Source: Lysobacter antibioticus
GTDB taxonomy: Bacteria; Pseudomonadota; Gammaproteobacteria; Xanthomonadales; Xanthomonadaceae
Direction: 5' to 3'
NCBI RefSeq assembly: GCF_001442535.1
Contig: NZ_CP013141.1
Location: 815,907 to 879,906, forward strand
Length of the DNA: 64,000 nucleotides
The notes below the pieces were generated by a model. The model saw only the letters and a list, made by a program, of their open reading frames with translations. It was not told the origin of the DNA and searched no databases. How positions within the stretch are numbered: position 1 is the first letter of the stretch; every line of letters begins with the position of its first letter. The position numbers were made by a program, and so were the translations under genes. Shown here one piece after another: positions 1 through 64,000 of the stretch.

Positions 1-346
1 CGCCGCCCCGGCCGCCTCGGTGGGCATGATCCAATCCGCCCCGGTGCGCTCGGGCCAACAGATCTATGCCGACAACCGCGACCTGACCGTGCTGACCACG
101 GTCGGCGCCGGCGCCGAAGTCATCGCCGACGGTTCGGTCCATATCTATGGTCCGCTGCGCGGTCGCGCCCTGGCCGGCGCGCAAGGCAACGAAAAAGCCC
201 GCATCTTCTGTCGCGAGTTCCACGCCGAACTCGTCGCGATCGCGGGCCATTACAAGGTGCTTGAAGACATCCCGAAGGAACTGCGCGGCAAAGCCGTGCA
301 GATCTGGCTGGAAGACGAACAAATCAAAATTGCGGCTCTGGATTGA
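1..346 (+). CDS. minC: Septum site-determining protein MinC, C-terminal part (5' end outside window)
   Basis: MinC inhibits FtsZ polymerisation and, recruited to the membrane by MinD, keeps the division ring at mid-cell. The reading frame is open from the left edge, so only about 114 C-terminal residues are seen. They cover the C-terminal beta-helix domain that dimerises and binds MinD. The family motif RSGQ lies near residue 16 of the visible part, followed by the glycine-rich strands typical of this domain and the GNExARIF segment. It is the first gene of a minC-minD-minE cluster, with 25 bp between its stop and minD. Identity rests on the domain pattern and on the two downstream min genes. 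The start codon cannot be judged. Confidence 0.95.
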   Translation, partial: AAPAASVGMIQSAPVRSGQQIYADNRDLTVLTTVGAGAEVIADGSVHIYGPLRGRALAGAQGNEKARIFCREFHAELVAIAGHYKVLEDIPKELRGKAVQIWLEDEQIKIAALD

Positions 347-371
347 AGCCGCACCATTGGAGGAACGAGTT

Positions 372-1181
372 TTGACCGAAATCATCGTAGTCACTTCGGG
401 CAAGGGCGGTGTCGGCAAGACCACCACCAGCGCCAGCCTTTCCTGCGGGCTCGCCCGTCGCGGCCACAAGGTCGCCGTGATCGACTTCGACGTCGGCCTG
501 CGCAACCTCGACCTGATCATGGGCTGCGAACGCCGCGTCGTTTACGACTTCGTCAACGTCGTCAACGGCGAAGCCAACCTCAAGCAGGCGCTGATCAAGG
601 ACAAGCGTTTCGACAACCTCTACATCCTGGCCGCGTCGCAGACCCGCGACAAAGACGCGCTGACCAAGGAAGGCGTGCAGAAAGTCCTCGAGGACATCTC
701 CGCCGAAGGCTTCGACTACATCGTCTGCGACTCCCCGGCCGGCATCGAGAAGGGCGCGTTCCTGGCGATGTACTTCGCCGACCAGGCGGTCGTCGTGGTC
801 AATCCGGAAGTCTCCTCGGTGCGCGACTCCGACCGCATCCTGGGCCTGCTGTCGTCCAAGACCCGCCGCGCCGAGAACGGCGAGCGCGTCAAGGAGCACC
901 TGTTACTGACCCGCTACAGCCCCAAGCGCGTGGAAGGCGGCGAGATGCTCAGCATCGGCGACGTCGAAGAAATCCTCGGCCTGAAGACCATCGGCGTGAT
1001 CCCGGAATCCGGCGACGTGCTCAATGCCTCCAACAAGGGCGAGCCGGTGATCCTGGAAACCGAATCCGACGCCGCCCAGGCCTACGACGACGCCGTCGCC
1101 CGCCTGCTCGGCGACACCCGACCGATGCGCTTCACGCAAGTGGAAAAGAAGGGCTTCTTCAGCAAGATCTTCGGAGGCTGA
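372..1181 (+). CDS. minD: Septum site-determining protein MinD (ATPase)
   Basis: MinD is a membrane-associated ParA/MinD-family ATPase that carries MinC to the membrane and oscillates under MinE control. The protein has 269 residues, the usual family length. It begins with the deviant Walker A motif GKGGVGKTT (signature lysine 11, P-loop lysine 16). It continues with the [11 protein letters not shown] switch region and ends in an amphipathic membrane-targeting helix ([13 protein letters not shown]). The start is a TTG at 372, chosen because a strong GGAGG ribosome-binding site lies 8 bases upstream and the protein then begins exactly as family members do. A longer upstream frame overlapping minC is only read-through. 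minE starts 4 bp downstream, so the genes are surely co-transcribed. Confidence 0.97.
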
Positions 1182-1185
1182 GCTT

Positions 1186-1446
1186 ATGGGTCTGTTCGAC
1201 TTCCTGCTGGCCAAGAAGCAGACCGCATCGGTCGCCAAGGACCGTTTGCGGATCATCGTCGCCCACGAGCGTGCCGGACGGGGCGGTCCCGACTATCTGC
1301 CGATGCTGCAGCGCGAACTGCTCGAGGTGATCCGCAAATACGTCAACGTCGACGCCGAATCGGTCAAGGTCGACCTGATCGGCGAAGGCGACAACAAGGT
1401 CCTGGACATCTCGGTCGCCTTGCCGGAAAACCCGGCGCAGGCCTGA
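1186..1446 (+). CDS. minE: Cell division topological specificity factor MinE
   Basis: MinE stimulates MinD ATPase and displaces MinC, restricting the division inhibitor to the poles. The 86 residues match the family length. The N-terminal segment [20 protein letters not shown] contains the membrane-targeting residues and the anti-MinCD helix, followed by the alpha/beta topological-specificity domain. It lies 4 bp after the minD stop, and a GGAGG sequence inside the end of minD serves as its ribosome-binding site. It is the last gene of the min cluster, and a GC-rich hairpin follows directly. Confidence 0.97.
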
Positions 1447-1452
1447 GCCGAC

Positions 1453-1472
1453 GCGGCCGGCCTGCCGGCCGC
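1453..1472 (+). terminator. Hairpin after minE, possible weak or Rho-assisted terminator
   Basis: A perfect 9-bp inverted repeat (GCGGCCGGC / GCCGGCCGC) with a 2-base loop starts 7 bases after the minE stop. No T-tract follows, so it is not a classical intrinsic terminator. Role inferred from position only. The rest of 1473-1690 shows nothing recognisable. Confidence 0.35.
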
Positions 1473-1690
1473 GGACCTGCCCACGCTGCGTGCTCGAATG
1501 GTGCAAGCCGTCGTCGCGCAGCCGCTACCGCTCCGCCGATGCCGTGGTCGCGCGCCTCATCGCGGCGAGCGTGCATGGCCGAGGCATTACATTCGCCGGC
1601 CGCGCCGTTGCACGTGCCCTCGCCGCGACCGTGGCCCTGTCCGGGCCTGTTGCCTGACTCGCAGCGTTCCCACCTTCAAACGTTCCGCAC

Positions 1691-2164
1691 ATGCTGACCC
1701 TGTCCCACCTCGCCTTCGACGACGTCGCCACCCTGCTCGCGCGCTACGACCTGCGCCTGCAGCGCGTCGACGACGGCGAGCCGATTCCGGGCAGCTACTG
1801 GGGCGACACCGAGGCCGGCCTGATCGGCAGCACCGTGTACGCGCGCGGCGACACCCCGCTGCACTCCCTGTTGCACGAAGCCGCGCACCTGATCGTCCTG
1901 CCGCCCGAGCGCCGCGCCCAGGTGCACACCGACGCCACCGACTCGATCGAGGAAGAGGACGCCGTGTGCGTGCTGCAATGCCTGCTCGGCGACGCGATTC
2001 CCGGTGCCAGCCGCGAGCGCATCTTCGAGGACATGGACAGTTGGGGCTACAGCTTCCGCCTGGGCTCGGCGCGCGCCTACGTCGAGCAGGATGCCGAAAG
2101 CTCGTGGCAATGGTTGGCCGAGCGCGGATTGGTGCGGCTGCCGGAGCGGGTGCTAGCAGCGTAA
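1691..2164 (+). CDS. Small protein with HEAAH zinc-metallopeptidase-like motif
   Basis: A 157-residue cytoplasmic protein without a signal peptide or membrane segment. It carries HEAAH at residues 62-66 inside a hydrophobic helix (LLHEAAHLIVL), matching the HExxH zinc site of metallopeptidases. An acidic run (EEED, residues 87-90) lies about 21-24 residues further on, where gluzincins place the third zinc ligand. The protein is much shorter than typical peptidases, so it may be a minimal protease or a protein using the fold for another purpose. It is transcribed in the min direction but separated by 244 bp, so co-regulation is uncertain. I do not recognise a named family. Confidence 0.7.
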   Translation: MLTLSHLAFDDVATLLARYDLRLQRVDDGEPIPGSYWGDTEAGLIGSTVYARGDTPLHSLLHEAAHLIVLPPERRAQVHTDATDSIEEEDAVCVLQCLLGDAIPGASRERIFEDMDSWGYSFRLGSARAYVEQDAESSWQWLAERGLVRLPERVLAA

Positions 2165-2356
2165 CGCCGATCTCGCACCGCCCTTGTCCGCAGGAGCGGC
2201 GTCCTACTGGATTTCCTTCGGTCACAAGCCGCGACCAATGGCCGCGCAGAGGCGACGGCGCCGGAGCCACCCACCGAAGCGGCGTGCCGTCGCGGGGTAG
2301 GAGCGACGCAAGTCGCGACCGCGCTGCAATAATCTCGCAGCGCGCCACTCAAGCAA

Positions 2357-2588
2357 GATCAAGGTCAAACGACAAGAGCTTCCGCCACTAAAGCGGCGGG
2401 CAAATTTCTTTTGGCCAAAGCCCCAAAAGTCCGCCTGGATTCCCTTCGGTCAAAAGTCACCGAAGAAAAGTGCTTTTCCTTGACGAAGCTCCCCTACGAG
2501 TACGCAGCCCGCGCCGGGATTTTCCGATAAGACATCCCTGTCTTATCCGAAAACGCCGCACGTCCTGTGCGCCGCCCTCCGGGTCTAC
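2357..2588 (-). repeat. Type-2 arm of element A
   Basis: Read on the minus strand this arm begins with the CCGGAGGGCGGC box. Then follow a GCACAGGACGTGCG hairpin and a GATAAGACAGGGATGTCTTATC-like hairpin, a purine/pyrimidine-rich tract, and the CCGCCGCTTTAGTGGCGG hairpin. It also holds a copy of the TGGATTCCCTTCGGTC core seen in the long REP units. Diverged versions lie at 40237-40475 (minus) and 49718-49918 (plus). Confidence 0.8.
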
Positions 2589-2648
2589 GATCGCATCGCA
2601 AGTTCGAAATTACGCCAAGCTTTTCACAGCAACAGCAAAGACTAAGTA

Positions 2649-2672
2649 GCGGTTGCGGTTGCGGTTGCGGTT
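2649..2672 (+). repeat. GCGGTT hexamer tandem repeat (4 copies)
   Basis: Four exact copies of GCGGTT lie at the centre of element A between its two arms. Element C has GCCGTT at the same place. Copy number is likely to vary between strains by slippage (inference). Confidence 0.9.
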
Positions 2673-2728
2673 GCCGCAAAGATTTTACTGTTGCTGTGCG
2701 CCGCTCCGCACTCGCGAAGGCGATAGAA

Positions 2729-2930
2729 GACCCGGAGGGCGGCCCGCATGGATGCGGGCCGTTTTTCATCGGGACAGGGATGTCCCGTATGAAAAAGCCC
2801 CGCGTCGGCAGCGCTCGTGCGGGCCTGTGATTCAAAGAAAAGCATTTTTCTTTGGTTACCTTTCTTTTGTTGCTTATGACAAAAGAAAGTAACCCGCCGC
2901 TTCAGTGGCGGAAGCTGTTGGCGTTTGATC
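2729..2930 (+). repeat. Type-1 arm of element A
   Basis: It begins with GACCCGGAGGGCGGC. A chain of hairpins follows: GGCCCGCATGGATGCGGGCC with a T-tract, CGGGACAGGGATGTCCCG flanked by A-tract and T-tract, GGTTACCTTTCTTTTGT pairing with ACAAAAGAAAGTAACC, and CCGCCGCTTCAGTGGCGG. Nearly identical copies lie at 39862-40064 (plus) and 49331-49530 (minus). The first two hairpins look like terminators. Confidence 0.85.
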
Positions 2931-3411
2931 TGGATCCAGATCTTGATCTTGCTTGTGAGCGATGCGCCGCAAGACCGAAACGGCGCGGTCGCGGCTCGCG
3001 CCGCTCCTACCCTGCGAAAGCACGCCGCTTCGATGAGAGACATCGGCGTTGTCGTCTCTGCGCATTCCTTGGTCGCGGCTTGTAACCGGAGGAAATCCCT
3101 GTGGGACGCCGCTCCTACCCTATGAGGGCTCGCCGCTTCGATGATGCGATATCGGCATTGCGGTTACTGCGCGTCCCGCAGTCGCGGCTTGCGCCGCTCC
3201 TACCCAGAAACCATGGGCCGCCATCGGCACAAGCAAGAGAAAGAAGAGAAGGTCACCACGAGCGGCCACCGACGCCCTCCCTGGCGCCGACGCCATTCAA
3301 ACCGTGCGGATCGGGCTATCCCCATAACCCTTTCCGTCTTCTTACAGCTTCCCTTCCCCTGATTGCGCCTTCCAGGCGCTTACCCCCACCGAGTGCCTGA
3401 CGGCCGCGTTC

Positions 3412-3759
3412 TCAGAACGCGACCGGCGAAATCTGCGCGGTCCGCGCGACGTCGACCGCCGCGGGCTCGGCTTCGCTGACCGGCGCCGGCAGCGCCGATT
3501 CGGCGCGCCGGACCGGACCGGCGTCGGCCGGCCCATTCATCATTACGATGCCCACCACCGCCAGCGCCAGCAGGGCGGCCATGGCGACGCGCCTCAGATT
3601 GAGGCTGCCGTGGGGAGGTTCGATCGGCGCTTCTTCGCGCGCCCAACTCAGATCGGCCGTGAACAGGCATTCGCCACCTTCGCGCCGGTTGCGCTGCGAC
3701 GAAGTCGTCGCCAGCGGCCGGTACCGCCTGTCGTCGGAAGAGCTCATCGTATGTTTCAT
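3412..3759 (-). CDS. Small single-pass membrane protein of unknown function
   Basis: A 115-residue protein with a hydrophilic N-terminal half and one membrane segment (VAMAALLALAVVGIVMM, about residues 58-74), then a short Ala/Pro-rich tail. The start at 3759 was chosen because AGGAA lies just upstream. The longer frame to 3810 and a start at 3747 are alternatives. The composition suggests an inner-membrane protein with its N-terminus in the cytoplasm, although no positive topology marker is clear. It is alone on this strand between repeat element A and a long AT-richer region. No family was recognised. Confidence 0.55.
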   Translation of the reverse strand: MKHTMSSSDDRRYRPLATTSSQRNRREGGECLFTADLSWAREEAPIEPPHGSLNLRRVAMAALLALAVVGIVMMNGPADAGPVRRAESALPAPVSEAEPAAVDVARTAQISPVAF

Positions 3760-3810
3760 GCCGTTCCTGTTGAAGCCAAAACGATTCCCCATGGGATCCA
3801 CCCATCCCAA

Positions 3811-4286
3811 GCGTGGCCGATGAACGGCTGCCGCTGGACGTCACTTTTTCCGTTTTGGCGTCACAAATCAAATCCCTTTTTGTGACATGGGTGGAAACCC
3901 GACCGGGAAACGCCGTCCCGAAACCTGAACGAAACCGTCACAAATCCGGCCTACGTTTCATAGCGTTAAATGAATATCGAAAATTTAACAATCTAAGCGT
4001 TTACACGTAACGAAAAAATAACTTCGACGAAAGCACATTTCGTGACCCGGTACTGGCTGAACGGCCTGAATCGGTCAAATATCGGATCTGAACGGAGACG
4101 CTCGTAACCGTTTTCAGTCCACCTAATGTGCCGAATGTGCGCAGAACCTAGCCCCGGCCAGACGCTCACCGCGCCTCCCGGCCAGCCGCCCAGGCGCCCC
4201 GGCGCCCGCCGGCTTGCGCCCGACCGACCCGGCCTCTAGCCTTCTGGCTCGCGCGCAAAGCGCGGCACTTCCTGGAGAGAGCACAC
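3811..4286. promoter_or_regulatory. AT-richer intergenic region between two divergent genes
   Basis: This stretch of about 480 bp has no credible gene. Bases 3940-4030 are strikingly AT-rich for this genome (for example CGAAAATTTAACAATC). That makes it the likely promoter and control region for the minus-strand membrane protein and the plus-strand M2 peptidase. I cannot assign exact -35 and -10 boxes. Bases 4150-4270 are again GC-rich leader. Confidence 0.4.
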
Positions 4287-6317
4287 ATGAACCACGTTCG
4301 CGCCGTATTGGCGCTCGGCATCGCTGCGGCCGTCATCGGCCTGGCCGGATGCAAGAAAGACCCCACCCCCTCCTCCAGCACCACGGCCGCCGCCGCGCCG
4401 GAAGGCGAGACCGCCGACCAGTTCATCGCCCGCGTCAACGACGAATACAAGAAGATGTATCCGGAGATGACCTCGGCACAGTGGTTGTCCTCGACCTATA
4501 TCAACGACGACAGCCAGCTGCTCTCGGCCAAGGCCAACGAGCGCTACCTGACCCAGCTCAACAGCTGGATCGAACAGTCGAAGAAATTCGAAGGCCAGCA
4601 GATGTCGCCCGCCAGCGCGCGCGCGATCCAGTTGCTGAAGATCGGCACCTCGATGCCGGCGCCGAAAGACCCGGCCAAGCTCGCCGAACTGACCCAGATC
4701 GCCACGCGCATGGAAGGCATGTACGGCTCGGGCACGTATTGCAGCGGCACCGGCGACACCGATTGCCGCCAGCTCGGCGATCTCGAAGACGTGCTGCGCA
4801 ACAGCCGCGACTACGACGCCCAGCTCGACGCATGGAAGGGCTGGCACACCATCTCCAAGCCGATGCGCAAGGACTACACGCGCTTCGTCGAACTGGTCAA
4901 CGAAGGCGCGCGCAACCTCGGCTATGCCGACACCGGCGAGCTGTGGCGCTCCGGCTACGACATGAGCCCGGTCGAGCTCGCCGCCGAAACCGACCGTCTC
5001 TGGGGCCAGGTCAAGCCGCTGTACGAACAACTGCACTGCTACACCCGCTCGCGCCTGGAAGCCAAGTACGGCGCCGACAAGGGCGAGACCACCGGCGGCA
5101 TGCTGCCGGCGCACCTGCTCGGCAATATGTGGCAGCAGGACTGGGGCAACATGTGGGACGTGCTGGCGCCGTACACCGAGCAGCAGGCCGGCAGCCTCGA
5201 CATCAACGGCGCGCTGGCACGCCAGTACCAGCACAACTTCGACCTGCAGACGGCGAAGAACCCCGGCGACCGCGCCGCCGACGAACAGGCGCAGATCGAA
5301 GTCGACGCCAACCTGGCCAACGCCAAGCAGATGACCGAGCGCGCGCAGGACTTCTACGTCTCGCTCGGCATGCCCAAGCTGCCCGACAGCTATTGGAGCA
5401 AGACCCAGTTCATCAAGCCGCGCGACCGCGACGTGGTCTGCCACGCCAGCGCCTGGGATATGAACATGGGCGGCGACGTGCGCACGAAGATGTGCATCAA
5501 GCCGAACGAAGAAGACTTCACCACGATCTACCACGAGCTCGGCCACGTCTATTACTACCTGGCCTACAACAACCAGCCGCCGTTGTTCCAGACCGGCGCG
5601 CACGACGGCTTCCACGAGGCCATCGGCGACACCATCGTGCTGGCGATGACGCCGAAGTACCTGCAGTCGATCGGCCTGGTCGGCAGCCAGCAGCAGAGCA
5701 ACGAGTCGCTGATCAACGCGCAGATGCGCATGGCCCTGGCCAAGGTCTCGTTCCTGCCGTTCGGCCTGATGATCGACCGCTGGCGCTGGGGCGTGTTCGA
5801 CGGCTCGATCAAGCCGGGCGAGTACAACAAGGCCTGGTGGGAACTGAAGGCCAAGTACCAGGGCGTGGCCCCGGTCGAGGCGCGCGGCGAAGAGTTCTTC
5901 GACGCCGGCGCCAAGTACCACGTGCCGGGCAATACGCCGTACACGCGTTACTTCCTCTCGCACGTGCTGCAGTTCCAGTTCTACAAGTCGCTGTGCGACG
6001 CGGCCGGTTTCAAGGGCCCGCTGTACGAGTGCAGCTTCTACGGCAACAAGGCCGCCGGCGCGAAGTTCCAGGCGATGCTGAGCAAGGGCGCCAGCCAGCC
6101 TTGGCAGCAGACCATGAAGGAACTGACCGGCGGCGAGAAGATGGATGCCTCGGCAGTGCTCGAATACTTCGCGCCGCTGCAGACCTGGCTCAAGCAGCAG
6201 AACGAAGGCCAGAGCTGCGGTTGGCAGGCTTCGGCGGCAGGCGCGCCCGCGCCGGCCGGCGCCAAGCCGGCAGCGGCCAAGCCCGAGGCGAAGGCAGGCA
6301 AGCCCGCACAAGGCTGA
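4287..6317 (+). CDS. M2-family peptidyl-dipeptidase (ACE-like), lipoprotein
   Basis: A 676-residue zinc peptidase related to angiotensin-converting enzyme, a family that removes dipeptides from peptide C-termini. The N-terminal signal ends in a lipobox (LAGC, Cys22), so the protein should be lipid-anchored in the envelope. The zinc motif HELGH is at residues 416-420 and the third ligand Glu444 lies 24 residues later in EAIGD, the spacing of the M2 family. The FxTGAHDGFHEAIGD context is also typical. An Ala/Pro/Lys-rich tail follows the catalytic domain. The start is fixed by GGAGAG upstream of ATG 4287. The gene stands alone and ends in a strong intrinsic terminator. The most likely role is periplasmic peptide degradation. 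Similar enzymes are known from Xanthomonas. Confidence 0.93.
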   Translation: MNHVRAVLALGIAAAVIGLAGCKKDPTPSSSTTAAAAPEGETADQFIARVNDEYKKMYPEMTSAQWLSSTYINDDSQLLSAKANERYLTQLNSWIEQSKKFEGQQMSPASARAIQLLKIGTSMPAPKDPAKLAELTQIATRMEGMYGSGTYCSGTGDTDCRQLGDLEDVLRNSRDYDAQLDAWKGWHTISKPMRKDYTRFVELVNEGARNLGYADTGELWRSGYDMSPVELAAETDRLWGQVKPLYEQLHCYTRSRLEAKYGADKGETTGGMLPAHLLGNMWQQDWGNMWDVLAPYTEQQAGSLDINGALARQYQHNFDLQTAKNPGDRAADEQAQIEVDANLANAKQMTERAQDFYVSLGMPKLPDSYWSKTQFIKPRDRDVVCHASAWDMNMGGDVRTKMCIKPNEEDFTTIYHELGHVYYYLAYNNQPPLFQTGAHDGFHEAIGDTIVLAMTPKYLQSIGLVGSQQQSNESLINAQMRMALAKVSFLPFGLMIDRWRWGVFDGSIKPGEYNKAWWELKAKYQGVAPVEARGEEFFDAGAKYHVPGNTPYTRYFLSHVLQFQFYKSLCDAAGFKGPLYECSFYGNKAAGAKFQAMLSKGASQPWQQTMKELTGGEKMDASAVLEYFAPLQTWLKQQNEGQSCGWQASAAGAPAPAGAKPAAAKPEAKAGKPAQG

Positions 6318-6365
6318 GCCCGAGCATCGCAGTGCTCTCGCGGCGTCCGCGTCCGCAAGCGACAG

Positions 6366-6395
6366 AAGAAAAACCGGCTTCGGCCGGTTTTTCTT
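6366..6395 (+). terminator. Intrinsic terminator, bidirectional
   Basis: A perfect 13-bp stem (AAGAAAAACCGGC / GCCGGTTTTTCTT) with a TTCG loop lies 48 bp after the M2 peptidase stop. Its A/T arms make it work on both strands, so it also closes the minus-strand HNH/ATPase operon ending at 6410. Confidence 0.93.
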
Positions 6396-6409
6396 TGTCC
6401 GCGAGACGA

Positions 6410-7336
6410 TTAAGCGCCGACCGCGTCGGCCTGCTCGGCCTTACTTTCGAGTAACTCGCGATAACGCGCGAGCAGCTCGCCTTCGGCCACGATGACGAAG
6501 GCCCGCGTCATCGCCGTGAACTCTTCGTCCGCGCCGGCCATCGCCAGCAGTTGCGCGCGTTTGCGCGCGGCCCGCTGCAGGGGACGGGCGCGCTGCGCGG
6601 GTGCCGCGACCGCGGCCTCGTCCAGGGCTTCGGCGATGTCGAACGACAGATCGTTCAAGCGCTGCAGATGGCGGGTGCGCGCCTCGACCAGGGCCTGTCG
6701 ATTGAGCGCCATGATGCGGATCGTGTGTTCGCCGTAGGCATCGGCGACGGCGCCGTGGAAGCTCGGGCTCAGCAGCGACAGATCGGTGTCGGTATGCCAG
6801 GCCAGATGCGGGCCGGGATCGCGCCGGGTCGGGTCGATCAGCAAAGGGTCTTCGCGGTCGCAGTCGTCGCCCGGCTTGAACGCCCGAACCGCCGACACCG
6901 GGAACGCGTTGCCCTTGCCCACGCTCTGCACTTTTTGCGCGGCCAGTTGCGCAGCGGTCATGCCGGCTTCGGCGATCCGGTGGCCTTCGACGCGATTGCA
7001 GCCGATGCAACTGCGCAGCAGATTGTCCCAGTCGGCCGCGAGCCACCAATAGCCGCGATGGCCGGGTTCGCCGTCAACGCCGGCCTTGGGACGGTAATGC
7101 TCGATGTCCGCCGACGAAGTCGCCTCGTGCAAGGATTCGCAGTACGCGCACTTCTTCTTGAACAGCTCGCGCAGCGCCTCTTTGACGTCGGGCCGCTTAT
7201 AGGCCTTGAAGGCGAAAGTCTCGGCCTTCGGGTCCAGGTAATGCTTCGAGGCTTTCTCCAGTTCGCGCCGGCCGGCGCCGTCCGGGTCGACCAGCGAAGC
7301 CGGCGCCCGCACCGACTTGCGATCCACGAACCTCAT
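6410..7336 (-). CDS. HNH endonuclease, Septu PtuB-like partner of the upstream ATPase
   Basis: A 308-residue nuclease with an intact zinc-finger HNH core: CAYC (Cys63, Cys66), the catalytic-type segment DIEHYRPK (His80), WDNLLRSCIGC (Asn105, Cys110, Cys113), then LLIDPTRRDP. This layout is that of the HNH proteins paired with ABC-type ATPases, such as PtuB in the Septu defence system. The start at 7336 overlaps the ATPase stop as ATGA, so the two are translationally coupled. The longer in-frame extension upstream runs inside the ATPase gene and is not used. The protein probably cleaves nucleic acid when released or activated by the ATPase (inferred from Septu). No signal peptide was seen. Assignment to a defence role is by gene arrangement and motifs, not by a database match. 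Confidence 0.82.
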   Translation of the reverse strand: MRFVDRKSVRAPASLVDPDGAGRRELEKASKHYLDPKAETFAFKAYKRPDVKEALRELFKKKCAYCESLHEATSSADIEHYRPKAGVDGEPGHRGYWWLAADWDNLLRSCIGCNRVEGHRIAEAGMTAAQLAAQKVQSVGKGNAFPVSAVRAFKPGDDCDREDPLLIDPTRRDPGPHLAWHTDTDLSLLSPSFHGAVADAYGEHTIRIMALNRQALVEARTRHLQRLNDLSFDIAEALDEAAVAAPAQRARPLQRAARKRAQLLAMAGADEEFTAMTRAFVIVAEGELLARYRELLESKAEQADAVGA

Positions 7337-9525
7337 TCGTGGGCTCCCGCTGCGGCGCCCGCGCTCAACAGGGCCACGATTTCCTCGAGCGCGTCCTCGC
7401 GCATCGCCGCACGCTCGGCACCGCCGCGACGGCGGCGATCGTTGAGATAACGCTGGGTGGCCTCGCCGACGAGTTGCTCGACGGGCGTGTCGCCTAGCGG
7501 CAGGCCCGCGAGTTGCGCCGCCAGCGCGCCGCGTTCGCGCTGCTCGCCGGCATCGAGCGCGGGCTTGCCGAGCAGATAGGCATAGCGATGCAGGGCCGCA
7601 TCGGTCTGCGGCCGCGCGGTGCTGGCCAGGCCGAAGAAGTCCGAGGTCAGCAACTGGTCGCTGCGCAACAGCTCGATGTTCGGCAAGTCTTCGCGCGGCC
7701 GGATGCGGTCGTGCTGGTCGCGGTACAGCACGTGCACCTCGCCGTCGCGCATGCCGCGCAGGCACAGCGCGTCGTGGGCGGTGACGATGAATTGCACCTT
7801 CGGCATCGCTCGCCGCAGCGCCGACATCACCTCGATCTTCCAGCGCGGGTGCAGGTGCACGTCGATCTCGTCGATCAGGACGATGCCCTGCGCGTATTCC
7901 AGGTTGCCCCAGGCGTCGACCATGCGCCGCATGATGTCCACGGCCATCGCGAACAGGGAGCGATAACCGTCGCTCATGCGCTCGACCGGGGTCACGCGGC
8001 CATGGGCCCGCACCATCACGTGGCCGCCGGGGCCGCGGAAGATGTCGTCGTCCTCGTGCAAGGAGAGCACCTCGCGCATCGCCCGGGCCACCGCGTTGAA
8101 ATGCTGCCGGCTCGCCTCGACCAGCCACGGCGAGGGATCTTCCAGTTTGGCGAAGGGGTCGAACAGACTGCGGTTGACCGCGTTCTTGTGGATGCGCTCG
8201 TGCGAGCGGAAGAAGCGCCGCGCGCCATAGGCCAGCACCATCGACGGCACCGCGTCGCTGTAGGTCTCGATGCGGCCGAGCGAATCGATCTCGATGCGGC
8301 GGGTGTCGCCGGACGACAGCAGCACCTCGACATAGGGCCGGTCGGTCAGCACCTCCCAGGATTCGCGCTGGCGCGGCAGGAAATCGGCACCCTCGACCCG
8401 GCTGCCCTTGCGCAGGCGCTCGTCCATCAAGGCCAGCGCCAGCGCCTGCAACACCGTGCTTTTACCGGCGGCGTTCTCGCCGAGCAGCATCACCCCGGAG
8501 GCATTGCTGTCGGAGGCCTGGGCATGGGCGAACTCCAGCTCCAGGGTGTCGATGCCCTTGAAGTTGAAGATGCGCACGCGTTCGACGTGGGACGGGTCCA
8601 GCCTGGGCCTGAGTTCGTAGTACTCGCCCACCGCGCTCCGCAGAGATTCGGAGATCGGCGTTTTGTCCGCGCCCGACAGATATTCGTAGGCGACCCGGTC
8701 CCAGACCTCATGGTGTCCGGCCAGGCGCGGAATGTCGCGCGAGGGGCGGAAGCCGACGATGGGCTTGAGCCCGGCCCGGCGCGCGGTTTCCTTGGCCACC
8801 GCGTCGAGCGCGGAACGGATCGCGCCGCTGTGCCGGAGGTTGTCCAACTCGTCGATCAATCCGATCGTGACCGGTTCGGCCTCCGGATCGATCGCCTGAT
8901 GGACAGTGCTCAGCAGGTCGAAGATCCATTGGCGTCGCGCCTCCACCAGGCGCGGACGGTTGAGGTTCAACACCTCGATGCTCGCCGCGCCCTTGTCGGT
9001 CTTGCCGACTAAGCCGCCATCGGGCAGGAATGCCAGATGCCGCGCGGGGTCGTCGCGGCAGGGATCGATCAGCAATGCGTTCTCGCTCGCGACCGTCTGC
9101 CGCCACGCCGTCATCGGCAAGGCGCGCGGCGTGTCGACCGGGAACAGATTGCGCTTGGCCGAGACGCATTCGTTGCAGGCATACATCAGGTTGCGCCATT
9201 CGAACGCCAGCCAACCGTAGTGGTCGGGGCTTTCCTCGCGCGTGCGTGGATCGGCCGCGGCCAGGATCGGGCGGAACGGATCGATGCGGCTTTCGTGCAT
9301 CTGCAGGCCGGATTCGCAGTACGCGCATTTGCTCTTGAACTGCGCGTCCAGAGCCGCGTACACGTCCTCGCCCAGGAACAACGGCTCGTAGCGCTCGAAC
9401 GGCGCGCGCTGGCGCTGGCGCTCCTCGGCCGGGCGACTGTAGAACGCGGTGATTTCGCGGGCCCAGTCGAGCAATTCCGGCCGGCGCAACGACGGCGGCG
9501 TCGCCAGCCTTTTCACTTTCCTCAT
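7333..9525 (-). CDS. HNH-like domain fused to ABC/AAA-type ATPase, Septu PtuA-like
   Basis: A 730-residue two-domain protein. Residues 60-150 copy the HNH fold of the downstream nuclease: CAYC (67-70), WRNLMYACNEC (Cys117, Cys120) and LLIDPCRDDP. The central motif, however, reads RIDPFRP, with Pro83 where the partner has His80, so this domain is probably catalytically dead. Residues 320-640 form an ABC-type ATPase: Walker A GENAAGKST (Lys355), signature-like MSDGYRS, Walker B LIDEID (Glu553), and the H-loop TAHD. It resembles PtuA-type and OLD-type ATPases but without a Toprim domain. The start at 9525 has GGAGG 8 bases upstream. It is the first gene of the operon and is coupled to the HNH gene. 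It likely senses phage or DNA and controls the nuclease. The function is inferred. Confidence 0.82.
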   Translation of the reverse strand: MRKVKRLATPPSLRRPELLDWAREITAFYSRPAEERQRQRAPFERYEPLFLGEDVYAALDAQFKSKCAYCESGLQMHESRIDPFRPILAAADPRTREESPDHYGWLAFEWRNLMYACNECVSAKRNLFPVDTPRALPMTAWRQTVASENALLIDPCRDDPARHLAFLPDGGLVGKTDKGAASIEVLNLNRPRLVEARRQWIFDLLSTVHQAIDPEAEPVTIGLIDELDNLRHSGAIRSALDAVAKETARRAGLKPIVGFRPSRDIPRLAGHHEVWDRVAYEYLSGADKTPISESLRSAVGEYYELRPRLDPSHVERVRIFNFKGIDTLELEFAHAQASDSNASGVMLLGENAAGKSTVLQALALALMDERLRKGSRVEGADFLPRQRESWEVLTDRPYVEVLLSSGDTRRIEIDSLGRIETYSDAVPSMVLAYGARRFFRSHERIHKNAVNRSLFDPFAKLEDPSPWLVEASRQHFNAVARAMREVLSLHEDDDIFRGPGGHVMVRAHGRVTPVERMSDGYRSLFAMAVDIMRRMVDAWGNLEYAQGIVLIDEIDVHLHPRWKIEVMSALRRAMPKVQFIVTAHDALCLRGMRDGEVHVLYRDQHDRIRPREDLPNIELLRSDQLLTSDFFGLASTARPQTDAALHRYAYLLGKPALDAGEQRERGALAAQLAGLPLGDTPVEQLVGEATQRYLNDRRRRGGAERAAMREDALEEIVALLSAGAAAGAHE

Positions 9526-9539
9526 GCAGCCCCTCCGCA

Positions 9540-9640
9540 GGGCATTGGCGGCCGCAAGCGGCCCGGGCATTGGCGGCCGCAAGCGGCACACGTATCAGCG
9601 GCCGCAGGCGGCACATGTATCAGCGGCCGCAAGCGGCTTG
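9540..9640. repeat. Four tandem 25-bp repeats with inner dyad, upstream of the HNH/ATPase operon
   Basis: The core GCGGCCGC starts at 9548, 9573, 9598 and 9623, an exact 25-bp period. Each unit holds the inverted repeat GCCGC-AA-GCGGC (AG in the third copy). Units 1 and 2 share the flank GGGCATTG, units 3 and 4 share TATCA. The array sits 15 bp upstream of the ATPase start and upstream of the divergent amidohydrolase, so an operator or protein-binding array is plausible (inference). There are no unique spacers, so it is not CRISPR. Confidence 0.9.
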
Positions 9641-9830
9641 GGCCTCCGTGGCTGCGCCGGGCCGCGGATCGCCGTCATTATGGACATGGCGCGGTCTGGC
9701 GGAATGGCATTCGGTCCGAGATCGCGAAGCCGGAGCGATGCCGGCCTCGGGCACAATGCCGATGCGGCCTGCGCTTGCGCCGCTTCCCGTCCTGGCCGTC
9801 CCTGCGGCGGCCGCGCTCCCGGAGTTCCGC

Positions 9831-11267
9831 ATGCCCCCGTCGATCCGCCTGTCCGCCGCCTTGCTGCTCGCGCTTTCGTCTTCGGCCGTTGCCGCCGAAC
9901 GCGTCGACCTGTTGATCCGGCATGCCAACGTGGTCGACGTGGTCGACGGCAAGACCCGCACCGACCGGACCATCGCCGTGCGCGGCGATCGCATCGTCGC
10001 CATCGTCGACGACCCCAAGGCCAAGCGCTACCAGGCCGGGCAGACCGTCGAAGCCCAGGGCAAATACGCGATCCCGGCGCTGTGGGACATGCACGTCCAC
10101 TTCGGCGGCGGCGACAAGCTGATCGAAGAGAACAAGAACCTGCTGCCGCTGTACCTCGCCCACGGCATCGCCGCGGTGCGCGACGCCGCCGGCGACCTCA
10201 GCCCGAGCGTGTTCGAGTGGCGCGACGCGATCGCCGCCGGCCGCCTCGACGGCCCGACGATCTACACCTCCGGCCCGAAGCTGGAGGGCTACAAATCGAT
10301 CTGGCCCGGCGACATCGAAGTCGGCAACGCCGCGGAGATTTCCAAGGCGCTCGACCGCTTGCAAGCTTGGAAGGTCGATTTCGTCAAGATCACCGACAAC
10401 ACCTTGTCGCCGGAGCTGTTCCTCGACGCCCTGAAGCAGGCGCATGCGCGCGGCCTGCGTACCTCGGCGCACGTGCCCTTCAGCCTGACCATCGACACGG
10501 TCAGCGCGGCCGGGCTCAGTTCGATCGAACACATCGACTACGCCTACAAAGCCGGCTCGCCGCAGGAAGCCGAAATCGGCGCGATGGTCGCGCGCGGCGA
10601 GATCGACAGCCGCGAAGGCTGGAACCGGATCCAGGCCAGCTTCGACGAGGACACCGCGCGCGCCGCCTATCGGCGCCTGGCCCAACGCGGCACCGCGGTC
10701 ACCCCGACCCTCAACGGCAGCTTCGTCACCACCTATCTGGATCGCGACGATCACCGCGGCGATGCCTATCTGCGCTACATCGGCCCCGGCCTGCAGGCGA
10801 CCTATGCCTGGCGCGTCGAACGCGCGGCCAAGGACGACGCCGTGGCGATCGAGCGCCGACACCAACGCTACGAACGCAGCGCGGCGATCCTGCCCTTGCT
10901 GCAGTCCTCCGGGGTCGCGATCCTCGCCGGCACCGATGCGGGCTTCCTGAACTCTTTCAATTACCCCGGCATCGGCCTGCACGACGAGTTGCAGCGCTTC
11001 GTCGACAACGGCCTGACCCCGTTGCAGGCGCTGCAGGCGGCGACCATCAACGGTGCCCGCTTCCTGGGCCAGGAGCGCCTGCACGGCCGTCTCGCCGCCG
11101 GCAAGGCCGCCGATATCGTCCTGCTCGACGCCGACCCGCTGCGCGACATCGCTGCCACGCGCCGCATCGATGCCTTCGTGTTGCGCGGCAAGGTCCACGA
11201 TCGCAAGGCGCTGGATGCGATGCTGGAGGACGTGCGCAAGAAGGTGGCGGCGCAGACCGCGCCCTAG
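9831..11267 (+). CDS. Secreted metal-dependent amidohydrolase
   Basis: A 478-residue amidohydrolase-superfamily enzyme with a cleavable signal peptide (residues 1-22, ending AVAA). The TIM-barrel metal-site motifs are in order: DMHVH (His88, His90), TSAHVPF, SSIEHIDY, and LAGTDAGF with the catalytic aspartate. The C-terminal GKAADIVLLDADPL segment rebuilds the small beta-sandwich domain. Its closest relatives are imidazolonepropionase-like and Xaa-Pro dipeptidase-like amidohydrolases, which are often periplasmic in xanthomonads. The substrate cannot be told from sequence. The start was chosen at the ATG at 9831, preceded by GGAG. An open frame upstream to 9570 only reads through the 25-bp repeats. 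The gene is probably monocistronic and is followed by REP-like units. Confidence 0.88.
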   Translation: MPPSIRLSAALLLALSSSAVAAERVDLLIRHANVVDVVDGKTRTDRTIAVRGDRIVAIVDDPKAKRYQAGQTVEAQGKYAIPALWDMHVHFGGGDKLIEENKNLLPLYLAHGIAAVRDAAGDLSPSVFEWRDAIAAGRLDGPTIYTSGPKLEGYKSIWPGDIEVGNAAEISKALDRLQAWKVDFVKITDNTLSPELFLDALKQAHARGLRTSAHVPFSLTIDTVSAAGLSSIEHIDYAYKAGSPQEAEIGAMVARGEIDSREGWNRIQASFDEDTARAAYRRLAQRGTAVTPTLNGSFVTTYLDRDDHRGDAYLRYIGPGLQATYAWRVERAAKDDAVAIERRHQRYERSAAILPLLQSSGVAILAGTDAGFLNSFNYPGIGLHDELQRFVDNGLTPLQALQAATINGARFLGQERLHGRLAAGKAADIVLLDADPLRDIAATRRIDAFVLRGKVHDRKALDAMLEDVRKKVAAQTAP

Positions 11268-11273
11268 CTCTTT

Positions 11274-11384
11274 GTAAGAGCGACATCCTGCTGGATGTCC
11301 TTCGGTCATGAGTCGCGTCCGAGCATCTACGCTTGCGTCGTCGTTGCGAGGTCGCAGTCGCGGCTTACGCCGCTCCTACCCTTA
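11274..11384. repeat. REP-like pair (one long, one short unit)
   Basis: The first unit (about 11274-11318) has the long form, with GAGCGACATCC, the inner core TGGATGTCCTTCGGTCATGAG and closing GTCGCG. The second (about 11351-11384) is a short hairpin reading GTCGCGGCTTACGCCGCTCC on plus. Both match the units that border elements A and C. They separate the ends of the convergent amidohydrolase and AraC genes, a usual REP location. Confidence 0.75.
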
Positions 11385-11403
11385 AAGCCCCGCGGCTCGC
11401 GCC

Positions 11404-12174
11404 TCAACGCCGGAACTTTTGCGGCGTGGTACCGCTGAACTGCTGGAACATGGCGATGAAGGCCGAGGCGCTGGCATAGCCCATCGCCACCGCCACCTGT
11501 TGCACGCTGCGGCCCTGCTCCAGCAACGGGATCGATTGCTGGAAACGCAGGCGCTGACGCCATTGGCTGAACGACATGCCGAGTTCGTCGCGGCAGCGCC
11601 GGCTCAGGGTGCGCTCGGTGGTGTGCACGCGCTGCGCCCATTGCTCCAGGGTGGTGTTGTCGCCAGGGTGGTGCTGCAGGGCGTCCAGGATCGGCCCGAG
11701 CAAACGGTCTTCGCTCTGCGGCACGAACCGCGACAGCATCGGCGTGGCCAACAACTTGTCGATCAAGACCCGTGCCAGGCGCCGATCGGCCGCGGTGTCG
11801 GGCACTTCGATGCCGCGATCGAACAGGTCCTCGACCCCGGCGATGAACAACGGGTGCAGACGCACGATGCCCGGCGATTTCGGCAGCATCGGCGTGTAGC
11901 GCTCGGCGATGTTGATCAGGCGGCACTGCACCTCGCGCCGGTTGTGCGAGCTGTGGTCCATCTTCGGCGGGATCCACACCGCATAGCCGGGCGGCGCGAA
12001 GAACGGCTGCTCCTCGATCAGGAACGCCATGCTGCCGGACTCGACGAAGGCCAATTGTCCCCAGGGGTGCTGATGCAGGGCGCTCTCGGTGTCGACCGCC
12101 AAGGCCTCGTAGCGCAACAACAAGGGGCCCGGCAGCGAGCGGTAGGGATAGTGGAAGCGGCGGCTGTTGCGCAT
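11404..12174 (-). CDS. AraC-family transcriptional regulator with cupin sensor domain
   Basis: A 256-residue regulator. The N-terminal part is an AraC-type cupin (HQHPWGQLAFVESGSMAF, about 37-54; PPGYAVWIPP) likely to bind a small ligand. The C-terminal 100 residues form the double helix-turn-helix, with WAQRVHTTERTLSRRCRDEL as the first unit and AVAMGYASASAFIAMFQQ as the second. The gene is divergent from the EamA transporter gene with 96 bp between starts, the classical arrangement for a local regulator controlling an exporter. Control of that transporter is therefore inferred. The inducer is unknown. Its 3' end faces the REP pair. Confidence 0.9.
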   Translation of the reverse strand: MRNSRRFHYPYRSLPGPLLLRYEALAVDTESALHQHPWGQLAFVESGSMAFLIEEQPFFAPPGYAVWIPPKMDHSSHNRREVQCRLINIAERYTPMLPKSPGIVRLHPLFIAGVEDLFDRGIEVPDTAADRRLARVLIDKLLATPMLSRFVPQSEDRLLGPILDALQHHPGDNTTLEQWAQRVHTTERTLSRRCRDELGMSFSQWRQRLRFQQSIPLLEQGRSVQQVAVAMGYASASAFIAMFQQFSGTTPQKFRR

Positions 12175-12270
12175 CTTGTCCGGGCCTCGCTACGGCTTGT
12201 CTGGTTATCGACATCTGTCGATTACCCGACATTCTAGAATGAGCTGCCCCACGTTGTACGGAACACCGCA

Positions 12271-13170
12271 ATGCATTTGTTACTGCCGATCCTGGCCACG
12301 CTGATCTGGGCCGGCAACACGATCGTCAACAAGCTGTCGGCCGGCGCGATCGAGCCGGCGGCGATCTCGTTCTACCGCTGGCTGGTCGCCCTGCTCGTCC
12401 TCACGCCCTTCATGCTGCCGCGGGTGTGGAAGCTGCGCGCCCAGGTGCGTCCGCACTGGCGCAAGTTGATCGTGCTGGCCGCGCTCGGCATGGTCATGTA
12501 CCAGTCGCTGGCCTACTTCGCCGCGCACAGCGTCAGCGCCATGTCGATGGGCCTGATCGTCGCCGCGATACCGCCGATGACGATGGTGATCGGCATGTTC
12601 GTGCTGAAGACGCGGCCTTCGCCGGGCATGCTGATCGGCGCGCTGATTTCCTTCGCCGGCCTGAGCTGGTTGCTCAGCGGCGGGCACCCGGCGCGATTGC
12701 TGCAGCAGGGCCTGGGCCGCGGCGAACTGATGATGCTGCTGGCGGCGTCTTCGTATGCGCTGTACGGCGTGCTGGTGAAGCGCTGGGCCTTGCCGATCCC
12801 GAACGGCGAATCGCTGTACCTGCAGATCCTGTGCGGAAGCGTGCTGTTGCTGCCGGGCTTCCTGCTGGCGCCGTCGGTGGCGTTGACCGCGCAGAACCTG
12901 CCGCTGGTGCTGTACGCCGGTCTGCTGGCCTCGACCGTGGCGCCATGGTTCTGGATGCACGGCCTGCTGCGCCTGGGCGCGGACAAGACTTCGGTGCTGA
13001 TGAACCTGACCCCGGTGTTCACTGCCGTGTTCGCCGTCCTGTTCCTGGGCGAGCCCTTGCAGACCTATCACTGGATCGGCGGCGTACTCACCCTGCTCGG
13101 CGTCGCGACCGCCCAGGCCTTGCGCCAGCGTCCGACGGCGCCGCTGCGCGCGCAGGAATGCGCGAGCTGA
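12271..13170 (+). CDS. EamA/DMT-family transporter
   Basis: A 299-residue inner-membrane protein of the drug/metabolite transporter superfamily with about ten membrane helices arranged as two EamA repeats (roughly residues 5-135 and 150-285). The repeats open with LLPILATLIWAGNTIVNKLS and ELMMLLAASSYALYGVLVK, and the conserved ends PVFTAVFAVLFLGEPL and GGVLTLLGVA are present. Such proteins usually export amino acids or metabolites. The substrate is not predictable. It is divergent from the AraC regulator, and the intergenic AT-richer stretch (about 12190-12245) probably holds both promoters. An alternative frame of similar length within it is only a shadow. Confidence 0.9.
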   Translation: MHLLLPILATLIWAGNTIVNKLSAGAIEPAAISFYRWLVALLVLTPFMLPRVWKLRAQVRPHWRKLIVLAALGMVMYQSLAYFAAHSVSAMSMGLIVAAIPPMTMVIGMFVLKTRPSPGMLIGALISFAGLSWLLSGGHPARLLQQGLGRGELMMLLAASSYALYGVLVKRWALPIPNGESLYLQILCGSVLLLPGFLLAPSVALTAQNLPLVLYAGLLASTVAPWFWMHGLLRLGADKTSVLMNLTPVFTAVFAVLFLGEPLQTYHWIGGVLTLLGVATAQALRQRPTAPLRAQECAS

Positions 13171-13191
13171 TCGGATGCTCGCATCCTCAGG

Positions 13192-13296
13192 CTAGGAGCG
13201 GCGCGAGCCGCGACCTGCGCCGGGCCGCGAAGCACCGCCCGCAGACCGGTCGCGGCTTGCGACCGAAGGCAATCCAGAAGAACGCCGCTCCTGCCC
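13192..13296. repeat. REP-like pair after the EamA gene
   Basis: A short unit (13192-13215, AGGAGCGGCGCGAGCCGCGA) and an inverted long unit (about 13249-13293) with the core GACCGAAGGCAATCCAG, the reverse complement of the TGGATTTCCTTCGGTC core. They are the same REP family as in elements A and C and lie in the intergenic space downstream of the transporter. Confidence 0.75.
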
Positions 13297-13378
13297 AGCA
13301 GAACCTCGGCGCCATGCACGCATCGCCATTGTGAGCCTCGTCAAGTTCGGCATTGACACTCGCTGTTAGGGTCGTGGC

Positions 13379-14017
13379 ATGTCGTCGCCACCCGACATCG
13401 AAACATCGGCCTCGCGGCCCGGTCAGCGCCTGCTCTGGGCCGCGCTGATCGTCGCCACCGCGCTCGTCGTCGCGCTCGGCTGGCAGGTCGGGCGCCTGCG
13501 CACCGATCAGCAATGGCTGGTCGATCGCGTCACCCAACCCTATGTCGGCATGTACGTGCCGCGCGTCGCCCTGCAGTCGCTGGACGGGCGCGAGCGCGAG
13601 CTCGGCCAGCCGCCCGGCGACAGCCAGGTGGTGTTTTTCTTCACCACCACCTGCCCGCATTGCCGCGCCTCGCTGCCGCAGTTGAAACTTGCCGCGGCGC
13701 AGTTGCAGGCCGCTTCCGGCGGCGGCGCCGAACTGATCGGCGTGGCCTTCGCCTCGACCGAGCAGACCCGCCGTTATGCCGACGAACACGGGCTCGACTT
13801 TCCCTTGATCGCCCACGACGACCGCCGCACCTCGGCGCTGTTCCGCGCGCGCAAGGTGCCCTCGTTGCTGGTGATAGGCCGCGACGGGCGGGTCCGCTAC
13901 CAGCACCTCGGCGCGATCAACAGCAAACAGACCTTGCAGGAACTGCTGCGCGCGGTGCGGCCCTCGCCGCGCGCCGCCGTGCAGACCGCGGTCGCCGCCT
14001 CGGCGGTGCCGCGATGA
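13379..14017 (+). CDS. Membrane-anchored thioredoxin-like (TlpA/MauD-type) redoxin
   Basis: A 212-residue protein with one N-terminal membrane helix (about residues 19-38) and a periplasm-facing thioredoxin fold. The active site is CPHC (Cys92, Cys95) after the strand VVFFFTT, and the cis-proline loop is KVPSLLVIGRDG. The family reduces or isomerises disulfides outside the cytoplasm and is also found in maturation of cysteine-rich exported proteins. The next gene, 163 bp downstream, encodes a small secreted peptide with six cysteines, so a role in its disulfide formation is a reasonable inference. The start is the ATG at 13379. No strong ribosome-binding site is visible, which leaves the start slightly uncertain. 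Confidence 0.85.
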   Translation: MSSPPDIETSASRPGQRLLWAALIVATALVVALGWQVGRLRTDQQWLVDRVTQPYVGMYVPRVALQSLDGRERELGQPPGDSQVVFFFTTTCPHCRASLPQLKLAAAQLQAASGGGAELIGVAFASTEQTRRYADEHGLDFPLIAHDDRRTSALFRARKVPSLLVIGRDGRVRYQHLGAINSKQTLQELLRAVRPSPRAAVQTAVAASAVPR

Positions 14018-14180
14018 ACCATGCAGCGTCGAGGGATTCGACGCTGCGACGGGTGCCCCGGCATCCGCCAACGACGCGGCCGTGGCCGCGTCCCTCGGCC
14101 GGACCGGCATCGTGCCGGGCTCCGGCGTATCCGCCGCGGTCTTGGGAGAGGGCGCGGCGAACATCGACAGGAGCTCAGTA

Positions 14181-14402
14181 ATGAAGAAGCGCAATCGTGG
14201 TGTCCGTATCGTCCTCGCCGCCCTGCTGTTTTCCGCGGCGATGGGCTTCGGCGCCTTCCAGGTGATCGCCGGCAACGGCGCCGCACCGGCCCAATCGGAG
14301 TCGTGCAACTCGTTCGCGTGTCGCAGCGAGTGCCCGGAATTCGGCGGCGAACTCGGCCCCGGCGGCCCGGGCCGTCCGCTGGTCTGCTATTGCTGCGGCT
14401 GA
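14181..14402 (+). CDS. Small exported Cys-rich peptide
   Basis: A 73-residue peptide with a basic N-terminus and hydrophobic core (residues 10-30) that looks like a signal peptide or single membrane anchor, followed by a short Cys-rich end. Cysteines are at 42, 47, 51, 69, 71 and 72, and the C-terminus reads VCYCCG. The two clusters are joined by a Gly/Pro loop. AGGAG lies 7 bases before ATG 14181, and longer in-frame starts lack such a site. It follows the membrane redoxin gene and is closed by a strong terminator, so the pair forms a unit. The function is unknown. It could be a bacteriocin-like or redox peptide. Confidence 0.72.
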   Translation: MKKRNRGVRIVLAALLFSAAMGFGAFQVIAGNGAAPAQSESCNSFACRSECPEFGGELGPGGPGRPLVCYCCG

Positions 14403-14425
14403 TCCCCCTCGGCCGCAAGCGTCTG

Positions 14426-14462
14426 CCGGCCGCAGGGGGGTGACCCCCGGCCGGCTTTTTTT
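14426..14462 (+). terminator. Intrinsic terminator after the Cys-rich peptide gene
   Basis: A GCCGGCC / GGCCGGC stem extended by GGGGG / CCCCC, followed by six T residues (14457-14462). It ends the redoxin-peptide unit. Confidence 0.9.
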
Positions 14463-14852
14463 ATTCCGCATCCGCCTTGAAGCGGCCCCCCGGCATGGCT
14501 CGCGGCGATCGCCCCCTGCCGGCGCCAAGGCAGGAACACCGGCACGCGCGCGAGCGCCACGCAAAACCGCTTGTTTGCCGGCCACTCCGGCATCCGGTCG
14601 GGCCGATTCGATGCGTTGTCACTGAAATTCGTGATACGGCACACACGGATGCATGACATTTTGCTAGCTTGCGCATGGATTCAACGAACTCCCCGCCTGA
14701 CGTCGCGATGGGGCGCGGCGACACTGGCGGCCTTTCGCCTGTTGCGCCGGCTCGTAACGAGCGGCGGTTACGGATGACGGGGCACGCATGAAGCCTTCAT
14801 GCGCCTTTGGCCCCGCACATCGACCGCCCCAATCTCACGAGCGTGCCCTGCG
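14463..14852. other. Intergenic region before the STAND gene, no gene recognised
   Basis: About 390 bp without a credible gene. Bases 14610-14690 are AT-richer (TTGTCACTGAAATTCGTGAT) and are the best candidate for the promoter of the downstream STAND gene, but I cannot define the boxes. Confidence 0.4.
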
Positions 14853-17800
14853 ATGCATCAACGCATCGACCGGATCAAGAACCTGGCATCGGTATCGCAG
14901 TTCCGCATCGGCGCGCTGCTGGTACAGCCCGATCGCCTGTCGATCATCCGCGAAGGCGTAACGACGGCGCTCGAGCCGCGCATGATGGAAGTGCTGGTCG
15001 CCCTGGCCGAACGCGCCGGCGAGGTGATCAGCGCCGAGCAATTGCTGATCGAGATCTGGCGCGGCACCTTCTACGGCGACAACCCGGTCCACAAGACCAT
15101 CGCCCAATTGCGGCGCAGGCTCGGCGACCGCAGCCGCGAACCCGACTACATCGAGACCATCCGCAAGCGCGGCTACCGCCTGGCCGCGCGGGTCAGCTTT
15201 CCCGACGACTACCGCAGCGGCCTGCCGCGCGCGGCGGCGTGGACCGACGGCAGCCCCTACGTCGGCCTGCGCTCGTTCGACCAGGCCCATGCCGGGGTGT
15301 TCTTCGGCCGCGGCCGCGCGACCGCCGAGTTGCTGGCGACCTTGCGCGAACAAGTCGACAGCCAACGCCGCTTCGTCCTGGTCTCCGGCGCCAGCGGTTG
15401 CGGCAAGACCTCGCTGCTGCGCGCCGGGGTGATGCCGCTGCTGCAGCAGGACGGCGGCTTCGACGGGCTGCACGCACTCAGCAGCGTCTACTTCGATCTC
15501 GGCGCCTGCCGCGGCGGCGACCTGCTCGCGCGCTTGGCCCAGGCCTTGTGCGGCTGGTCGCTGCTGGGGCGCCCGGTGTTCCTGGAAACCGAGGTCGAGG
15601 CGCTGGAGCAACAGTTGCGCACCGCGCCCGAACAGGTCCAGGCCCGCATCGAAGACGCCTTCCTGCGCATGACCGGGCATCGCGCCGAACGCGCCCATTT
15701 GTTGCTGGTGATCGACCACAGCGAGGCGGTCGTCGCCGAACCGGCCATCGACGCTCGCGACCGCAGCGATTTCGGCGCGGCGATGGCGGCGCTGTGCGGC
15801 TGCCGGCACGTCGCCGCGATCGCGATCACCCGCAGCGATTTCTATCCGCGCCTGATCGAAGCGGTGCCCGGCCTGGCCGAGCTCAAGGCCGGCGACGGCC
15901 ATATCGATCTGCTGACCCCGCGCCTGGGCGAGATCGGCCAGATCATCCGCGCCCCCGCCGCCCTGGCCGGCCTGAGTTTCCAGGAAGATCCGGAAACCTC
16001 GATCCGGCTCGACGACGTGCTGCGCGACGCGGCCGCCCAACACCCCGATTCGCTGCCGCTGCTGCAGCACACCTTGCAGGCCTTGTACGAGCGCCAGGAC
16101 GAAGGCGGCGTGCTGAGCCTGCGCACTTACCGCGAGCTCGGTGGGCTGGAAGGCGCGCTCGCCCATCGTGCCGAACAGGTCTTCGCCGATTTGCCGGCGA
16201 CCGCGCAAGCCAGCCTGGAACGCGTGCTCGCGGCCTTGATCGTGATCCGCCCCGACAGCGACGCGATCACCGCGCGGCGGGTGCTGTGGTCGGCGCTCGA
16301 CGATGCCGCGGCGCGCGAACTGGCCGAGGCCTTCGTGCGCGCCCGCCTGTTCGTCGGCGAACTCAGCGGCGGCGAGCCGGGCTTCGGCGTCGCCCATGAA
16401 GCGTTGTTGCGGCAATGGCCGCGCGCGCGCGAATGGGCCGGCGACAACCGCCAATTACTGCAGGCGCGCGAACGCCTGCAGCGCGCGGCGCGGCGCTGGG
16501 CGGGAGAAGGCCGTCGCTCCGACCACCTGCTCAATCCCGGCCGGCCCCTGGCCGAAGCGCGCGAAGCCGCGCGCCGCCTGCCGGCCGACCTGGCCGCGGC
16601 CGACCTCGAATTCCTGCGCGCCAGCGAACGCCAGCAACGGCGCAAGCAGTGGCTGCGCGTCGGCGCGATCGGCGCCCTGGCGGCGCTGACCCTGGCCTCG
16701 GTCGGCCTGGGCCTGCAGGCCTTGCAAGCGCGGCGCGAAGCCGAACAACGCCGCGACCAGGCCCAGCAACTGGTCGGCTTCATGCTCGGCGATCTCGCCG
16801 AACAACTGCGCCCGATCGGCAATCTGCAACTGCTCGACAGCGTCGGCAGCCAGGCCCTCACCTATCTGGAACGCATGCCGGAAGCCGACATGCAGCCGCG
16901 CGAACTGGTCAACCATGCGCGCGCCCTGCGCACGGTCGGCGAAGTGCTGATGAACCTGGCCCGGTTCGACGAGGCCAATGCCGCCTTCGAGCGCGCCGCC
17001 GAAGCGGTGGCGCGGGCGCGCCGGGAAACGCCCGACTCGCTGGAAGCCCTGGCCGAATCCGGCACCGTCGCCTACTGGCAGGGCTATTACGACTTCCGCC
17101 AGAAACGCATGGACCCGGCGCACGCGCACTGGCTCGACTATCTGCGCGCGGCCGAGCAATTGGTGGCGCGTGCGCCGACCGACCCGCGCTGGCAACTCGA
17201 ATTGTCGTATGCGCTGAACAATCTCGGCACCCTGGCCAACAGTCGTCAACGCACCGACGAAGCCGCGGAGCTGTTCGCACGCTCGGTCGCGATCAAGCGC
17301 GAGTTGCTCGCGCGCAAGCCCGACGACAAGTCGCTGCGCTACGAACTGGTCGACAGCCTGTCCTGGCTCAGCACCGCGCAGGAATCGCGCGGCCAGTTCG
17401 AGGCCGCCGCCTCCGGCTACGCCTTGCAGACCCGGATGCTGCGCGAACTGGTCGCCAACGAGCCCGATGCCAACGCCTGGCGGCGCAAACTCGCGACCGC
17501 GCTGCTGCGCAGCTCGATCCTGGCGCTCGACCGCGGCCTGGTCGACGAGGCCGCCCGCGACGCCGAGGAAACCCTGTCGCTGCTGCGCCGCTTGGTCGAG
17601 CAACAGCCCGATAACCGCACCTGGCGGCGCGACCTCGCACACGCTTACGCCCACGCCGGTTGGATCGCCGCCTTGCGCGACGCGCGCCCGCAGGCCGCGC
17701 AGCAACTGCGCGAGGCGCAAGCGACCTTGGCGCCCTTGCTCGCGCAAGCGCAATCCTTGCCGGAGTGGCGGCGGCTCGACGCGGTCGTGCGCCTGCGCCT

Positions 17801-18194
17801 GGCCCAGGTGGAGAGCGCTGCCGCAACGACGCCGTGGCCGGCGCAGATCGACCGCGCCGTGGCCGACCTCGAAGCCCTGCACTCGCGCGGCAGCGACGCC
17901 GCCAGTCTGTCGACCCTGGCGCGCGCCTTGGTTTCGCGCGGCGAACGCTTGGCCGCCGTGGGCCAACGCGAGCGCGCCATGAGCGACTGGAAGCGCGTGC
18001 GCGGGCTGCTCGCGGCAAGCGCGCCGCAGTCGCGCGACCGTTTCCTGCTCGATACCTGGATTCGCGCGCAGATCCACCTCGACGCCCACGCCGACGTTGC
18101 GCGCCAGATCGAATGGCTGCGCCGCAGCGGCTACCGCCACCCGGATTTCATCGCCTTCTACGCTCCACCCACCCGCCAGGAAGCCCTGCAATGA
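14853..18194 (+). CDS. CadC-like winged-helix protein with STAND NTPase, membrane helix and TPR-like repeats
   Basis: A 1113-residue multidomain signalling protein. Residues 15-112 are an OmpR-type winged helix (EPRMMEVLVALAERAGEVIS, then RKRGYRL). A STAND-type NTPase follows with Walker A GASGCGKTS (Lys185), preceded by SPYVGLRSFD and FFGR, which mark the nSTAND1 group. One membrane helix lies at about 599-620 and Ala-rich helical TPR-like repeats fill the C-terminal half. The layout predicts DNA binding in the cytoplasm and sensing across the membrane, like CadC, with an ATP switch between. The start at 14853 was chosen because the winged helix begins soon after it; 14799 is an alternative. 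The stop overlaps the next gene as ATGA. The targets are unknown, perhaps the two genes that follow. Confidence 0.85.
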   Translation: MHQRIDRIKNLASVSQFRIGALLVQPDRLSIIREGVTTALEPRMMEVLVALAERAGEVISAEQLLIEIWRGTFYGDNPVHKTIAQLRRRLGDRSREPDYIETIRKRGYRLAARVSFPDDYRSGLPRAAAWTDGSPYVGLRSFDQAHAGVFFGRGRATAELLATLREQVDSQRRFVLVSGASGCGKTSLLRAGVMPLLQQDGGFDGLHALSSVYFDLGACRGGDLLARLAQALCGWSLLGRPVFLETEVEALEQQLRTAPEQVQARIEDAFLRMTGHRAERAHLLLVIDHSEAVVAEPAIDARDRSDFGAAMAALCGCRHVAAIAITRSDFYPRLIEAVPGLAELKAGDGHIDLLTPRLGEIGQIIRAPAALAGLSFQEDPETSIRLDDVLRDAAAQHPDSLPLLQHTLQALYERQDEGGVLSLRTYRELGGLEGALAHRAEQVFADLPATAQASLERVLAALIVIRPDSDAITARRVLWSALDDAAARELAEAFVRARLFVGELSGGEPGFGVAHEALLRQWPRAREWAGDNRQLLQARERLQRAARRWAGEGRRSDHLLNPGRPLAEAREAARRLPADLAAADLEFLRASERQQRRKQWLRVGAIGALAALTLASVGLGLQALQARREAEQRRDQAQQLVGFMLGDLAEQLRPIGNLQLLDSVGSQALTYLERMPEADMQPRELVNHARALRTVGEVLMNLARFDEANAAFERAAEAVARARRETPDSLEALAESGTVAYWQGYYDFRQKRMDPAHAHWLDYLRAAEQLVARAPTDPRWQLELSYALNNLGTLANSRQRTDEAAELFARSVAIKRELLARKPDDKSLRYELVDSLSWLSTAQESRGQFEAAASGYALQTRMLRELVANEPDANAWRRKLATALLRSSILALDRGLVDEAARDAEETLSLLRRLVEQQPDNRTWRRDLAHAYAHAGWIAALRDARPQAAQQLREAQATLAPLLAQAQSLPEWRRLDAVVRLRLAQVESAAATTPWPAQIDRAVADLEALHSRGSDAASLSTLARALVSRGERLAAVGQRERAMSDWKRVRGLLAASAPQSRDRFLLDTWIRAQIHLDAHADVARQIEWLRRSGYRHPDFIAFYAPPTRQEALQ

Positions 18195-18613
18195 CTCAGA
18201 AGTCCAAGAACAAGACCAAATCCGCCGCACTGGAGATCGAACTCACCGTCGCCCATGTGGTGTTCGGCGGCAACGCCGCGCAAGGCCGTTATTTCTACAG
18301 TTTCTCGCCCGACGTGGTCACGGTCGGCAAGGACCAGAGCCCGGTCAAGATCACCTACCGCCTCGAAAAAGAAGTGTCCAAGCATTTCAAGATCGACGGC
18401 GTGCTGAACTCCGATTCCAAGGATCAGATCTACGACACCAAGATCGCCGCCGACGGACGCAGCGCCAGCATGATGAACCGCAACGACACCCAGACCCTGA
18501 TCTTCTTCTCGGTGTTGGTGCGCGACGAAAAGCGCGGCGTCCTGGTCGCCTGCGACCCGCAGGTCGGCAACGACCCGGAAATCACCCCGCAGGCCGGCAA
18601 GCGCAAGCGCTGA
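18191..18613 (+). CDS. Small protein of unknown function coupled to the STAND regulator
   Basis: A 140-residue soluble protein, mostly beta-strand by pattern, with a lysine-rich start (TQKSKNKTKS) and end (AGKRKR) and no signal peptide. It contains CDPQVGNDPE near the C-terminus, similar in style to small beta-sandwich DP-EP proteins, although I cannot confirm membership. Its ATG overlaps the STAND stop (ATGA), so it is made together with that protein. That suggests it is a partner or effector of the STAND switch rather than a bystander. The downstream space of 538 bp separates it from the next unknown gene. Confidence 0.75.
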   Translation: MTQKSKNKTKSAALEIELTVAHVVFGGNAAQGRYFYSFSPDVVTVGKDQSPVKITYRLEKEVSKHFKIDGVLNSDSKDQIYDTKIAADGRSASMMNRNDTQTLIFFSVLVRDEKRGVLVACDPQVGNDPEITPQAGKRKR

Positions 18614-19151
18614 GCCGACGCGGTCGGTCGACGGCACTGCGTTGGCTCTGCGAGCGCGGCGTTTACCCACCGCCGGAAACCGCAGCAGCCGGTAGCCAGC
18701 GGCCGCTGCGGTCCCGACTGTTCGACATCGCTGGTCGCCCGCGGCGGCCTCGATGCGGCCTATCGCCCGGCCGCCCGCGGCCGGCCGAAGACTGCGGACA
18801 TATCGCCCAAGCAGAGCGGAGCCCGCCTGCGCGGGAATGCCGGGCTCAGCGGCCGCGTTGCGATGCCGGCCACCGCCCGGCCCACGTTGCGAACGACGCA
18901 AAGCGGCCAGAGGCCGCCCGACGGAGGCGAGCGAACCGGTCCGCTCGCCTCCGGCATGGCTCGGCCTGTTGCGCCAAGGCATTGATCGCGCAAGGAAAAA
19001 ACGACCGTAAGGTTGCCGTAAGGCAGGCCGGAAGCGCTGCGAGGAGTCTGCGCTCACCCGGACCGCCGCGTGCCGCCGCCGGGACCGATGCGCCGGCCGG
19101 CGCACGGTGTCCGGCACGAACCCGCCCCGGCGGATTCGCAGGAGCCCGGCC
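18614..19151. other. Intergenic region with a strong hairpin
   Basis: No convincing gene. A perfect 12-bp stem (CGGAGGCGAGCG / CGCTCGCCTCCG, 18922-18933 with 18942-18953) with an 8-base loop stands in the middle, without a T-tract. It may end the STAND operon or protect the transcript. Around 18820 there is a shorter CCCGC-CTGC-GCGGG palindrome. Confidence 0.5.
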
Positions 19152-20558
19152 ATGTCCGAGTCCGACTATCCCTACACTTTGTCCGGCGACGGCGGCGACA
19201 CGCTCGACTCGCAGGACGACATCGGCCCGCTCTCGCAGTTCCGCCACGGCGCCCAGGACCGGCGCCTGCTCGAACTCGCCCGCCTCGATGCCGGCCTGGC
19301 CGCCAACAACGATTTCGACGATAAGCCCTGGGGCCTGCTGTACCGGGCGCTGACCGATTCGATCGACGTCTCGCCGGACGACTTCCAACTGGTCTATCCC
19401 TCGACGCGCTGGGACTGGCCGACCACCCAGGCCGGTTTCATCAGCGCCGCCCAGCACGACTTCTGCGCGACCGCGCCGCGGTGGAGCGCGATCGGCGCCT
19501 ACGTCTCCAGCGGCGACCCGGTGCACCAGGCCTATCAGCAGTTCCTCAACGTGATCCCGGCCGCGACCGAATACCCGAGCCTGCGCCAGCACCTGCACGA
19601 CGCCGACGACGAACTGGTCGTGGCGACCAACCACTACACCCTGGCCACGACCTCGGCCGCCTCGGCCTACGCCAATCAAGTCACCGACAACGAGCCCTGC
19701 TTCAGCGAGTGGCTGGGCCGCAGCGGCGGTCGCGGCTACCAGGCGCGCATCGTCGCCGCCGAGGCCGCGATGAACCAGGCGCAGGCGCATTATTCGGCAC
19801 TGGTCGCGCAATGCGACGCCGACGAACTCGGCGCGGCCCAGCGCCGTTGCGGCAGCGACGAGTTCCATGTCCGCCTGGCCGATCTCAACCTGATCAAGAT
19901 GGCCAAGGTCCCCGACTGGCATGTCGAACACGACGCCGTCGACTGGGTCGCGCGGGTCCAGGCCGGTCACGGCCCGGCCGGCGCCACCGTCGGTTTCAGC
20001 AACCGCGAAGCGCCGTACGATTTCGGCCGCAGTTGGGCCGGGCGCCAGGGCAAGATCCGCCAGCTGTTCTGGCAGGTGCGCATCAACGGCCGCTGGGAGC
20101 GCATCGACGAATTCGAGTTCGACAACCAACTCGAACTGTCGCTGGATTTCCAGGCGGTCGACCAGGTCCGCATCGCCCCGGGCGGCTGGTACGACGGCGA
20201 ATTCGCCCGCAGCATGATCGACGGCCCCTTCGTCCACGGCTACAGCCCGTTCGGCGACGAACGCGGCCAGGCGGTGTTCGGCGAAAAAGGCTTCTTCGGC
20301 CTGGTCAAGAGCGGCATGGTCGTCGGCTACAAACCGAGCTTCAGCATCCGCACTACCACCTCGACCTTCCGCCGCTTCGCCAATGTCTTCAAGTTCGCCA
20401 CCGGCCTGCGCATCGGCCCCTTCACGCTCGAAGCCGAAGGCGGCAGCGCGCGCGCCGGCTGGAAAGCCGATCCGGCGAGCTTGAGCTTCACCGGCACCAC
20501 CACCTCGGAGGTGCCCTTGATCATCGGCGTGACCATCGCCGAGTTGCCGAACGCCTGA
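19152..20558 (+). CDS. Unknown 468-residue protein downstream of the STAND pair
   Basis: A soluble-looking 468-residue protein without a signal peptide. The N-terminus is acidic (SESDYPYTLSGDGGDTLDSQ). A helical middle (about 95-235) carries few cysteines. The C-terminal half is strand-rich with Trp/Phe/Gly motifs (PYDFGRSWAGRQGKIRQLFW, then FGEKGFFGLVKSGMVVGYKP). CAGGAG precedes the ATG at 19152. It lies on the same strand as the STAND regulator and ends 37 bp from the convergent TerY-P operon. I do not recognise a family. It could be a cell-surface or effector protein of the STAND system, but nothing in the sequence proves this. Confidence 0.72.
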   Translation: MSESDYPYTLSGDGGDTLDSQDDIGPLSQFRHGAQDRRLLELARLDAGLAANNDFDDKPWGLLYRALTDSIDVSPDDFQLVYPSTRWDWPTTQAGFISAAQHDFCATAPRWSAIGAYVSSGDPVHQAYQQFLNVIPAATEYPSLRQHLHDADDELVVATNHYTLATTSAASAYANQVTDNEPCFSEWLGRSGGRGYQARIVAAEAAMNQAQAHYSALVAQCDADELGAAQRRCGSDEFHVRLADLNLIKMAKVPDWHVEHDAVDWVARVQAGHGPAGATVGFSNREAPYDFGRSWAGRQGKIRQLFWQVRINGRWERIDEFEFDNQLELSLDFQAVDQVRIAPGGWYDGEFARSMIDGPFVHGYSPFGDERGQAVFGEKGFFGLVKSGMVVGYKPSFSIRTTTSTFRRFANVFKFATGLRIGPFTLEAEGGSARAGWKADPASLSFTGTTTSEVPLIIGVTIAELPNA

Positions 20559-20595
20559 GCCTTGACCACTCGCTGCGGCCACCCGGCCGCGGCGC

Positions 20596-22230
20596 TCACG
20601 GACCGCGCAAGACCCAACCGCAGTAGCGGCCCGAACAGGCGCCGTTGGAGGCATCGAGCAGCACCACGTTGCCCAAGTCGCCGCGCGGACGTTCGATCAT
20701 CGCCGGCAATACCAGGATCGCCGGCGCGGAGCGGTCCAGCCCCCGCGGAAGATCGAAACCGCGTGCGATGCGATAGCGCGGCCAACCGGCAATGCGCGCA
20801 TCGAAGGATTTTTGTCCGCCCGCCCCAACGCGCGCGCGCCAGCGGCTGAGGTCGAGCGGGCCGGCCACGACCAGGGCGCCGCGACGCCAGGGACCGGCCA
20901 GCAGCGCGGTCGTGCTCGGCGCGGACTTCGCACCGCGAAAAGCGACCGCGTCCAGCGCATCCGACAAGCGCGGGATCGTCGACAAATCGTCGGGCGCGGG
21001 CTCGACCGCCACGCCGGTGCCGACCATCTTCTGCATCGCCGCCACCGCCGGCGGCAGCGACGGCAGCGGCCGGCGCGCCATCACCCGCACCGCGGCCGGG
21101 ATCGACAGCCCATGCAGTTCCATCGCCGCCTCCTGCGCGCGCGCCTGCAGGATCTGGAAACGCGGCGCGGCCTCGGCGCCGCCGGCGGCGTCGATGCGTT
21201 GGCGCACCGCACGCGAACCGCCGGCACGGCCGGCTTGTTCGGCTTCGATGATCAAGGCGCCCAGGGCCAGGTCCGGCTGGTCGTAGAGCCAGGTCCAGGC
21301 CAGGCCGCGCCAGGCGCCGTCGAAGGTCGGGTGGATGCGCAGGGCCTGCAGGAAATTCGCCCGCGCCGCGTCGCGCTGGCGGCGCAGGCTTTCGGCATCG
21401 ACGATGTCGAGCGGCCGCGCCGCGGCGGCGCCATAGCGACCGAGGCCGTGCGTGAAAGCGCCGAGCCGCCAGGTGCCGAGCTCGCGCGGCGGCAATGCGC
21501 GCGAAGGGTCGGCCGCCGCCGCCGCGGACAAATAGTGTTCGATCGGCTCGATGCGCTCGGCGCCGGCGCCCGGTTGCAAGACCGCCGAGGCTTCGCGATA
21601 CAACCGCATCGCGCCCTCGTAGCGGTCGCCATCGCGCTTCGCGTTCGATCCCTGCGCCTGCACCGCGATCATCGCGAGCTGCTGGCGATAAAAGGAATCG
21701 CCGTGCACGGCACTGCTCGCCGCGCCGCGAATCAGGGCGTCGATCTCGGCCTCGCGTTCGCGCGCGGAACGCTGCGGCGGCGGCGAGACCGCCGCAGGCG
21801 CCTGCGACGCCAGCGCATCGGCCATCGCCGAAGGCTCAGCGGGCACGGCCGGCACGCTGCCGACGATCGCATCGGCGGAGAAGCGCTGCGCGTTGCGGGC
21901 CGGCGCGACCAGGATCGCGACCACCGCAAACGCCGCCACCACCACGCCGATGCGCAGTTCGCGGTCGTTGCGCTCGATCGAGCGCATCAGCACCGCGATC
22001 AGGCTGGGCACCGCCGCCATCAACAAGGCGAGGTTGAACCAGCGCTCGCTGCGGCTGTGCAGCGGCGAGGACACCCAATGCCCGGCCACGTCCATCGCCC
22101 ACAGCGGCAAGGACATCAACCAACCGGTGAACGGCGCCAGCAGGATCAGAGTGAAGAACAGCAGCACGGCCAGCTTGCCCCAGGCCATGCGGGTATAGCG
22201 GAAACCCTGCAGGGGCGGGTGCCGGCTCAT
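20596..22230 (-). CDS. Membrane protein with periplasmic helical domain, last gene of the TerY-P-type operon
   Basis: A 544-residue protein with three N-terminal membrane helices (about residues 15-37, 62-84, 93-112) and a large soluble C-terminal part. The soluble part has a helical, TPR-like middle (ANFLQALRIHPTFDGAWRGLAWTWLYDQPD) and ends in a domain with two cysteines (GACSGRYCGW) that could form a disulfide if it faces the periplasm. Its start overlaps the kinase stop by ATGA, so it is made with the kinase and is probably its substrate, anchor or output. The 544-residue frame was preferred over the longer overlapping frame, which reads into the kinase gene. No named family was recognised. 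Confidence 0.75.
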   Translation of the reverse strand: MSRHPPLQGFRYTRMAWGKLAVLLFFTLILLAPFTGWLMSLPLWAMDVAGHWVSSPLHSRSERWFNLALLMAAVPSLIAVLMRSIERNDRELRIGVVVAAFAVVAILVAPARNAQRFSADAIVGSVPAVPAEPSAMADALASQAPAAVSPPPQRSAREREAEIDALIRGAASSAVHGDSFYRQQLAMIAVQAQGSNAKRDGDRYEGAMRLYREASAVLQPGAGAERIEPIEHYLSAAAAADPSRALPPRELGTWRLGAFTHGLGRYGAAAARPLDIVDAESLRRQRDAARANFLQALRIHPTFDGAWRGLAWTWLYDQPDLALGALIIEAEQAGRAGGSRAVRQRIDAAGGAEAAPRFQILQARAQEAAMELHGLSIPAAVRVMARRPLPSLPPAVAAMQKMVGTGVAVEPAPDDLSTIPRLSDALDAVAFRGAKSAPSTTALLAGPWRRGALVVAGPLDLSRWRARVGAGGQKSFDARIAGWPRYRIARGFDLPRGLDRSAPAILVLPAMIERPRGDLGNVVLLDASNGACSGRYCGWVLRGP

Positions 22231-23729
22231 CGGTTCTTGAGCATCCTCGGCAGGACCAGCATGAACATGCCGCAGGCGGCCAGGAAACCGACGCCGAGCA
22301 AGGTCATCAGGATCGCGTTCATCCAGCCGTCGAGCGCGGCCGCGCCCGAGCTCGGCAGCAACTGCGCGTACAGGGTCTGCACGAACTGAGCGAGCCGGGC
22401 GAACGACCAGGGCAGCGCCACCGCCATGCCGACCCGCACCGCGATGCCGATTCGCGACGACCAAGAGTTGCTCGCGACAGCCGCGCCAGACCCGCGTGGC
22501 CACCAGGACCGTTGCGCCTGCGCGACCTTCTGCGCGGTCTGTGCCTGCATCTGCGCCTGCATGCGGGTCAGCTGCGCCTGCATCTGGGCCATCTGCGCGG
22601 CGGTCACCGCCGAGACCGGCCCGCGCGCTCCGCGTCGGCCGCCCAAAGGCTCGGGTCGGGGGTTCGGTTTCGGCCGCGGCTTGGCATCGCGCGCGGTCTT
22701 CGCGATCAGGTCGGCGCGCACGCAGGACGCACACGGCTGGCTGGCGTAATGCTGGTGCTCGCGATTGCGCGCGCACACGACCAGGCGCCCGCTCGAAGGC
22801 TGCGCATAGCTGCGCAGCGCGCGGCTCCACTCGGCCGCGCTCGGCCGCTCTTCGCTGTCCTTGCCGAAGGCACGGTCGAACAACTGGCGCAGCTCCAGCG
22901 GGATCGCCGCATGCGCGCTGACCGGGCTCGGCGTCATCATCCGGTGAGCGCGCAAGCCGTAGGCGTAATGCCGCTCGCGGATGCGCGCCGGGATATCGGT
23001 CGGCACGCGATCGGAAGCCGGCCGGCCGCTGTAGGGATGGATGCCGAAGTTCAACAACTGGAACACGACCACGGCCAGGGCGAAGCGGTCCTGGGTTTCC
23101 TCGCCGGCCGGGCCGAGCTTGCGCGCCTGGAACTCCGGGGCAAGGTAATCCGGCGTGACCTGCGGCGCGGAGAAACGCTTGCCCTGGCCCTGGATGCTGA
23201 AGCCGTCGCAGTCGAGCAAGGCGATGTACAGCGATGCGCGATAGAAGCGCAGGTTGACCGGCTTCAGGTCGACCACGTAATGATGCTGCGCATGCAGCGC
23301 GGCGAGCACCGCGCTGAGGTTGGCGGCGAGCGTGACTTTGGCGCCGAGCCCGACCGGCAAGCCGGCCGCGCGCGCCTGCCGCTCCTGCAGCACCTGTTCG
23401 AGTTCGGAGGTCGACTTCACGTCGAGCGCCGGCATGGTGAAGCCGACGAAACGCCCGCGCTCGTCGCGCACCACCGCATGCGGCCAGGCGATCTGGACGT
23501 AGCGCTTGCCGCCCTCGACCTGGTCGGGCAGATGCGGGCGCAGTTCCAGCATCGCCTCGATGCGGTCGGTATAGCTCGGCGGGTCGACGCGCTCGTGATA
23601 GATCTTGGCGACGCTGTGGGCGTCGTCGGGCAGCAGGTACACACTGCCCGCACCGCCGCTCTTGATCAGCGCGCCCAGCGTCGAGCGCCGAGTCCCGATC
23701 CGGATGCTGCTGCCGCTGCGCAGAGTCAT
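22227..23729 (-). CDS. Membrane-bound Ser/Thr protein kinase of the TerY-P triad type
   Basis: A 500-residue kinase. The N-lobe shows the glycine loop LIKSGGAGSVYLL and the conserved lysine in HSVAKIYH. The catalytic loop is VVDLKPVNLRF and the metal-binding segment is LLDCDGFSI, replacing the usual HRD and DFG in the manner of the YegI/TerY-P kinases. After the kinase domain come a Cys motif (QPCASC), a Pro/Arg linker, a Gln/Met coiled coil (MAQMQAQLTRMQAQMQAQ), and two membrane helices near the C-terminus. It lies 10 bp after the PP2C gene and overlaps the membrane-protein gene by ATGA. In known triads a vWA protein, a PP2C phosphatase and this kinase act together in stress or phage-related signalling. 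Here the role is inferred. Confidence 0.85.
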   Translation of the reverse strand: MTLRSGSSIRIGTRRSTLGALIKSGGAGSVYLLPDDAHSVAKIYHERVDPPSYTDRIEAMLELRPHLPDQVEGGKRYVQIAWPHAVVRDERGRFVGFTMPALDVKSTSELEQVLQERQARAAGLPVGLGAKVTLAANLSAVLAALHAQHHYVVDLKPVNLRFYRASLYIALLDCDGFSIQGQGKRFSAPQVTPDYLAPEFQARKLGPAGEETQDRFALAVVVFQLLNFGIHPYSGRPASDRVPTDIPARIRERHYAYGLRAHRMMTPSPVSAHAAIPLELRQLFDRAFGKDSEERPSAAEWSRALRSYAQPSSGRLVVCARNREHQHYASQPCASCVRADLIAKTARDAKPRPKPNPRPEPLGGRRGARGPVSAVTAAQMAQMQAQLTRMQAQMQAQTAQKVAQAQRSWWPRGSGAAVASNSWSSRIGIAVRVGMAVALPWSFARLAQFVQTLYAQLLPSSGAAALDGWMNAILMTLLGVGFLAACGMFMLVLPRMLKNR

Positions 23730-23739
23730 GGCGCCCGAA

Positions 23740-24501
23740 TCAGACCCGCAAGGCGATCAGCAGGGTCTTGTCGTCGGACGTGATGCCGTGCGTGCGCGAG
23801 TCGTCCAGGGTACCGAACAAGGCGCGGCTGCCCGCGTCTTCGTCGACCGACGCCAGATAACGCGCGACCGGATCGATGAAGGGCCGGTACAGGCCGGCAT
23901 TGCCCTTTTCCATCGCGAACGGCATCGCGCCGTCGGACATCAGGTTCAAGCGGGCCACCGGGTACGGCACGGCGAGCACCCGCAGATGCTCGCGCCAGGC
24001 CTCGCCGGTGACGAAGTAAGTTTCGTTGGCGTACTCGCCGTTCTCCGGCGCCGACACGCGGGCGGCGTGGGCCTGCGCATCGGCCGCTTCGGCCACGCCG
24101 AGGCCATCGCCGATATGGAAAAACCAGCCGCGATCCGCATCGCCGACGAAGCCGACCAGGGTCGCGGCATAACTCGACAACTCCGCCTGCGCTGCAGCGG
24201 CCACGGCGCTCAGCGCCGCACGCGCGTCGAGCACCGCGGCGGCGGCCAGTCCGGCCACCGCCTGCTCGCTCGTCGCCGACGCATCGCCCTGCTGCGCCCA
24301 GGCCGCGGCCAGGCTGCGCACCACCGTGTCGGCGGTCAGGCGCGAACCGATATCGCTCGACGCCGCCGAACCGGCGCCGTCGCAGACCACCGCCACCAAG
24401 ACTTCGCCGTCGGCGTGGAAAGCGAACGCGTCCTGGCAGGGGATGCCTTTGTCGAGATGCGATTTTCCGGTGGCCGATGCCGCATAGATCCGCCAGCCCA
24501 T
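23740..24501 (-). CDS. PP2C-type protein phosphatase of the TerY-P triad
   Basis: A 253-residue phosphatase. The PP2C metal-binding motifs are visible: the early PCQDAFAF, VVCDGAGSAASSDIGS (about residues 38-53) with the invariant Asp-Gly, FFHIGDGLG, NLMSDGA, and the C-terminal TSDDKTLLIAL. The domain fills the whole protein and resembles the PF13672 group found next to vWA and kinase genes. The start is set at 24501 (MGWRIYAASATGKSHLDKG), where the PP2C fold begins; a long upstream frame is read-through. It sits 17 bp after the vWA gene and 10 bp before the kinase, opposing the kinase reaction by dephosphorylating the same targets. Confidence 0.88.
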   Translation of the reverse strand: MGWRIYAASATGKSHLDKGIPCQDAFAFHADGEVLVAVVCDGAGSAASSDIGSRLTADTVVRSLAAAWAQQGDASATSEQAVAGLAAAAVLDARAALSAVAAAAQAELSSYAATLVGFVGDADRGWFFHIGDGLGVAEAADAQAHAARVSAPENGEYANETYFVTGEAWREHLRVLAVPYPVARLNLMSDGAMPFAMEKGNAGLYRPFIDPVARYLASVDEDAGSRALFGTLDDSRTHGITSDDKTLLIALRV

Positions 24502-24518
24502 GGCCCGGGACCCGCCGC

Positions 24519-25202
24519 TCAGGTCGGCACCGACGACCAGGTGTCGGTCGAGGGCAACTGCGCCTGACCGCCCGGTCGCGACTGCGACACCACCTGCATG
24601 CTCGCGCTCAGCCACAGGAACAGTTCGCGGAACTGCAGGCCCTGCAGGCGCTTCACGCCGGCCGCGCCCTTGCTGCTGAACTGGGCCATGGCCTTGTCCT
24701 GCGAGCCTTCGCCGACCGCGATCGGAAAGATCGCGACCTTGTTGGCCTGCTCGGCGTCGCGCGCATGCTTGGCCGCGGTTTCCCAGGCGTCGGTCGGCGA
24801 ACCGTCCGACATCAGGAACAGCCACGGCCGGGTGTAGGCGATGCCGGCCTGCTTGAAGCGCTGCTTTTCGTTTTCGACTTCGGCCAGAGCCAGTTCGATG
24901 GCGCGGCCGGTCGGCGTGGTGCCTTCGGCTTCCAGGGTCGGCGCGGTGAAATCCATCGCGTCGCACCAATCGCCGACCACCTCGGCGGTGTCGAAACCGC
25001 CGTAGCGCACGACCAGCACGCGCACGCGCTTGGCCGCGATCACGTCGGACTTCAGCTCTTGTTCGAGCAGCTTCAGGCCTTCGTTCAATTGCTGCACCGG
25101 CTCGCCGAGCATGCTGCCGGAGCAGTCGAGCACCAGCACCAGCGGGGTACGCTGCTCGGTGTTGTCGACCAGGGCTACATCGGGGATGACGGGCTGATTC
25201 AT
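24519..25202 (-). CDS. TerY-like von Willebrand factor A domain protein
   Basis: A 227-residue vWA protein. The metal-ion-dependent adhesion site is complete: LVLDCSGSM (D-x-S-x-S), the threonine in GTTPTGRAI, and the aspartate in LFLMSDGSPTD. This is the TerY type, the first member of TerY-P triads. AAGGAA lies 8 bases before ATG 25202, which decides the start over the longer frame. It is the first gene of the four-gene minus-strand operon and overlaps nothing upstream. It probably acts as the target-binding or phosphorylated part of the triad (inference from the family). Confidence 0.9.
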   Translation of the reverse strand: MNQPVIPDVALVDNTEQRTPLVLVLDCSGSMLGEPVQQLNEGLKLLEQELKSDVIAAKRVRVLVVRYGGFDTAEVVGDWCDAMDFTAPTLEAEGTTPTGRAIELALAEVENEKQRFKQAGIAYTRPWLFLMSDGSPTDAWETAAKHARDAEQANKVAIFPIAVGEGSQDKAMAQFSSKGAAGVKRLQGLQFRELFLWLSASMQVVSQSRPGGQAQLPSTDTWSSVPT

Positions 25203-25408
25203 GGCATTCCTTTGCTGCTTGGATACGAAGGCCGAGTATAGCCACGAGCCGGGGTGGTCGGCGCGGGCCCAGGTCGCGCCGCGCCACATCGGACTGCAAA
25301 CGCCTGCTAACAGGCCCTATGCGGCGGATACGGCAGCGATCATCCGGCCTGCGTGGCGTCCATTCGCCGGGCCTAGGCGCGGCCCCGCTCCGGCGCGATA
25401 CTCGGGCC

Positions 25409-26533
25409 ATGACCGAGCCCGCCGCCCACGTCGCCGCCGCTGCCGATCTCGCCCCGCAGGCGCTCAGCCACGCCACCGCCCTGCCCGCGCGCTATTACGT
25501 CGAGCCGGCCATGGCCGCGCGCGACCGCGGCACCATCTTCGACCCCGCCTGGCAGTTGATCGCCCATGTTTGCCAGTTGCGCGACGCCGGCGACCACGTC
25601 GTCGCCGACTTCGCCGGCCTGCCGGTGATCGCGGTACGCGGCGCCGACGGCGAGATCCGCGTCTTCCACAATGTCTGCCGGCATCGGGCCGGGCCCATCG
25701 CGAGTTGCGACGGCCTGGCTGCGCGTTCGCTGCGCTGCCGCTATCACGGTTGGACCTACGGCCTCGACGGCGTGCTGCGCTCGGCGCCGGAGATGGCGCA
25801 GGCGCCCGACTTCGATCCGGCGCAGATTCGCCTGCCGCAGTTGCAGGTGCGGGTCTGGCAGGGGCTGGTGTTCGCCGCTTCGAATCCCCGCCTCGACTTC
25901 GACGAAGTCGTCGCCGGCATCGATGCGCGCATCGGCACCGAACGCGGGCTCGAACATTACCGCCACCATCACCGGGTCGGTTACGACGTCGCCTGCAACT
26001 GGAAGGTCTACGTCGACAACTACCTCGAGGGCTACCACGTCCCGCACATCCATCCCGGCCTCAACCGTCTGCTGGATTACCGCAGTTACATCACCGAGAC
26101 CGCGCGCTGGTATTCCTACCAATGGAGCCCGGTGGAAAGCGGCGACGGTCTGTACGGCAGCGGCGACGCGCTGTACTACTGGCTGTGGCCGAACACCATG
26201 CTCAACATCCTGCCGGGGCGCCTGCAGACCAACCGGGTGGTGCCGATCGGCGTCGACCGCTGCCGGGTCGAGTTCGATTTCTACTACACGCCCGACGACT
26301 CGCTCGAGGCGCGCACGCGGCGCGAGGCCGACCTGGAATTCAGCGACGAAGTGCAGTTGGAAGACCTGACCATCTGCGCCGACGTGCAACGCGGGCTCGC
26401 CTCGGGCTCGTACGTCGCAGGGCGCTTGAACCCCTTGCGCGAAAACGCCGTGCATCATTTCCAGGAGTTGTTGCGCGACGCCTATCGCGACGCCGGCCCG
26501 GCCGCGATTGCCGCGACACTGGTGGAGCGCTAG
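25409..26533 (+). CDS. Rieske-type aromatic-ring or quaternary-amine oxygenase, large subunit
   Basis: A 374-residue oxygenase component. The Rieske [2Fe-2S] ligands are CRHRAGP and CRYHGW. The mononuclear iron site is GYHVPHIHPGL with a later aspartate. The order and length fit the alpha subunits of the choline monooxygenase/GbcA and carnitine oxygenase groups as well as small aromatic dioxygenases. No reductase gene is adjacent, so electron supply comes from elsewhere. The start at 25409 lies where the N-terminal helix begins. The APC permease starts 4 bp after the stop, suggesting that it imports the substrate or the product. The true substrate is unknown. Confidence 0.88.
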   Translation: MTEPAAHVAAAADLAPQALSHATALPARYYVEPAMAARDRGTIFDPAWQLIAHVCQLRDAGDHVVADFAGLPVIAVRGADGEIRVFHNVCRHRAGPIASCDGLAARSLRCRYHGWTYGLDGVLRSAPEMAQAPDFDPAQIRLPQLQVRVWQGLVFAASNPRLDFDEVVAGIDARIGTERGLEHYRHHHRVGYDVACNWKVYVDNYLEGYHVPHIHPGLNRLLDYRSYITETARWYSYQWSPVESGDGLYGSGDALYYWLWPNTMLNILPGRLQTNRVVPIGVDRCRVEFDFYYTPDDSLEARTRREADLEFSDEVQLEDLTICADVQRGLASGSYVAGRLNPLRENAVHHFQELLRDAYRDAGPAAIAATLVER

Positions 26534-26537
26534 CCGC

Positions 26538-27815
26538 TTGCACACCACGCCCGCGAGCGCACGCCCGCTGGGCCTGTGGACCGCGACGGCGCTGGTCGTC
26601 GGCAGCATGATCGGCAGCGGCGTGTTCCTGTTGCCGGCGGCGCTGGCCCCTTACGGCGGCGCCAGCCTGATCGGTTGGGCGATCACCTTGTGCGGGGCCT
26701 TGTTGCTTGCCTTGACCTTCGCCCGCATGGCGATGCGCTGGCCGCACAGCGGCGGGCCCTACACTTATGCGCATCGCGCCTTCGGCGACACGGTCGGCTT
26801 CGTCGTCGCCTGGAGTTACTGGATCTCGATCTGGTGCGCCAACGCCGCCATCGCGGTGGCCTTCGCCGGCAGCCTCGGCGCGATTTCGCCGCAGCTGACC
26901 GCGACGCCCGCGCGCGCCGCGGCCTGTGCGCTGGCGGCGCTGTGGATCTGCGCCGGCGTGAACCTGGCCGGGGTACGCGAAGCTGGCCGCATGCAGCTCG
27001 TCACCACCGCCCTGAAATTGTTGCCGCTGTTGCTGTTCGGCGCGGTCGCGCTGTGGTGGCTCGATCCCGGCACGGCGTTTCGCCCGTTCAATCCCGGCGG
27101 TTCACTGCCGCAGGTGGCCAATGCGACCGCGGCGCTGACCCTGTGGGCGCTGCTCGGCCTGGAAGCGGCGACCGTGCCGGCCGACGCCATCGCCGACCCC
27201 GAACGCAACGTGCCGCGCGCGACCGTGATCGGCACCTTGCTCGCCGGCATCGCCACCATCCTCGCTTGCACCGTGGTGCTCGGCCTGGTGCCGGCCGAAA
27301 CGCTGCGCCAGTCGCAATCGCCGATGGCCGATGCCGCGGCCTCGATCTGGGGCCCGGCGGCCGGCCTCGCCCTCGCCTCGGTCTCGGCAGTGTCCTGCTT
27401 CGGCGCACTCAACGGTTGGACCTTGTTGTCGGGACAACTGCCGCTGGCGGCCGCGCGCGACCGGGTGTTTCCGGCGTTCTTCGCCCGCGTCGATGCGCGC
27501 GGCACGCCCAGGCTAGGCATCGTGATCGGCGCCGCCCTGGCCAGTGCCCTGGTGCTGTCGAACTACAGCCACTCGCTGGTGCAGGTATTCACTTTCTCGA
27601 TCCTGCTGTCGACCGCCGCGACCTTGCTGCCCTACCTCGCCGGCAGCGCCGCATGGCTGCTGCGCGGCGAGGGCCGCAGCCGCATCGTCGCCGGCTTCGC
27701 CCTCGCCTTCAGCCTGTACGCGTTGTGGGGCATCGGCGCCGAGGCCTTGTCGTGGGGCGCGGTACTGGTCGCGGCCGGCCTGCCGGTGCATCTGCTGTTG
27801 CGTTGGCGACGCTGA
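26538..27815 (+). CDS. APC-family amino-acid/amine permease
   Basis: A 425-residue inner-membrane transporter with about twelve helices. The first helix has the APC-superfamily break GSMIGSGVFLLP. Helix 6 carries TLWALLGLEAATVPAD, and PERNVPRATVIGTL follows as in YjeH-type permeases. The start is most likely the TTG at 26538, 4 bp after the Rieske stop and preceded by GGAGCG. An alternative start at 26508 would overlap the Rieske gene. The close spacing shows co-transcription with the oxygenase, so it probably imports an amino acid or quaternary amine used there. Confidence 0.85.
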   Translation: MHTTPASARPLGLWTATALVVGSMIGSGVFLLPAALAPYGGASLIGWAITLCGALLLALTFARMAMRWPHSGGPYTYAHRAFGDTVGFVVAWSYWISIWCANAAIAVAFAGSLGAISPQLTATPARAAACALAALWICAGVNLAGVREAGRMQLVTTALKLLPLLLFGAVALWWLDPGTAFRPFNPGGSLPQVANATAALTLWALLGLEAATVPADAIADPERNVPRATVIGTLLAGIATILACTVVLGLVPAETLRQSQSPMADAAASIWGPAAGLALASVSAVSCFGALNGWTLLSGQLPLAAARDRVFPAFFARVDARGTPRLGIVIGAALASALVLSNYSHSLVQVFTFSILLSTAATLLPYLAGSAAWLLRGEGRSRIVAGFALAFSLYALWGIGAEALSWGAVLVAAGLPVHLLLRWRR

Positions 27816-27973
27816 GCAGCACCCACTGCACCACCCACTGAGCAGCGCGCAATGAGCGCTGGCGCACAAGTCGGCGCATCGCCGCGGTGACGGTAACCGC
27901 GATGCCACGTTGCACGAGCAGGCTGGGAGATCGGCTGCCCACCGATTCCCCCGAACGACTGCACGGACTCCCC

Positions 27974-30055
27974 ATGACCGACCATCAACGCCGCGATTTC
28001 CTGCGCAGCGCCGCCGGCGCCACCGCCGCCGGACTCGCCCTCAACCTGTTCCCGCCGAGCATCCAGAAAGCGCTGGCAATCCCCGCCGCGCGCGTCACCG
28101 GCACGATCCACGACGTCAAGCACGTGGTGATCCTGATGCAGGAAAACCGCTCCTTCGATCATTACTTCGGGGCGATGCGCGGCGTGCGCGGCTTCGGCGA
28201 CCGCTTTCCGATTCCGCTGCCGAGCGGAAAACCGGTGTGGCACCAGCAGACCGCGCAAGGCCGCGAGATCCAGCCCTATCACCTCGACACCACGACTACG
28301 AGCGCGCAGCGCATCGGCGGCACGCCGCACACCTGGCCCGATTCGCAGGCGGCCTGGAACAACGGCCTGATGGACCGCTGGCTGCCGGCCAAGACCGAAC
28401 GCTCGCTCGGTCATTACCGCCAGGCCGATATTCCGTTCCAGTACGCGCTCGCCAATGCCTTCACCCTGTGCGATGCCTACCACTGCTCGCAGCAGACCGG
28501 TACCAACCCGAACCGCCTGTTCCACTGGACCGGCACCAACAACCCGGCCGCCGATCGCGGCGGCCCTGCGATCGTCAACACCTTCGACGACTACGGCCCG
28601 GCCAACGAAGGTTATTGGTGGACGACGTATCCCGAACGTCTGGAACAGGCCGGGGTGAGTTGGAAGCTGTACCAGGACATGGACGACAACTTCACCGACA
28701 ACCCGCTCGAAGGCTTCCGTCAGTTCCGCGCCGCCCTGCCGGGTTCGGCCTTGGCCGAAAAAGCGCTCAAGACCTGGACCCTGGACGACCTCGCCGCCGA
28801 CGTGCGCAGCGGCCGCCTGCCGCAGGTGTCGTGGCTGGTCGCGCCGGCGAAATACTCCGAGCATCCGTGCCCGTCGGCGCCGATCTGGGGCGCGGACTAC
28901 ACCGCGCGCGTGCTCGATGCCCTGACCGCCGATCCCGAGGTCTGGGCGCGCACGGTGCTGATCGTCAACTTCGACGAGAACGACGGCTTCTTCGACCACA
29001 TCCCGCCGCCAGCGCCGCCTTCGCTCGACGGCCAGGGCGCTTACCTCGGCGGTTCCACCGTCGACCTGCGCGGCGAACACCACCGCGCGCGCTCGGGTCC
29101 CTCGCACGGCACGTCGAACGACCCACCGATCTACTACGACCGCCCCTACGGCCTCGGCCCGCGCGTCCCGACCTATGTGATCTCGCCGTGGAGCCGCGGC
29201 GGCTGGATCAATTCGCAGGTGTTCGACCACACCTCGGTGATCCGCTTCCTCGAACGCCGCTTCGGCGTCATGGAACCCAACATCAGCCCATGGCGGCGCG
29301 CGGTCTGCGGCGACCTCACCAGCGCGTTCAATTTCGTCGACCCCAACCGCGAACCGATCCCGAACTTGCCCGACACCAGCAACGCCGACCGCATCGTCGC
29401 CGAACAAAGCCGCTTGCCGGCGCCGAAGCCGCCGACGGTGGCAAGCGCGGCGCAGCAGGAACGCGGCATCAAACCTTCGCGCGCCCTGCCTTACGACCTG
29501 CAGGTCGGCGAACGCATCGATGCCGGTGCTCGGCGTGTGCGCCTGCACTTCGGCAACACCGGCCGCGTCGCCGCGGTGTTCCATGTCTACGACCTGCTCG
29601 ACCCCAACGCGATCCCGCGTCGCTACACCGTCGACCCCGGCAAGTCCCTGCACGGCGAATGGGCGCTCAGGAGCGACGGCGCGCGCGCCTATGCCTTGCA
29701 GGTGTTCGCGCCGAACGGCTTCTTCCGCGAGTTCCGCGGCTCGTTGAACGGCGCCAACCCCTCGGCGACCACCGTGCCGGACCTGCGCCTGCGTCGCCGC
29801 AAACTGATCCTGGCCTTGCGCAACACCACCCATAAGCCGGTGCGGCTGAGCATCGCCGATCAGTACGGCTTGTACGAAGCGCGATTGGAGCGGCTGGGCC
29901 CGGGCACCACCCGTCAGCGGCCGATCCGCCTCGACGAAAGCCACCAGTGGTACGACTTCGTGCTCACCGACGCCAACGACCCGGAGTACTACCGCCGCCT
30001 CGCCGGCCGCATCGAAACCGGCGCGCACGGCATCACCGATCCGGGTTTGATCTGA
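27974..30055 (+). CDS. Secreted phospholipase C (phosphoesterase superfamily), Tat-exported
   Basis: A 693-residue enzyme with a twin-arginine signal (QRRDFLRSAAG, residues 5-15). The PLC/AcpA-type core shows VVILMQENRSFDHYFG, the metal-site segment TGTNPNRLFHWTGTNN, LIVNFDENDGFFDH and the C-terminal PTYVISPWSRGG with FDHTSVIRFLERRF. Two DUF756-like beta domains follow (about residues 480-690), as in bacterial non-haemolytic phosphocholine-specific PLC. It therefore probably cleaves phospholipid head groups outside the cell. A longer upstream frame from 27887 has no support. The gene is 158 bp after the permease, so it is likely a separate unit. Confidence 0.92.
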   Translation: MTDHQRRDFLRSAAGATAAGLALNLFPPSIQKALAIPAARVTGTIHDVKHVVILMQENRSFDHYFGAMRGVRGFGDRFPIPLPSGKPVWHQQTAQGREIQPYHLDTTTTSAQRIGGTPHTWPDSQAAWNNGLMDRWLPAKTERSLGHYRQADIPFQYALANAFTLCDAYHCSQQTGTNPNRLFHWTGTNNPAADRGGPAIVNTFDDYGPANEGYWWTTYPERLEQAGVSWKLYQDMDDNFTDNPLEGFRQFRAALPGSALAEKALKTWTLDDLAADVRSGRLPQVSWLVAPAKYSEHPCPSAPIWGADYTARVLDALTADPEVWARTVLIVNFDENDGFFDHIPPPAPPSLDGQGAYLGGSTVDLRGEHHRARSGPSHGTSNDPPIYYDRPYGLGPRVPTYVISPWSRGGWINSQVFDHTSVIRFLERRFGVMEPNISPWRRAVCGDLTSAFNFVDPNREPIPNLPDTSNADRIVAEQSRLPAPKPPTVASAAQQERGIKPSRALPYDLQVGERIDAGARRVRLHFGNTGRVAAVFHVYDLLDPNAIPRRYTVDPGKSLHGEWALRSDGARAYALQVFAPNGFFREFRGSLNGANPSATTVPDLRLRRRKLILALRNTTHKPVRLSIADQYGLYEARLERLGPGTTRQRPIRLDESHQWYDFVLTDANDPEYYRRLAGRIETGAHGITDPGLI

Positions 30056-30249
30056 GTTCGGATCGAGTAATCAGTTGGGCGAATACATCGTCGCCGGCCG
30101 CGCCGGCGGCGATGCGGGGCCTTCGGTGTCGGCCGTAGATAAACGATAGAGGCACGGCAGCGCTGCAATCGCACTAACCGGATCAACAAACCTACCTACC
30201 GGATTCCCCCCTTTGCAAAAGGGGGGAACAGCTCTGGCGATGAGCAGCC

Positions 30250-31485
30250 TCAGAGCGACTCTTGCGGCTCCACCGCCGCGGCCTCGTCGCCGCGGCTCGG
30301 GCACGCGGTCTTGGAAACGCGCGCCTCCCACTGCCAGAACACCCAGGCGATCGCGGTCAGCGCCGAAGCCGCGACCGCCAACGACACCGCGCTGGCGCTG
30401 ATCAGCGGCGACAACACGCCGGCCATGATCGCGTTGACCACCAGGCCGGAGAACGCCTGCAAGGACGAAGCCGAGCCGCGCTGGCGCGGGTACATGTCGA
30501 GGATCGACAGGGTCACGATCGGGAACACCAGGGCGATGCCGAACGCCGACACGCACATCGGCAACACCGCCCATGGGATCTGCGGATCGTCGGTCCACAG
30601 GTTGTAGCCCAGGTTCATCGCCACGCCGACGAAGGAAAATACGAAGCCCCAGCGCACCAGACGGTCGCCGCTGATCTTGCCGGCCGAGCGCCCCGACACG
30701 AACGAGCCCAGCACCATGCCGCCGATGGTCGGCACGAAGAACCAGCCGAACTGGCGTTCGTTGAGCTTGAGGATGTCGAGCACGAACGCCGGCGCCGAGG
30801 CGATGTACAAGAACAACGCGGCGAAGTTGAACGCGCCGGTCGCGGTCAGGCGCTGGAAGCGCGGGTTGAGGAAGATCGCGAAGTAATCGCGCAGCAGGCG
30901 CTTGGGCTTCAACGGCAGGCGCGCCTGCGGCGGATGCGTTTCCGGCAGCAGGAAGACGGTCGAGCCCAGCAACAGCAGCGAAAAGCCGACCAGGAACCAG
31001 AAGATCGCCGGCCAATGCGCCCAGCCGAGGATCCAACCGCCGATGATCGGCGCGATCGCCGGCGCCACGCCGAAGATCATCGTCACCTGGCTCATCAGGC
31101 GCTGAGCATCGTCGCCATGCAGCACGTCGCGGATCACCGCGCGGCCGACGATCAGTCCGACACCTGCCGAGAGCCCCTGCACCGCGCGGAAGAACAGCAA
31201 GGTCGACAGATCCGTCGACAGCGCGCAGCCGACCGAGGCCAGCGTGAACACGCTGAGCCCGCCGATGATCACGCGGCGGCGCCCGATCGTGTCCGACAAG
31301 GGCCCGTGGACGATGCTCATCAAGGCATAGGCGATCAGATAGACGCTGATGGTCTGCTGCATCGCCAGCTTGTCGGCGCCCAGCTCGGCGCCCATGACCG
31401 GGAACGCCGGGAAGATCGTGTCGATCGAGAACGGCCCGAACATCGCCAGGCCGCCGAGCAGCAAGGCCAGCCGGCGGATCGACAA
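30250..31485 (-). CDS. Bcr/CflA-type multidrug MFS transporter
   Basis: A 411-residue major facilitator with twelve predicted helices. Motif A is GPLSDTIGRRRVIIGG and the Bcr/CflA-specific VGRAVIRDVLHGDDAQRLMS is present. A second motif FVSGRSAGKI sits between helices 6 and 7. Such exporters remove drugs such as bicyclomycin, or cysteine. The start at 31485 is a TTG in front of SIRRLALLL. A stop codon lies upstream in frame and no ATG precedes helix 1, so the N-terminus is less certain (Met15 is an alternative). It lies 78 bp after the VOC gene and may be in one unit with it. Confidence 0.88.
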   Translation of the reverse strand: MSIRRLALLLGGLAMFGPFSIDTIFPAFPVMGAELGADKLAMQQTISVYLIAYALMSIVHGPLSDTIGRRRVIIGGLSVFTLASVGCALSTDLSTLLFFRAVQGLSAGVGLIVGRAVIRDVLHGDDAQRLMSQVTMIFGVAPAIAPIIGGWILGWAHWPAIFWFLVGFSLLLLGSTVFLLPETHPPQARLPLKPKRLLRDYFAIFLNPRFQRLTATGAFNFAALFLYIASAPAFVLDILKLNERQFGWFFVPTIGGMVLGSFVSGRSAGKISGDRLVRWGFVFSFVGVAMNLGYNLWTDDPQIPWAVLPMCVSAFGIALVFPIVTLSILDMYPRQRGSASSLQAFSGLVVNAIMAGVLSPLISASAVSLAVAASALTAIAWVFWQWEARVSKTACPSRGDEAAAVEPQESL

Positions 31486-31563
31486 GGTCTTGGTGGCCGG
31501 AGCAGGATCGGGTGCGGAGGTATTAATCGGAGATCACCAATCGGAGAGCGTCGGCTCGGGGCG

Positions 31564-32019
31564 TCAGCTGGGAGCGTGGGAGGCGTGGGTATCGATCGGC
31601 ACCTCGTCGGGCGGGCCCTTGAGTTCGACCACATTGCCTTCGGGATCGAACAGGTATTGCGACGGCCCCTCGCCCTCGGCGCCGTAGCGCGAGCCGAAAT
31701 CGCCGATGCGCACGCCGTGCGCCTCCAGGTGGGCGACGATGGCCTCGCGGTCGAAGGGCTCGGCGCGCAAGCACAGGTGGTCCATGTTGCGGGCCTCGGC
31801 CCCGGCCGGCGCGCCGCCCATGCGGCCGAGCTTGCCGTCGACGTCGACCAAGTCGATCAGGGACAGGCCGGCGCGCAGTTGCACCAGGCCGATCGCGTCC
31901 TGGCGCCGTTCCAGCCGGCAACCCAGAACCTCGCAGTAGAAGGCGATCATCGCCTCGGTGTCGCGCACGCGCAGCACCACGTGATCGAGTTGCAGCAGTT
32001 GGAACGGGGGACGGTCCAT
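31564..32019 (-). CDS. VOC/glyoxalase-fold protein
   Basis: A 151-residue protein with the vicinal-oxygen-chelate fold. The first half starts LQLDHVVLRVRDTEAMIAFY (metal-type His at 12) and the second has NMDHLCLRAEPFD and YLFDPEGNVVELKGP with the Glu ligand. The four motifs match the glyoxalase/bleomycin-resistance family. The reaction is unknown. ATG 32019 is preceded by GGAG. The MFS exporter gene follows on the same strand, a combination often seen in detoxification pairs, but joint function is only inferred. Confidence 0.85.
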   Translation of the reverse strand: MDRPPFQLLQLDHVVLRVRDTEAMIAFYCEVLGCRLERRQDAIGLVQLRAGLSLIDLVDVDGKLGRMGGAPAGAEARNMDHLCLRAEPFDREAIVAHLEAHGVRIGDFGSRYGAEGEGPSQYLFDPEGNVVELKGPPDEVPIDTHASHAPS

Positions 32020-32171
32020 GCAGGAAGCTCCGGAAGGGACCGCGACCATGTTACGGCGAATCGGCCTTCCTGAACCGGGTCGCGGCGTCGAAACCCGGGA
32101 TGAAGCCGGCTCCCGCCAGCCCTGGCAACGTCGCCCCGAAGCCGCCGCTGCGGCTATAATCGCGGCTTGAA

Positions 32172-32428
32172 ACACCCGGTGGGAGAAGCGGCCCGGCCCC
32201 CCAGCCAGGCCCGCTGCCGAAGGCGCAACGCCCGTAATCGCTCAGGCCCCATACCGCCGCGTGTACAAAACTCTGGAGAGACCGCCTGCGTACGCTGAGA
32301 CAGCGGGGCAGAACCGGCGCCGAAGGGGCACGAAGCGAGCGCGGACAGGAGCGGCCCCCGGGCCATCCCTCCCCTAGCTGCCTGACCGCAGCACGCTTTT
32401 AAACTCTCAGGCAAAAGGACAGAGGGGC
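32172..32428 (+). ncRNA. Tandem glycine riboswitch
   Basis: Two glycine aptamers in series upstream of gcvP. Aptamer 1 (about 32178-32258) shows GGTGGGAGAAGC, the core GCTGCCGAAGGCGCAACG and CGCTCAGGC. Aptamer 2 (about 32270-32426) shows CTCTGGAGAGACCGC, GCGCCGAAGGGGCACG and ACTCTCAGGCAAAAGGACAG. These are the hallmark segments of the family. Glycine binding should switch on the cleavage system. A G+C-rich linker joins the two. It ends 44 bp before the chosen gcvP start. Confidence 0.93.
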
Positions 32429-32471
32429 GCCTCGCGTGCGGCACCGCACGCTGCCTTCGGACGCCCCTGCC

Positions 32472-35345
<2,874 letters not shown>

Positions 35346-35373
35346 GCCTCGGCTGGGTTGTGCTGAAGCAATA

Positions 35374-35403
35374 AAAAAGGCCCCGCGAATGCGGGGCCTT
35401 TTT
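35374..35403 (+). terminator. Bidirectional intrinsic terminator between gcvP and the convergent gene
   Basis: A 13-bp stem (AAAAAGGCCCCGC / GCGGGGCCTTTTT) with a GAAT loop. A and T flanks let it work both ways, serving gcvP on plus and the DUF2846-type gene on minus. Confidence 0.95.
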
Positions 35404-35455
35404 CATCCGGCCGGCAGTGGCTGCGGCGATGCCGCAGACCCGCCGCGCCTTGCGC

Positions 35456-36073
35456 TTACTTCGCCAGCTTGAGCTTGCCGGCGATTTCCTCGAACTCCGC
35501 AACCGTCGACGGCGACAGGTTCGGACGACCGGCCAGGATGCCGATCGTGATCGTGCCCTTCACGTAATAGGTTTCGCCGGCTTCGACTTCCATGTTGAGG
35601 ATGTCCTTGGCTTCCGAGTGCACGGTGTACTCGTGCGCGCCCGGCTCGACCGCGACGACGAAGTACTTGCCGCTGCGCAGCTTGCCCAGCTCGACCGCGC
35701 CTTCGCGCACTTTGTAGCCGACCGCGCCGCCGACGAACTTGGCCGGACGGAAGAACACGATCTGGCCCTTGCCGGCAGGCGGCGCGGCGATCAGGCCGCT
35801 GCTGGCCGCAGCCGGCTTCGCGCTTGCCGACGCAGTCGCGGCCGCGCTCGGCGCTGCCGCCGGTTCCGCCGTCGCGGCAGCGCTGCCTTCGACCGCGGGC
35901 GTGGTGCCGGCTTCGCTCTTGGCTTCCGCCGAAGCGCTCGCCTGGGCATTCGGAATCTGCTTGGCCGGATCGGAAGGCGTCTTGCCATTCCAGGCCAACG
36001 AACCGCCAGTGGCGAAGGCCGACACCGGCAGCAACAGAGCAATCAACAGGACACGCGACGACATCGACTTCAT
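35456..36073 (-). CDS. Exported DUF2846-like protein with low-complexity spacer
   Basis: A 205-residue exported protein: signal peptide (about residues 1-22), an Ala/Ser/Glu-rich low-complexity linker (about 40-100), then a C-terminal domain that reads GQIVFFRPAKFVGGAVGYKV and ends GETYYVKGTITIGILAGRP. This matches the DUF2846 fold, found in envelope proteins of unknown job. It overlaps the upstream gene by ATGA, so the two are made together. The linker probably spans the peptidoglycan or separates the domain from a partner (inference). Homologues vary in linker length. Confidence 0.78.
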   Translation of the reverse strand: MKSMSSRVLLIALLLPVSAFATGGSLAWNGKTPSDPAKQIPNAQASASAEAKSEAGTTPAVEGSAAATAEPAAAPSAAATASASAKPAAASSGLIAAPPAGKGQIVFFRPAKFVGGAVGYKVREGAVELGKLRSGKYFVVAVEPGAHEYTVHSEAKDILNMEVEAGETYYVKGTITIGILAGRPNLSPSTVAEFEEIAGKLKLAK

Positions 36074-36783
36074 TGGACAACTTCCCCAGTTTGGGTGGTG
36101 ACGGGTGGTTCGGTGGTGACCGCAGGCAAGGGGGTCTGGACCGGCGCCGCGACATCGGGCGTCAGCTCGACGTCCTGCGCCGTGCGCGCCTGGGCCTGGG
36201 TATGAGCAGGAATTTCGATCTCGCCGCCGCGCATGAACATCGCGAACACACCGACGGCGATGGCCAGGCCGATGACCTTGCCCGACTTGTCGACGCCGGC
36301 CGCGCCGACGCGGAAGCTGCGCAGTGGGATCTGCCGGCCATCGGCTTCGAGATAACGCGCGGCGAGCAGCAACTCGCCCGGCTTGCCGCCGCTGCGCGAG
36401 CGCTCGGCATGGATCACTTCGCCGACGCCGGTGGTACCGGCGGGCAACACCGGCGCGCCATCGACGCTCAGCGCTTGCGCCAAGCGCAGCCCGAACTTGT
36501 CGCCGCGTTTCAGCGTCGCCGAGCTAAGAGGCTGCAGGGTTTCGAGCAGCACGTCGGTACCGGCGGCGATGCGTCGGGCACCGGCGACGCCGACGGCTGC
36601 CAACGGCAATGCCGGTGCTGGAGCGGGCTCGGAAATGGACGCCGGGGCCGGTTCGGACACCGGCATCGCTGCCGGTGCGGGCGTGGCTGCGGACAGTGCA
36701 CTCGGCGTTTCGGAAGCGGCCGGCGCCGGCTGCGGCTGATTCATCGCCAGTGCGGCGATCAACACGGTAGACATCGAAAACAT
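36070..36783 (-). CDS. Membrane-anchored protein with beta-rich periplasmic domain
   Basis: A 237-residue protein with an N-terminal hydrophobic stretch (FSMSTVLIAALAM) and a Pro/Ala-rich linker. A core of 100 residues (TDVLLETLQPLSSATLKRGD, then ERSRSGGKPGELLLAARYLE) is followed by a second hydrophobic segment (VIGLAIAVGVFAMFM). The core resembles domains seen in conjugative-type TrbI/VirB10-like or envelope proteins, but I would not assign one. The ATG at 36783 was used; a TTG at 36798 is an alternative. The stop overlaps the DUF2846-like gene, forming a two-gene unit. Confidence 0.65.
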   Translation of the reverse strand: MFSMSTVLIAALAMNQPQPAPAASETPSALSAATPAPAAMPVSEPAPASISEPAPAPALPLAAVGVAGARRIAAGTDVLLETLQPLSSATLKRGDKFGLRLAQALSVDGAPVLPAGTTGVGEVIHAERSRSGGKPGELLLAARYLEADGRQIPLRSFRVGAAGVDKSGKVIGLAIAVGVFAMFMRGGEIEIPAHTQAQARTAQDVELTPDVAAPVQTPLPAVTTEPPVTTQTGEVVQ

Positions 36784-37206
36784 GAAGGCGGCCCCCAACC
36801 GTCCTTGGCGGCCGTCACGCTATCGGAACGCCGAGGCTTTGCCAAGCGGGTTATTTGCTCCGACCACGGATTCAATGCAAGTCACATTGCGACCGCACCG
36901 GAAGCACGCCGCCGCTCGTAGCTCGGGCGGCCTGGCAGCGAGCGGCTCGCCAGCGATCGGTCGCTGCCCTGCTCGTTGCCCTTCCCCTCTCGGCTTCGCA
37001 CTCCCTATGGGGCCGCAAGCGGGAGAGGGGCTCATCCGCATCGCCCCCTGGATCGCGGGCGGCCGGTCTCGACGCACGCCGCCGGCACTTCGTTCCACCC
37101 CGCCCCGGTTTCGTCGCCCCCTCCCCGGACTTCGTCGCGCCCCCACTTCCACCCGGCCGGCAGACGACTATGCTGCGTCGCAACCAGGGACCTTTCGGAC
37201 GCCGTC
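36784..37206. other. Intergenic region, only a long hairpin seen
   Basis: No gene recognised. Bases 36983-37030 contain CCCCTCTC pairing with GAGAGGGG across a loop of about 30 bases. The stretch is probably leader and promoter space for both the minus-strand pair and the LytS gene. Confidence 0.35.
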
Positions 37207-38466
37207 GTGATCAGGAGTTTCTTCTTCATCCTCCGCCTGGCGGCCGCATGGTTCGGCGTGTTCCTGCTGCTAGCGATGCTGTCCTCGGCCACGCCGGGGT
37301 TGGAACACCAGGACGTGGCGCCGCTGTTCATCATCGGCATGCTGGTCGTGGCCTATGTCGTCACCAACGCCTTCTCGCATCTGCGCCGGGTGCGCCTGAT
37401 CGCCGGGCATGTCGACCGCGACACCCTCGCCAACCGCCACCGTCGCCAGATCGAGGTGCCGTTCGAGGCCGGCGAGGTGTTCGACCTGCTCGATGCGGCG
37501 ATCCGCGAACTGCCGCGCGTGGAAGACATCGAGAGCGCCCGCGACAGCCTGCAGGTCAGCGCCAAGGTGCAGCGCCCCAATCTGTATGGACGCAGCCGCA
37601 CCGACCGCCAGGGCCGCGTGCACAACTACAGCCGCTGGACCCGCAACCAGATCCTGGCCACGGTCACGCCCGGCGAAGACAGCGGCAGCATCACCCTGAT
37701 CTGCGAACCCGAGACCGGCGCCTGGAGCGACTGGTTCCGGGTCGACGGCGGCACCAACCTGGAGAATGCCGAGGCGGTCGTGCGCGCCATCAGCCGCCGC
37801 ATCGCCGAACGCCGCCGCACCGAGCGCGTCAGCACCACCCGCACGGTCACCGAGAAGGAACTCGCCGTGGCCAAACTGAGCCTGCTGCACGCCCAGGTCG
37901 AACCGCATTTCCTCTACAACACCCTCGCCAGCGCCCAGTACCTGACCCGTAACGACCCGCCGCGCGCCGACATCATGCTCGGCCACCTGATCGACTTCCT
38001 GCGCCGTTCCCTGCCGCGCACCGAGGACGCGCAGTCCACGCTCGGCGACGAGCTCGACCGCTCCCGCGCCTATCTGGAAATTCTCAAGCTGCGCATGGGC
38101 GCACGGCTCGCGCTGCAGATCGACGTGCCCGAGGAACTGCGCACGATTCCGCTGCCGCCGATGATGCTGCAGACCCTGGTCGAAAACGCCATCAAGCACG
38201 GCCTGGAACCCAAGCCCGGCGGCGGCACGGTGTGGATTCTCGCGCGCCGCAACGATCACCGCGTCGCCATCACCGTCGCCGACGACGGCGAGGGCTTCAA
38301 CTCCACCAACGCCGGCACCGGCATCGGCCTGCGCAACGTGCGCGAGCGCCTGCAGCTGGTGTACGGAGGCGACGCCCAACTGGCGGTCGTCGCCAATTTC
38401 CCCAACGGTGTCGCCGCGACGATCAGCGTGCCGCTGGCCGCGCGCGAGGAACCCATCCATGTCTAA
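37207..38466 (+). CDS. LytS-type sensor histidine kinase
   Basis: A 419-residue kinase of the His_kinase (PF06580) family. Two membrane helices (about residues 3-23 and 35-52) open the protein. A domain of 150 residues follows, then the phosphoacceptor region LLHAQVEPHFLYNTLASAQYL and the ATPase domain with ENAIKHGLEPK and DDGEGFNSTN-GTGIGLRNVRERL. GTG at 37207 is the likely start because the first helix follows at once. No ribosome-binding site is obvious. The stop overlaps the response regulator start by 8 bases. The signal is unknown. Such pairs often watch cell-wall or membrane state. Confidence 0.88.
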   Translation: MIRSFFFILRLAAAWFGVFLLLAMLSSATPGLEHQDVAPLFIIGMLVVAYVVTNAFSHLRRVRLIAGHVDRDTLANRHRRQIEVPFEAGEVFDLLDAAIRELPRVEDIESARDSLQVSAKVQRPNLYGRSRTDRQGRVHNYSRWTRNQILATVTPGEDSGSITLICEPETGAWSDWFRVDGGTNLENAEAVVRAISRRIAERRRTERVSTTRTVTEKELAVAKLSLLHAQVEPHFLYNTLASAQYLTRNDPPRADIMLGHLIDFLRRSLPRTEDAQSTLGDELDRSRAYLEILKLRMGARLALQIDVPEELRTIPLPPMMLQTLVENAIKHGLEPKPGGGTVWILARRNDHRVAITVADDGEGFNSTNAGTGIGLRNVRERLQLVYGGDAQLAVVANFPNGVAATISVPLAAREEPIHV

Positions 38467-39241
38467 GCCCGCCCCCTCCACCGCCCTGGTCGCCGAAGAC
38501 GAGGCCCTGCTGCGCCAGGCGCTGATCGATTCCCTGCGCGGCGCCTGGCCGCAGTTGCAGATCGTCGCCGAATGCGAAGACGGCGCCGAAGCGCTGGAAG
38601 CCCTGGCCGAGCATCGGCCCGACATCGCCTTCCTCGACATCCGCATGCCCGGCCTGACCGGCATCGATGTCGCCACCGCCGCAGCCGAGGTCAGCCCGCA
38701 GACCCAGATCGTGTTCGTCACCGCCTACGACCAGTACGCCATCGACGCCTTCGAGCAGGGCGCGATCGACTACCTGCTCAAGCCGGTCACGCCCGAACGC
38801 CTCGCCGTCACCGTGCAGCGCCTGCAGCAACGCAGCGCCGCCAATCAGACCGATGCCGATGCGCTGTCCGAGCTCGCCCAGCAACTCGCCAACCGCGAAC
38901 CCAAGCGCAACACGCCGCCGCTGACCTGGATCACCGCGAGCACCGGCCGCGAGACGCGCCTGATCCTGGTCGACGACATCGCCTACTTCCGCGCCGACAA
39001 CAAATACACCACGGTCGTGACCGCCGAGGGCGAAGCCCTGCTGCGCAAGCCGATCCGCGAACTGCTCGACGTGCTCGACGCGACCATGTTCAAGCAGATC
39101 CATCGATCGACCATCGTCAACCTCAAGGCGATCGCTTCCATCGTGCGCGACGACAGCGGCAAGGGCAGCGTGCGCCTGCGCAACCGACCGGAAACGCTGA
39201 CCGTCAGCCAACCCTTCATGACCCTGTTCCGCACGATGTAA
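38459..39241 (+). CDS. LytTR-family response regulator
   Basis: A 260-residue regulator with a receiver domain (phosphate acceptor Asp60 in IAFLDIRMPGLTG, conserved Lys in YLLKPV) and a C-terminal LytTR DNA-binding domain (about 150-257; ETRLILVDDIAYFRADNKYT, then FKQIHRSTIVNLKAI). It overlaps the kinase gene by 8 bases, so the pair is one operon. Its targets bind LytTR-type direct repeats, which I did not find nearby. A small exported protein follows 27 bp later and may be a target or a companion. Confidence 0.9.
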   Translation: MSKPAPSTALVAEDEALLRQALIDSLRGAWPQLQIVAECEDGAEALEALAEHRPDIAFLDIRMPGLTGIDVATAAAEVSPQTQIVFVTAYDQYAIDAFEQGAIDYLLKPVTPERLAVTVQRLQQRSAANQTDADALSELAQQLANREPKRNTPPLTWITASTGRETRLILVDDIAYFRADNKYTTVVTAEGEALLRKPIRELLDVLDATMFKQIHRSTIVNLKAIASIVRDDSGKGSVRLRNRPETLTVSQPFMTLFRTM

Positions 39242-39268
39242 CGCGGCAACCCACGATCCAGGTGACCT

Positions 39269-39664
39269 ATGCGTAATTTCACGGCTTTGCTGTACTACCT
39301 GTTCGCCTTGCTAGGTTGCGATATCGGTGCGACCACCATCGTCCACCGCGCCAGCGCCGACGGCATCGACATCATCGACAGCGAGGTACGCGTCACCGAC
39401 CGCATCGCCAAGTTCGAATGCCTGGCCAGCCGCAGCGGGCAATGCCACTACACCCTGTTCCATGACGACTGCGCCGCTGCGGACAAGACCGCCCCGGCCA
39501 AGAACGCAAACGCCGATGCCTGCGTCAACCGGCCTTTCGAGCGATTCGCGATGGTCGCCGGCACCGACAAGGAAGTGATCGGCCTGGAACCGGGATTCAA
39601 GCTCTGCGTCAGCGCCGAAGACCAGGCGATGAACGCCGATTGCAAGAGTACGGCCCGCCAGTAA
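39269..39664 (+). CDS. Small exported Cys-containing protein
   Basis: A 131-residue protein with a hydrophobic N-terminus (TALLYYLFALLGCDIGATTI) that looks like a signal peptide or a lipobox-like LLGC. Six further cysteines follow in the mature part (residues 51-125), likely in disulfides, so it is probably periplasmic or secreted. It starts 27 bp after the LytTR gene and is likely co-transcribed with it. No family was recognised. It ends just before element B. Confidence 0.6.
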   Translation: MRNFTALLYYLFALLGCDIGATTIVHRASADGIDIIDSEVRVTDRIAKFECLASRSGQCHYTLFHDDCAAADKTAPAKNANADACVNRPFERFAMVAGTDKEVIGLEPGFKLCVSAEDQAMNADCKSTARQ

Positions 39665-39861
39665 GCACAGCGACGAGCGGCATACCGAAACTGGGCCCGG
39701 AAGGCGGGCTCAATCGCCGAGCCCGACGAATAGGTCGAAGACAGATTGATGTCGCACCGGCTGCTGCACCGTCTGCTGCTGCACCGACTGCTGCTGTTGC
39801 GCTGGCTGCTGTTGCACCGGCCGTTGCTGTGCGCAACCGAACACTCGCGAAGGCAATCGAA

Positions 39862-40064
39862 GACCCGGAGGGCGGCCCGCATGGATGCGGGCCGTTTTTC
39901 ATCGGGACAGGGATGTCCCGTATGAAAAAAGCCCCGCGGATGCACCGCTCGTGCGGGCTTGTGATTCAAAGAAAAGCAACTTCTTTGGTTATCTTTCTTT
40001 TGTTGCTTATGACAAAAGAAAGTAACCCGCCGCTTTAGTGGCGGAAGCTTTTAGCGTTTGACCC
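39862..40064 (+). repeat. Type-1 arm of element B
   Basis: Nearly identical to 2729-2930, with the GGCCCGCATGGATGCGGGCC and CGGGACAGGGATGTCCCG hairpins, the pairing CTTTCTTTTGT / ACAAAAGAAAG, and CCGCCGCTTTAGTGGCGG. Confidence 0.88.
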
Positions 40065-40236
40065 TGATCCTGATCCTGATCTTGCTTAAGCGAAGCGCCG
40101 CGAGACCGCGAGAACGTGGTCGCGGCTTGCGCCGCTCCTACCCTGACGGGCTGCGGCCGGTATCGGCGCGAGATTGAGGCGTCGTGATCGCGGCTCACGC
40201 CGCTCCTACAGGAGAAGGATTCGCTACGCGCCCTCT

Positions 40237-40475
40237 TCAAGCAAGAGCAGAGCTTCCGTCTGCTGACGCGGCCGGGTTACATTCTTTTACTAAGCTCAAA
40301 AGTCCGTCTGAATTCCCTTCGGTCAAAGCTAACCGAAAAAAAAGCTTTCCTTGCAAGGGCACAGGCCACGAGTTCGTAGCTCGCGCCGGGAGTTTCCGAT
40401 AAGACGTCCCTGTCTTATCGGGTCATTTCAATGAAAGCTGGCCGCACGTCCTGTGCGGCGCCCTCCGGGTTTACG
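40237..40475 (-). repeat. Type-2 arm of element B (diverged)
   Basis: Shares with 2357-2588 the CACAGGACGTGCG-type hairpin, the GATAAGACAGGGACGTCTTATC-like hairpin and the GACCGAAGGGAATTCAG core (minus strand). The outer CCGCC hairpin is decayed. Confidence 0.75.
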
Positions 40476-40562
40476 GTTGCAACGCTAGCTCGGAACTGCG
40501 CCAGGCTTTAAAGGCACCAGCAAAGGCAACCGCGAAGACAGAGACAGACGCAGAGGCGGAGG

Positions 40563-40592
40563 CAGAAGCAGAAGCAGAAGCAGAAGCAGAGC
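40563..40592 (+). repeat. GCAGAA hexamer tandem repeat
   Basis: Four exact GCAGAA copies plus GCAGAG. It stands where the other elements have GCGGTT or GCCGTT runs. Confidence 0.85.
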
Positions 40593-40772
40593 AGCCACTT
40601 TGACGGGCCACCCACGCCCCTCCCCCGAATTGCTTCATTACTGCACAAATCCGCCCCAAATCCTTTGGGCCACCCCTACCTCCCCCACAACCAGCGCGAC
40701 TGTAAAGTCGCGACCAAACCTCATAGTTGCCCCAAGCCACGGGCCTTTCTCGCGCTCGATAACCTGCTGCGA

Positions 40773-41759
40773 TCACAATGCAGGCAGCGCCTCGCATTGC
40801 ACCGCAGCGGACTGCACCGTCGTTGGCGCGGACACAGCCCTGGATTTCGGCGCCGATACCGGCACGCTGACGCCGGGCGTCGGCGCGCACGCGGTCAGCG
40901 GCGGTGCGAGCGGCCAGGATCGGGTCTGCGCAACGGTCGATGAAGCAGACGGCAGGCTGCGCATGAAATCGACCGTCTCGATAATCCAGCCGCGGTTGTC
41001 GCCGACCCGCTGCGAGCACATCACCGGGCTCCAGACTATGAAACCCGACGCCTTCGCGCCCAGTTGATCCAATTGCCGACGCCAACGATCCGCCGGCAGG
41101 TACGTCGGCTCAGGATCGCCGCCGCAGGTCGCCTCTTCCTGCGGCCGGATATAGGGAATCAGCGGCTTGCTGGGATTGACGTTGCGCGCGGAGACCACGC
41201 GATTGTCGAGCCGGCGCTCCCAGGTCGCCTGAGTCAGGCCGGAGGCGGTGTACAAATGCGGAAAGAAGCCGTCCTGGTACTGCGACAGATCGCGCGCGCA
41301 ATCGAGGTACTGGTCGGTGTTCGGCCCGAGCAGATCGTAGGCGCCGATCATGCGGTCCGGCACGGCTTCCTTGGCCCACAAGAACAACTGGCGCCAGAGC
41401 CTGTAGCGTCGATGCGCTTGTGCGGCATCGACGTTCTTGATCCAGATGTTCTCGAAGTCGAGCACGACCGGCCCGCGATGCACTGCGGCGGCTTGTACCG
41501 CGGCCTGGAAATCGGCCTTGGGCGGCAACTTGTCCTCGGCCGTGCAGGCGATCCACTCCTGCCGCTGGTACAGGATGTTCGCCTTGACCAGCCCGGCCTC
41601 GCCGACGAGGTCGACGTCCTGATAATGGGTGTTGTCGTAGGCATGGAACGGTGCGGCCGCCGACTGCTGCGCGTGCGCAGCCAACTGCGGTCCCGCGAAC
41701 ATCATCGTTCCGACCAGGATCGCCAGTGTGCTGGCCGGTGAGTGTCGCCCTGTCTTCAT
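40773..41759 (-). CDS. Secreted TIM-barrel-like protein, possible glycosidase
   Basis: A 328-residue exported protein (signal peptide about residues 1-31). The core has alternating strand/helix pattern with PVVLDFENIWIKN (about 97-109), RMIGAYDLLGP and KPLIPYIRPQEEATCGG, then GFIVWSPVMCS and a low-complexity Ala/Pro/Val tail. Acidic residues at strand ends (DFEN, YDLL) would fit a glycosidase of the hyaluronidase or endo-acting type, but no family signature is certain. It stands alone, with its 3' end toward element B. The tail may tether it to the envelope (inference). I would annotate it as a secreted protein of unknown enzyme class. Confidence 0.6.
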   Translation of the reverse strand: MKTGRHSPASTLAILVGTMMFAGPQLAAHAQQSAAAPFHAYDNTHYQDVDLVGEAGLVKANILYQRQEWIACTAEDKLPPKADFQAAVQAAAVHRGPVVLDFENIWIKNVDAAQAHRRYRLWRQLFLWAKEAVPDRMIGAYDLLGPNTDQYLDCARDLSQYQDGFFPHLYTASGLTQATWERRLDNRVVSARNVNPSKPLIPYIRPQEEATCGGDPEPTYLPADRWRRQLDQLGAKASGFIVWSPVMCSQRVGDNRGWIIETVDFMRSLPSASSTVAQTRSWPLAPPLTACAPTPGVSVPVSAPKSRAVSAPTTVQSAAVQCEALPAL

Positions 41760-41972
41760 TGCGAATCGTCCTTTGCGGGCTCTCGCGCAACCGTCGTTGC
41801 GATGCGCGAAAGCAATGGGGGATCCGAATTCTAGTCACGCCCCCGAACGCAGGCCGCGTGCCGCTTCACAGTGCGCAACGAGCGCAGCCCGGGCGCGGCC
41901 AAACGAGAAGCCCCGCGATCGCTCGCGGGGCCTTCGCCTTGCAGACTCGACTATCGCGGTGGATCCGGCCGA

Positions 41973-42422
41973 TCAGTTGTCGGGATCGTTGGCGAGATGG
42001 CGCACGACCGTGCCGCCGTAGTACAGCGCCATGAAATCGCCTTGGTCGGTGATGTACCAGGCCATGCCCGGATACGGTGCGCCGATGACGCCGCCACGGC
42101 TGGTCCACAGCACCGCATCGTCGGAGATACGCAGGACATTGAACACGGCGAAGGGCTCGAACACGGTCTTGTAGCCGCCACTGCCGTGAGTCTGGCTGTT
42201 CCACAACGGGCGCGAGTCGGCGACGCGGTAGAAGACCAGGTTGCCGTCGCCCTGCATGGTCAGCCGGTACTGCAGGTTGTTCGAATAGATCGATTGCCCG
42301 GCCCACAGGGTCGTGCCCTCGGGGATCTGCTTCAGCGCCGACTGGGCCAGAGCCGTTTGCGACACCGTCAACAGCAGGCACAAGGCCAACATATGCAGGA
42401 AACCTGCGGCTACCTTTTTCAT
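41973..42422 (-). CDS. Secreted bulb-type (mannose-binding) lectin domain protein
   Basis: A 149-residue protein: signal peptide (about 1-27) then one B-lectin domain. The repeat signature is QGDGNLVFYR with LWNSQTHG, and a second imperfect repeat ends DQGDFMALYYGG. In this fold Q-x-D-x-N-x-V-x-Y binds mannose. The first site is intact (QGDGNLVFY) and the second is degenerate. Stand-alone B-lectins are found among secreted toxins, lectin-like bacteriocins (which have two domains) and predation factors. Here one domain only, so bacteriocin activity is not implied. A TGGAGTG sequence precedes ATG 42422. The gene is a single unit. Confidence 0.85.
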   Translation of the reverse strand: MKKVAAGFLHMLALCLLLTVSQTALAQSALKQIPEGTTLWAGQSIYSNNLQYRLTMQGDGNLVFYRVADSRPLWNSQTHGSGGYKTVFEPFAVFNVLRISDDAVLWTSRGGVIGAPYPGMAWYITDQGDFMALYYGGTVVRHLANDPDN

Positions 42423-42619
42423 CGATACACTCCACTCCATGGGGAGGCTCGACTTCAGCGAACCCAACGCGCACGATCAAGCGTGCGAGCCACGAATCGG
42501 CTGCATGCAGATGCCAATCGTGACCGATTCGGGCTCGCGTCCGTGATCGGCACTCGCCACGAACGACGCGGGCCGATCCCCCATCGCATACTCTTCCAGG
42601 CACGGCCTTCGACGATGGA

Positions 42620-43147
42620 TTATCGCTCGCCCCATAGGGCATGCACGCATACCGCCGCGCCGTTCTCCAACCTGTGACGGACCGTTCGGATCGCGACGAA
42701 ACCCTGCGCGACCAGCCGCTCGGCGCATGCTGTAGCGATCGAGTCTAGCTGCGATTCGCTCGGCGGTTGAAACACCAGGCACAGCGCGCCGCCGGGCTTG
42801 AGCACGCGCGCCAGCACCCGCAACTCGACCGTCGGCCGCAGCCAGAAGACATTGACGTTGACGGCGAAGGCCTTGTCGAACCTGTGCGCCGACGATTCGA
42901 AGCAAGCCAGGTCGGTGGCGAGAAACACGGCCTTGCCGGATGCGATATGAGCGGCGTTGCGCCTGGTCGCGGCCGCGATGGCCGCGGGCGACCGGTCGAT
43001 GGCGGTGATCCGCCCGCGGTCGAGGCGTGGACAGATCGACGCCACGGCGGCGCCGTTACCGCAACCGATTTCGAGCAGTTCGTCGGCGGCGGCCGGATCG
43101 AGCCGCTCGACCGCCCAGAGGATTCGACCCGGGGTTCTGGCTTGCAT
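42620..43147 (-). CDS. Class I SAM-dependent methyltransferase
   Basis: A 175-residue methyltransferase: motif I is LLEIGCGNGAAVASI, followed by AIDRSPAAIAAATRR, and VLKPGGALCLVFQP as motif IV. It is shorter than most members, so it may be a small-molecule methyltransferase. The start at 43147 (MQARTPGRILWAVE) comes just before the first helix. It lies 34 bp after the MocR gene on the same strand and is probably in one unit with it. Confidence 0.82.
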   Translation of the reverse strand: MQARTPGRILWAVERLDPAAADELLEIGCGNGAAVASICPRLDRGRITAIDRSPAAIAAATRRNAAHIASGKAVFLATDLACFESSAHRFDKAFAVNVNVFWLRPTVELRVLARVLKPGGALCLVFQPPSESQLDSIATACAERLVAQGFVAIRTVRHRLENGAAVCVHALWGER

Positions 43148-43181
43148 CCGTGGCCTCCGTGCGTACCGAACGACCCTGCAA

Positions 43182-44705
43182 TCAGGGACTGGAACCAGCG
43201 CCCATGGAACGAACCGCAGCGATGGCCTGACCCACGATCTCCAGGCCGGAGCGGGTCGCCGCGCGCGATGCGCCGGCGAAGCCGAACACCAGCCCGCCAC
43301 GCTCGCTCGCACCGTATTTCGACAAGGGATGCACCACCACGCCGGCGCGTGCGCATTCGGCGGCGACGGCGCGATCGTCGATCGCCAGGCCCTGCTTGAA
43401 CAAGGCGGCGACATGCATGCCGGCGGTGGCGGGGCCGAACTCCAGCACCTCGGTCAAGGCGCGGGCCTGTTCGAGGAAGTCCAGGCGGCGCTCGTCGTAG
43501 ATCGTGCGGGTCTTGCGCAGGTGGCGGGCCAGATGGCCTTCCTGGATGAAGGCCGCCAGCACGCCCTGCATCAGCAAGGCAGTGTGGCCGTCGGCGACAT
43601 GTTTGGCGTCGACGAAAGCCGCGATCAGGCGTTCGGGCACGATGGCATAGGCGATGCGCAGCGCCGGAAACAGGATCTTGTTGAAACTGCCGACGTAGAT
43701 GACGCGTCCGCCGTCGTCCATGCCCTGCAGAGAAGCGATCGGCCGGCCTTCGTAGCGGTAGTCGCCGTCGTAATCGTCTTCGATCACATAGGCGTCGTGT
43801 TGCCGAGTCCAGTCGAGCAAGGCCTGGCGCCGCTCCATCGACATCTCGTAGCCCATCGGATACTGGTGCGCGGGTGTGACGTAGGCCAGGCGCGCATCCG
43901 GCGCCAGCCTGCGGCCCGCGGCGACATCGAGCCCCTGTTCGTCGACCGGCACCGGCACGACTTGCAGGCCGGCCGCACGCAGGCAGTGCTGCACCGGCTG
44001 GTAGCCCGGTGTTTCCGCCCAGGCGAGGTCGTCGGTATCGGCCAGTACTTTTCCGGCCAGCTCCACCGCCTGCTGGGTGCTGGTGACCACGATCACCTGC
44101 TCGGGCGAACAGCGCGTGGCGCGCATCGCCGAGGCGTGCGCGGCGATGGCCTCGCGCAGGGCCGGCAAGCCATTGCTGGCGCCATAGGCCCAGTACGCGG
44201 TGCCGGCTTGTGCGGCCTCGCGCTGCAGCAGACGGTTCCACACCGCACGCGGAAACAGATCGATCGGCGGCAGCGAAGGCGTGAACGGGATCGCCGACGC
44301 CGGCTGGTAATGGCCGGGATAACTCCGCAGCGCAGTCGCTCGCCTCGACAATCGGCGTTCGTCCTCGACGGCCGCGGCTTGCGTGCTGCGCTTGGCGGCG
44401 AGCGGGCGCGTATCGCGTTCGGGCAGGCTCGCGGCGACGAAACTGCCGGCGCCGCGGCGCCGCACGATATAGCCGTCGGCGACCAACTGGCCCAGTGCCC
44501 AGTCGACGGTGTTGCGGGCGACGCCGAGGTCCTGGGCCAGGACCCGGCTCGACGGCAAGCGCGCATTCGGTGCCAGCGCGCCGCTGACGATGGCGCTGCG
44601 AATGCGCTCGCAGATACGCGCGTACGCAGGCTGACCCTGTCCCGTCTCGAGACCGGTGACGTCGACGGAGAATACCGAACCGGCATGCTTGGCCATGCCG
44701 CGCAT
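43182..44705 (-). CDS. MocR-type GntR regulator with aminotransferase-like domain
   Basis: A 507-residue fusion. The N-terminal GntR winged helix (about 20-90) shows RICERIRSAIVSGALAPNAR and DLGVARNTVDWALGQLVADG. The PLP-binding aminotransferase-fold domain fills the rest, with YWAYGASNGLPALREAIAAH, PGYQPV, VIEDDYDGDYRY and the PLP lysine in VGSFNKILFPALRIAY. Such regulators bind PLP or an amine and often control genes for PLP or amino acid metabolism. AAGGG precedes ATG 44705. The gene starts 1 bp after the upstream gene stop, so it is translated with the DUF1579-like gene. Confidence 0.9.
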   Translation of the reverse strand: MRGMAKHAGSVFSVDVTGLETGQGQPAYARICERIRSAIVSGALAPNARLPSSRVLAQDLGVARNTVDWALGQLVADGYIVRRRGAGSFVAASLPERDTRPLAAKRSTQAAAVEDERRLSRRATALRSYPGHYQPASAIPFTPSLPPIDLFPRAVWNRLLQREAAQAGTAYWAYGASNGLPALREAIAAHASAMRATRCSPEQVIVVTSTQQAVELAGKVLADTDDLAWAETPGYQPVQHCLRAAGLQVVPVPVDEQGLDVAAGRRLAPDARLAYVTPAHQYPMGYEMSMERRQALLDWTRQHDAYVIEDDYDGDYRYEGRPIASLQGMDDGGRVIYVGSFNKILFPALRIAYAIVPERLIAAFVDAKHVADGHTALLMQGVLAAFIQEGHLARHLRKTRTIYDERRLDFLEQARALTEVLEFGPATAGMHVAALFKQGLAIDDRAVAAECARAGVVVHPLSKYGASERGGLVFGFAGASRAATRSGLEIVGQAIAAVRSMGAGSSP

Positions 44706-44706
44706 A

Positions 44707-45336
44707 CTAGCCCTTGATGCGCGTGTGCTCCATCGTCCAGTTGGTTTCCCAATGACGGCCGCCGTCCTGCGAGAACGCCTGCTCCCAATGCGCGGCATCC
44801 AGGCCCAGGCGCTTCCAGCGGAAGCGGACCTTGACCGGGCGCCCTTCGTCGCTGTCGTCGCCGAAGAACTCGCCGTCGTCGCCGACGAAGCCGCCGACCA
44901 CGGGTGGAAACAACCGGCCGCTGCTGCTGTTGATCCAGTACAGATACCAGCGCCGTTGCTCGAGGTTGAACACGCGCACGGTCATGCCGGACCAGCCCTT
45001 GGTCGGAAACACGCCGTCGTCGATGTTCACCACCCCGCCGAGCCGGCTTTCGCAGCTGAGCGTGGCCGGGAACTCGTCCCATTCGTCGCTGCCGACCCAG
45101 CGTTGTTTCAGGCGTCGGTTGGCGAAACTCCAGCGGCCGACGAAGAAATCGAAATCGTGGAGGTCGCCGGTCGGAATCGCGATGTTGGGCCCGGCCTTGC
45201 CGGCAGCGTCGGGGCTCGCCGCAAGCGAGGATGCGCTATCGCTCGCGGCCGCTATCGGCGCCAGACTCATCGCGGCCGCGCCGGCGATGGCATCGATGAG
45301 GATCTGCCGGCGCGAGGTCGAAGTCGGTCTGTGCAT
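44707..45336 (-). CDS. Exported DUF1579-like protein, paralogue of 46378-46989
   Basis: A 209-residue protein with a twin-arginine-like signal (TSRRQILIDAIAGAAAM). The mature part reads DFDFFVGRWSFANRRLKQRW, VVNIDDGVFPTKGW, and HWEQAFSQDGGRHWETNWTM. The F-x-x-GxW and WE-x-NW marks recall DUF1579-type lipocalin-like proteins, which often carry small ligands. The gene directly precedes MocR on the same strand, so the regulator and the protein are linked. A similar protein lies on the other side of the membrane gene at 46378. Confidence 0.72.
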   Translation of the reverse strand: MHRPTSTSRRQILIDAIAGAAAMSLAPIAAASDSASSLAASPDAAGKAGPNIAIPTGDLHDFDFFVGRWSFANRRLKQRWVGSDEWDEFPATLSCESRLGGVVNIDDGVFPTKGWSGMTVRVFNLEQRRWYLYWINSSSGRLFPPVVGGFVGDDGEFFGDDSDEGRPVKVRFRWKRLGLDAAHWEQAFSQDGGRHWETNWTMEHTRIKG

Positions 45337-45448
45337 GCAGGGCGCTCGTGGACGGGAAGCCTGCGCAGAAGTTGCGCGCTGCGCATCCAGGCTGGAAGCG
45401 CCATTTTGCCGCGACGTCATGGGCCACGCGGAGGACGGATGCGCCGCC

Positions 45449-46126
45449 CTACTGCGCCGCGGCGTCGAGCGCTGCGCGCCGGCGCTCCAGGGTTTCGGCC
45501 AGGGCCGGGTCGATATCGCCGCGATGCGCCTGCAGAAAACTCTGCAAGGCCTCGCGGTACTCATGCACGAACTGCGCATTATTCGGGCTCAGCGCCCATT
45601 GCGCGGCGGCCTGATCCAGCGCGGCCTGGGCCTCGACCAGCCGCTGGCGTTTTCCGAACTCGGAACGCTCGGCGATGATCGCGATGTTGCGCTCGAAACC
45701 CGGAATATAACGAACGACGAAACGCTCGCCCTGCGGCGGCACCAGGAAACGGTCGCCCAGCGGATACAGGCTTGCGGTCAGGGTATCGAACCCGATCTTG
45801 AGGTCGCGGCCGTCGGCCGTTCTCAGCACCGCCGTGTAGTTCCAGATCGGCTGCTCGTTGAAACTGGCCTGGGCCGGCTCGCTGCCGACGATCACGGCCG
45901 TACCCTCGCTGCCGAAGGCTTCGAGAAAACTCGTGTTGGCCAGGCGGCCGACGAAGATATTGGCGAACGCCGCCAGCCAGCCGACGAAGCACCACCACAG
46001 CCAACGGCTGCTGCCACTGCGTTGGTACAGCCATACCGCCGGCAGGTTGCACAGGCCCAGGATCAACGGGAACGACCAGTACGGATGCTGGCTTATGAAA
46101 TACAGCACGGCGGACGGTATGGCCAA
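45449..46126 (-). CDS. Membrane protein with DUF3592-like periplasmic domain
   Basis: A 225-residue protein with two N-terminal helices (SFPLILGLCNLPAVWLYQ and WWCFVGWLAAFANIFVG). A strand-rich domain follows (NYTAVLRTADGRDLKIGFDT, then PLGDRFLVPPQGERFVVRYI), similar to DUF3592-like proteins, and a helical tail. The start is set at a TTG (46126) preceded by GGAGGAA, since the first helix follows. A longer frame to 46321 lacks support. The function is unknown. Confidence 0.6.
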   Translation of the reverse strand: MAIPSAVLYFISQHPYWSFPLILGLCNLPAVWLYQRSGSSRWLWWCFVGWLAAFANIFVGRLANTSFLEAFGSEGTAVIVGSEPAQASFNEQPIWNYTAVLRTADGRDLKIGFDTLTASLYPLGDRFLVPPQGERFVVRYIPGFERNIAIIAERSEFGKRQRLVEAQAALDQAAAQWALSPNNAQFVHEYREALQSFLQAHRGDIDPALAETLERRRAALDAAAQ

Positions 46127-46377
46127 GTTATCGGGTTCCTCCGAACGGACGCGGACACCGGCACGGGCCCTGGATCGTCGCAGCGTTCGCCCGACCTTAG
46201 CGCCGGGCGTGTTACAGGCGCGCGCTTGCCGTCCAACCTCATACCCCGACATCGGCGCGGTACCAACGCAGTGGCCTGGCGACCGGCGCCAGAATGGCCC
46301 TTGCTGCGTCACGGGCGTCATCGCATGGTGCGCTCATCGCTCGCCGGTCGAGCCCGCCCTGAGCGCCCAATCGAACG

Positions 46378-46989
46378 ATGATCGCCCCTCCCCTCCTTCG
46401 CATGGGCCTGTTGGCTGCCAGCCTCAACGTCCTGTTCGCATTCGATGCCCAGGCCGCCCAAGCCGCGCCCGTACCGACGCACAAGGGCGCCAGCGCCGCA
46501 GCGCGGGATGGACAGCGCGACTTCGACTGGGAGATCGGCGCCTGGAAAACCCGGGTGTCGCGGCTCCAGAGCCCGCTCAGCGGCAACGAGACCTGGCTCG
46601 AACTGGAAGGCACGACCGTGGTGCGCAAGCTGTTCGACGGCCGCGCCAACCTCGCCGAGCTCGACATCGCCGGCCCCTCCGGTCGCATCCAAGGCATTTC
46701 GTTGCGCCTGTACGAACCGCAGGCGCGGCAGTGGAACATCAACTACGCCAACCTGCGCTCGGGCACGCTCACCGCGCCGATTGCCGGCGCCTTCAAGGAC
46801 GGGCGCGGCGAATTCTTCGGACGCGATACCTTCGACGGCCGGCCGATCCTGGTCCGCTTCGTCATCGAATGCGCGACGCGCGACGTCTGCCGTTTCGAGC
46901 AGGCTTTCTCCGCCGACGACGGCAAGCGCTGGGAACTGAACTGGATCGCGACCGATACCCGCATCGCCGACCCTACGCCCACTGAATAG
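46378..46989 (+). CDS. Exported DUF1579-like protein
   Basis: A 203-residue exported protein: signal peptide about residues 1-28, then a lipocalin-like core with DFDWEIGAWKTRVSRLQ, TTVVRKLFDGRANLAELDI and WELNWIATDTRI. It is clearly related to the protein at 44707-45336, being parallel in the DFD-x-x-xG-xW, FF-x-D and WE-x-NW marks. The two genes are on opposite strands. The gene is 106 bp before an AraC regulator on the same strand, which may read it as a target. Ligand unknown. Confidence 0.72.
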   Translation: MIAPPLLRMGLLAASLNVLFAFDAQAAQAAPVPTHKGASAAARDGQRDFDWEIGAWKTRVSRLQSPLSGNETWLELEGTTVVRKLFDGRANLAELDIAGPSGRIQGISLRLYEPQARQWNINYANLRSGTLTAPIAGAFKDGRGEFFGRDTFDGRPILVRFVIECATRDVCRFEQAFSADDGKRWELNWIATDTRIADPTPTE

Positions 46990-47095
46990 CCAGGCCTCAC
47001 TGAAGAGCCGTTGCCGGCGTTCGCCCCTTGCCGTAGCGTTTCCGCTCTGAAACGGCGGACGATCCGCCGGCTTATTGCTCGACGGCACGAGGCGC

Positions 47096-47887
47096 ATGGC
47101 CCGCAACCCGCATCGCCACATGCAATGGTTCCAGCAAGCGCCGTGCGCGGCGCTGCGGCCGTTCGTGCGGCGTTTCATGGTGGTGGAATTCGTCGCCGAC
47201 CGCGCCGATACGCATCTGCCCGATACCGGCACCGTAGCCGCGTTTACGTTTAGGGGCCGCTGCCGCATCGACGGCGGCCGCTGGATGCCGCAAGCGGCGT
47301 TCACCGGCTTGCGCGATACCTTGCGCGCGCACGACCACCACGCCGGGCATTCGGTGCTGCTGGCCGCGTTCACCCCGGTCGGTGCGGCGGCGTTTCTGCG
47401 GCCCTCGCAGGAAGCGCTCAGCGGCATCACGACCGACCTGAGCGAGCTGCTGGACCGAGCCGACGAGCTCGAACGCCTGCACGAACAACTCTCCAGCGCA
47501 TCCGACCATCCCCAGCGCATCGCACAGTTGCAGCACTTCCTGTTGGCGCGCTTGCGCGAAAACGCACCCGACCCGCTGATGGCGGCCGCGGTGAGCTGGC
47601 TCGAACGCCGGCCCGCCGGCCGTCGCATCGACGCGCTGACGCGCTACATCGGTCTGAGCCAGAGCGCGCTTGAACGACGCTTCCGCCGCGTGGTCGGGGT
47701 GACGCCGAAGAAATTCGCCTCGATGCTGCGGCTGCAACACGCGGTGCGTCTGCAAGCGACCGGCCTGGATCTGACCGAGGTCGCACTGGCCGCCGGTTAT
47801 TACGACCAGGCCCATTTCAACCACGACTTCCGCCGCGCCACCGGCAGCGCACCCGCCGCATTCTTCGCTGCGCACGAACCGGCCTGA
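47096..47887 (+). CDS. AraC-family transcriptional regulator
   Basis: A 263-residue regulator with an N-terminal cupin-like sensor (FQQAPCAALRPFVRRFMVVE) and a C-terminal AraC domain: LTRYIGLSQSALERRFRRVV for the first helix-turn-helix, AGYYDQAHFNHDFRRATG for the second, near residues 165-263. The start at 47096 was chosen because GAGG lies just before it; a TTG at 47075 and a later ATG are alternatives. A YCII-like gene lies 50 bp downstream and is probably co-transcribed. Inducer unknown. Confidence 0.88.
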   Translation: MARNPHRHMQWFQQAPCAALRPFVRRFMVVEFVADRADTHLPDTGTVAAFTFRGRCRIDGGRWMPQAAFTGLRDTLRAHDHHAGHSVLLAAFTPVGAAAFLRPSQEALSGITTDLSELLDRADELERLHEQLSSASDHPQRIAQLQHFLLARLRENAPDPLMAAAVSWLERRPAGRRIDALTRYIGLSQSALERRFRRVVGVTPKKFASMLRLQHAVRLQATGLDLTEVALAAGYYDQAHFNHDFRRATGSAPAAFFAAHEPA

Positions 47888-47937
47888 GCGCCGATTTTTT
47901 ACAAGCCGGCGTCCCGGCTTCACGGCAGCATGCGCAC

Positions 47938-48420
47938 ATGGTCGCCGCCCGCCGTTACCGCCTCGCCCCGCTACGCGCTGCGCTGCTGTCCGCAGCGCTA
48001 TGGCCCGCGCTCGCGCTGTCGGCATCGGCGGAGACCGCCTCTCTACCAGCGAGCCCCTCCATGACTGCCATGAATACCTTCGTCATCCTGTTCCGTCGCG
48101 ACCGCGGGTCTTTGTCCGAAGCCGAACGACTCAGCCTCGGCCGCGACATCGGCGCCTGGGCGCGCCGGCACAACGAGGCCGGGCACCAACTCGCCCCACG
48201 GCTGCTGGCCCCCGAAAGCCGCCACATCGGCCCGCACCGCGGCACCGTCGAGGCCGACCCCCTGCCGATCACCGCCCTGCTGTTCCTGGAAGCGCGCGAC
48301 CTGGACGAAGCCGCGCGCGTCGCCGAGTCCCACCCCGGCATGCGCCACGGCTTCACCGTCGAGGTGCGTGCGTGGTCGGCGCCGAATCCCACCTCGGCCC
48401 CGGCCAACGCGACGCCGTAA
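47938..48420 (+). CDS. YCII-like protein, possibly exported
   Basis: A 160-residue protein. Residues 42 onward (MTAMNTFVILFRRDRGSLSE) read like a dimeric alpha/beta ferredoxin-like YCII domain, ending ARVAESHPGMRHGFTVEVRA. The first 40 residues look like a signal peptide (ALLSAALWPALALSASA). Either it is exported or the true start is the internal ATG at 48061. It lies 50 bp after the AraC regulator, so both may share one transcript. Function unknown. Confidence 0.65.
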   Translation: MVAARRYRLAPLRAALLSAALWPALALSASAETASLPASPSMTAMNTFVILFRRDRGSLSEAERLSLGRDIGAWARRHNEAGHQLAPRLLAPESRHIGPHRGTVEADPLPITALLFLEARDLDEAARVAESHPGMRHGFTVEVRAWSAPNPTSAPANATP

Positions 48421-48580
48421 GCGCCGCAGCCCCCGGCCCGGAGGCGCGAACCGCCTTAATGTGGACGGTCTTAATTCTGCAACACAACTGCCACACACTG
48501 CCGCAGGTCCGGTTCCGCGAGCGCGGGACCGGACATTGAAGCGGCCGATCGACGGTCCGCAACGAGGCGAGACGAGAACG

Positions 48581-49087
48581 ATGGCGACACCCTTGATCCG
48601 CGGCCTGATGCTGGCCCTGCTGCTCGCCCCGTTCACCGTTCTCGCGCAGTCCGCCTATATCGATATCGAGCAACGCCTGAGCGCGGAGCAACTGAGCGAG
48701 GTCGGCCTGTCGCCCGCGCAACTGCAGTTGCTCAACCGCATGTTGCGCGAAGCCAGCGCGAAAGACCCCGCCCCGGCGGTCGCTGCGACCTCCGCGGCAC
48801 CCGTCACATCCGCAGCGCCGGAAGCCGGCCAGCGTAGCGCCGCGCAGTACATCGGTCTCGACGACCAACCGATCAAGAGCCGCCTCAAGGGCGACGTGGC
48901 GGGCTGGGAGCCCGGCACCGTGTTCGAACTCGACAACGGCCAGCAATGGAAAGTGCTCAAGGGCAGCATGAAGCTGCGCAAGCCGCTGATCGCGCCCGAG
49001 ATCCTGGTCGTCCCCGGCGTCGCCGGCCGCTGGTTCCTGCAGGTCGACGAGGACATGCCGAAGGCGCGGGTATATCGGATCGATTGA
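48581..49087 (+). CDS. Exported protein of unknown function
   Basis: A 168-residue protein with a signal peptide (about residues 1-22, LLLAPFTVLAQS). The middle is an Ala/Pro-rich linker and the end is a compact domain with WEPGTVFELDNGQQWKVLKG, KPLIAPEILVVPGVAG and WFLQVDEDMPKARVY. ATG 48581 follows the GAGACGAGAACG region. The gene stands alone and its 3' end faces element C. No named family was recognised. Confidence 0.6.
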   Translation: MATPLIRGLMLALLLAPFTVLAQSAYIDIEQRLSAEQLSEVGLSPAQLQLLNRMLREASAKDPAPAVAATSAAPVTSAAPEAGQRSAAQYIGLDDQPIKSRLKGDVAGWEPGTVFELDNGQQWKVLKGSMKLRKPLIAPEILVVPGVAGRWFLQVDEDMPKARVYRID

Positions 49088-49290
49088 GGCGTTTCCGACT
49101 CCGGTCGCGCCGTTCGGCCCCTGTAGGAGCGATGTCTTACTGGATTTCCTTCGGTCATAAGTCGCGAGCACGGGACGCGCAGGAGCGACAACGCCCGGGT
49201 CATCTGTCGAAGCCGCGTGCTGTCGCAAGGGTAGGAGCGGCGCAAGCCGCGACCGCGTCCTTTCGATCTTGCGGCGCAACGCTCAAGCAA

Positions 49291-49330
49291 GATCAAGATC
49301 TAGATCTAGATCTAGATCTAGATCCAGATC
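49291..49330 (+). repeat. GATCTA/GATCNN hexamer run
   Basis: Six consecutive GATCNN hexamers (GATCAA, four GATCTA, GATCCA) plus a final GATC, 40 bp in all, at the outer edge of the type-1 arm. Shorter GATC runs stand at the same edge of other arms (2927-2950, 40060-40083, 49914-49925). Confidence 0.92.
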
Positions 49331-49530
49331 AAACGCCAAAAGCTTCCGCCACTAAAGCGGCGGGTTACTTTCTTTTGTCATAAGCAACAAAAGAAAGGTA
49401 ACCAAAGAAAAATGCTTCTCTTTGAATCACAGGCCCGCACGTTCGGTGCATACGCGGGGCTTTTTCATACGGGACATCCCTGTCCCGATGAAAAACGGCC
49501 CGCATCCATGCGGGCCGCCCTCCGGGTCTA
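49331..49530 (-). repeat. Type-1 arm of element C
   Basis: On the minus strand it reads like 2729-2930, with only a few differences. It has the same GGCCCGCATGGATGCGGGCC and CGGGACAGGGATGTCCCG hairpins and the T-rich/A-rich pairing arms. Confidence 0.88.
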
Positions 49531-49618
49531 CAAGCGTCCTCGCAAGATCGTAGCTGCGCCAGGCAAAACCAACAGCAACGACATCAGCAGCAACAGCAAC
49601 AGCAACAGCAAATAGACC

Positions 49619-49677
<59 letters not shown>

Positions 49678-49717
49678 GAAAGCATGGCGCAGCGACGAAC
49701 TTGCGAGAACACCTGGA

Positions 49718-49918
49718 GACCCGGAGGGCGGCGCACAGGACGTGCGCCGTTTTTCGATAGGACAAGGATGTCCTATCGAAAAATCCCGGCGCAAGCGGCG
49801 AACTCGCAGGGGAGCTTCGTCAAGGAAAAGCATTTTTCTTTGGTGACTTTCTTTTGTTGCTTTGGACAAAAGAAAGTTACCCGCCGCTTTAGTGGCGGAA
49901 GCTTTTGGCGTTTGATCT
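49718..49918 (+). repeat. Type-2 arm of element C
   Basis: GACCCGGAGGGCGGCGCACAGG starts the arm (first 20 bases are the shared box). The GCGCACAGGACGTGCGCC hairpin with T-tract and the GATAGGACAAGGATGTCCTATC-like hairpin follow, then the CTTTCTTTTGT / ACAAAAGAAAG pairing and the CCGCCGCTTTAGTGGCGG hairpin. Confidence 0.82.
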
Positions 49919-50194
49919 TGATCTTACGTGAGCGATGCGCCGCAAGCTCGTCATAACGCGGTCGCGGCTCGCGCCGCTCCTACCCCTGCGAAAGTAGGCC
50001 ACTTCGATGCATGACATCGGCGTTGTTGCCTCTGCGCGTCCCGTGGTCGCGACTTATGACCGAAGGAAATCCAGTAGGACGTCGCTCCTACATGAGACCA
50101 CGGAAAGCAACGAAGCGAGATTGGAAAACGGAGTCGCGGCTTATGCCCCTCCTGCCGGACTGCGGAGTACCCCAGAAATTCTCCAGCCAATCGC

Positions 50195-51127
50195 CTAGCC
50201 CCCCGCAGACTCACTCTCCCCCGCCAACATATCGATCAACGCCCGCGACGCCGCCGACAAACGGCGATGCGGGGCATAGATCAGCGAGAACGGCCGCGAG
50301 CGACCGCGCAACTGCGGCAGCAATTCGACCAGGCGGCCGCGCCGCAGCCGGTCTTCGACGATGAAGTCGTAGCTCTGGCAGATGCCGACGCCCTGCTCGG
50401 CCAACGACACCACACCCAGTACGTCGTCGGATATCAGCATCTGCGATGCCGGCGTCCAGTCGATATCGCTGCGCTCGTTGCCGGCGTGCTGCTCGCTGCG
50501 GAACAGCCAGTTCGCGACACGGCCGGTGCTCGGCATCACGAAGGGAATGCAGACGTGCCGGCGCAGGTCTTCCAGGGTGCGCGGCAAGCCCGCGCGTTCC
50601 AGGTAGGCCGGCGACGCGACCAGGCACAAGGCCGCGTCTTCGAGCTTGCGCGCGACCAGGCCGCTGTCGGGCAGTTGGCCGAGGCGTATCGCCAGGTCGA
50701 AGCCTTCGGCGACCAGGTCGACGTTGCGGTTGGCGATGTTGAGTTCGATCTGCACCTGCGGGTAGCGAACGGCGAAGCGCTGCAACAGCGCCGGCAACCG
50801 GTAATGACCGTAGGTGGTCGGCACGCTGAGGCGCACGAGCCCGCTCAGTTCGCCGTCCTGGCCCTGGATCGCGCGCTCGGCGTCGTCGATCAGGGCGAAG
50901 GCAGCGCGCGAATGCTCTAGGTACACACGACCGGCCTCGGTCAGGCCCTGGCGACGGGTGGTCCGGCGCAGCAATTGGCTGCCCAGGCGGGTTTCGAGCC
51001 GGCCGATGGCGCGGCTGATCACCGACGGCGTGGTCGACAACGCTACCGCGGCCGCAGTCAGGGAACCGTGTTCGACGACGGCAACGAAGGCTTCCACATC
51101 CCCGAGATGGTCGAATCGCCGGCTCAT
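50195..51127 (-). CDS. LysR-family transcriptional regulator
   Basis: A 310-residue regulator: an N-terminal helix-turn-helix (about 3-63, AFVAVVEHGSLTAAAVALST and PSVISRAIGRLETRLGSQLL) and the LysR-type effector-binding domain with GLVRLSVPTTYGHYRLPALL and SDDVLGVVSLAEQGVGICQS. ATG 51127 begins MSRRFDHLGDVEAF, the usual LysR start. It is divergent from the DJ-1 gene at 51227 with a 99-bp gap that contains AAATCATTTCCCGATGG and a T-rich stretch, where a LysR box and both promoters should lie. It probably controls the DJ-1/DJ-1/AhpD-like genes. Confidence 0.9.
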   Translation of the reverse strand: MSRRFDHLGDVEAFVAVVEHGSLTAAAVALSTTPSVISRAIGRLETRLGSQLLRRTTRRQGLTEAGRVYLEHSRAAFALIDDAERAIQGQDGELSGLVRLSVPTTYGHYRLPALLQRFAVRYPQVQIELNIANRNVDLVAEGFDLAIRLGQLPDSGLVARKLEDAALCLVASPAYLERAGLPRTLEDLRRHVCIPFVMPSTGRVANWLFRSEQHAGNERSDIDWTPASQMLISDDVLGVVSLAEQGVGICQSYDFIVEDRLRRGRLVELLPQLRGRSRPFSLIYAPHRRLSAASRALIDMLAGESESAGG

Positions 51128-51226
51128 TCTTGCCCCTAGAGAACAAATCATTTCCCGATGGAGGATTTTATCGCCGAAAACAGAGGTAATACAGTGCCCA
51201 TCACCTCCTTCCCCTCAGGAACGCTC

Positions 51227-51934
51227 ATGTCCCCGAACCCTGCCGCCGGCCTCAAGCCGGTCTTGTTCGTCCTCACCAGCCACGGCCGCAAGGGCGACAG
51301 CGGTCAGTCGACCGGCTACTACCTAGGCGAGGTCACCCATCCGCTGGCCGAACTCGAGGCCGCCGGCATCGCGGTCGAGTTCGCCTCGATCCAAGGCGGC
51401 GAACCGCCGGTGGACGGCGCCGACGTCGACGACGCCACCAACGCGCGCTACTGGAACGACCCGCACTTTCGCGAAGCCGTGCGCCATACCTTGCCGCTGC
51501 ACGACGCCGACGCGTCCCGCTATTCGGCGATCTTCTTCGCCGGCGGCCACGGCGCGATGTGGGACTTCCCCAACAGCCCGGCGGTGCAGCGGGTCACGCG
51601 CGAGATCTACGAAGCCGGCGGCGTGGTCGGCGCGGTCTGCCACGGCCCGGCCGCGCTGGTCGAGGTGACCTTGAGCGACGGCGCCTATCTGGTCGCCGGC
51701 AAGCGCGTAAGCGCGTTCACCGACGATGAGGAGCGCGCCGTGAAGCTGGAGGGCGTGGTGCCGTTCCTGCTCGCCAGCCGGCTGAGCGCACGTGGCGCGC
51801 AGCATCAGCCGGCGCCCGACTGGACCTCGCAGGTCGTCGTCGACGGCCGCCTCGTCACCGGCCAGAACCCGCAGTCGGCCAGCGCCGTCGGTGCGGCGAT
51901 GCGCGAGCTGCTGCTCGCCCCGGCCTCCGCATAA
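51227..51934 (+). CDS. Cytosolic DJ-1/PfpI-family protein (type 1 glutamine amidotransferase-like)
   Basis: A 235-residue protein of the DJ-1/PfpI superfamily. The nucleophile is the cysteine in VVGAVCHGPAAL, with the preceding glutamate-type acid loop near FASIQGGEPP. The characteristic FFAGGHGAMWDFP follows the family. Members act as glyoxalase III-like or chaperone-like stress proteins. The start at 51227 has AGGAAC 7 bases before it; an upstream ATG at 51158 is possible. It is divergent from the LysR gene and 20 bp before a second, exported member of the same family, so the two are co-transcribed. Confidence 0.88.
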   Translation: MSPNPAAGLKPVLFVLTSHGRKGDSGQSTGYYLGEVTHPLAELEAAGIAVEFASIQGGEPPVDGADVDDATNARYWNDPHFREAVRHTLPLHDADASRYSAIFFAGGHGAMWDFPNSPAVQRVTREIYEAGGVVGAVCHGPAALVEVTLSDGAYLVAGKRVSAFTDDEERAVKLEGVVPFLLASRLSARGAQHQPAPDWTSQVVVDGRLVTGQNPQSASAVGAAMRELLLAPASA

Positions 51935-51954
51935 CTCTCATACGGACTACTTCG

Positions 51955-52797
51955 ATGAAACCGATGCAAAAACTCGTGGCCGCGATCGCTCTCGCGCTGA
52001 GCTTCGGCAGCGCCCACGCCGGCAATGTCCTGGTGGTGCTGTCCGATGTCGATCACCTCGACCTCCGGGACGGCAAGACCTTCGCCACCGGCTTCTATCT
52101 CAACGAACTGATGCAGCCGGTGAAACTGTTGCTCGATGCCGGCCACCAGGTCACCTTCGCCACGCCGCAAGGCCGGGCGCCGACCGTGGACCGCTCGTCG
52201 ATCGACCCGATGTACTTCGGCGGCGACGCCGAGGCCTTGAAGACGCACCAAGCCCTGCTCGATCGCCTGGCGATCACCGCGAAAGACTCATCGCCGGTGC
52301 TCAGCCTCGCCCGCATCGAACAGATCGGCTACGGCCGGTTCGACGCGGTCTACATCCCCGGCGGTCACGCGCCGATGCAGGACCTGCTGCACAGCCCGAC
52401 GCTCGGCCGTCTGCTCGGCGATTTCCACCAACGCGGCAAGACCACCGCCCTGGTCTGCCACGGCCCGATCGCCCTGCTCTCGACCCTGCCGCAGGCTCAG
52501 CGGTTCACGGCGCAGCTGGCAGGCTCCGGCAAGGCCACCGCGCCGACGCAGTGGATCTATGCCGGCTACCAAGTCACCGTGATCAGCAACCAGGAAGAAG
52601 AGCTGGCCAAGGCCGCGCTCGGCGGCGGGGCGATGAAGTTCTATCCGCAGACCGCACTGCAACAGGCCGGCATGCGTTATCGCAGCAATACCGCGCCGTG
52701 GAGCGCGAACGTCGTGGTCGATCGCGAGTTGATCACCGGGCAGAACCCGGCCTCGGCGGTCGCTGTGGCGAAGGAATTGCTGTCGCGCTTGAAGTAA
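51955..52797 (+). CDS. Exported DJ-1/PfpI-family protein
   Basis: A 280-residue relative of the upstream protein with a cleavable signal peptide (LVAAIALALSFGSAHA, about residues 6-21). The nucleophile cysteine is in TALVCHGPIALL and the adjacent motif is YIPGGHAPMQDL. A periplasmic DJ-1-like protein is less usual than a cytosolic one. Together with its neighbour the pair covers both sides of the inner membrane, perhaps against reactive aldehydes (inference). It begins 20 bp after the first DJ-1 gene. Confidence 0.87.
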   Translation: MKPMQKLVAAIALALSFGSAHAGNVLVVLSDVDHLDLRDGKTFATGFYLNELMQPVKLLLDAGHQVTFATPQGRAPTVDRSSIDPMYFGGDAEALKTHQALLDRLAITAKDSSPVLSLARIEQIGYGRFDAVYIPGGHAPMQDLLHSPTLGRLLGDFHQRGKTTALVCHGPIALLSTLPQAQRFTAQLAGSGKATAPTQWIYAGYQVTVISNQEEELAKAALGGGAMKFYPQTALQQAGMRYRSNTAPWSANVVVDRELITGQNPASAVAVAKELLSRLK

Positions 52798-52991
52798 GCC
52801 GCGGCGCAAGGCCGGCAGCGAGCCCGAGCCCGGCATTGAGAGTCATGGCCCTGAGAGTCCCCCCTCCAATCGCCGTAGCGACTTCGCTCGCCCTGCCGGC
52901 CAAGTTTTTTTCCCGACATGTCACGTTCCCCGTAGCTGGTTCGTCAGACCTATGACGATGCAACACACACCCAGCCACGAGGAACGACGAC

Positions 52992-53456
52992 ATGCACACG
53001 CAAGCACGAATGAACAACCCCGCTCTGATCCACGCGGACACGATGAAGGCGCTGTGGGCGCTGAAAGCCTCGACCGAGAACAAGGGCGTACCGGCTCGGA
53101 CGCTGATCCTGATCGAACTGCGCGCCAGCCAGATCAACGGCTGCAGCGTCTGCGTCGACATGCATGCGCGCGAGGGCAAGAAGGCCGGCGAAAGCGACGA
53201 GCGTCTGTTCGCGGTGTCGGCCTGGCGCGAGGCGCCCTATTTCAACGAAGCCGAGCGCGCCGCGCTGGCGTTGACCGAGGCGTTGACGCGGATCAGCGAC
53301 CGTCCCGATGCGGTCTGCGACGAGGTCTGGAACGAAGCCGCCAGGCACTACGACGAAGCCGCACTGGCCGCGCTGGTGGTGGCGATCGCCAACATCAACG
53401 TGTGGAACCGGCTCAACGTCGCGGTGAAGCAACCGGTCGGCGCCTGGAAGGCTTGA
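52992..53456 (+). CDS. AhpD-like carboxymuconolactone decarboxylase-family protein
   Basis: A 154-residue CMD/AhpD-fold protein. The redox motif is CSVCVDMHA (Cys-x-x-Cys with the downstream His) and the helical pattern AALALTEALTRI and AALVVAIANINVWNRL matches the alkylhydroperoxidase AhpD core. It therefore probably reduces peroxides or acts as a thiol-redox partner. A GAGGAACG sequence precedes the ATG. It lies 194 bp after the second DJ-1 gene and may be part of the same LysR-controlled response, although the gap leaves a separate promoter possible. Confidence 0.88.
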   Translation: MHTQARMNNPALIHADTMKALWALKASTENKGVPARTLILIELRASQINGCSVCVDMHAREGKKAGESDERLFAVSAWREAPYFNEAERAALALTEALTRISDRPDAVCDEVWNEAARHYDEAALAALVVAIANINVWNRLNVAVKQPVGAWKA

Positions 53457-53478
53457 GCCAACGCCTACCGCGGATAAA

Positions 53479-53505
53479 CGAACGGCGGCCCGAGGCCGCC
53501 GTTCG
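53479..53505. terminator. Hairpin between convergent genes
   Basis: A perfect 12-bp stem (CGAACGGCGGCC / GGCCGCCGTTCG) with a 3-base loop, without a T-tract. It separates the AhpD-like gene (plus) from the lipase effector (minus). Confidence 0.5.
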
Positions 53506-53528
53506 CCGAAGCCGATGACGGCTGAAAC

Positions 53529-54740
53529 TCAGCCCATCACGGCGCGGCGCGACTCGGTCTGCGTCGGCGTTTCGGTCTGCGCGAGCTGGGCCACGACCGG
53601 CTGTTCGGCCGGCTGCGACAGGGCGCGCGATTGATCGAGAAACACACGGCGATTGCCCGGATCGTCGAGCCCGCCCTGGACGACGAAGAAGCCGGCGCCG
53701 TTGTTGCTCGCCACCACGTGATCGATCCGGTCCATGCCGTGCGCGCGCGCATCATGGGCGGCATGGGTCGCGGCGTTGCGATAGCCCTGCTCGCCCTGGA
53801 AATCCAGGGTGCGGCTGTCGATGCCCTGCAAGCCGCGCAGGGCCTGTCCGTACAAGGCGTGGTTCGGGTGGTCGGGATTCGCCGGCGAGGTCGCCGGATG
53901 CGCATCGCGGCCCGAATGGATCGGGCTCACCGCGGCGGTGCCTTGCGGATACAAGGTCGGCGACGCCATTTCCTGCGCCTTGATCACCGCATCGATGTAG
54001 TGCACGTCGATGCCGTGCTTGATGCCGTTGCCCGGGATCATCCGCCGCCAGAACGATTGCGGGTCGGGATCGGGCAGTTCGATCTTGTGCCCGACCGCGT
54101 CCGGCATCGCCCACTTCAGCGGAATGCTGTGCTCCTGCAGGTCGGTCAGGATTTCGTTCTTGACCGCATAACGCCGGACCTGGCCGCTGTTGGTGACTTC
54201 TTCCTTGGCGCGGTCGGCATCGATGCCGATGCGTTCGAGCGTCTTGTCGTGCACGCCCGCCGAGTTGAAGGTCACCGCCGGAATGCCGCTGCTGATCGAA
54301 GCGGCGCCGGCCAGGCCGCCGCCGAGCGAATGGCCGGTGATGACGACTTCGTTGCCGAAGGCGACGCGCGCTTCGCGGGCGAGCGCGATGGCCTGGTTGT
54401 ACTGGGCGTCTTCGAGACCCACGCCCTGGCGCAGATTGGTCAGCCAGTCCTTGCCTTCGTCGGTGCCGGAATAGGCCAGGACGTAATGGCCCTTGTCGTC
54501 GCCGTAGATGCGCGCAAGGAAACCGCTGTCTTCGTTCTTCAGCGTGGCCGGGTCGATGCCGGCGTCGCGCAGCTGCTCGGCATTCAAGGGCTTGAAGCCG
54601 TCGATGCCGGGACCTTCGTCGTACAGGTCGGCCATCAGCCGCGCCAAAGTCTTGTCGATCGGCTTGGCGTCCTGGCCTCGGACTTGCTCGGCAAACGACG
54701 GTTCACCGCCGCTGGCGGGACGCGCGGACTGCTCGCTCAT
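53529..54740 (-). CDS. Lipase effector with XVIPCD-like C-terminal domain (putative X-T4SS effector)
   Basis: A 403-residue protein without a signal peptide. The N-terminal part is a class 3 lipase-like alpha/beta-hydrolase with the nucleophile elbow GHSLGGG (Ser138) and a likely catalytic histidine near 247. The last 110 residues look like the Xanthomonadales VirD4-interacting domain: NPDHPNHALYGQALRGL, then GAGFFVVQGGLDDPGNRRVF and DQSRALSQP, with a Gln/Thr-rich tail. Such effectors are injected into rival bacteria by the chromosomal type IV system. GGGAGA precedes the ATG. The partner ankyrin gene lies 113 bp upstream on the same strand, as expected for a toxin and its protector. No T4SS genes are in this window. 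The toxic role is inferred. Confidence 0.85.
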   Translation of the reverse strand: MSEQSARPASGGEPSFAEQVRGQDAKPIDKTLARLMADLYDEGPGIDGFKPLNAEQLRDAGIDPATLKNEDSGFLARIYGDDKGHYVLAYSGTDEGKDWLTNLRQGVGLEDAQYNQAIALAREARVAFGNEVVITGHSLGGGLAGAASISSGIPAVTFNSAGVHDKTLERIGIDADRAKEEVTNSGQVRRYAVKNEILTDLQEHSIPLKWAMPDAVGHKIELPDPDPQSFWRRMIPGNGIKHGIDVHYIDAVIKAQEMASPTLYPQGTAAVSPIHSGRDAHPATSPANPDHPNHALYGQALRGLQGIDSRTLDFQGEQGYRNAATHAAHDARAHGMDRIDHVVASNNGAGFFVVQGGLDDPGNRRVFLDQSRALSQPAEQPVVAQLAQTETPTQTESRRAVMG

Positions 54741-54853
54741 GATTCGATCTCCCTGAAATCCCTGGAATCCTTGAAACCCCTAAATACCGAGTGCGGCGCG
54801 GCGGCGATCGCTCTCCTGATCCGCGCGCCACGCGCTGCCAGCCGCGGCAATGC

Positions 54854-55516
54854 TCAGCCGCCGCTTTCCACCGCAATGTCGTGCTCGCGCAACCAGGCCA
54901 CCAGTGCCTCGCGATCCTGGCGGGTCTGCGCGTTCAACAGACTCGGCGGAGTCATGAACAAATAGCGCTGGAAGGTGACGTTCTGGCGATTGCGCGCATC
55001 GGCGTCGGTGCCGGCCTTGAGCAAGTCCAGCGCGCGATTGGGCTGGTTGATCTTGCCGGCCACGTGCAGGGCGGTATTGCCCAGGCGGTCGACGTGATTC
55101 GGGTTGGCGCCGGCTTCGAGCAAGCGATGGAACTGGACCGAGCGCTCGCCCATCAAGGCCGCGCTGAGCGGGGCCGAGCCGTTTTCGCCATGCGGGGTGT
55201 CCGGCGCCGCGCCGTGCGCGAGCAGGACGTCGAGATAAACCGGATCGTTGGCCATCGCCGCCATATGCACGACGGTGCCGCCGTCGATGCCCGGCTCGGC
55301 CGGATCGGCCCCGGCTTCGAGCAAGGCCTTGAGGCCGTCGAGGCTTTGATTGAGCACCGCCCATTCGAGCAGGGTGACGTTCTTGTCGCCATGCGTACGC
55401 AGGTCCACGCCCGCGGCCAAACGCCGGATGTCCGCGCTGTCGCCTGCGGCGACCGCCTCGGCCAATTCGGCCACGGCCGGATCGGCGAACACCTCATGAA
55501 TATCGACTACTGCCAT
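54854..55516 (-). CDS. Ankyrin-repeat protein, putative immunity partner of the lipase effector
   Basis: A 220-residue protein built of about five ankyrin repeats (LLEWAVLNQSLDGLKALLEA, VHMAAMANDPVYLDVLLAHG, PLSAALMGERSVQFHRLLEA, TALHVAGKINQPNRALDLLK). AGGAGG precedes ATG 55516. There is no signal peptide, so it acts in the cytoplasm. It is transcribed just before the lipase effector gene, which suggests that it neutralises that toxin inside the producer. This is unlike most X-Tfi immunity proteins, which are exported. The pairing is an inference from position only. Confidence 0.78.
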   Translation of the reverse strand: MAVVDIHEVFADPAVAELAEAVAAGDSADIRRLAAGVDLRTHGDKNVTLLEWAVLNQSLDGLKALLEAGADPAEPGIDGGTVVHMAAMANDPVYLDVLLAHGAAPDTPHGENGSAPLSAALMGERSVQFHRLLEAGANPNHVDRLGNTALHVAGKINQPNRALDLLKAGTDADARNRQNVTFQRYLFMTPPSLLNAQTRQDREALVAWLREHDIAVESGG

Positions 55517-55836
55517 CTTGCACTCCTCCTGAGCACTGCCTACCCCATAGGCCCGCTGCGTGGCGGGACGTCGAACGACGCGCACGGAACGTATCCCCTA
55601 CCGTAGCGTCTTGCGACATACGGTGTCGTACCGTGGCGGGGCCAGCCTAGCAAGAACCGTGAAGGCCCGCAGCCGGGTCGGACCGCGGTCACAAAACCAG
55701 GCCGGATCGCCGGGCTCGACACGGCTCGGCCGTGGCGATCCGCATCCGCGCACGGCGATGCTGGCAGTCGCGCATGCCGTCGTCGTGACAACGCCGAAAA
55801 CCTCATCGATACCGACGGAATCGAACCAGCCGTGGG
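55517..55836. other. Intergenic region, nothing recognised
   Basis: About 320 bp without a convincing gene. It probably holds the promoter of the ankyrin/lipase unit (minus) and the tail of the GH75-like gene. Possible frames are shadows with atypical composition. Confidence 0.4.
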
Positions 55837-56784
55837 TCAGCGCGAATAGGCCTCGGCGCAGGCCTGCAAGCGCGCGACGCCGCCCCATTGTTCGAAGCGA
55901 CGCTGAGCCGTCTCGTCGATGCGTTGCGGGGTCATGAAGGGGTTCGCGGTGTCGCGGGTGCCGGGAAAGATCAGCACGATCGCTCGCGGCACGGTCCAGC
56001 CGCGGCCGCTGAACTCGCCGCGTCCGCGCACTTCGCGGTAATTGGCCGGCAAGGCGCTGCGACCGAGCAGACGTCCGTTGAGCGCAATCGAGGCTTCACC
56101 GAGTTCGCGCGAAGGGCCGCTGTCGCCGACCACGGCAAACACCGGCTGGTCGCTGCCCGGCTTCATCGCCACCGCAAGGTCGCCGACCTTGGCCCGGCTG
56201 GAAAACGGCGAAGGGCTCTTGGGGATCACCAACGCCGGCGTGACCAAGGCATCGACATAGGTCTCTATGTCGCAGGCGTCGCCGCCGCCCGGCTTGCGCA
56301 GCGACGTCGCCGAGACCAGGAAGCCGTCCACCGCCGGACAGGGCTTGCCGTCGCGGAAGGGAATGATCGCCGGCGAGATCTTGGTGCGCCGCAACGGCTC
56401 CGCCGGCCAGCCGGCCGCGGCGGCCTGCTGGGTGGCGATGCGACGCGCCTTCAGCCCCGCGCTCGACAGGCCGGCGCAGGCGTCGCTCATCGCATTGCAC
56501 AGATTATTGAGCGCTCGGGTCTCGCCCCAGAAATCGTCGACACTGTAGGAACGACGGGTGCCGTCGGTGTTGACGTTGAGGCCTTCGACGAACAACAGCG
56601 CCGAACCTTCAGGATCGGACCAGACCGCGGTCTGGCCGCCGCGCGCATTGCCGTCGGGCTGCACGAAGGAGCGGCTCATTCCGCATTCGGCCGTGCGCGC
56701 CGGCCCGGCGACGAGCAGCAGGCCGCAGGCCACGGCGGCCGCCACCAGCAGTTTCTTGATGAACAGGTGCGAATGCGTGGCCAT
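55837..56784 (-). CDS. Secreted GH75-like (chitosanase-type) protein
   Basis: A 315-residue exported protein (signal peptide about 1-32). The mature part begins CGMSRSFVQPDGN, continues with SVDDFWGETRALNNLCNAMS and ALVTPALVIPKS, and has FAVVGDSGPSRELGEASIAL near residues 217-236. The D-x-GP-x-x-x-x-GEASI pattern is the active-site mark of fungal-type GH75 chitosanases. Eight cysteines suggest several disulfides. It could degrade chitosan or a related polymer for predation or nutrition. The family call is moderate. Confidence 0.62.
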   Translation of the reverse strand: MATHSHLFIKKLLVAAAVACGLLLVAGPARTAECGMSRSFVQPDGNARGGQTAVWSDPEGSALLFVEGLNVNTDGTRRSYSVDDFWGETRALNNLCNAMSDACAGLSSAGLKARRIATQQAAAAGWPAEPLRRTKISPAIIPFRDGKPCPAVDGFLVSATSLRKPGGGDACDIETYVDALVTPALVIPKSPSPFSSRAKVGDLAVAMKPGSDQPVFAVVGDSGPSRELGEASIALNGRLLGRSALPANYREVRGRGEFSGRGWTVPRAIVLIFPGTRDTANPFMTPQRIDETAQRRFEQWGGVARLQACAEAYSR

Positions 56785-56881
56785 GGCCCTCTCCTGTGCC
56801 GACCACGAGGAAAACGGCCCCGGCGACGCGGCGCGGCCAAATGCGCCGCGCCTGCTACGCCCAACCGTCGCGACAGCTCGC

Positions 56882-57742
56882 TCAGTCGGCGACGACGCTG
56901 CGATGATCGAGATGCAGAGCGAAGCCGCGCGCGCCCACCGATTCGAGCCCGGGCTTGAGCGTCATCGACGGCACCTCGTAGTCGCCCGCATTCTGTTTGC
57001 GGTACGGAATCGGCGCCTGCGTCCACAAGCCATCCATGCGCTTGCGCAGCTCGGCTTCGGCAACCGCGAAACGTTCGGCATTGAGGCCGTCGCTGCGATA
57101 GACCACGAACGGCGGCAGCACGTCGAAGCCCGGGTAATACAGCACGCCGTGGTTAATCGGAAACAGCAGGTCGTCGATGCTGCCGTTGATGCCGCGCGGG
57201 CCGTAGTGGTCGGCCCAACCGCCGGCGGTGACCGACAGCATCGCGCGCTTGCCGGCGAATTGGCCTTCGCCGTAACGGTCGCCCCAGCGCGTGTCGGAAT
57301 GCTCGCCGACGCCGTAGGCGAAACCGTAGGCGTAAACGCGATCGATCCAGCCCTTGAGGATCGCCGGCATGGTGAACCACCACAGCGGAAACTGCAGGAT
57401 CAGCGCATCGGCCCAGCGCAGTTTCTCCTGCTCGCGCACCACGTCTTCGGTCAGCGCATTGGAGGCATACGCGCGCTTGGAACTGCTCACCACCCCGAGG
57501 CGTTCGCGCGGGTCGTGTTCGGGAAAATCCCCGGCATCGACGCTGGCCTTCCAGCCTTGCGCATACAGGTCGGTCACCTGCACCTCGTGCCCGCTCGCGA
57601 GCAGATGCGCCTGCATCGTGTCCTTGAGCGAGCCGCTCAACGAGGCCGGCTCGGGGTGGGCGTAGACGATCAACACCCGCTTGGGGCGCTGCGGATTTTC
57701 GGACTCGGGCTTCGATGCTGCGTTGATCGTGATCGTGGACAT
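56882..57742 (-). CDS. NAD(P)H:quinone oxidoreductase-like flavodoxin-fold protein
   Basis: A 286-residue flavoprotein of the NQO1/MdaB family. The flavin-binding loop is YAHPEPASLSGSLKD, followed by QFPLWWFTMPAILKGWIDRV and LSVTAGGWADHYGPRGINGS. It probably reduces quinones by two electrons and protects against redox stress. The start is the ATG at 57742. It is a single minus-strand gene between the GH75-like gene and purA. Confidence 0.9.
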   Translation of the reverse strand: MSTITINAASKPESENPQRPKRVLIVYAHPEPASLSGSLKDTMQAHLLASGHEVQVTDLYAQGWKASVDAGDFPEHDPRERLGVVSSSKRAYASNALTEDVVREQEKLRWADALILQFPLWWFTMPAILKGWIDRVYAYGFAYGVGEHSDTRWGDRYGEGQFAGKRAMLSVTAGGWADHYGPRGINGSIDDLLFPINHGVLYYPGFDVLPPFVVYRSDGLNAERFAVAEAELRKRMDGLWTQAPIPYRKQNAGDYEVPSMTLKPGLESVGARGFALHLDHRSVVAD

Positions 57743-57884
57743 GAGGGCCGCCTCGGGAAGAGATGACCTACCTTATCCAATCCAACTATTCCGCAGTGAC
57801 GCATTTTCATCGACTCTGCGCGTCGCACCAGGCACCAATCTAGATCAGGGCATCGCCGCCTGGCGCAGCGGCGCCGCCACGAAA

Positions 57885-57906
57885 AAGCCCCGCTTTCGCG
57901 GGGCTT
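57885..57906 (-). terminator. Intrinsic terminator of purA
   Basis: A stem AAGCCCCGC / GCGGGGCTT with a TTTC loop, and a T-tract on the minus strand, 40 bp after the purA stop. Confidence 0.9.
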
Positions 57907-57945
57907 CGTCGTTAATCGCGTCGGCGGGCGCCGATTGATAGGCGG

Positions 57946-59622
<1,677 letters not shown>

Positions 59623-59637
59623 TCACTTGCCCAGCCG

Positions 59638-61380
59638 TCACTTGCCTTGCGCGTCGCGCTGGCGCGCGTCGACGTAGTCGTCGATGCCGTTGCGGTCTTT
59701 GTCCAGGCGGCGCCCGCTGAGCTGGTAATAGGTCCGCGTGCTCAATGCGCCGCGCACGTAGGCGCGCTTTTCCGGGTCCCAATAGGTCGCGTTGGGGTCG
59801 ACGCTGTTGGCGGTGAAATACACCGTGGTCGACGGGAACAGGTCGATGTTGGTGCCCGGACGGCAGTCGGCCGTATCGGGCCCGGCGGTAAAGCGGTCGG
59901 CCTGGCTCTTCTTGCAATCGTCCGCAGTGATGACCTCATAGACGTGGCGCGCCTGCCCGACCTTGGCGATCGGCACGCTCAGGCCCTTGCCTTGCGACAG
60001 GCTGGCTTCGCGCACCAGGGTGCGGGTAGTGTTCGGCCAGGGCTCGAACGGCACGCCGAGGAAGTCGGCGATGCGGCCGTTGACGACCATCTGGTCCAGC
60101 CCCAATACGCGCGGCAGCTCCATCGCCTGCAGATCGCGCACCACCAGCGGTGCGGCGGCGAGGTTGAACACGCCGAGGTTGAGGTTGCCGACGGTGTCGA
60201 GCGTGCCGGCATCGAAGGCATGCAGACGCGGGTTCAAGGCCATCGGATTGCTCGCCACGTCGCGCAAGGTGATGTCCTTGATCACGATCGGGTTGAGTGT
60301 CGACAGATTGAAGTTCACTCCGGCGAACGAAGCGCCGATATGGAACTTGACCCCGCCCGGCGCCTGACCCGGCGGCCCCGGCAAACCGATGCAACCGCCC
60401 GTGCCCCAGGCCGGGTTCGGCGTGCTCCATTTGACCGTGTACGGATAGAAGGTGCCGCCCTGGAAGATTTCCGACGGCCCGATCGGGCCGATCACGGTCG
60501 GGTTGATCCACGGGCTGCTGCAGCCGGCGAACGCCCAGTCGATCACCGGCGGCGTCGCCGACGGATACAGCACGCGCATTTCCAGACTGTGCGCCGGTGC
60601 GGCGTTCGGATTGACCAGATCCCAGTTCCACATCGTCTGCAGCGACAGGCCGACGTTCGCGGCCAACACCGAGAATTCGTGGTCGCTGAAATGACGGCGA
60701 TAGCCCGCGCGATCCTCGGCGTTGAGGCTGCCGCCCGCCGGCATTACGTGATGCTTGTAGGTGTCTTCGCCCGGACCGACGATGGTGTTGTGGGCCAAGC
60801 CGTAGTTATGCCCGGCTTCGTGCGCGGTGGTGCCGCCGATCGAATTGGCCCAGCGGTCGAGCGTGGAGTTCGCCCCGTTCAAGGCGCCGCCGGGGCCGCC
60901 GGTCCAGCCTTGGTAGGTGCCGCCCCAGACATAGGAATAGTCGACCGCGATCGGGTCGTTGGTGTCGACGGCCTGGGCGAGGCCGAACAAACCGTCGGTC
61001 ATGTTGGCCTTGGTCGTCACCGCCACGACGTTGCGGCGTGCGAACGTGGCCGGCGGCAGCGCCGAGCCCGGAATCACCTGCACGTTGAACTCGCAGTAAT
61101 CGAGCTCGACCACATGGCTGACCGCATCGCGCAGCGCCACGGTAGTACCGGTGTAGCTCGGCAGATCGACGGCGGTGAACGGCGCCGCCGGATTGGTGGC
61201 CGAGGCCGCGGAGAAACCGAACGACGGAAACGCCAGCGGCGCGGTCGGATATACGAGATAAAGCTTGTTGGCTTTGTTGGACGGGTTATAGGCCGGACAA
61301 GTGGCGGCAAACGCCGATCCGCTCAGCGACAACAGCGCGAGCGCGAGCGCGGTACGCCGCAATTGGGACGATTCCTTCAT
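59638..61380 (-). CDS. Secreted metzincin-type zinc metalloprotease
   Basis: A 580-residue exported protein (signal peptide about residues 1-26). The zinc site is HEAGHNYGLAH (residues 187-197), the extended HExxHxxGxxH motif of metzincins. A Met-turn candidate follows in KHHVMPAGGS. The rest has beta-sandwich-like regions and a final RLDKDRNGIDDYVDARQRD segment with Asp/Asn-rich, calcium-binding-like character. ATG 61380 begins MKESSQLRRTALAL, preceded by a longer frame without support. It is probably an extracellular protease for nutrition or predation. Confidence 0.88.
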   Translation of the reverse strand: MKESSQLRRTALALALLSLSGSAFAATCPAYNPSNKANKLYLVYPTAPLAFPSFGFSAASATNPAAPFTAVDLPSYTGTTVALRDAVSHVVELDYCEFNVQVIPGSALPPATFARRNVVAVTTKANMTDGLFGLAQAVDTNDPIAVDYSYVWGGTYQGWTGGPGGALNGANSTLDRWANSIGGTTAHEAGHNYGLAHNTIVGPGEDTYKHHVMPAGGSLNAEDRAGYRRHFSDHEFSVLAANVGLSLQTMWNWDLVNPNAAPAHSLEMRVLYPSATPPVIDWAFAGCSSPWINPTVIGPIGPSEIFQGGTFYPYTVKWSTPNPAWGTGGCIGLPGPPGQAPGGVKFHIGASFAGVNFNLSTLNPIVIKDITLRDVASNPMALNPRLHAFDAGTLDTVGNLNLGVFNLAAAPLVVRDLQAMELPRVLGLDQMVVNGRIADFLGVPFEPWPNTTRTLVREASLSQGKGLSVPIAKVGQARHVYEVITADDCKKSQADRFTAGPDTADCRPGTNIDLFPSTTVYFTANSVDPNATYWDPEKRAYVRGALSTRTYYQLSGRRLDKDRNGIDDYVDARQRDAQGK

Positions 61381-62030
61381 GACGCTACTCCATAAGCGGG
61401 TGCATGGATGTGCGTCGCTGCGAGGCACCGGGCCTGCCGGACTTGGACGGCCCGATGCCGCCTGCATCGACGGAAACGGCGTGGCCTGCGGTCCGGCGGC
61501 ATCCCCTGCCGACGACCGCGCCTGTTCGCCGCCCCCGGTTCTAGACGCATCCCCACCGCCGCGACAGGACGAAACCGGGTCGAAACCGGGACAGCGCGGG
61601 AAGGATTCGCAACGCGACCGGCGAACTGCGAACAACAGTGATGCGGGTCTCCGGGCGGGTTTGATGCGCGTCGTGGAGGGGAGAGATTGAGTGAGCCACG
61701 AAACCGAGCGTTGCCGGCGCCTCGGGATGGCCGGTTCCCGATTGGAATTGCGTCAGCCGTAGAACGCAGAAATCGGAAGGCCATGTTTCCCACCGGTTAC
61801 TCGCCGGTTCTTCGTCTCTCTCGTAATGCCGTCATGGCCCGTTGCTGCCTGAGCAATCATTCGAACGACTCCGCTGCGTGGCACGCACCGTTTGATGCCA
61901 CATGTCGACAAGCGCCCGCTTCTGGCCGATGGTGAGTATCGCCTTGTTGGTCGACATCCCCCTGTATAAGCTCGTCGAGCTGCAGCGCCGGCCATCGCCA
62001 AACACCACTGCCCTCCTCGAGACTATCTTG
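61381..62030. other. Intergenic region of about 650 bp, no gene accepted
   Basis: The two promoters for the divergent metzincin and MBL-fold genes should lie here. A minus-strand frame at 61832-62041 starts MSTNKAILTIGQKRALVDMW but stops after about 70 residues. I do not accept it as a gene, yet it could be a fragment. Composition is a little less GC-rich near 61760-61990. Confidence 0.4.
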
Positions 62031-62996
62031 ATGACTCGCACCTACCGTTCTGCATTGGTCGTCGCATTCCTGGCCGGCACGATGCTCGCCGGATGTTCGG
62101 AGCCCAAGCCCGCCGCGACCGCCACGCCCACCCCGGCTCCGGCCACACCCTCGGCACCGCAGCCAGCGAGCAACCCCGACGTGCTGCGCTTCCGCATCGG
62201 CACGCTCGACGCCGCCGCACTGAAAGACGGCGACATCGAAGCCGCCAACGACGGCAAGACCTTCGCCATCGGCCAGCCCGCCGATGAAGTGAACGCATTG
62301 CTTGCCGCCGCGGGTGCGCCGACGGATGTACTGCACCTCAGCATCCAGCCTTTGCTGGTCCGCAGCGGCGCACGCATCTTGCTGTTCGACACCGGCGCGG
62401 CGGATGCTGCGTTCGCGCGCGCCGGGCGCTTGCCCGCTTCGCTGCGCGCGGCCGGTGTCGAGCCCTCGCAGGTCACCGATATCTTCATCTCGCACCAGCA
62501 CCACGATCACGTGGGCGGCTTGCTTACGCGCGAAGGCGCGCTGGCCTTCCCCAACGCGGCCATCCACCTCTCGACGCCCGAATGGGAGTCCCTGAAGGCC
62601 GACCGCGACGCCGCCGCGCTGGTCGCCGCGATCACGCCGAAGGTAGCGGCCTTCCAGCCCGGTGCGGCGATCGTTCCCGGCGTGGTCACCGCCGTGTCCG
62701 TTGACGGACACACACCCGGGCACAGCGCTTACGAGATCGCATCCGGCGACGAGCGCCTGCTCTACCTGGGCGATACCGCGCATCACCACGTGATCTCGGT
62801 GCAGCGCCCGGAGTGGACGGTGCAGTACGACATGAACGCACCGCTGGCCCAGGCCAGCCGCCGCGCGCTCCTGCAACGTGCCGCCGACGGAAAGCTGCGC
62901 GTCTACTCGGTTCATTTCCCCTTCCCCGGACTGGGGCACATCAAGGCCCAGGGCGACAACTTCGTTTGGGAGCCCGAGCAGGACACCGCTCGCTGA
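62031..62996 (+). CDS. Metallo-beta-lactamase-fold lipoprotein
   Basis: A 321-residue hydrolase. The signal sequence ends in a lipobox (MLAGC, cysteine about residue 21), followed by a Pro/Ala-rich linker, so it is lipid-anchored in the envelope. The MBL-fold ligands are complete: SHQHHDHVGG, VDGHTPGHSAYE, and YLGDTAHHHV. The family covers lactonases, RNase-type and other hydrolases; this one is most like small-molecule hydrolases. The start at 62031 was chosen because the lipobox lies at the right distance; a longer frame to 61902 is unlikely. Confidence 0.9.
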   Translation: MTRTYRSALVVAFLAGTMLAGCSEPKPAATATPTPAPATPSAPQPASNPDVLRFRIGTLDAAALKDGDIEAANDGKTFAIGQPADEVNALLAAAGAPTDVLHLSIQPLLVRSGARILLFDTGAADAAFARAGRLPASLRAAGVEPSQVTDIFISHQHHDHVGGLLTREGALAFPNAAIHLSTPEWESLKADRDAAALVAAITPKVAAFQPGAAIVPGVVTAVSVDGHTPGHSAYEIASGDERLLYLGDTAHHHVISVQRPEWTVQYDMNAPLAQASRRALLQRAADGKLRVYSVHFPFPGLGHIKAQGDNFVWEPEQDTAR

Positions 62997-63043
62997 TTCG
63001 CCACGGGCGCAGCGCGCGCGTCGCGGTCATCCGCGCTGCGCGC

Positions 63044-63574
63044 ATGGCGTCCACGAACTGGACTCTGGGCATGCCGAACGTCGTTTACTCGAACCGCTGG
63101 CGGTTTGGTGGCCGCAGATTCTTGAAAGTCGCCGACCATTACTTCGGCGGTACGGCACGCTACAGCTCGCACACATCACGACCGCACGGGAAAGAATTTT
63201 CGATCGCAGTCGCGCTCTTGCTGGCCCTCACTGCTTGCAGCAAGCCCACATCCGATGAAGGATCCAGCCAGCCGCCATCGCCACCGCCACCGACCGACTT
63301 CTCGTTCCTGCACGGCCCCAGCAAACACTGTTCGGCCCGGCTTCGAGCAGCTCAAAACGTTTCCGCGGCAGAGCGCTGCTGGATCGAGGTCCTGTCCGCT
63401 CGGTGCAATGTCGGAGACGATTGCCTGGTGTCCTGTCTCGCCAGCGGCAAGGCTCAGAATGAAGGCGGAGGTTGCTGGCATATCTGCTGGGAGCCTCCAT
63501 CGAGGCTCGGCGACTGGCAAGAACCATCGGGCACGGACCGGTGCCGCGCATTGGGACAGGTCAAGGGCATCTGA
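63044..63574 (+). CDS. Cys-rich putative lipoprotein with uncertain start
   Basis: A 176-residue frame whose C-terminal 115 residues look real: a hydrophobic segment IAVALLLALTAC (lipobox-like TAC), a Ser/Pro-rich linker, and a Cys-rich domain with CWIEVLSARCNVGDDCLVSC and GGGCWHICW. The 60 residues before the lipobox are unlike a signal sequence, so the true start is probably later, perhaps at a non-ATG codon near 63180. The start at 63044 is only the nearest ATG. Likely an envelope protein with disulfides. It lies 85 bp before a cut-off gene on the same strand, which may be its partner. Confidence 0.5.
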   Translation: MASTNWTLGMPNVVYSNRWRFGGRRFLKVADHYFGGTARYSSHTSRPHGKEFSIAVALLLALTACSKPTSDEGSSQPPSPPPPTDFSFLHGPSKHCSARLRAAQNVSAAERCWIEVLSARCNVGDDCLVSCLASGKAQNEGGGCWHICWEPPSRLGDWQEPSGTDRCRALGQVKGI

Positions 63575-63659
63575 CAGGAATCCCGAGCCACCTGAGCATC
63601 ATTGCGACAACCAATCGCGGGCGACATTGGCTACTCGCGACCGACTACACGAAAAGGCC

Positions 63660-64000
63660 ATGGAAACATCGGATTTCACGATCAGATCGGTGTCGACCGA
63701 CAAGGAGCTTCGGTTCTTTGACCCAATTGATTACTCGTTCCGGGTGGAGCTTCGCGGCGCGTCGATCCATGCCGTCCAGGAAGTCCATTGCCCTCTCGGC
63801 GCATCCGAGTTGACCCAGTTCTTCTCGCGTCTGGCCGCCCATGAGCGCCCTTGGTCCGGGAGCGAGCGATATACCTCGTTGGAGGGCGATTTCTCGCTCG
63901 CTGCCACCTGCTCATCGCTCGGACAAGTAACGCTCACGATCGTCATCCACGGCCCCTTCGGAGCGTCCGAAGAATGGCAAGTACGAAGCCAGCTTGGGGT
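63660..64000 (+). CDS. DUF6228-like protein, 3' end outside window
   Basis: An open frame runs from ATG 63660 to the window end, giving at least 113 residues. AAAGG lies just before the start. The protein reads METSDFTIRSVSTDKELRFF, then DYSFRVELRGASIHAVQEVH and LTQFFSRLAAHERPWSGSER, and is soluble with strand-helix alternation. It resembles DUF6228-type small proteins, which are sometimes found near toxin genes, although I cannot confirm this without a search. Composition is less GC-rich than that of neighbours, which hints at transfer. Confidence 0.6.
   Translation, partial: METSDFTIRSVSTDKELRFFDPIDYSFRVELRGASIHAVQEVHCPLGASELTQFFSRLAAHERPWSGSERYTSLEGDFSLAATCSSLGQVTLTIVIHGPFGASEEWQVRSQLG

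What the first reader, a model, noticed from the sequence alone, without database searches (positions are those of the whole stretch)
6410..9525. Septu-like cassette in which the ATPase carries an inactive copy of its partner's HNH domain
The ATPase has an N-terminal HNH-like domain with the same CxxC...CxxC frame and LLIDP motif as the separate HNH protein, but the central His is Pro83 (RIDPFRP against DIEHYRP). The downstream HNH is intact and coupled by ATGA overlap. Known Septu PtuA proteins are ATPases without this fused domain as far as I know. A dead HNH copy could be a docking or decoy module that holds or senses the active nuclease.
Basis: partly seen in the sequence, partly recalled or inferred. 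Interest (0 to 1): 0.78.

Follow-up and report, generated by a model that had tools for sequence, protein, structure and literature searches.

The report
Septu ATPase carrying a dead nuclease
This is a two-gene bacterial phage-defence cassette of the Septu kind in which the ATPase carries a second copy of its partner nuclease, with the fold kept but the active site lost, as in many relatives, so the spare copy probably works as a holder or sensor rather than a cutter.

Summary
Observation confirmed. Window 9525-7333(-) encodes a 730-aa PtuA-type ATPase whose first ~213 residues are a PtuB-type HNH domain (hhalign E 1.9e-44); the motif His is Pro83. An intact PtuB (7336-6410) follows with an ATGA overlap. 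The 'dead copy' reading is right in direction, wrong in two details: the fused architecture is already in PADLOC's PtuA models, and relatives often keep the His (104 of 119 aligned proteins; 39 of 74 non-redundant loci). The wider pattern is stronger. All 92 loci with a fused ORF also hold a separate HNH ORF. Across 74 non-redundant pairs the separate PtuB keeps acid-His-Asn in 74, the fused copy in 13, while the four zinc cysteines and the middle Asn never change. The window's fused domain is under purifying selection (dN/dS 0.10). Of 30 ordinary PtuAs sampled, 29 are whole and lack the domain. Best reading: an old duplication fused PtuB to PtuA, and the fused copy became a pseudo-nuclease that seats or regulates the active PtuB. 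Fold and pattern are shown; docking is inferred.

The parts
7333..9525 (-). PtuA-type ATPase with fused N-terminal PtuB-like (HNH) domain, 730 aa
8887..9525 (-). Fused pseudo-HNH domain, residues 1-213; zinc cysteines C67, C70, C117, C120 and W110-x-N112 kept; last catalytic Asn is Val121
   Evidence: hhalign A1 against A2 E 1.9e-44; AF2; conservation. Zinc binding itself is inferred from the cysteines.
9277..9279 (-). Codon 83, Pro in place of the HNH motif His (RIDPFRP)
   Evidence: Read; alignment.
8593..8886 (-). Linker, residues 214-311; with the C-terminal tail the least conserved part between Lysobacter alleles (13-57% per 30-residue block in the six less close pairs shown)
7456..8592 (-). 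ABC-type ATPase domain, about residues 312-690: Walker A GENAAGKS 349-356, signature S518-x-G520, Walker B D552-E553, H584
   Evidence: G349, E350, N351, K355, S518, G520, D552, E553 and H584 invariant in the 47 sequences of A1, G354 and S356 nearly so; Pfam AAA_21 E 5.5e-17; fold. Motif names are recalled.
7333..7336 (-). ATGA overlap of ATPase stop and HNH start
   Evidence: a 4-base overlap in 37 of 94 ORF pairs, with the partner start placed approximately.
6410..7336 (-). Separate PtuB-type HNH nuclease, 308 aa, intact E79-H80...N105...N114
7097..7099 (-). H80 codon of the partner (DIEHYRP)
4287..6317 (+). Flanking Peptidase_M2 gene (not part of the system; marks one side of the site)
   Evidence: Pfam E 2.5e-208; present in 20 of 20 genus genomes.
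9831..11267 (+). Flanking amidohydrolase gene (marks the other side of the site)
   Evidence: Pfam E 3.3e-20; present in 15 of 20 genus genomes.

Best explanation
A two-gene Septu variant. Shown by sequence and predicted fold: the ATPase carries a PtuB-like domain at its N terminus, and a complete PtuB gene follows directly; the fused copies and the free copies form two groups that arose by an old duplication; the free copy stayed a complete HNH nuclease, while the fused copy kept its cysteine-knuckle fold but was released from catalytic constraint and lost acid, His or last Asn many times, in the window's lineage the His (now Pro83) and the last Asn (Val121). Inferred: the fused copy is a pseudo-nuclease subunit. 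It occupies a PtuB seat on the PtuA assembly, or pairs with the free PtuB, and so holds the active nuclease in register and in check until ATPase-driven rearrangement, on phage infection, lets it cut DNA or tRNA as in known Septu. The N-terminal part of the ATPase, with the pseudo-HNH and the variable linker, would be the part that tunes this control.
For: All 92 loci with a fused ORF (window and near-copies included) hold a separate HNH ORF; all 94 fused-partner ORF pairs lie on one strand, 88 of 94 within 60 bases (partner starts placed approximately). Of 74 non-redundant pairs: partner acid, His, last Asn and K84 in 74 of 74; fused acid-His-Asn in 13 of 74, His lost in 35, none of the three in 19; the N105 position is Asn in 74 of 74 of both. 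Of 199 shared columns ranked by how much more conserved they are in the partner, K84, N114, D77, E79 and H80 fall in the top 11, while the four Cys, Y96, N105 and P83 are invariant in both and W98 and W103 nearly so. Parsimony needs 12 changes of the His state among fused copies (FastTree tree from residues after about 215). The domain is not decaying: window against L003, dN/dS 0.10 for the fused domain, 0.063 for the ATPase, 0.105 for the partner. Fused copies lie on one side of a branch (SH-aLRT 78), all partners as one clade are not rejected (p-AU 0.92), both apart from 20 of 23 ordinary PtuBs (99). Known assemblies hold fewer PtuB than PtuA (entry titles 4:2 and 2-1; 6:2 in a review table), so a PtuB-like seat could be filled by a fused copy (inference).
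Against: No complex was predicted, so contact between fused copy and partner is untested. 13 of 74 fused copies keep acid-His-Asn, 10 of them also K84, so in some lineages the fused copy may still cut. A drifting active site on a kept fold fits substrate binding as well; net charge on the shared columns does not separate the two (fused +1.6, partner +1.1, sd about 5). Support for one side of a branch for the fused copies is 78, not strong. The fused domain is less conserved overall (mean 0.38 against 0.45), so part of the drift is a faster rate in general.
Confidence: 0.5

Rival explanations
1. The fused copy is a substrate-recognition module: it binds DNA or tRNA with the HNH surface, without cutting, and presents it to the free PtuB.
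For: R85, P86, W110 and N112 and the four cysteines are invariant in the 47 sequences of A1 and close to equally conserved in both copies over 74 pairs.
Against: The position of K84, invariant in the 74 partners, is K in only 13 of 74 fused copies; net charge on the shared columns is about the same as in the partner.
Confidence: 0.2
2. The fused copy is a backup or second nuclease, active in lineages that keep the triad and decayed elsewhere by drift, with no essential role.
For: 13 of 74 fused copies keep acid-His-Asn; losses are scattered over the tree (10 changes of the full-triad state); the fused domain is less conserved overall than the partner.
Against: The four cysteines are kept in every fused row that has letters there; dN/dS is 0.10 in the window's lineage; the partner keeps its triad in 74 of 74 pairs, so the two copies are not interchangeable.
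Confidence: 0.15
3. Integrated decoy: the fused PtuB mimic is bait for phage proteins that attack or bind PtuB, and triggers the ATPase when bound, as integrated decoys do in plant NLR receptors (analogy recalled).
For: A catalytically dead mimic of the effector sits on the signalling ATPase; in one pair of Lysobacter genomes the first ~500 residues of the ATPase gene are a divergent block (44-75% nt identity) while partner and most of the flanks are 86-98% alike, which looks like allele exchange.
Against: One exchange event only; the most variable stretch of that block is the linker (211-310) more than the pseudo-HNH; no phage protein that binds PtuB was searched for.
Confidence: 0.1

Closest known systems
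Septu (PtuA/PtuB), e.g. E. coli Septu, PDB 8eea
   Different: PtuA carries a PtuB-like domain of about 213 residues at its N terminus; of 30 ordinary loci sampled, 29 PtuA ORFs are whole and none has it.
Retron I-A effectors PtuA/PtuB (Ec78/Eco7, Ec83)
   Different: No reverse transcriptase gene between the flanking Peptidase_M2 and amidohydrolase genes; no Rfam match at gathering score in 6000-10200; the NCBIfam retron PtuA and PtuB cut-offs are not reached.
PADLOC PtuA1 models PDLC00288, PDLC00292, PDLC00291
   Same: Match through the fused domain (973.5, 536 and 455.3 bits); the N terminus of PDLC00292 also matches the separate HNH protein (163.5 bits).
   Different: Listed as 'AAA ATPase domain' only; the passages of the PADLOC paper that I saw (PMC8565338) do not mention an HNH domain on PtuA.
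ptuXYZ operon (PMC11980606)
   Same: PtuA-like ATPase paired with nuclease genes (passages).
   Different: Its first gene product PtuX is said not to resemble PtuB; no HNH on the ATPase is described in the passages that I saw.

Membership tests
Septu (PtuAB) | PtuA ABC-type ATPase with Walker A/B | tested here: met
Septu (PtuAB) | PtuB HNH nuclease with motif His and Asn (H75 and N91 essential in Septu Ec-B88, passage of PMC13096335; their match to H80 and N105 here is inferred) | tested here: met
Septu (PtuAB) | Adjacent two-gene operon, ptuA then ptuB | tested here: met
   ATGA overlap.
Septu (PtuAB) | PtuA without an N-terminal HNH domain (usual layout) | tested here: not met
   contrast with 30 ordinary loci. 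It is therefore filed as a variant.
Septu (PtuAB) | Protection against phage | not testable with these tools
   Needs experiment.
Retron I-A | Reverse transcriptase and msr-msd next to ptuAB | tested here: not met
   The stretch between Peptidase_M2 and amidohydrolase is filled by the two genes; no Rfam match at gathering score in 6000-10200. A reverse transcriptase elsewhere in the genome was not looked for.
HNH nuclease (as an active enzyme), the fused domain alone | acid-His ... Asn ... final Asn/His | tested here: not met
   D82-P83 ... N112 ... V121: His and final Asn both absent.
HNH nuclease (as a fold), the fused domain alone | beta-beta-alpha with two CxxC | tested here: met
   hhalign E 1.9e-44 to PtuB; AF2 elements.

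The most novel reading that the evidence does not exclude
An immune ATPase with an integrated decoy of its own effector: the fused, catalytically dead PtuB senses phage proteins aimed at the real PtuB, or sets the ATPase's trigger by competing with the real PtuB for one seat, and is exchanged between strains as a specificity module.
Probability: 0.12. Interest if true: 0.85.

Novelty: new variant of a known kind. Interest (0 to 1): 0.57.

Why it matters
If the fused copy is a pseudo-nuclease that seats or gates the active one, this is a Septu branch, found here in Pseudomonadota, Bacteroidota, Bacillota, Acidobacteriota and Actinomycetota, in which one protein family supplies both the cutter and its regulator. 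It offers a natural, replicated experiment on how PtuB is held and released: lineages differ in which catalytic residue the fused copy lost, while the cutter kept its own in all 74 non-redundant pairs.

Tried and rejected
'His always lost in the fused copy' was tested and rejected. 'A peculiarity of this genome' was rejected (13 of 395 family genomes, own included; 80 loci kept of 194 in genome contigs). A class-wide search with A1 found only the window (1 of 369); at most 2 candidates per genome were scored in the rows shown, there and, so both are lower bounds. The viral collection gave one locus (L136). Foldseek and VIA with the whole ATPase model list matches dominated by the ATPase part, so the fused domain was not confirmed by fold search alone. 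Net charge gave no discrimination.

Rows left out of the 74-pair counts: L002 (the window's own locus again, ATPase cut), L065 (ATPase cut at the locus start), L026 and L033 (ATPase frame broken), L027 (partner in two ORFs), L063 and L069 (partner fragmentary); this leaves 88, and near-copies by shared 4-mers were then removed, 88 to 74. Loci were fetched with a fused query, so '92 of 92' speaks to partner presence, not to how often PtuA is fused. In the TIGR02646 sample of 398 genomes the fused arrangement shows by frame length in at least 3 (G000, G632, G670), each with a second hit beside it; G632 and G670 were not opened.

Literature: the listings of searches (several capped; 31 very broad) show no title or abstract on a PtuA with a fused or dead HNH domain. 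Passages, not whole texts, were seen in PMC8565338, PMC13096335, PMC11555353, PMC11980606 and PMC12948488. Two main structure papers (PMC12318543, PMC12240667) are not held and may describe it; no supplements were read.

Full report

2. The fused domain. ATPase residues 54-213 match the neighbour protein directly (E 2e-17), and residues 1-213 match the PtuB profile A2 at E 1.9e-44. The four cysteines are there; the motif reads RIDPFRP where the partner has DIEHYRP, and the Asn after the second CxxC is Val121. So two of the catalytic positions are gone, not only the His.

3. How general. One search lists 120 of 376 homologues; with the window's own, 119 of 121 have letters at the motif: His in 104 of 119, and the four Cys, Arg85, Pro86, Trp110 and Asn112 in all 119. 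This list leans to near relatives. Of 95 loci examined (L001-L095: 80 kept of 194 from genome contigs, and those; the window itself and near-copies included), 92 hold one fused ORF, and all 92 also hold a separate HNH ORF. Counts over all fused rows: acid D/E 45 of 92, His 45 of 92, last Asn 29 of 93. Over partner rows: acid E 96 of 98, His 97 of 98, middle Asn 96 of 96, last Asn 94 of 96; the exceptions are pieces of the broken fused genes of L026 and L033 that the script filed as partners, and the fragment in L069. On 74 non-redundant pairs: partner acid-His-Asn 74 of 74; fused 13 of 74; His lost in 35; none of the three left in 19.

4. It is the active site that drifted most. Of 199 columns shared by both copies, ranked by excess conservation in the partner, the top 11 hold K84, N114, D77, E79 and H80 of the partner; the others there are F43, G140, Y46, W97, E25 and H93. 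Of the four textbook positions (E79, H80, N105, N114; recalled) three are in the top 11; by hand arithmetic chance gives that about 5 times in 10,000. N105 is the exception: invariant in both copies. The four cysteines, a Tyr, a Phe and several Pro, Glu and Arg columns are equally fixed in both. Overall conservation is lower in the fused copy (0.38 against 0.45), so some drift is general.

5. History. In a tree of 74 fused, 74 partner and 23 ordinary PtuB domains, fused copies are one side of a branch (SH-aLRT 78), 73 of 74 partners one clade (97), and 20 ordinary PtuBs stand apart (99); holding all 74 partners together is not rejected (p-AU 0.92). The other three ordinary PtuBs (L113, L117, L120) fall with the fused-and-partner group; two of the three have a whole unfused PtuA (404 aa in L113; 548 aa in L148, the longer fetch of L120), the third runs off its contig. 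Parsimony on a tree from residues after about 215 needs 12 changes for the fused His, 10 for the acid, 12 for the last Asn. Gains and losses are not told apart, but the partners vary in none of the three. Against L003 (96% identical) the window's fused domain has dN/dS 0.10, the ATPase 0.063, the partner 0.105: it is maintained. Over longer distances (other Lysobacter alleles) the fused domain's ratio is about 0.3-0.4, that of the partner 0.28-0.61 against the window, so neither is exceptional.

6. Contrast with ordinary Septu. TIGR02646 marks 67 of 398 phylum genomes at E 1e-5, 32 of them over its cut-off. In the 30 loci opened (the best matches), no ATPase ORF shows the fused domain as far as it reaches; after fetching more DNA for the 15 that ran to the locus edge, 29 of 30 are whole, 404-667 aa long by first start codon, and one is cut by its contig.

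7. Where it sits. The cassette lies between a Peptidase_M2 gene and an amidohydrolase gene. Of 20 genus genomes, 20 have the first and 15 the second, neighbours in all 15. Eight hold the cassette there; four have 0.3-0.4 kb between the genes, one 0.7 kb, and two carry a Tle1-like phospholipase ORF instead. So this is a swap site for accessory genes, as expected for a defence cassette.

8. Module exchange. Two genomes of the genus (G301 and G205; L134 and L135) are 86-98% identical (one window 100%) over the last third of the ATPase gene, the partner gene and most of the flanks, with a dip to 73% just after the partner, but 44-75% from about 60 bases before the ATPase start to about residue 500 (I take the low first and last windows as end effects). 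The partner differs by dN 0.022, the fused domain by dN 0.35 (L087 against L088). This looks like replacement of the N-terminal module by recombination. It is one event.

9. Mechanism. Known Septu needs both the ATPase motifs and the PtuB H-N-H motif (PMC13096335, passage) and cuts DNA or tRNA-Tyr depending on the system (PMC11555353 passage; abstract of PMC13096335). Known complexes hold fewer PtuB than PtuA. I infer that the fused copy fills or shapes a PtuB seat and so controls the one true PtuB. No call shows the contact. The rivals (recognition module, drifting spare, integrated decoy) are set out with tests.

10. Verdict. Observation confirmed; interpretation partly supported. A new variant of Septu: present in PADLOC's models without remark in what I saw, and not described in the listings and passages of the papers that I could search.

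Noticed in passing
window 6318-9830, between Peptidase_M2 and amidohydrolase genes: Accessory-gene swap site in the genus: of 15 genomes with both flanks, cassette in 8, Tle1-like phospholipase ORF in 2 (G138, G090), 0.7 kb in 1 (G309), 0.3-0.4 kb in 4.
   Followed up: partly
L134 and L135 (G301, G205): First ~500 codons of the ATPase gene replaced between two loci otherwise mostly 86-98% identical.
   Followed up: partly
window 9541-9637: Tandem repeat, 25-base unit, 3.9 copies, directly upstream of the ATPase start.
   Followed up: no
window about 2294-2323, 2986-3013, 3175-3205, 11353-11381: Short pieces of about 24-31 bases that match DNA just past the partner gene in L006 and L084 at over 93% identity; possibly a dispersed repeat of the genus (BLAST pieces).
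   Followed up: no
L026:6001-8197: In Variovorax sp. YR216 the fused gene lies in two frames, a 197-aa HNH-like ORF and a 533-aa ATPase ORF; a broken gene or a natural split.
   Followed up: no
L136:5959-11412: The one viral-collection locus carries the cassette beside a phage-type integrase ORF.
   Followed up: no
L084 and L095 (genome G263): One genome of the genus holds two fused cassettes of different subfamilies, 66% and 33% identical to the window's; the second was flagged with one TGA inside.
   Followed up: no
L054, L059, L060, L062, L071, L073, L075, L076, L077, L079, L081: In a 16-row subclade (support 100) 11 fused copies read Tyr-Arg where the partner has Glu-His; so constant a replacement may be a gained function rather than drift.
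   Followed up: no
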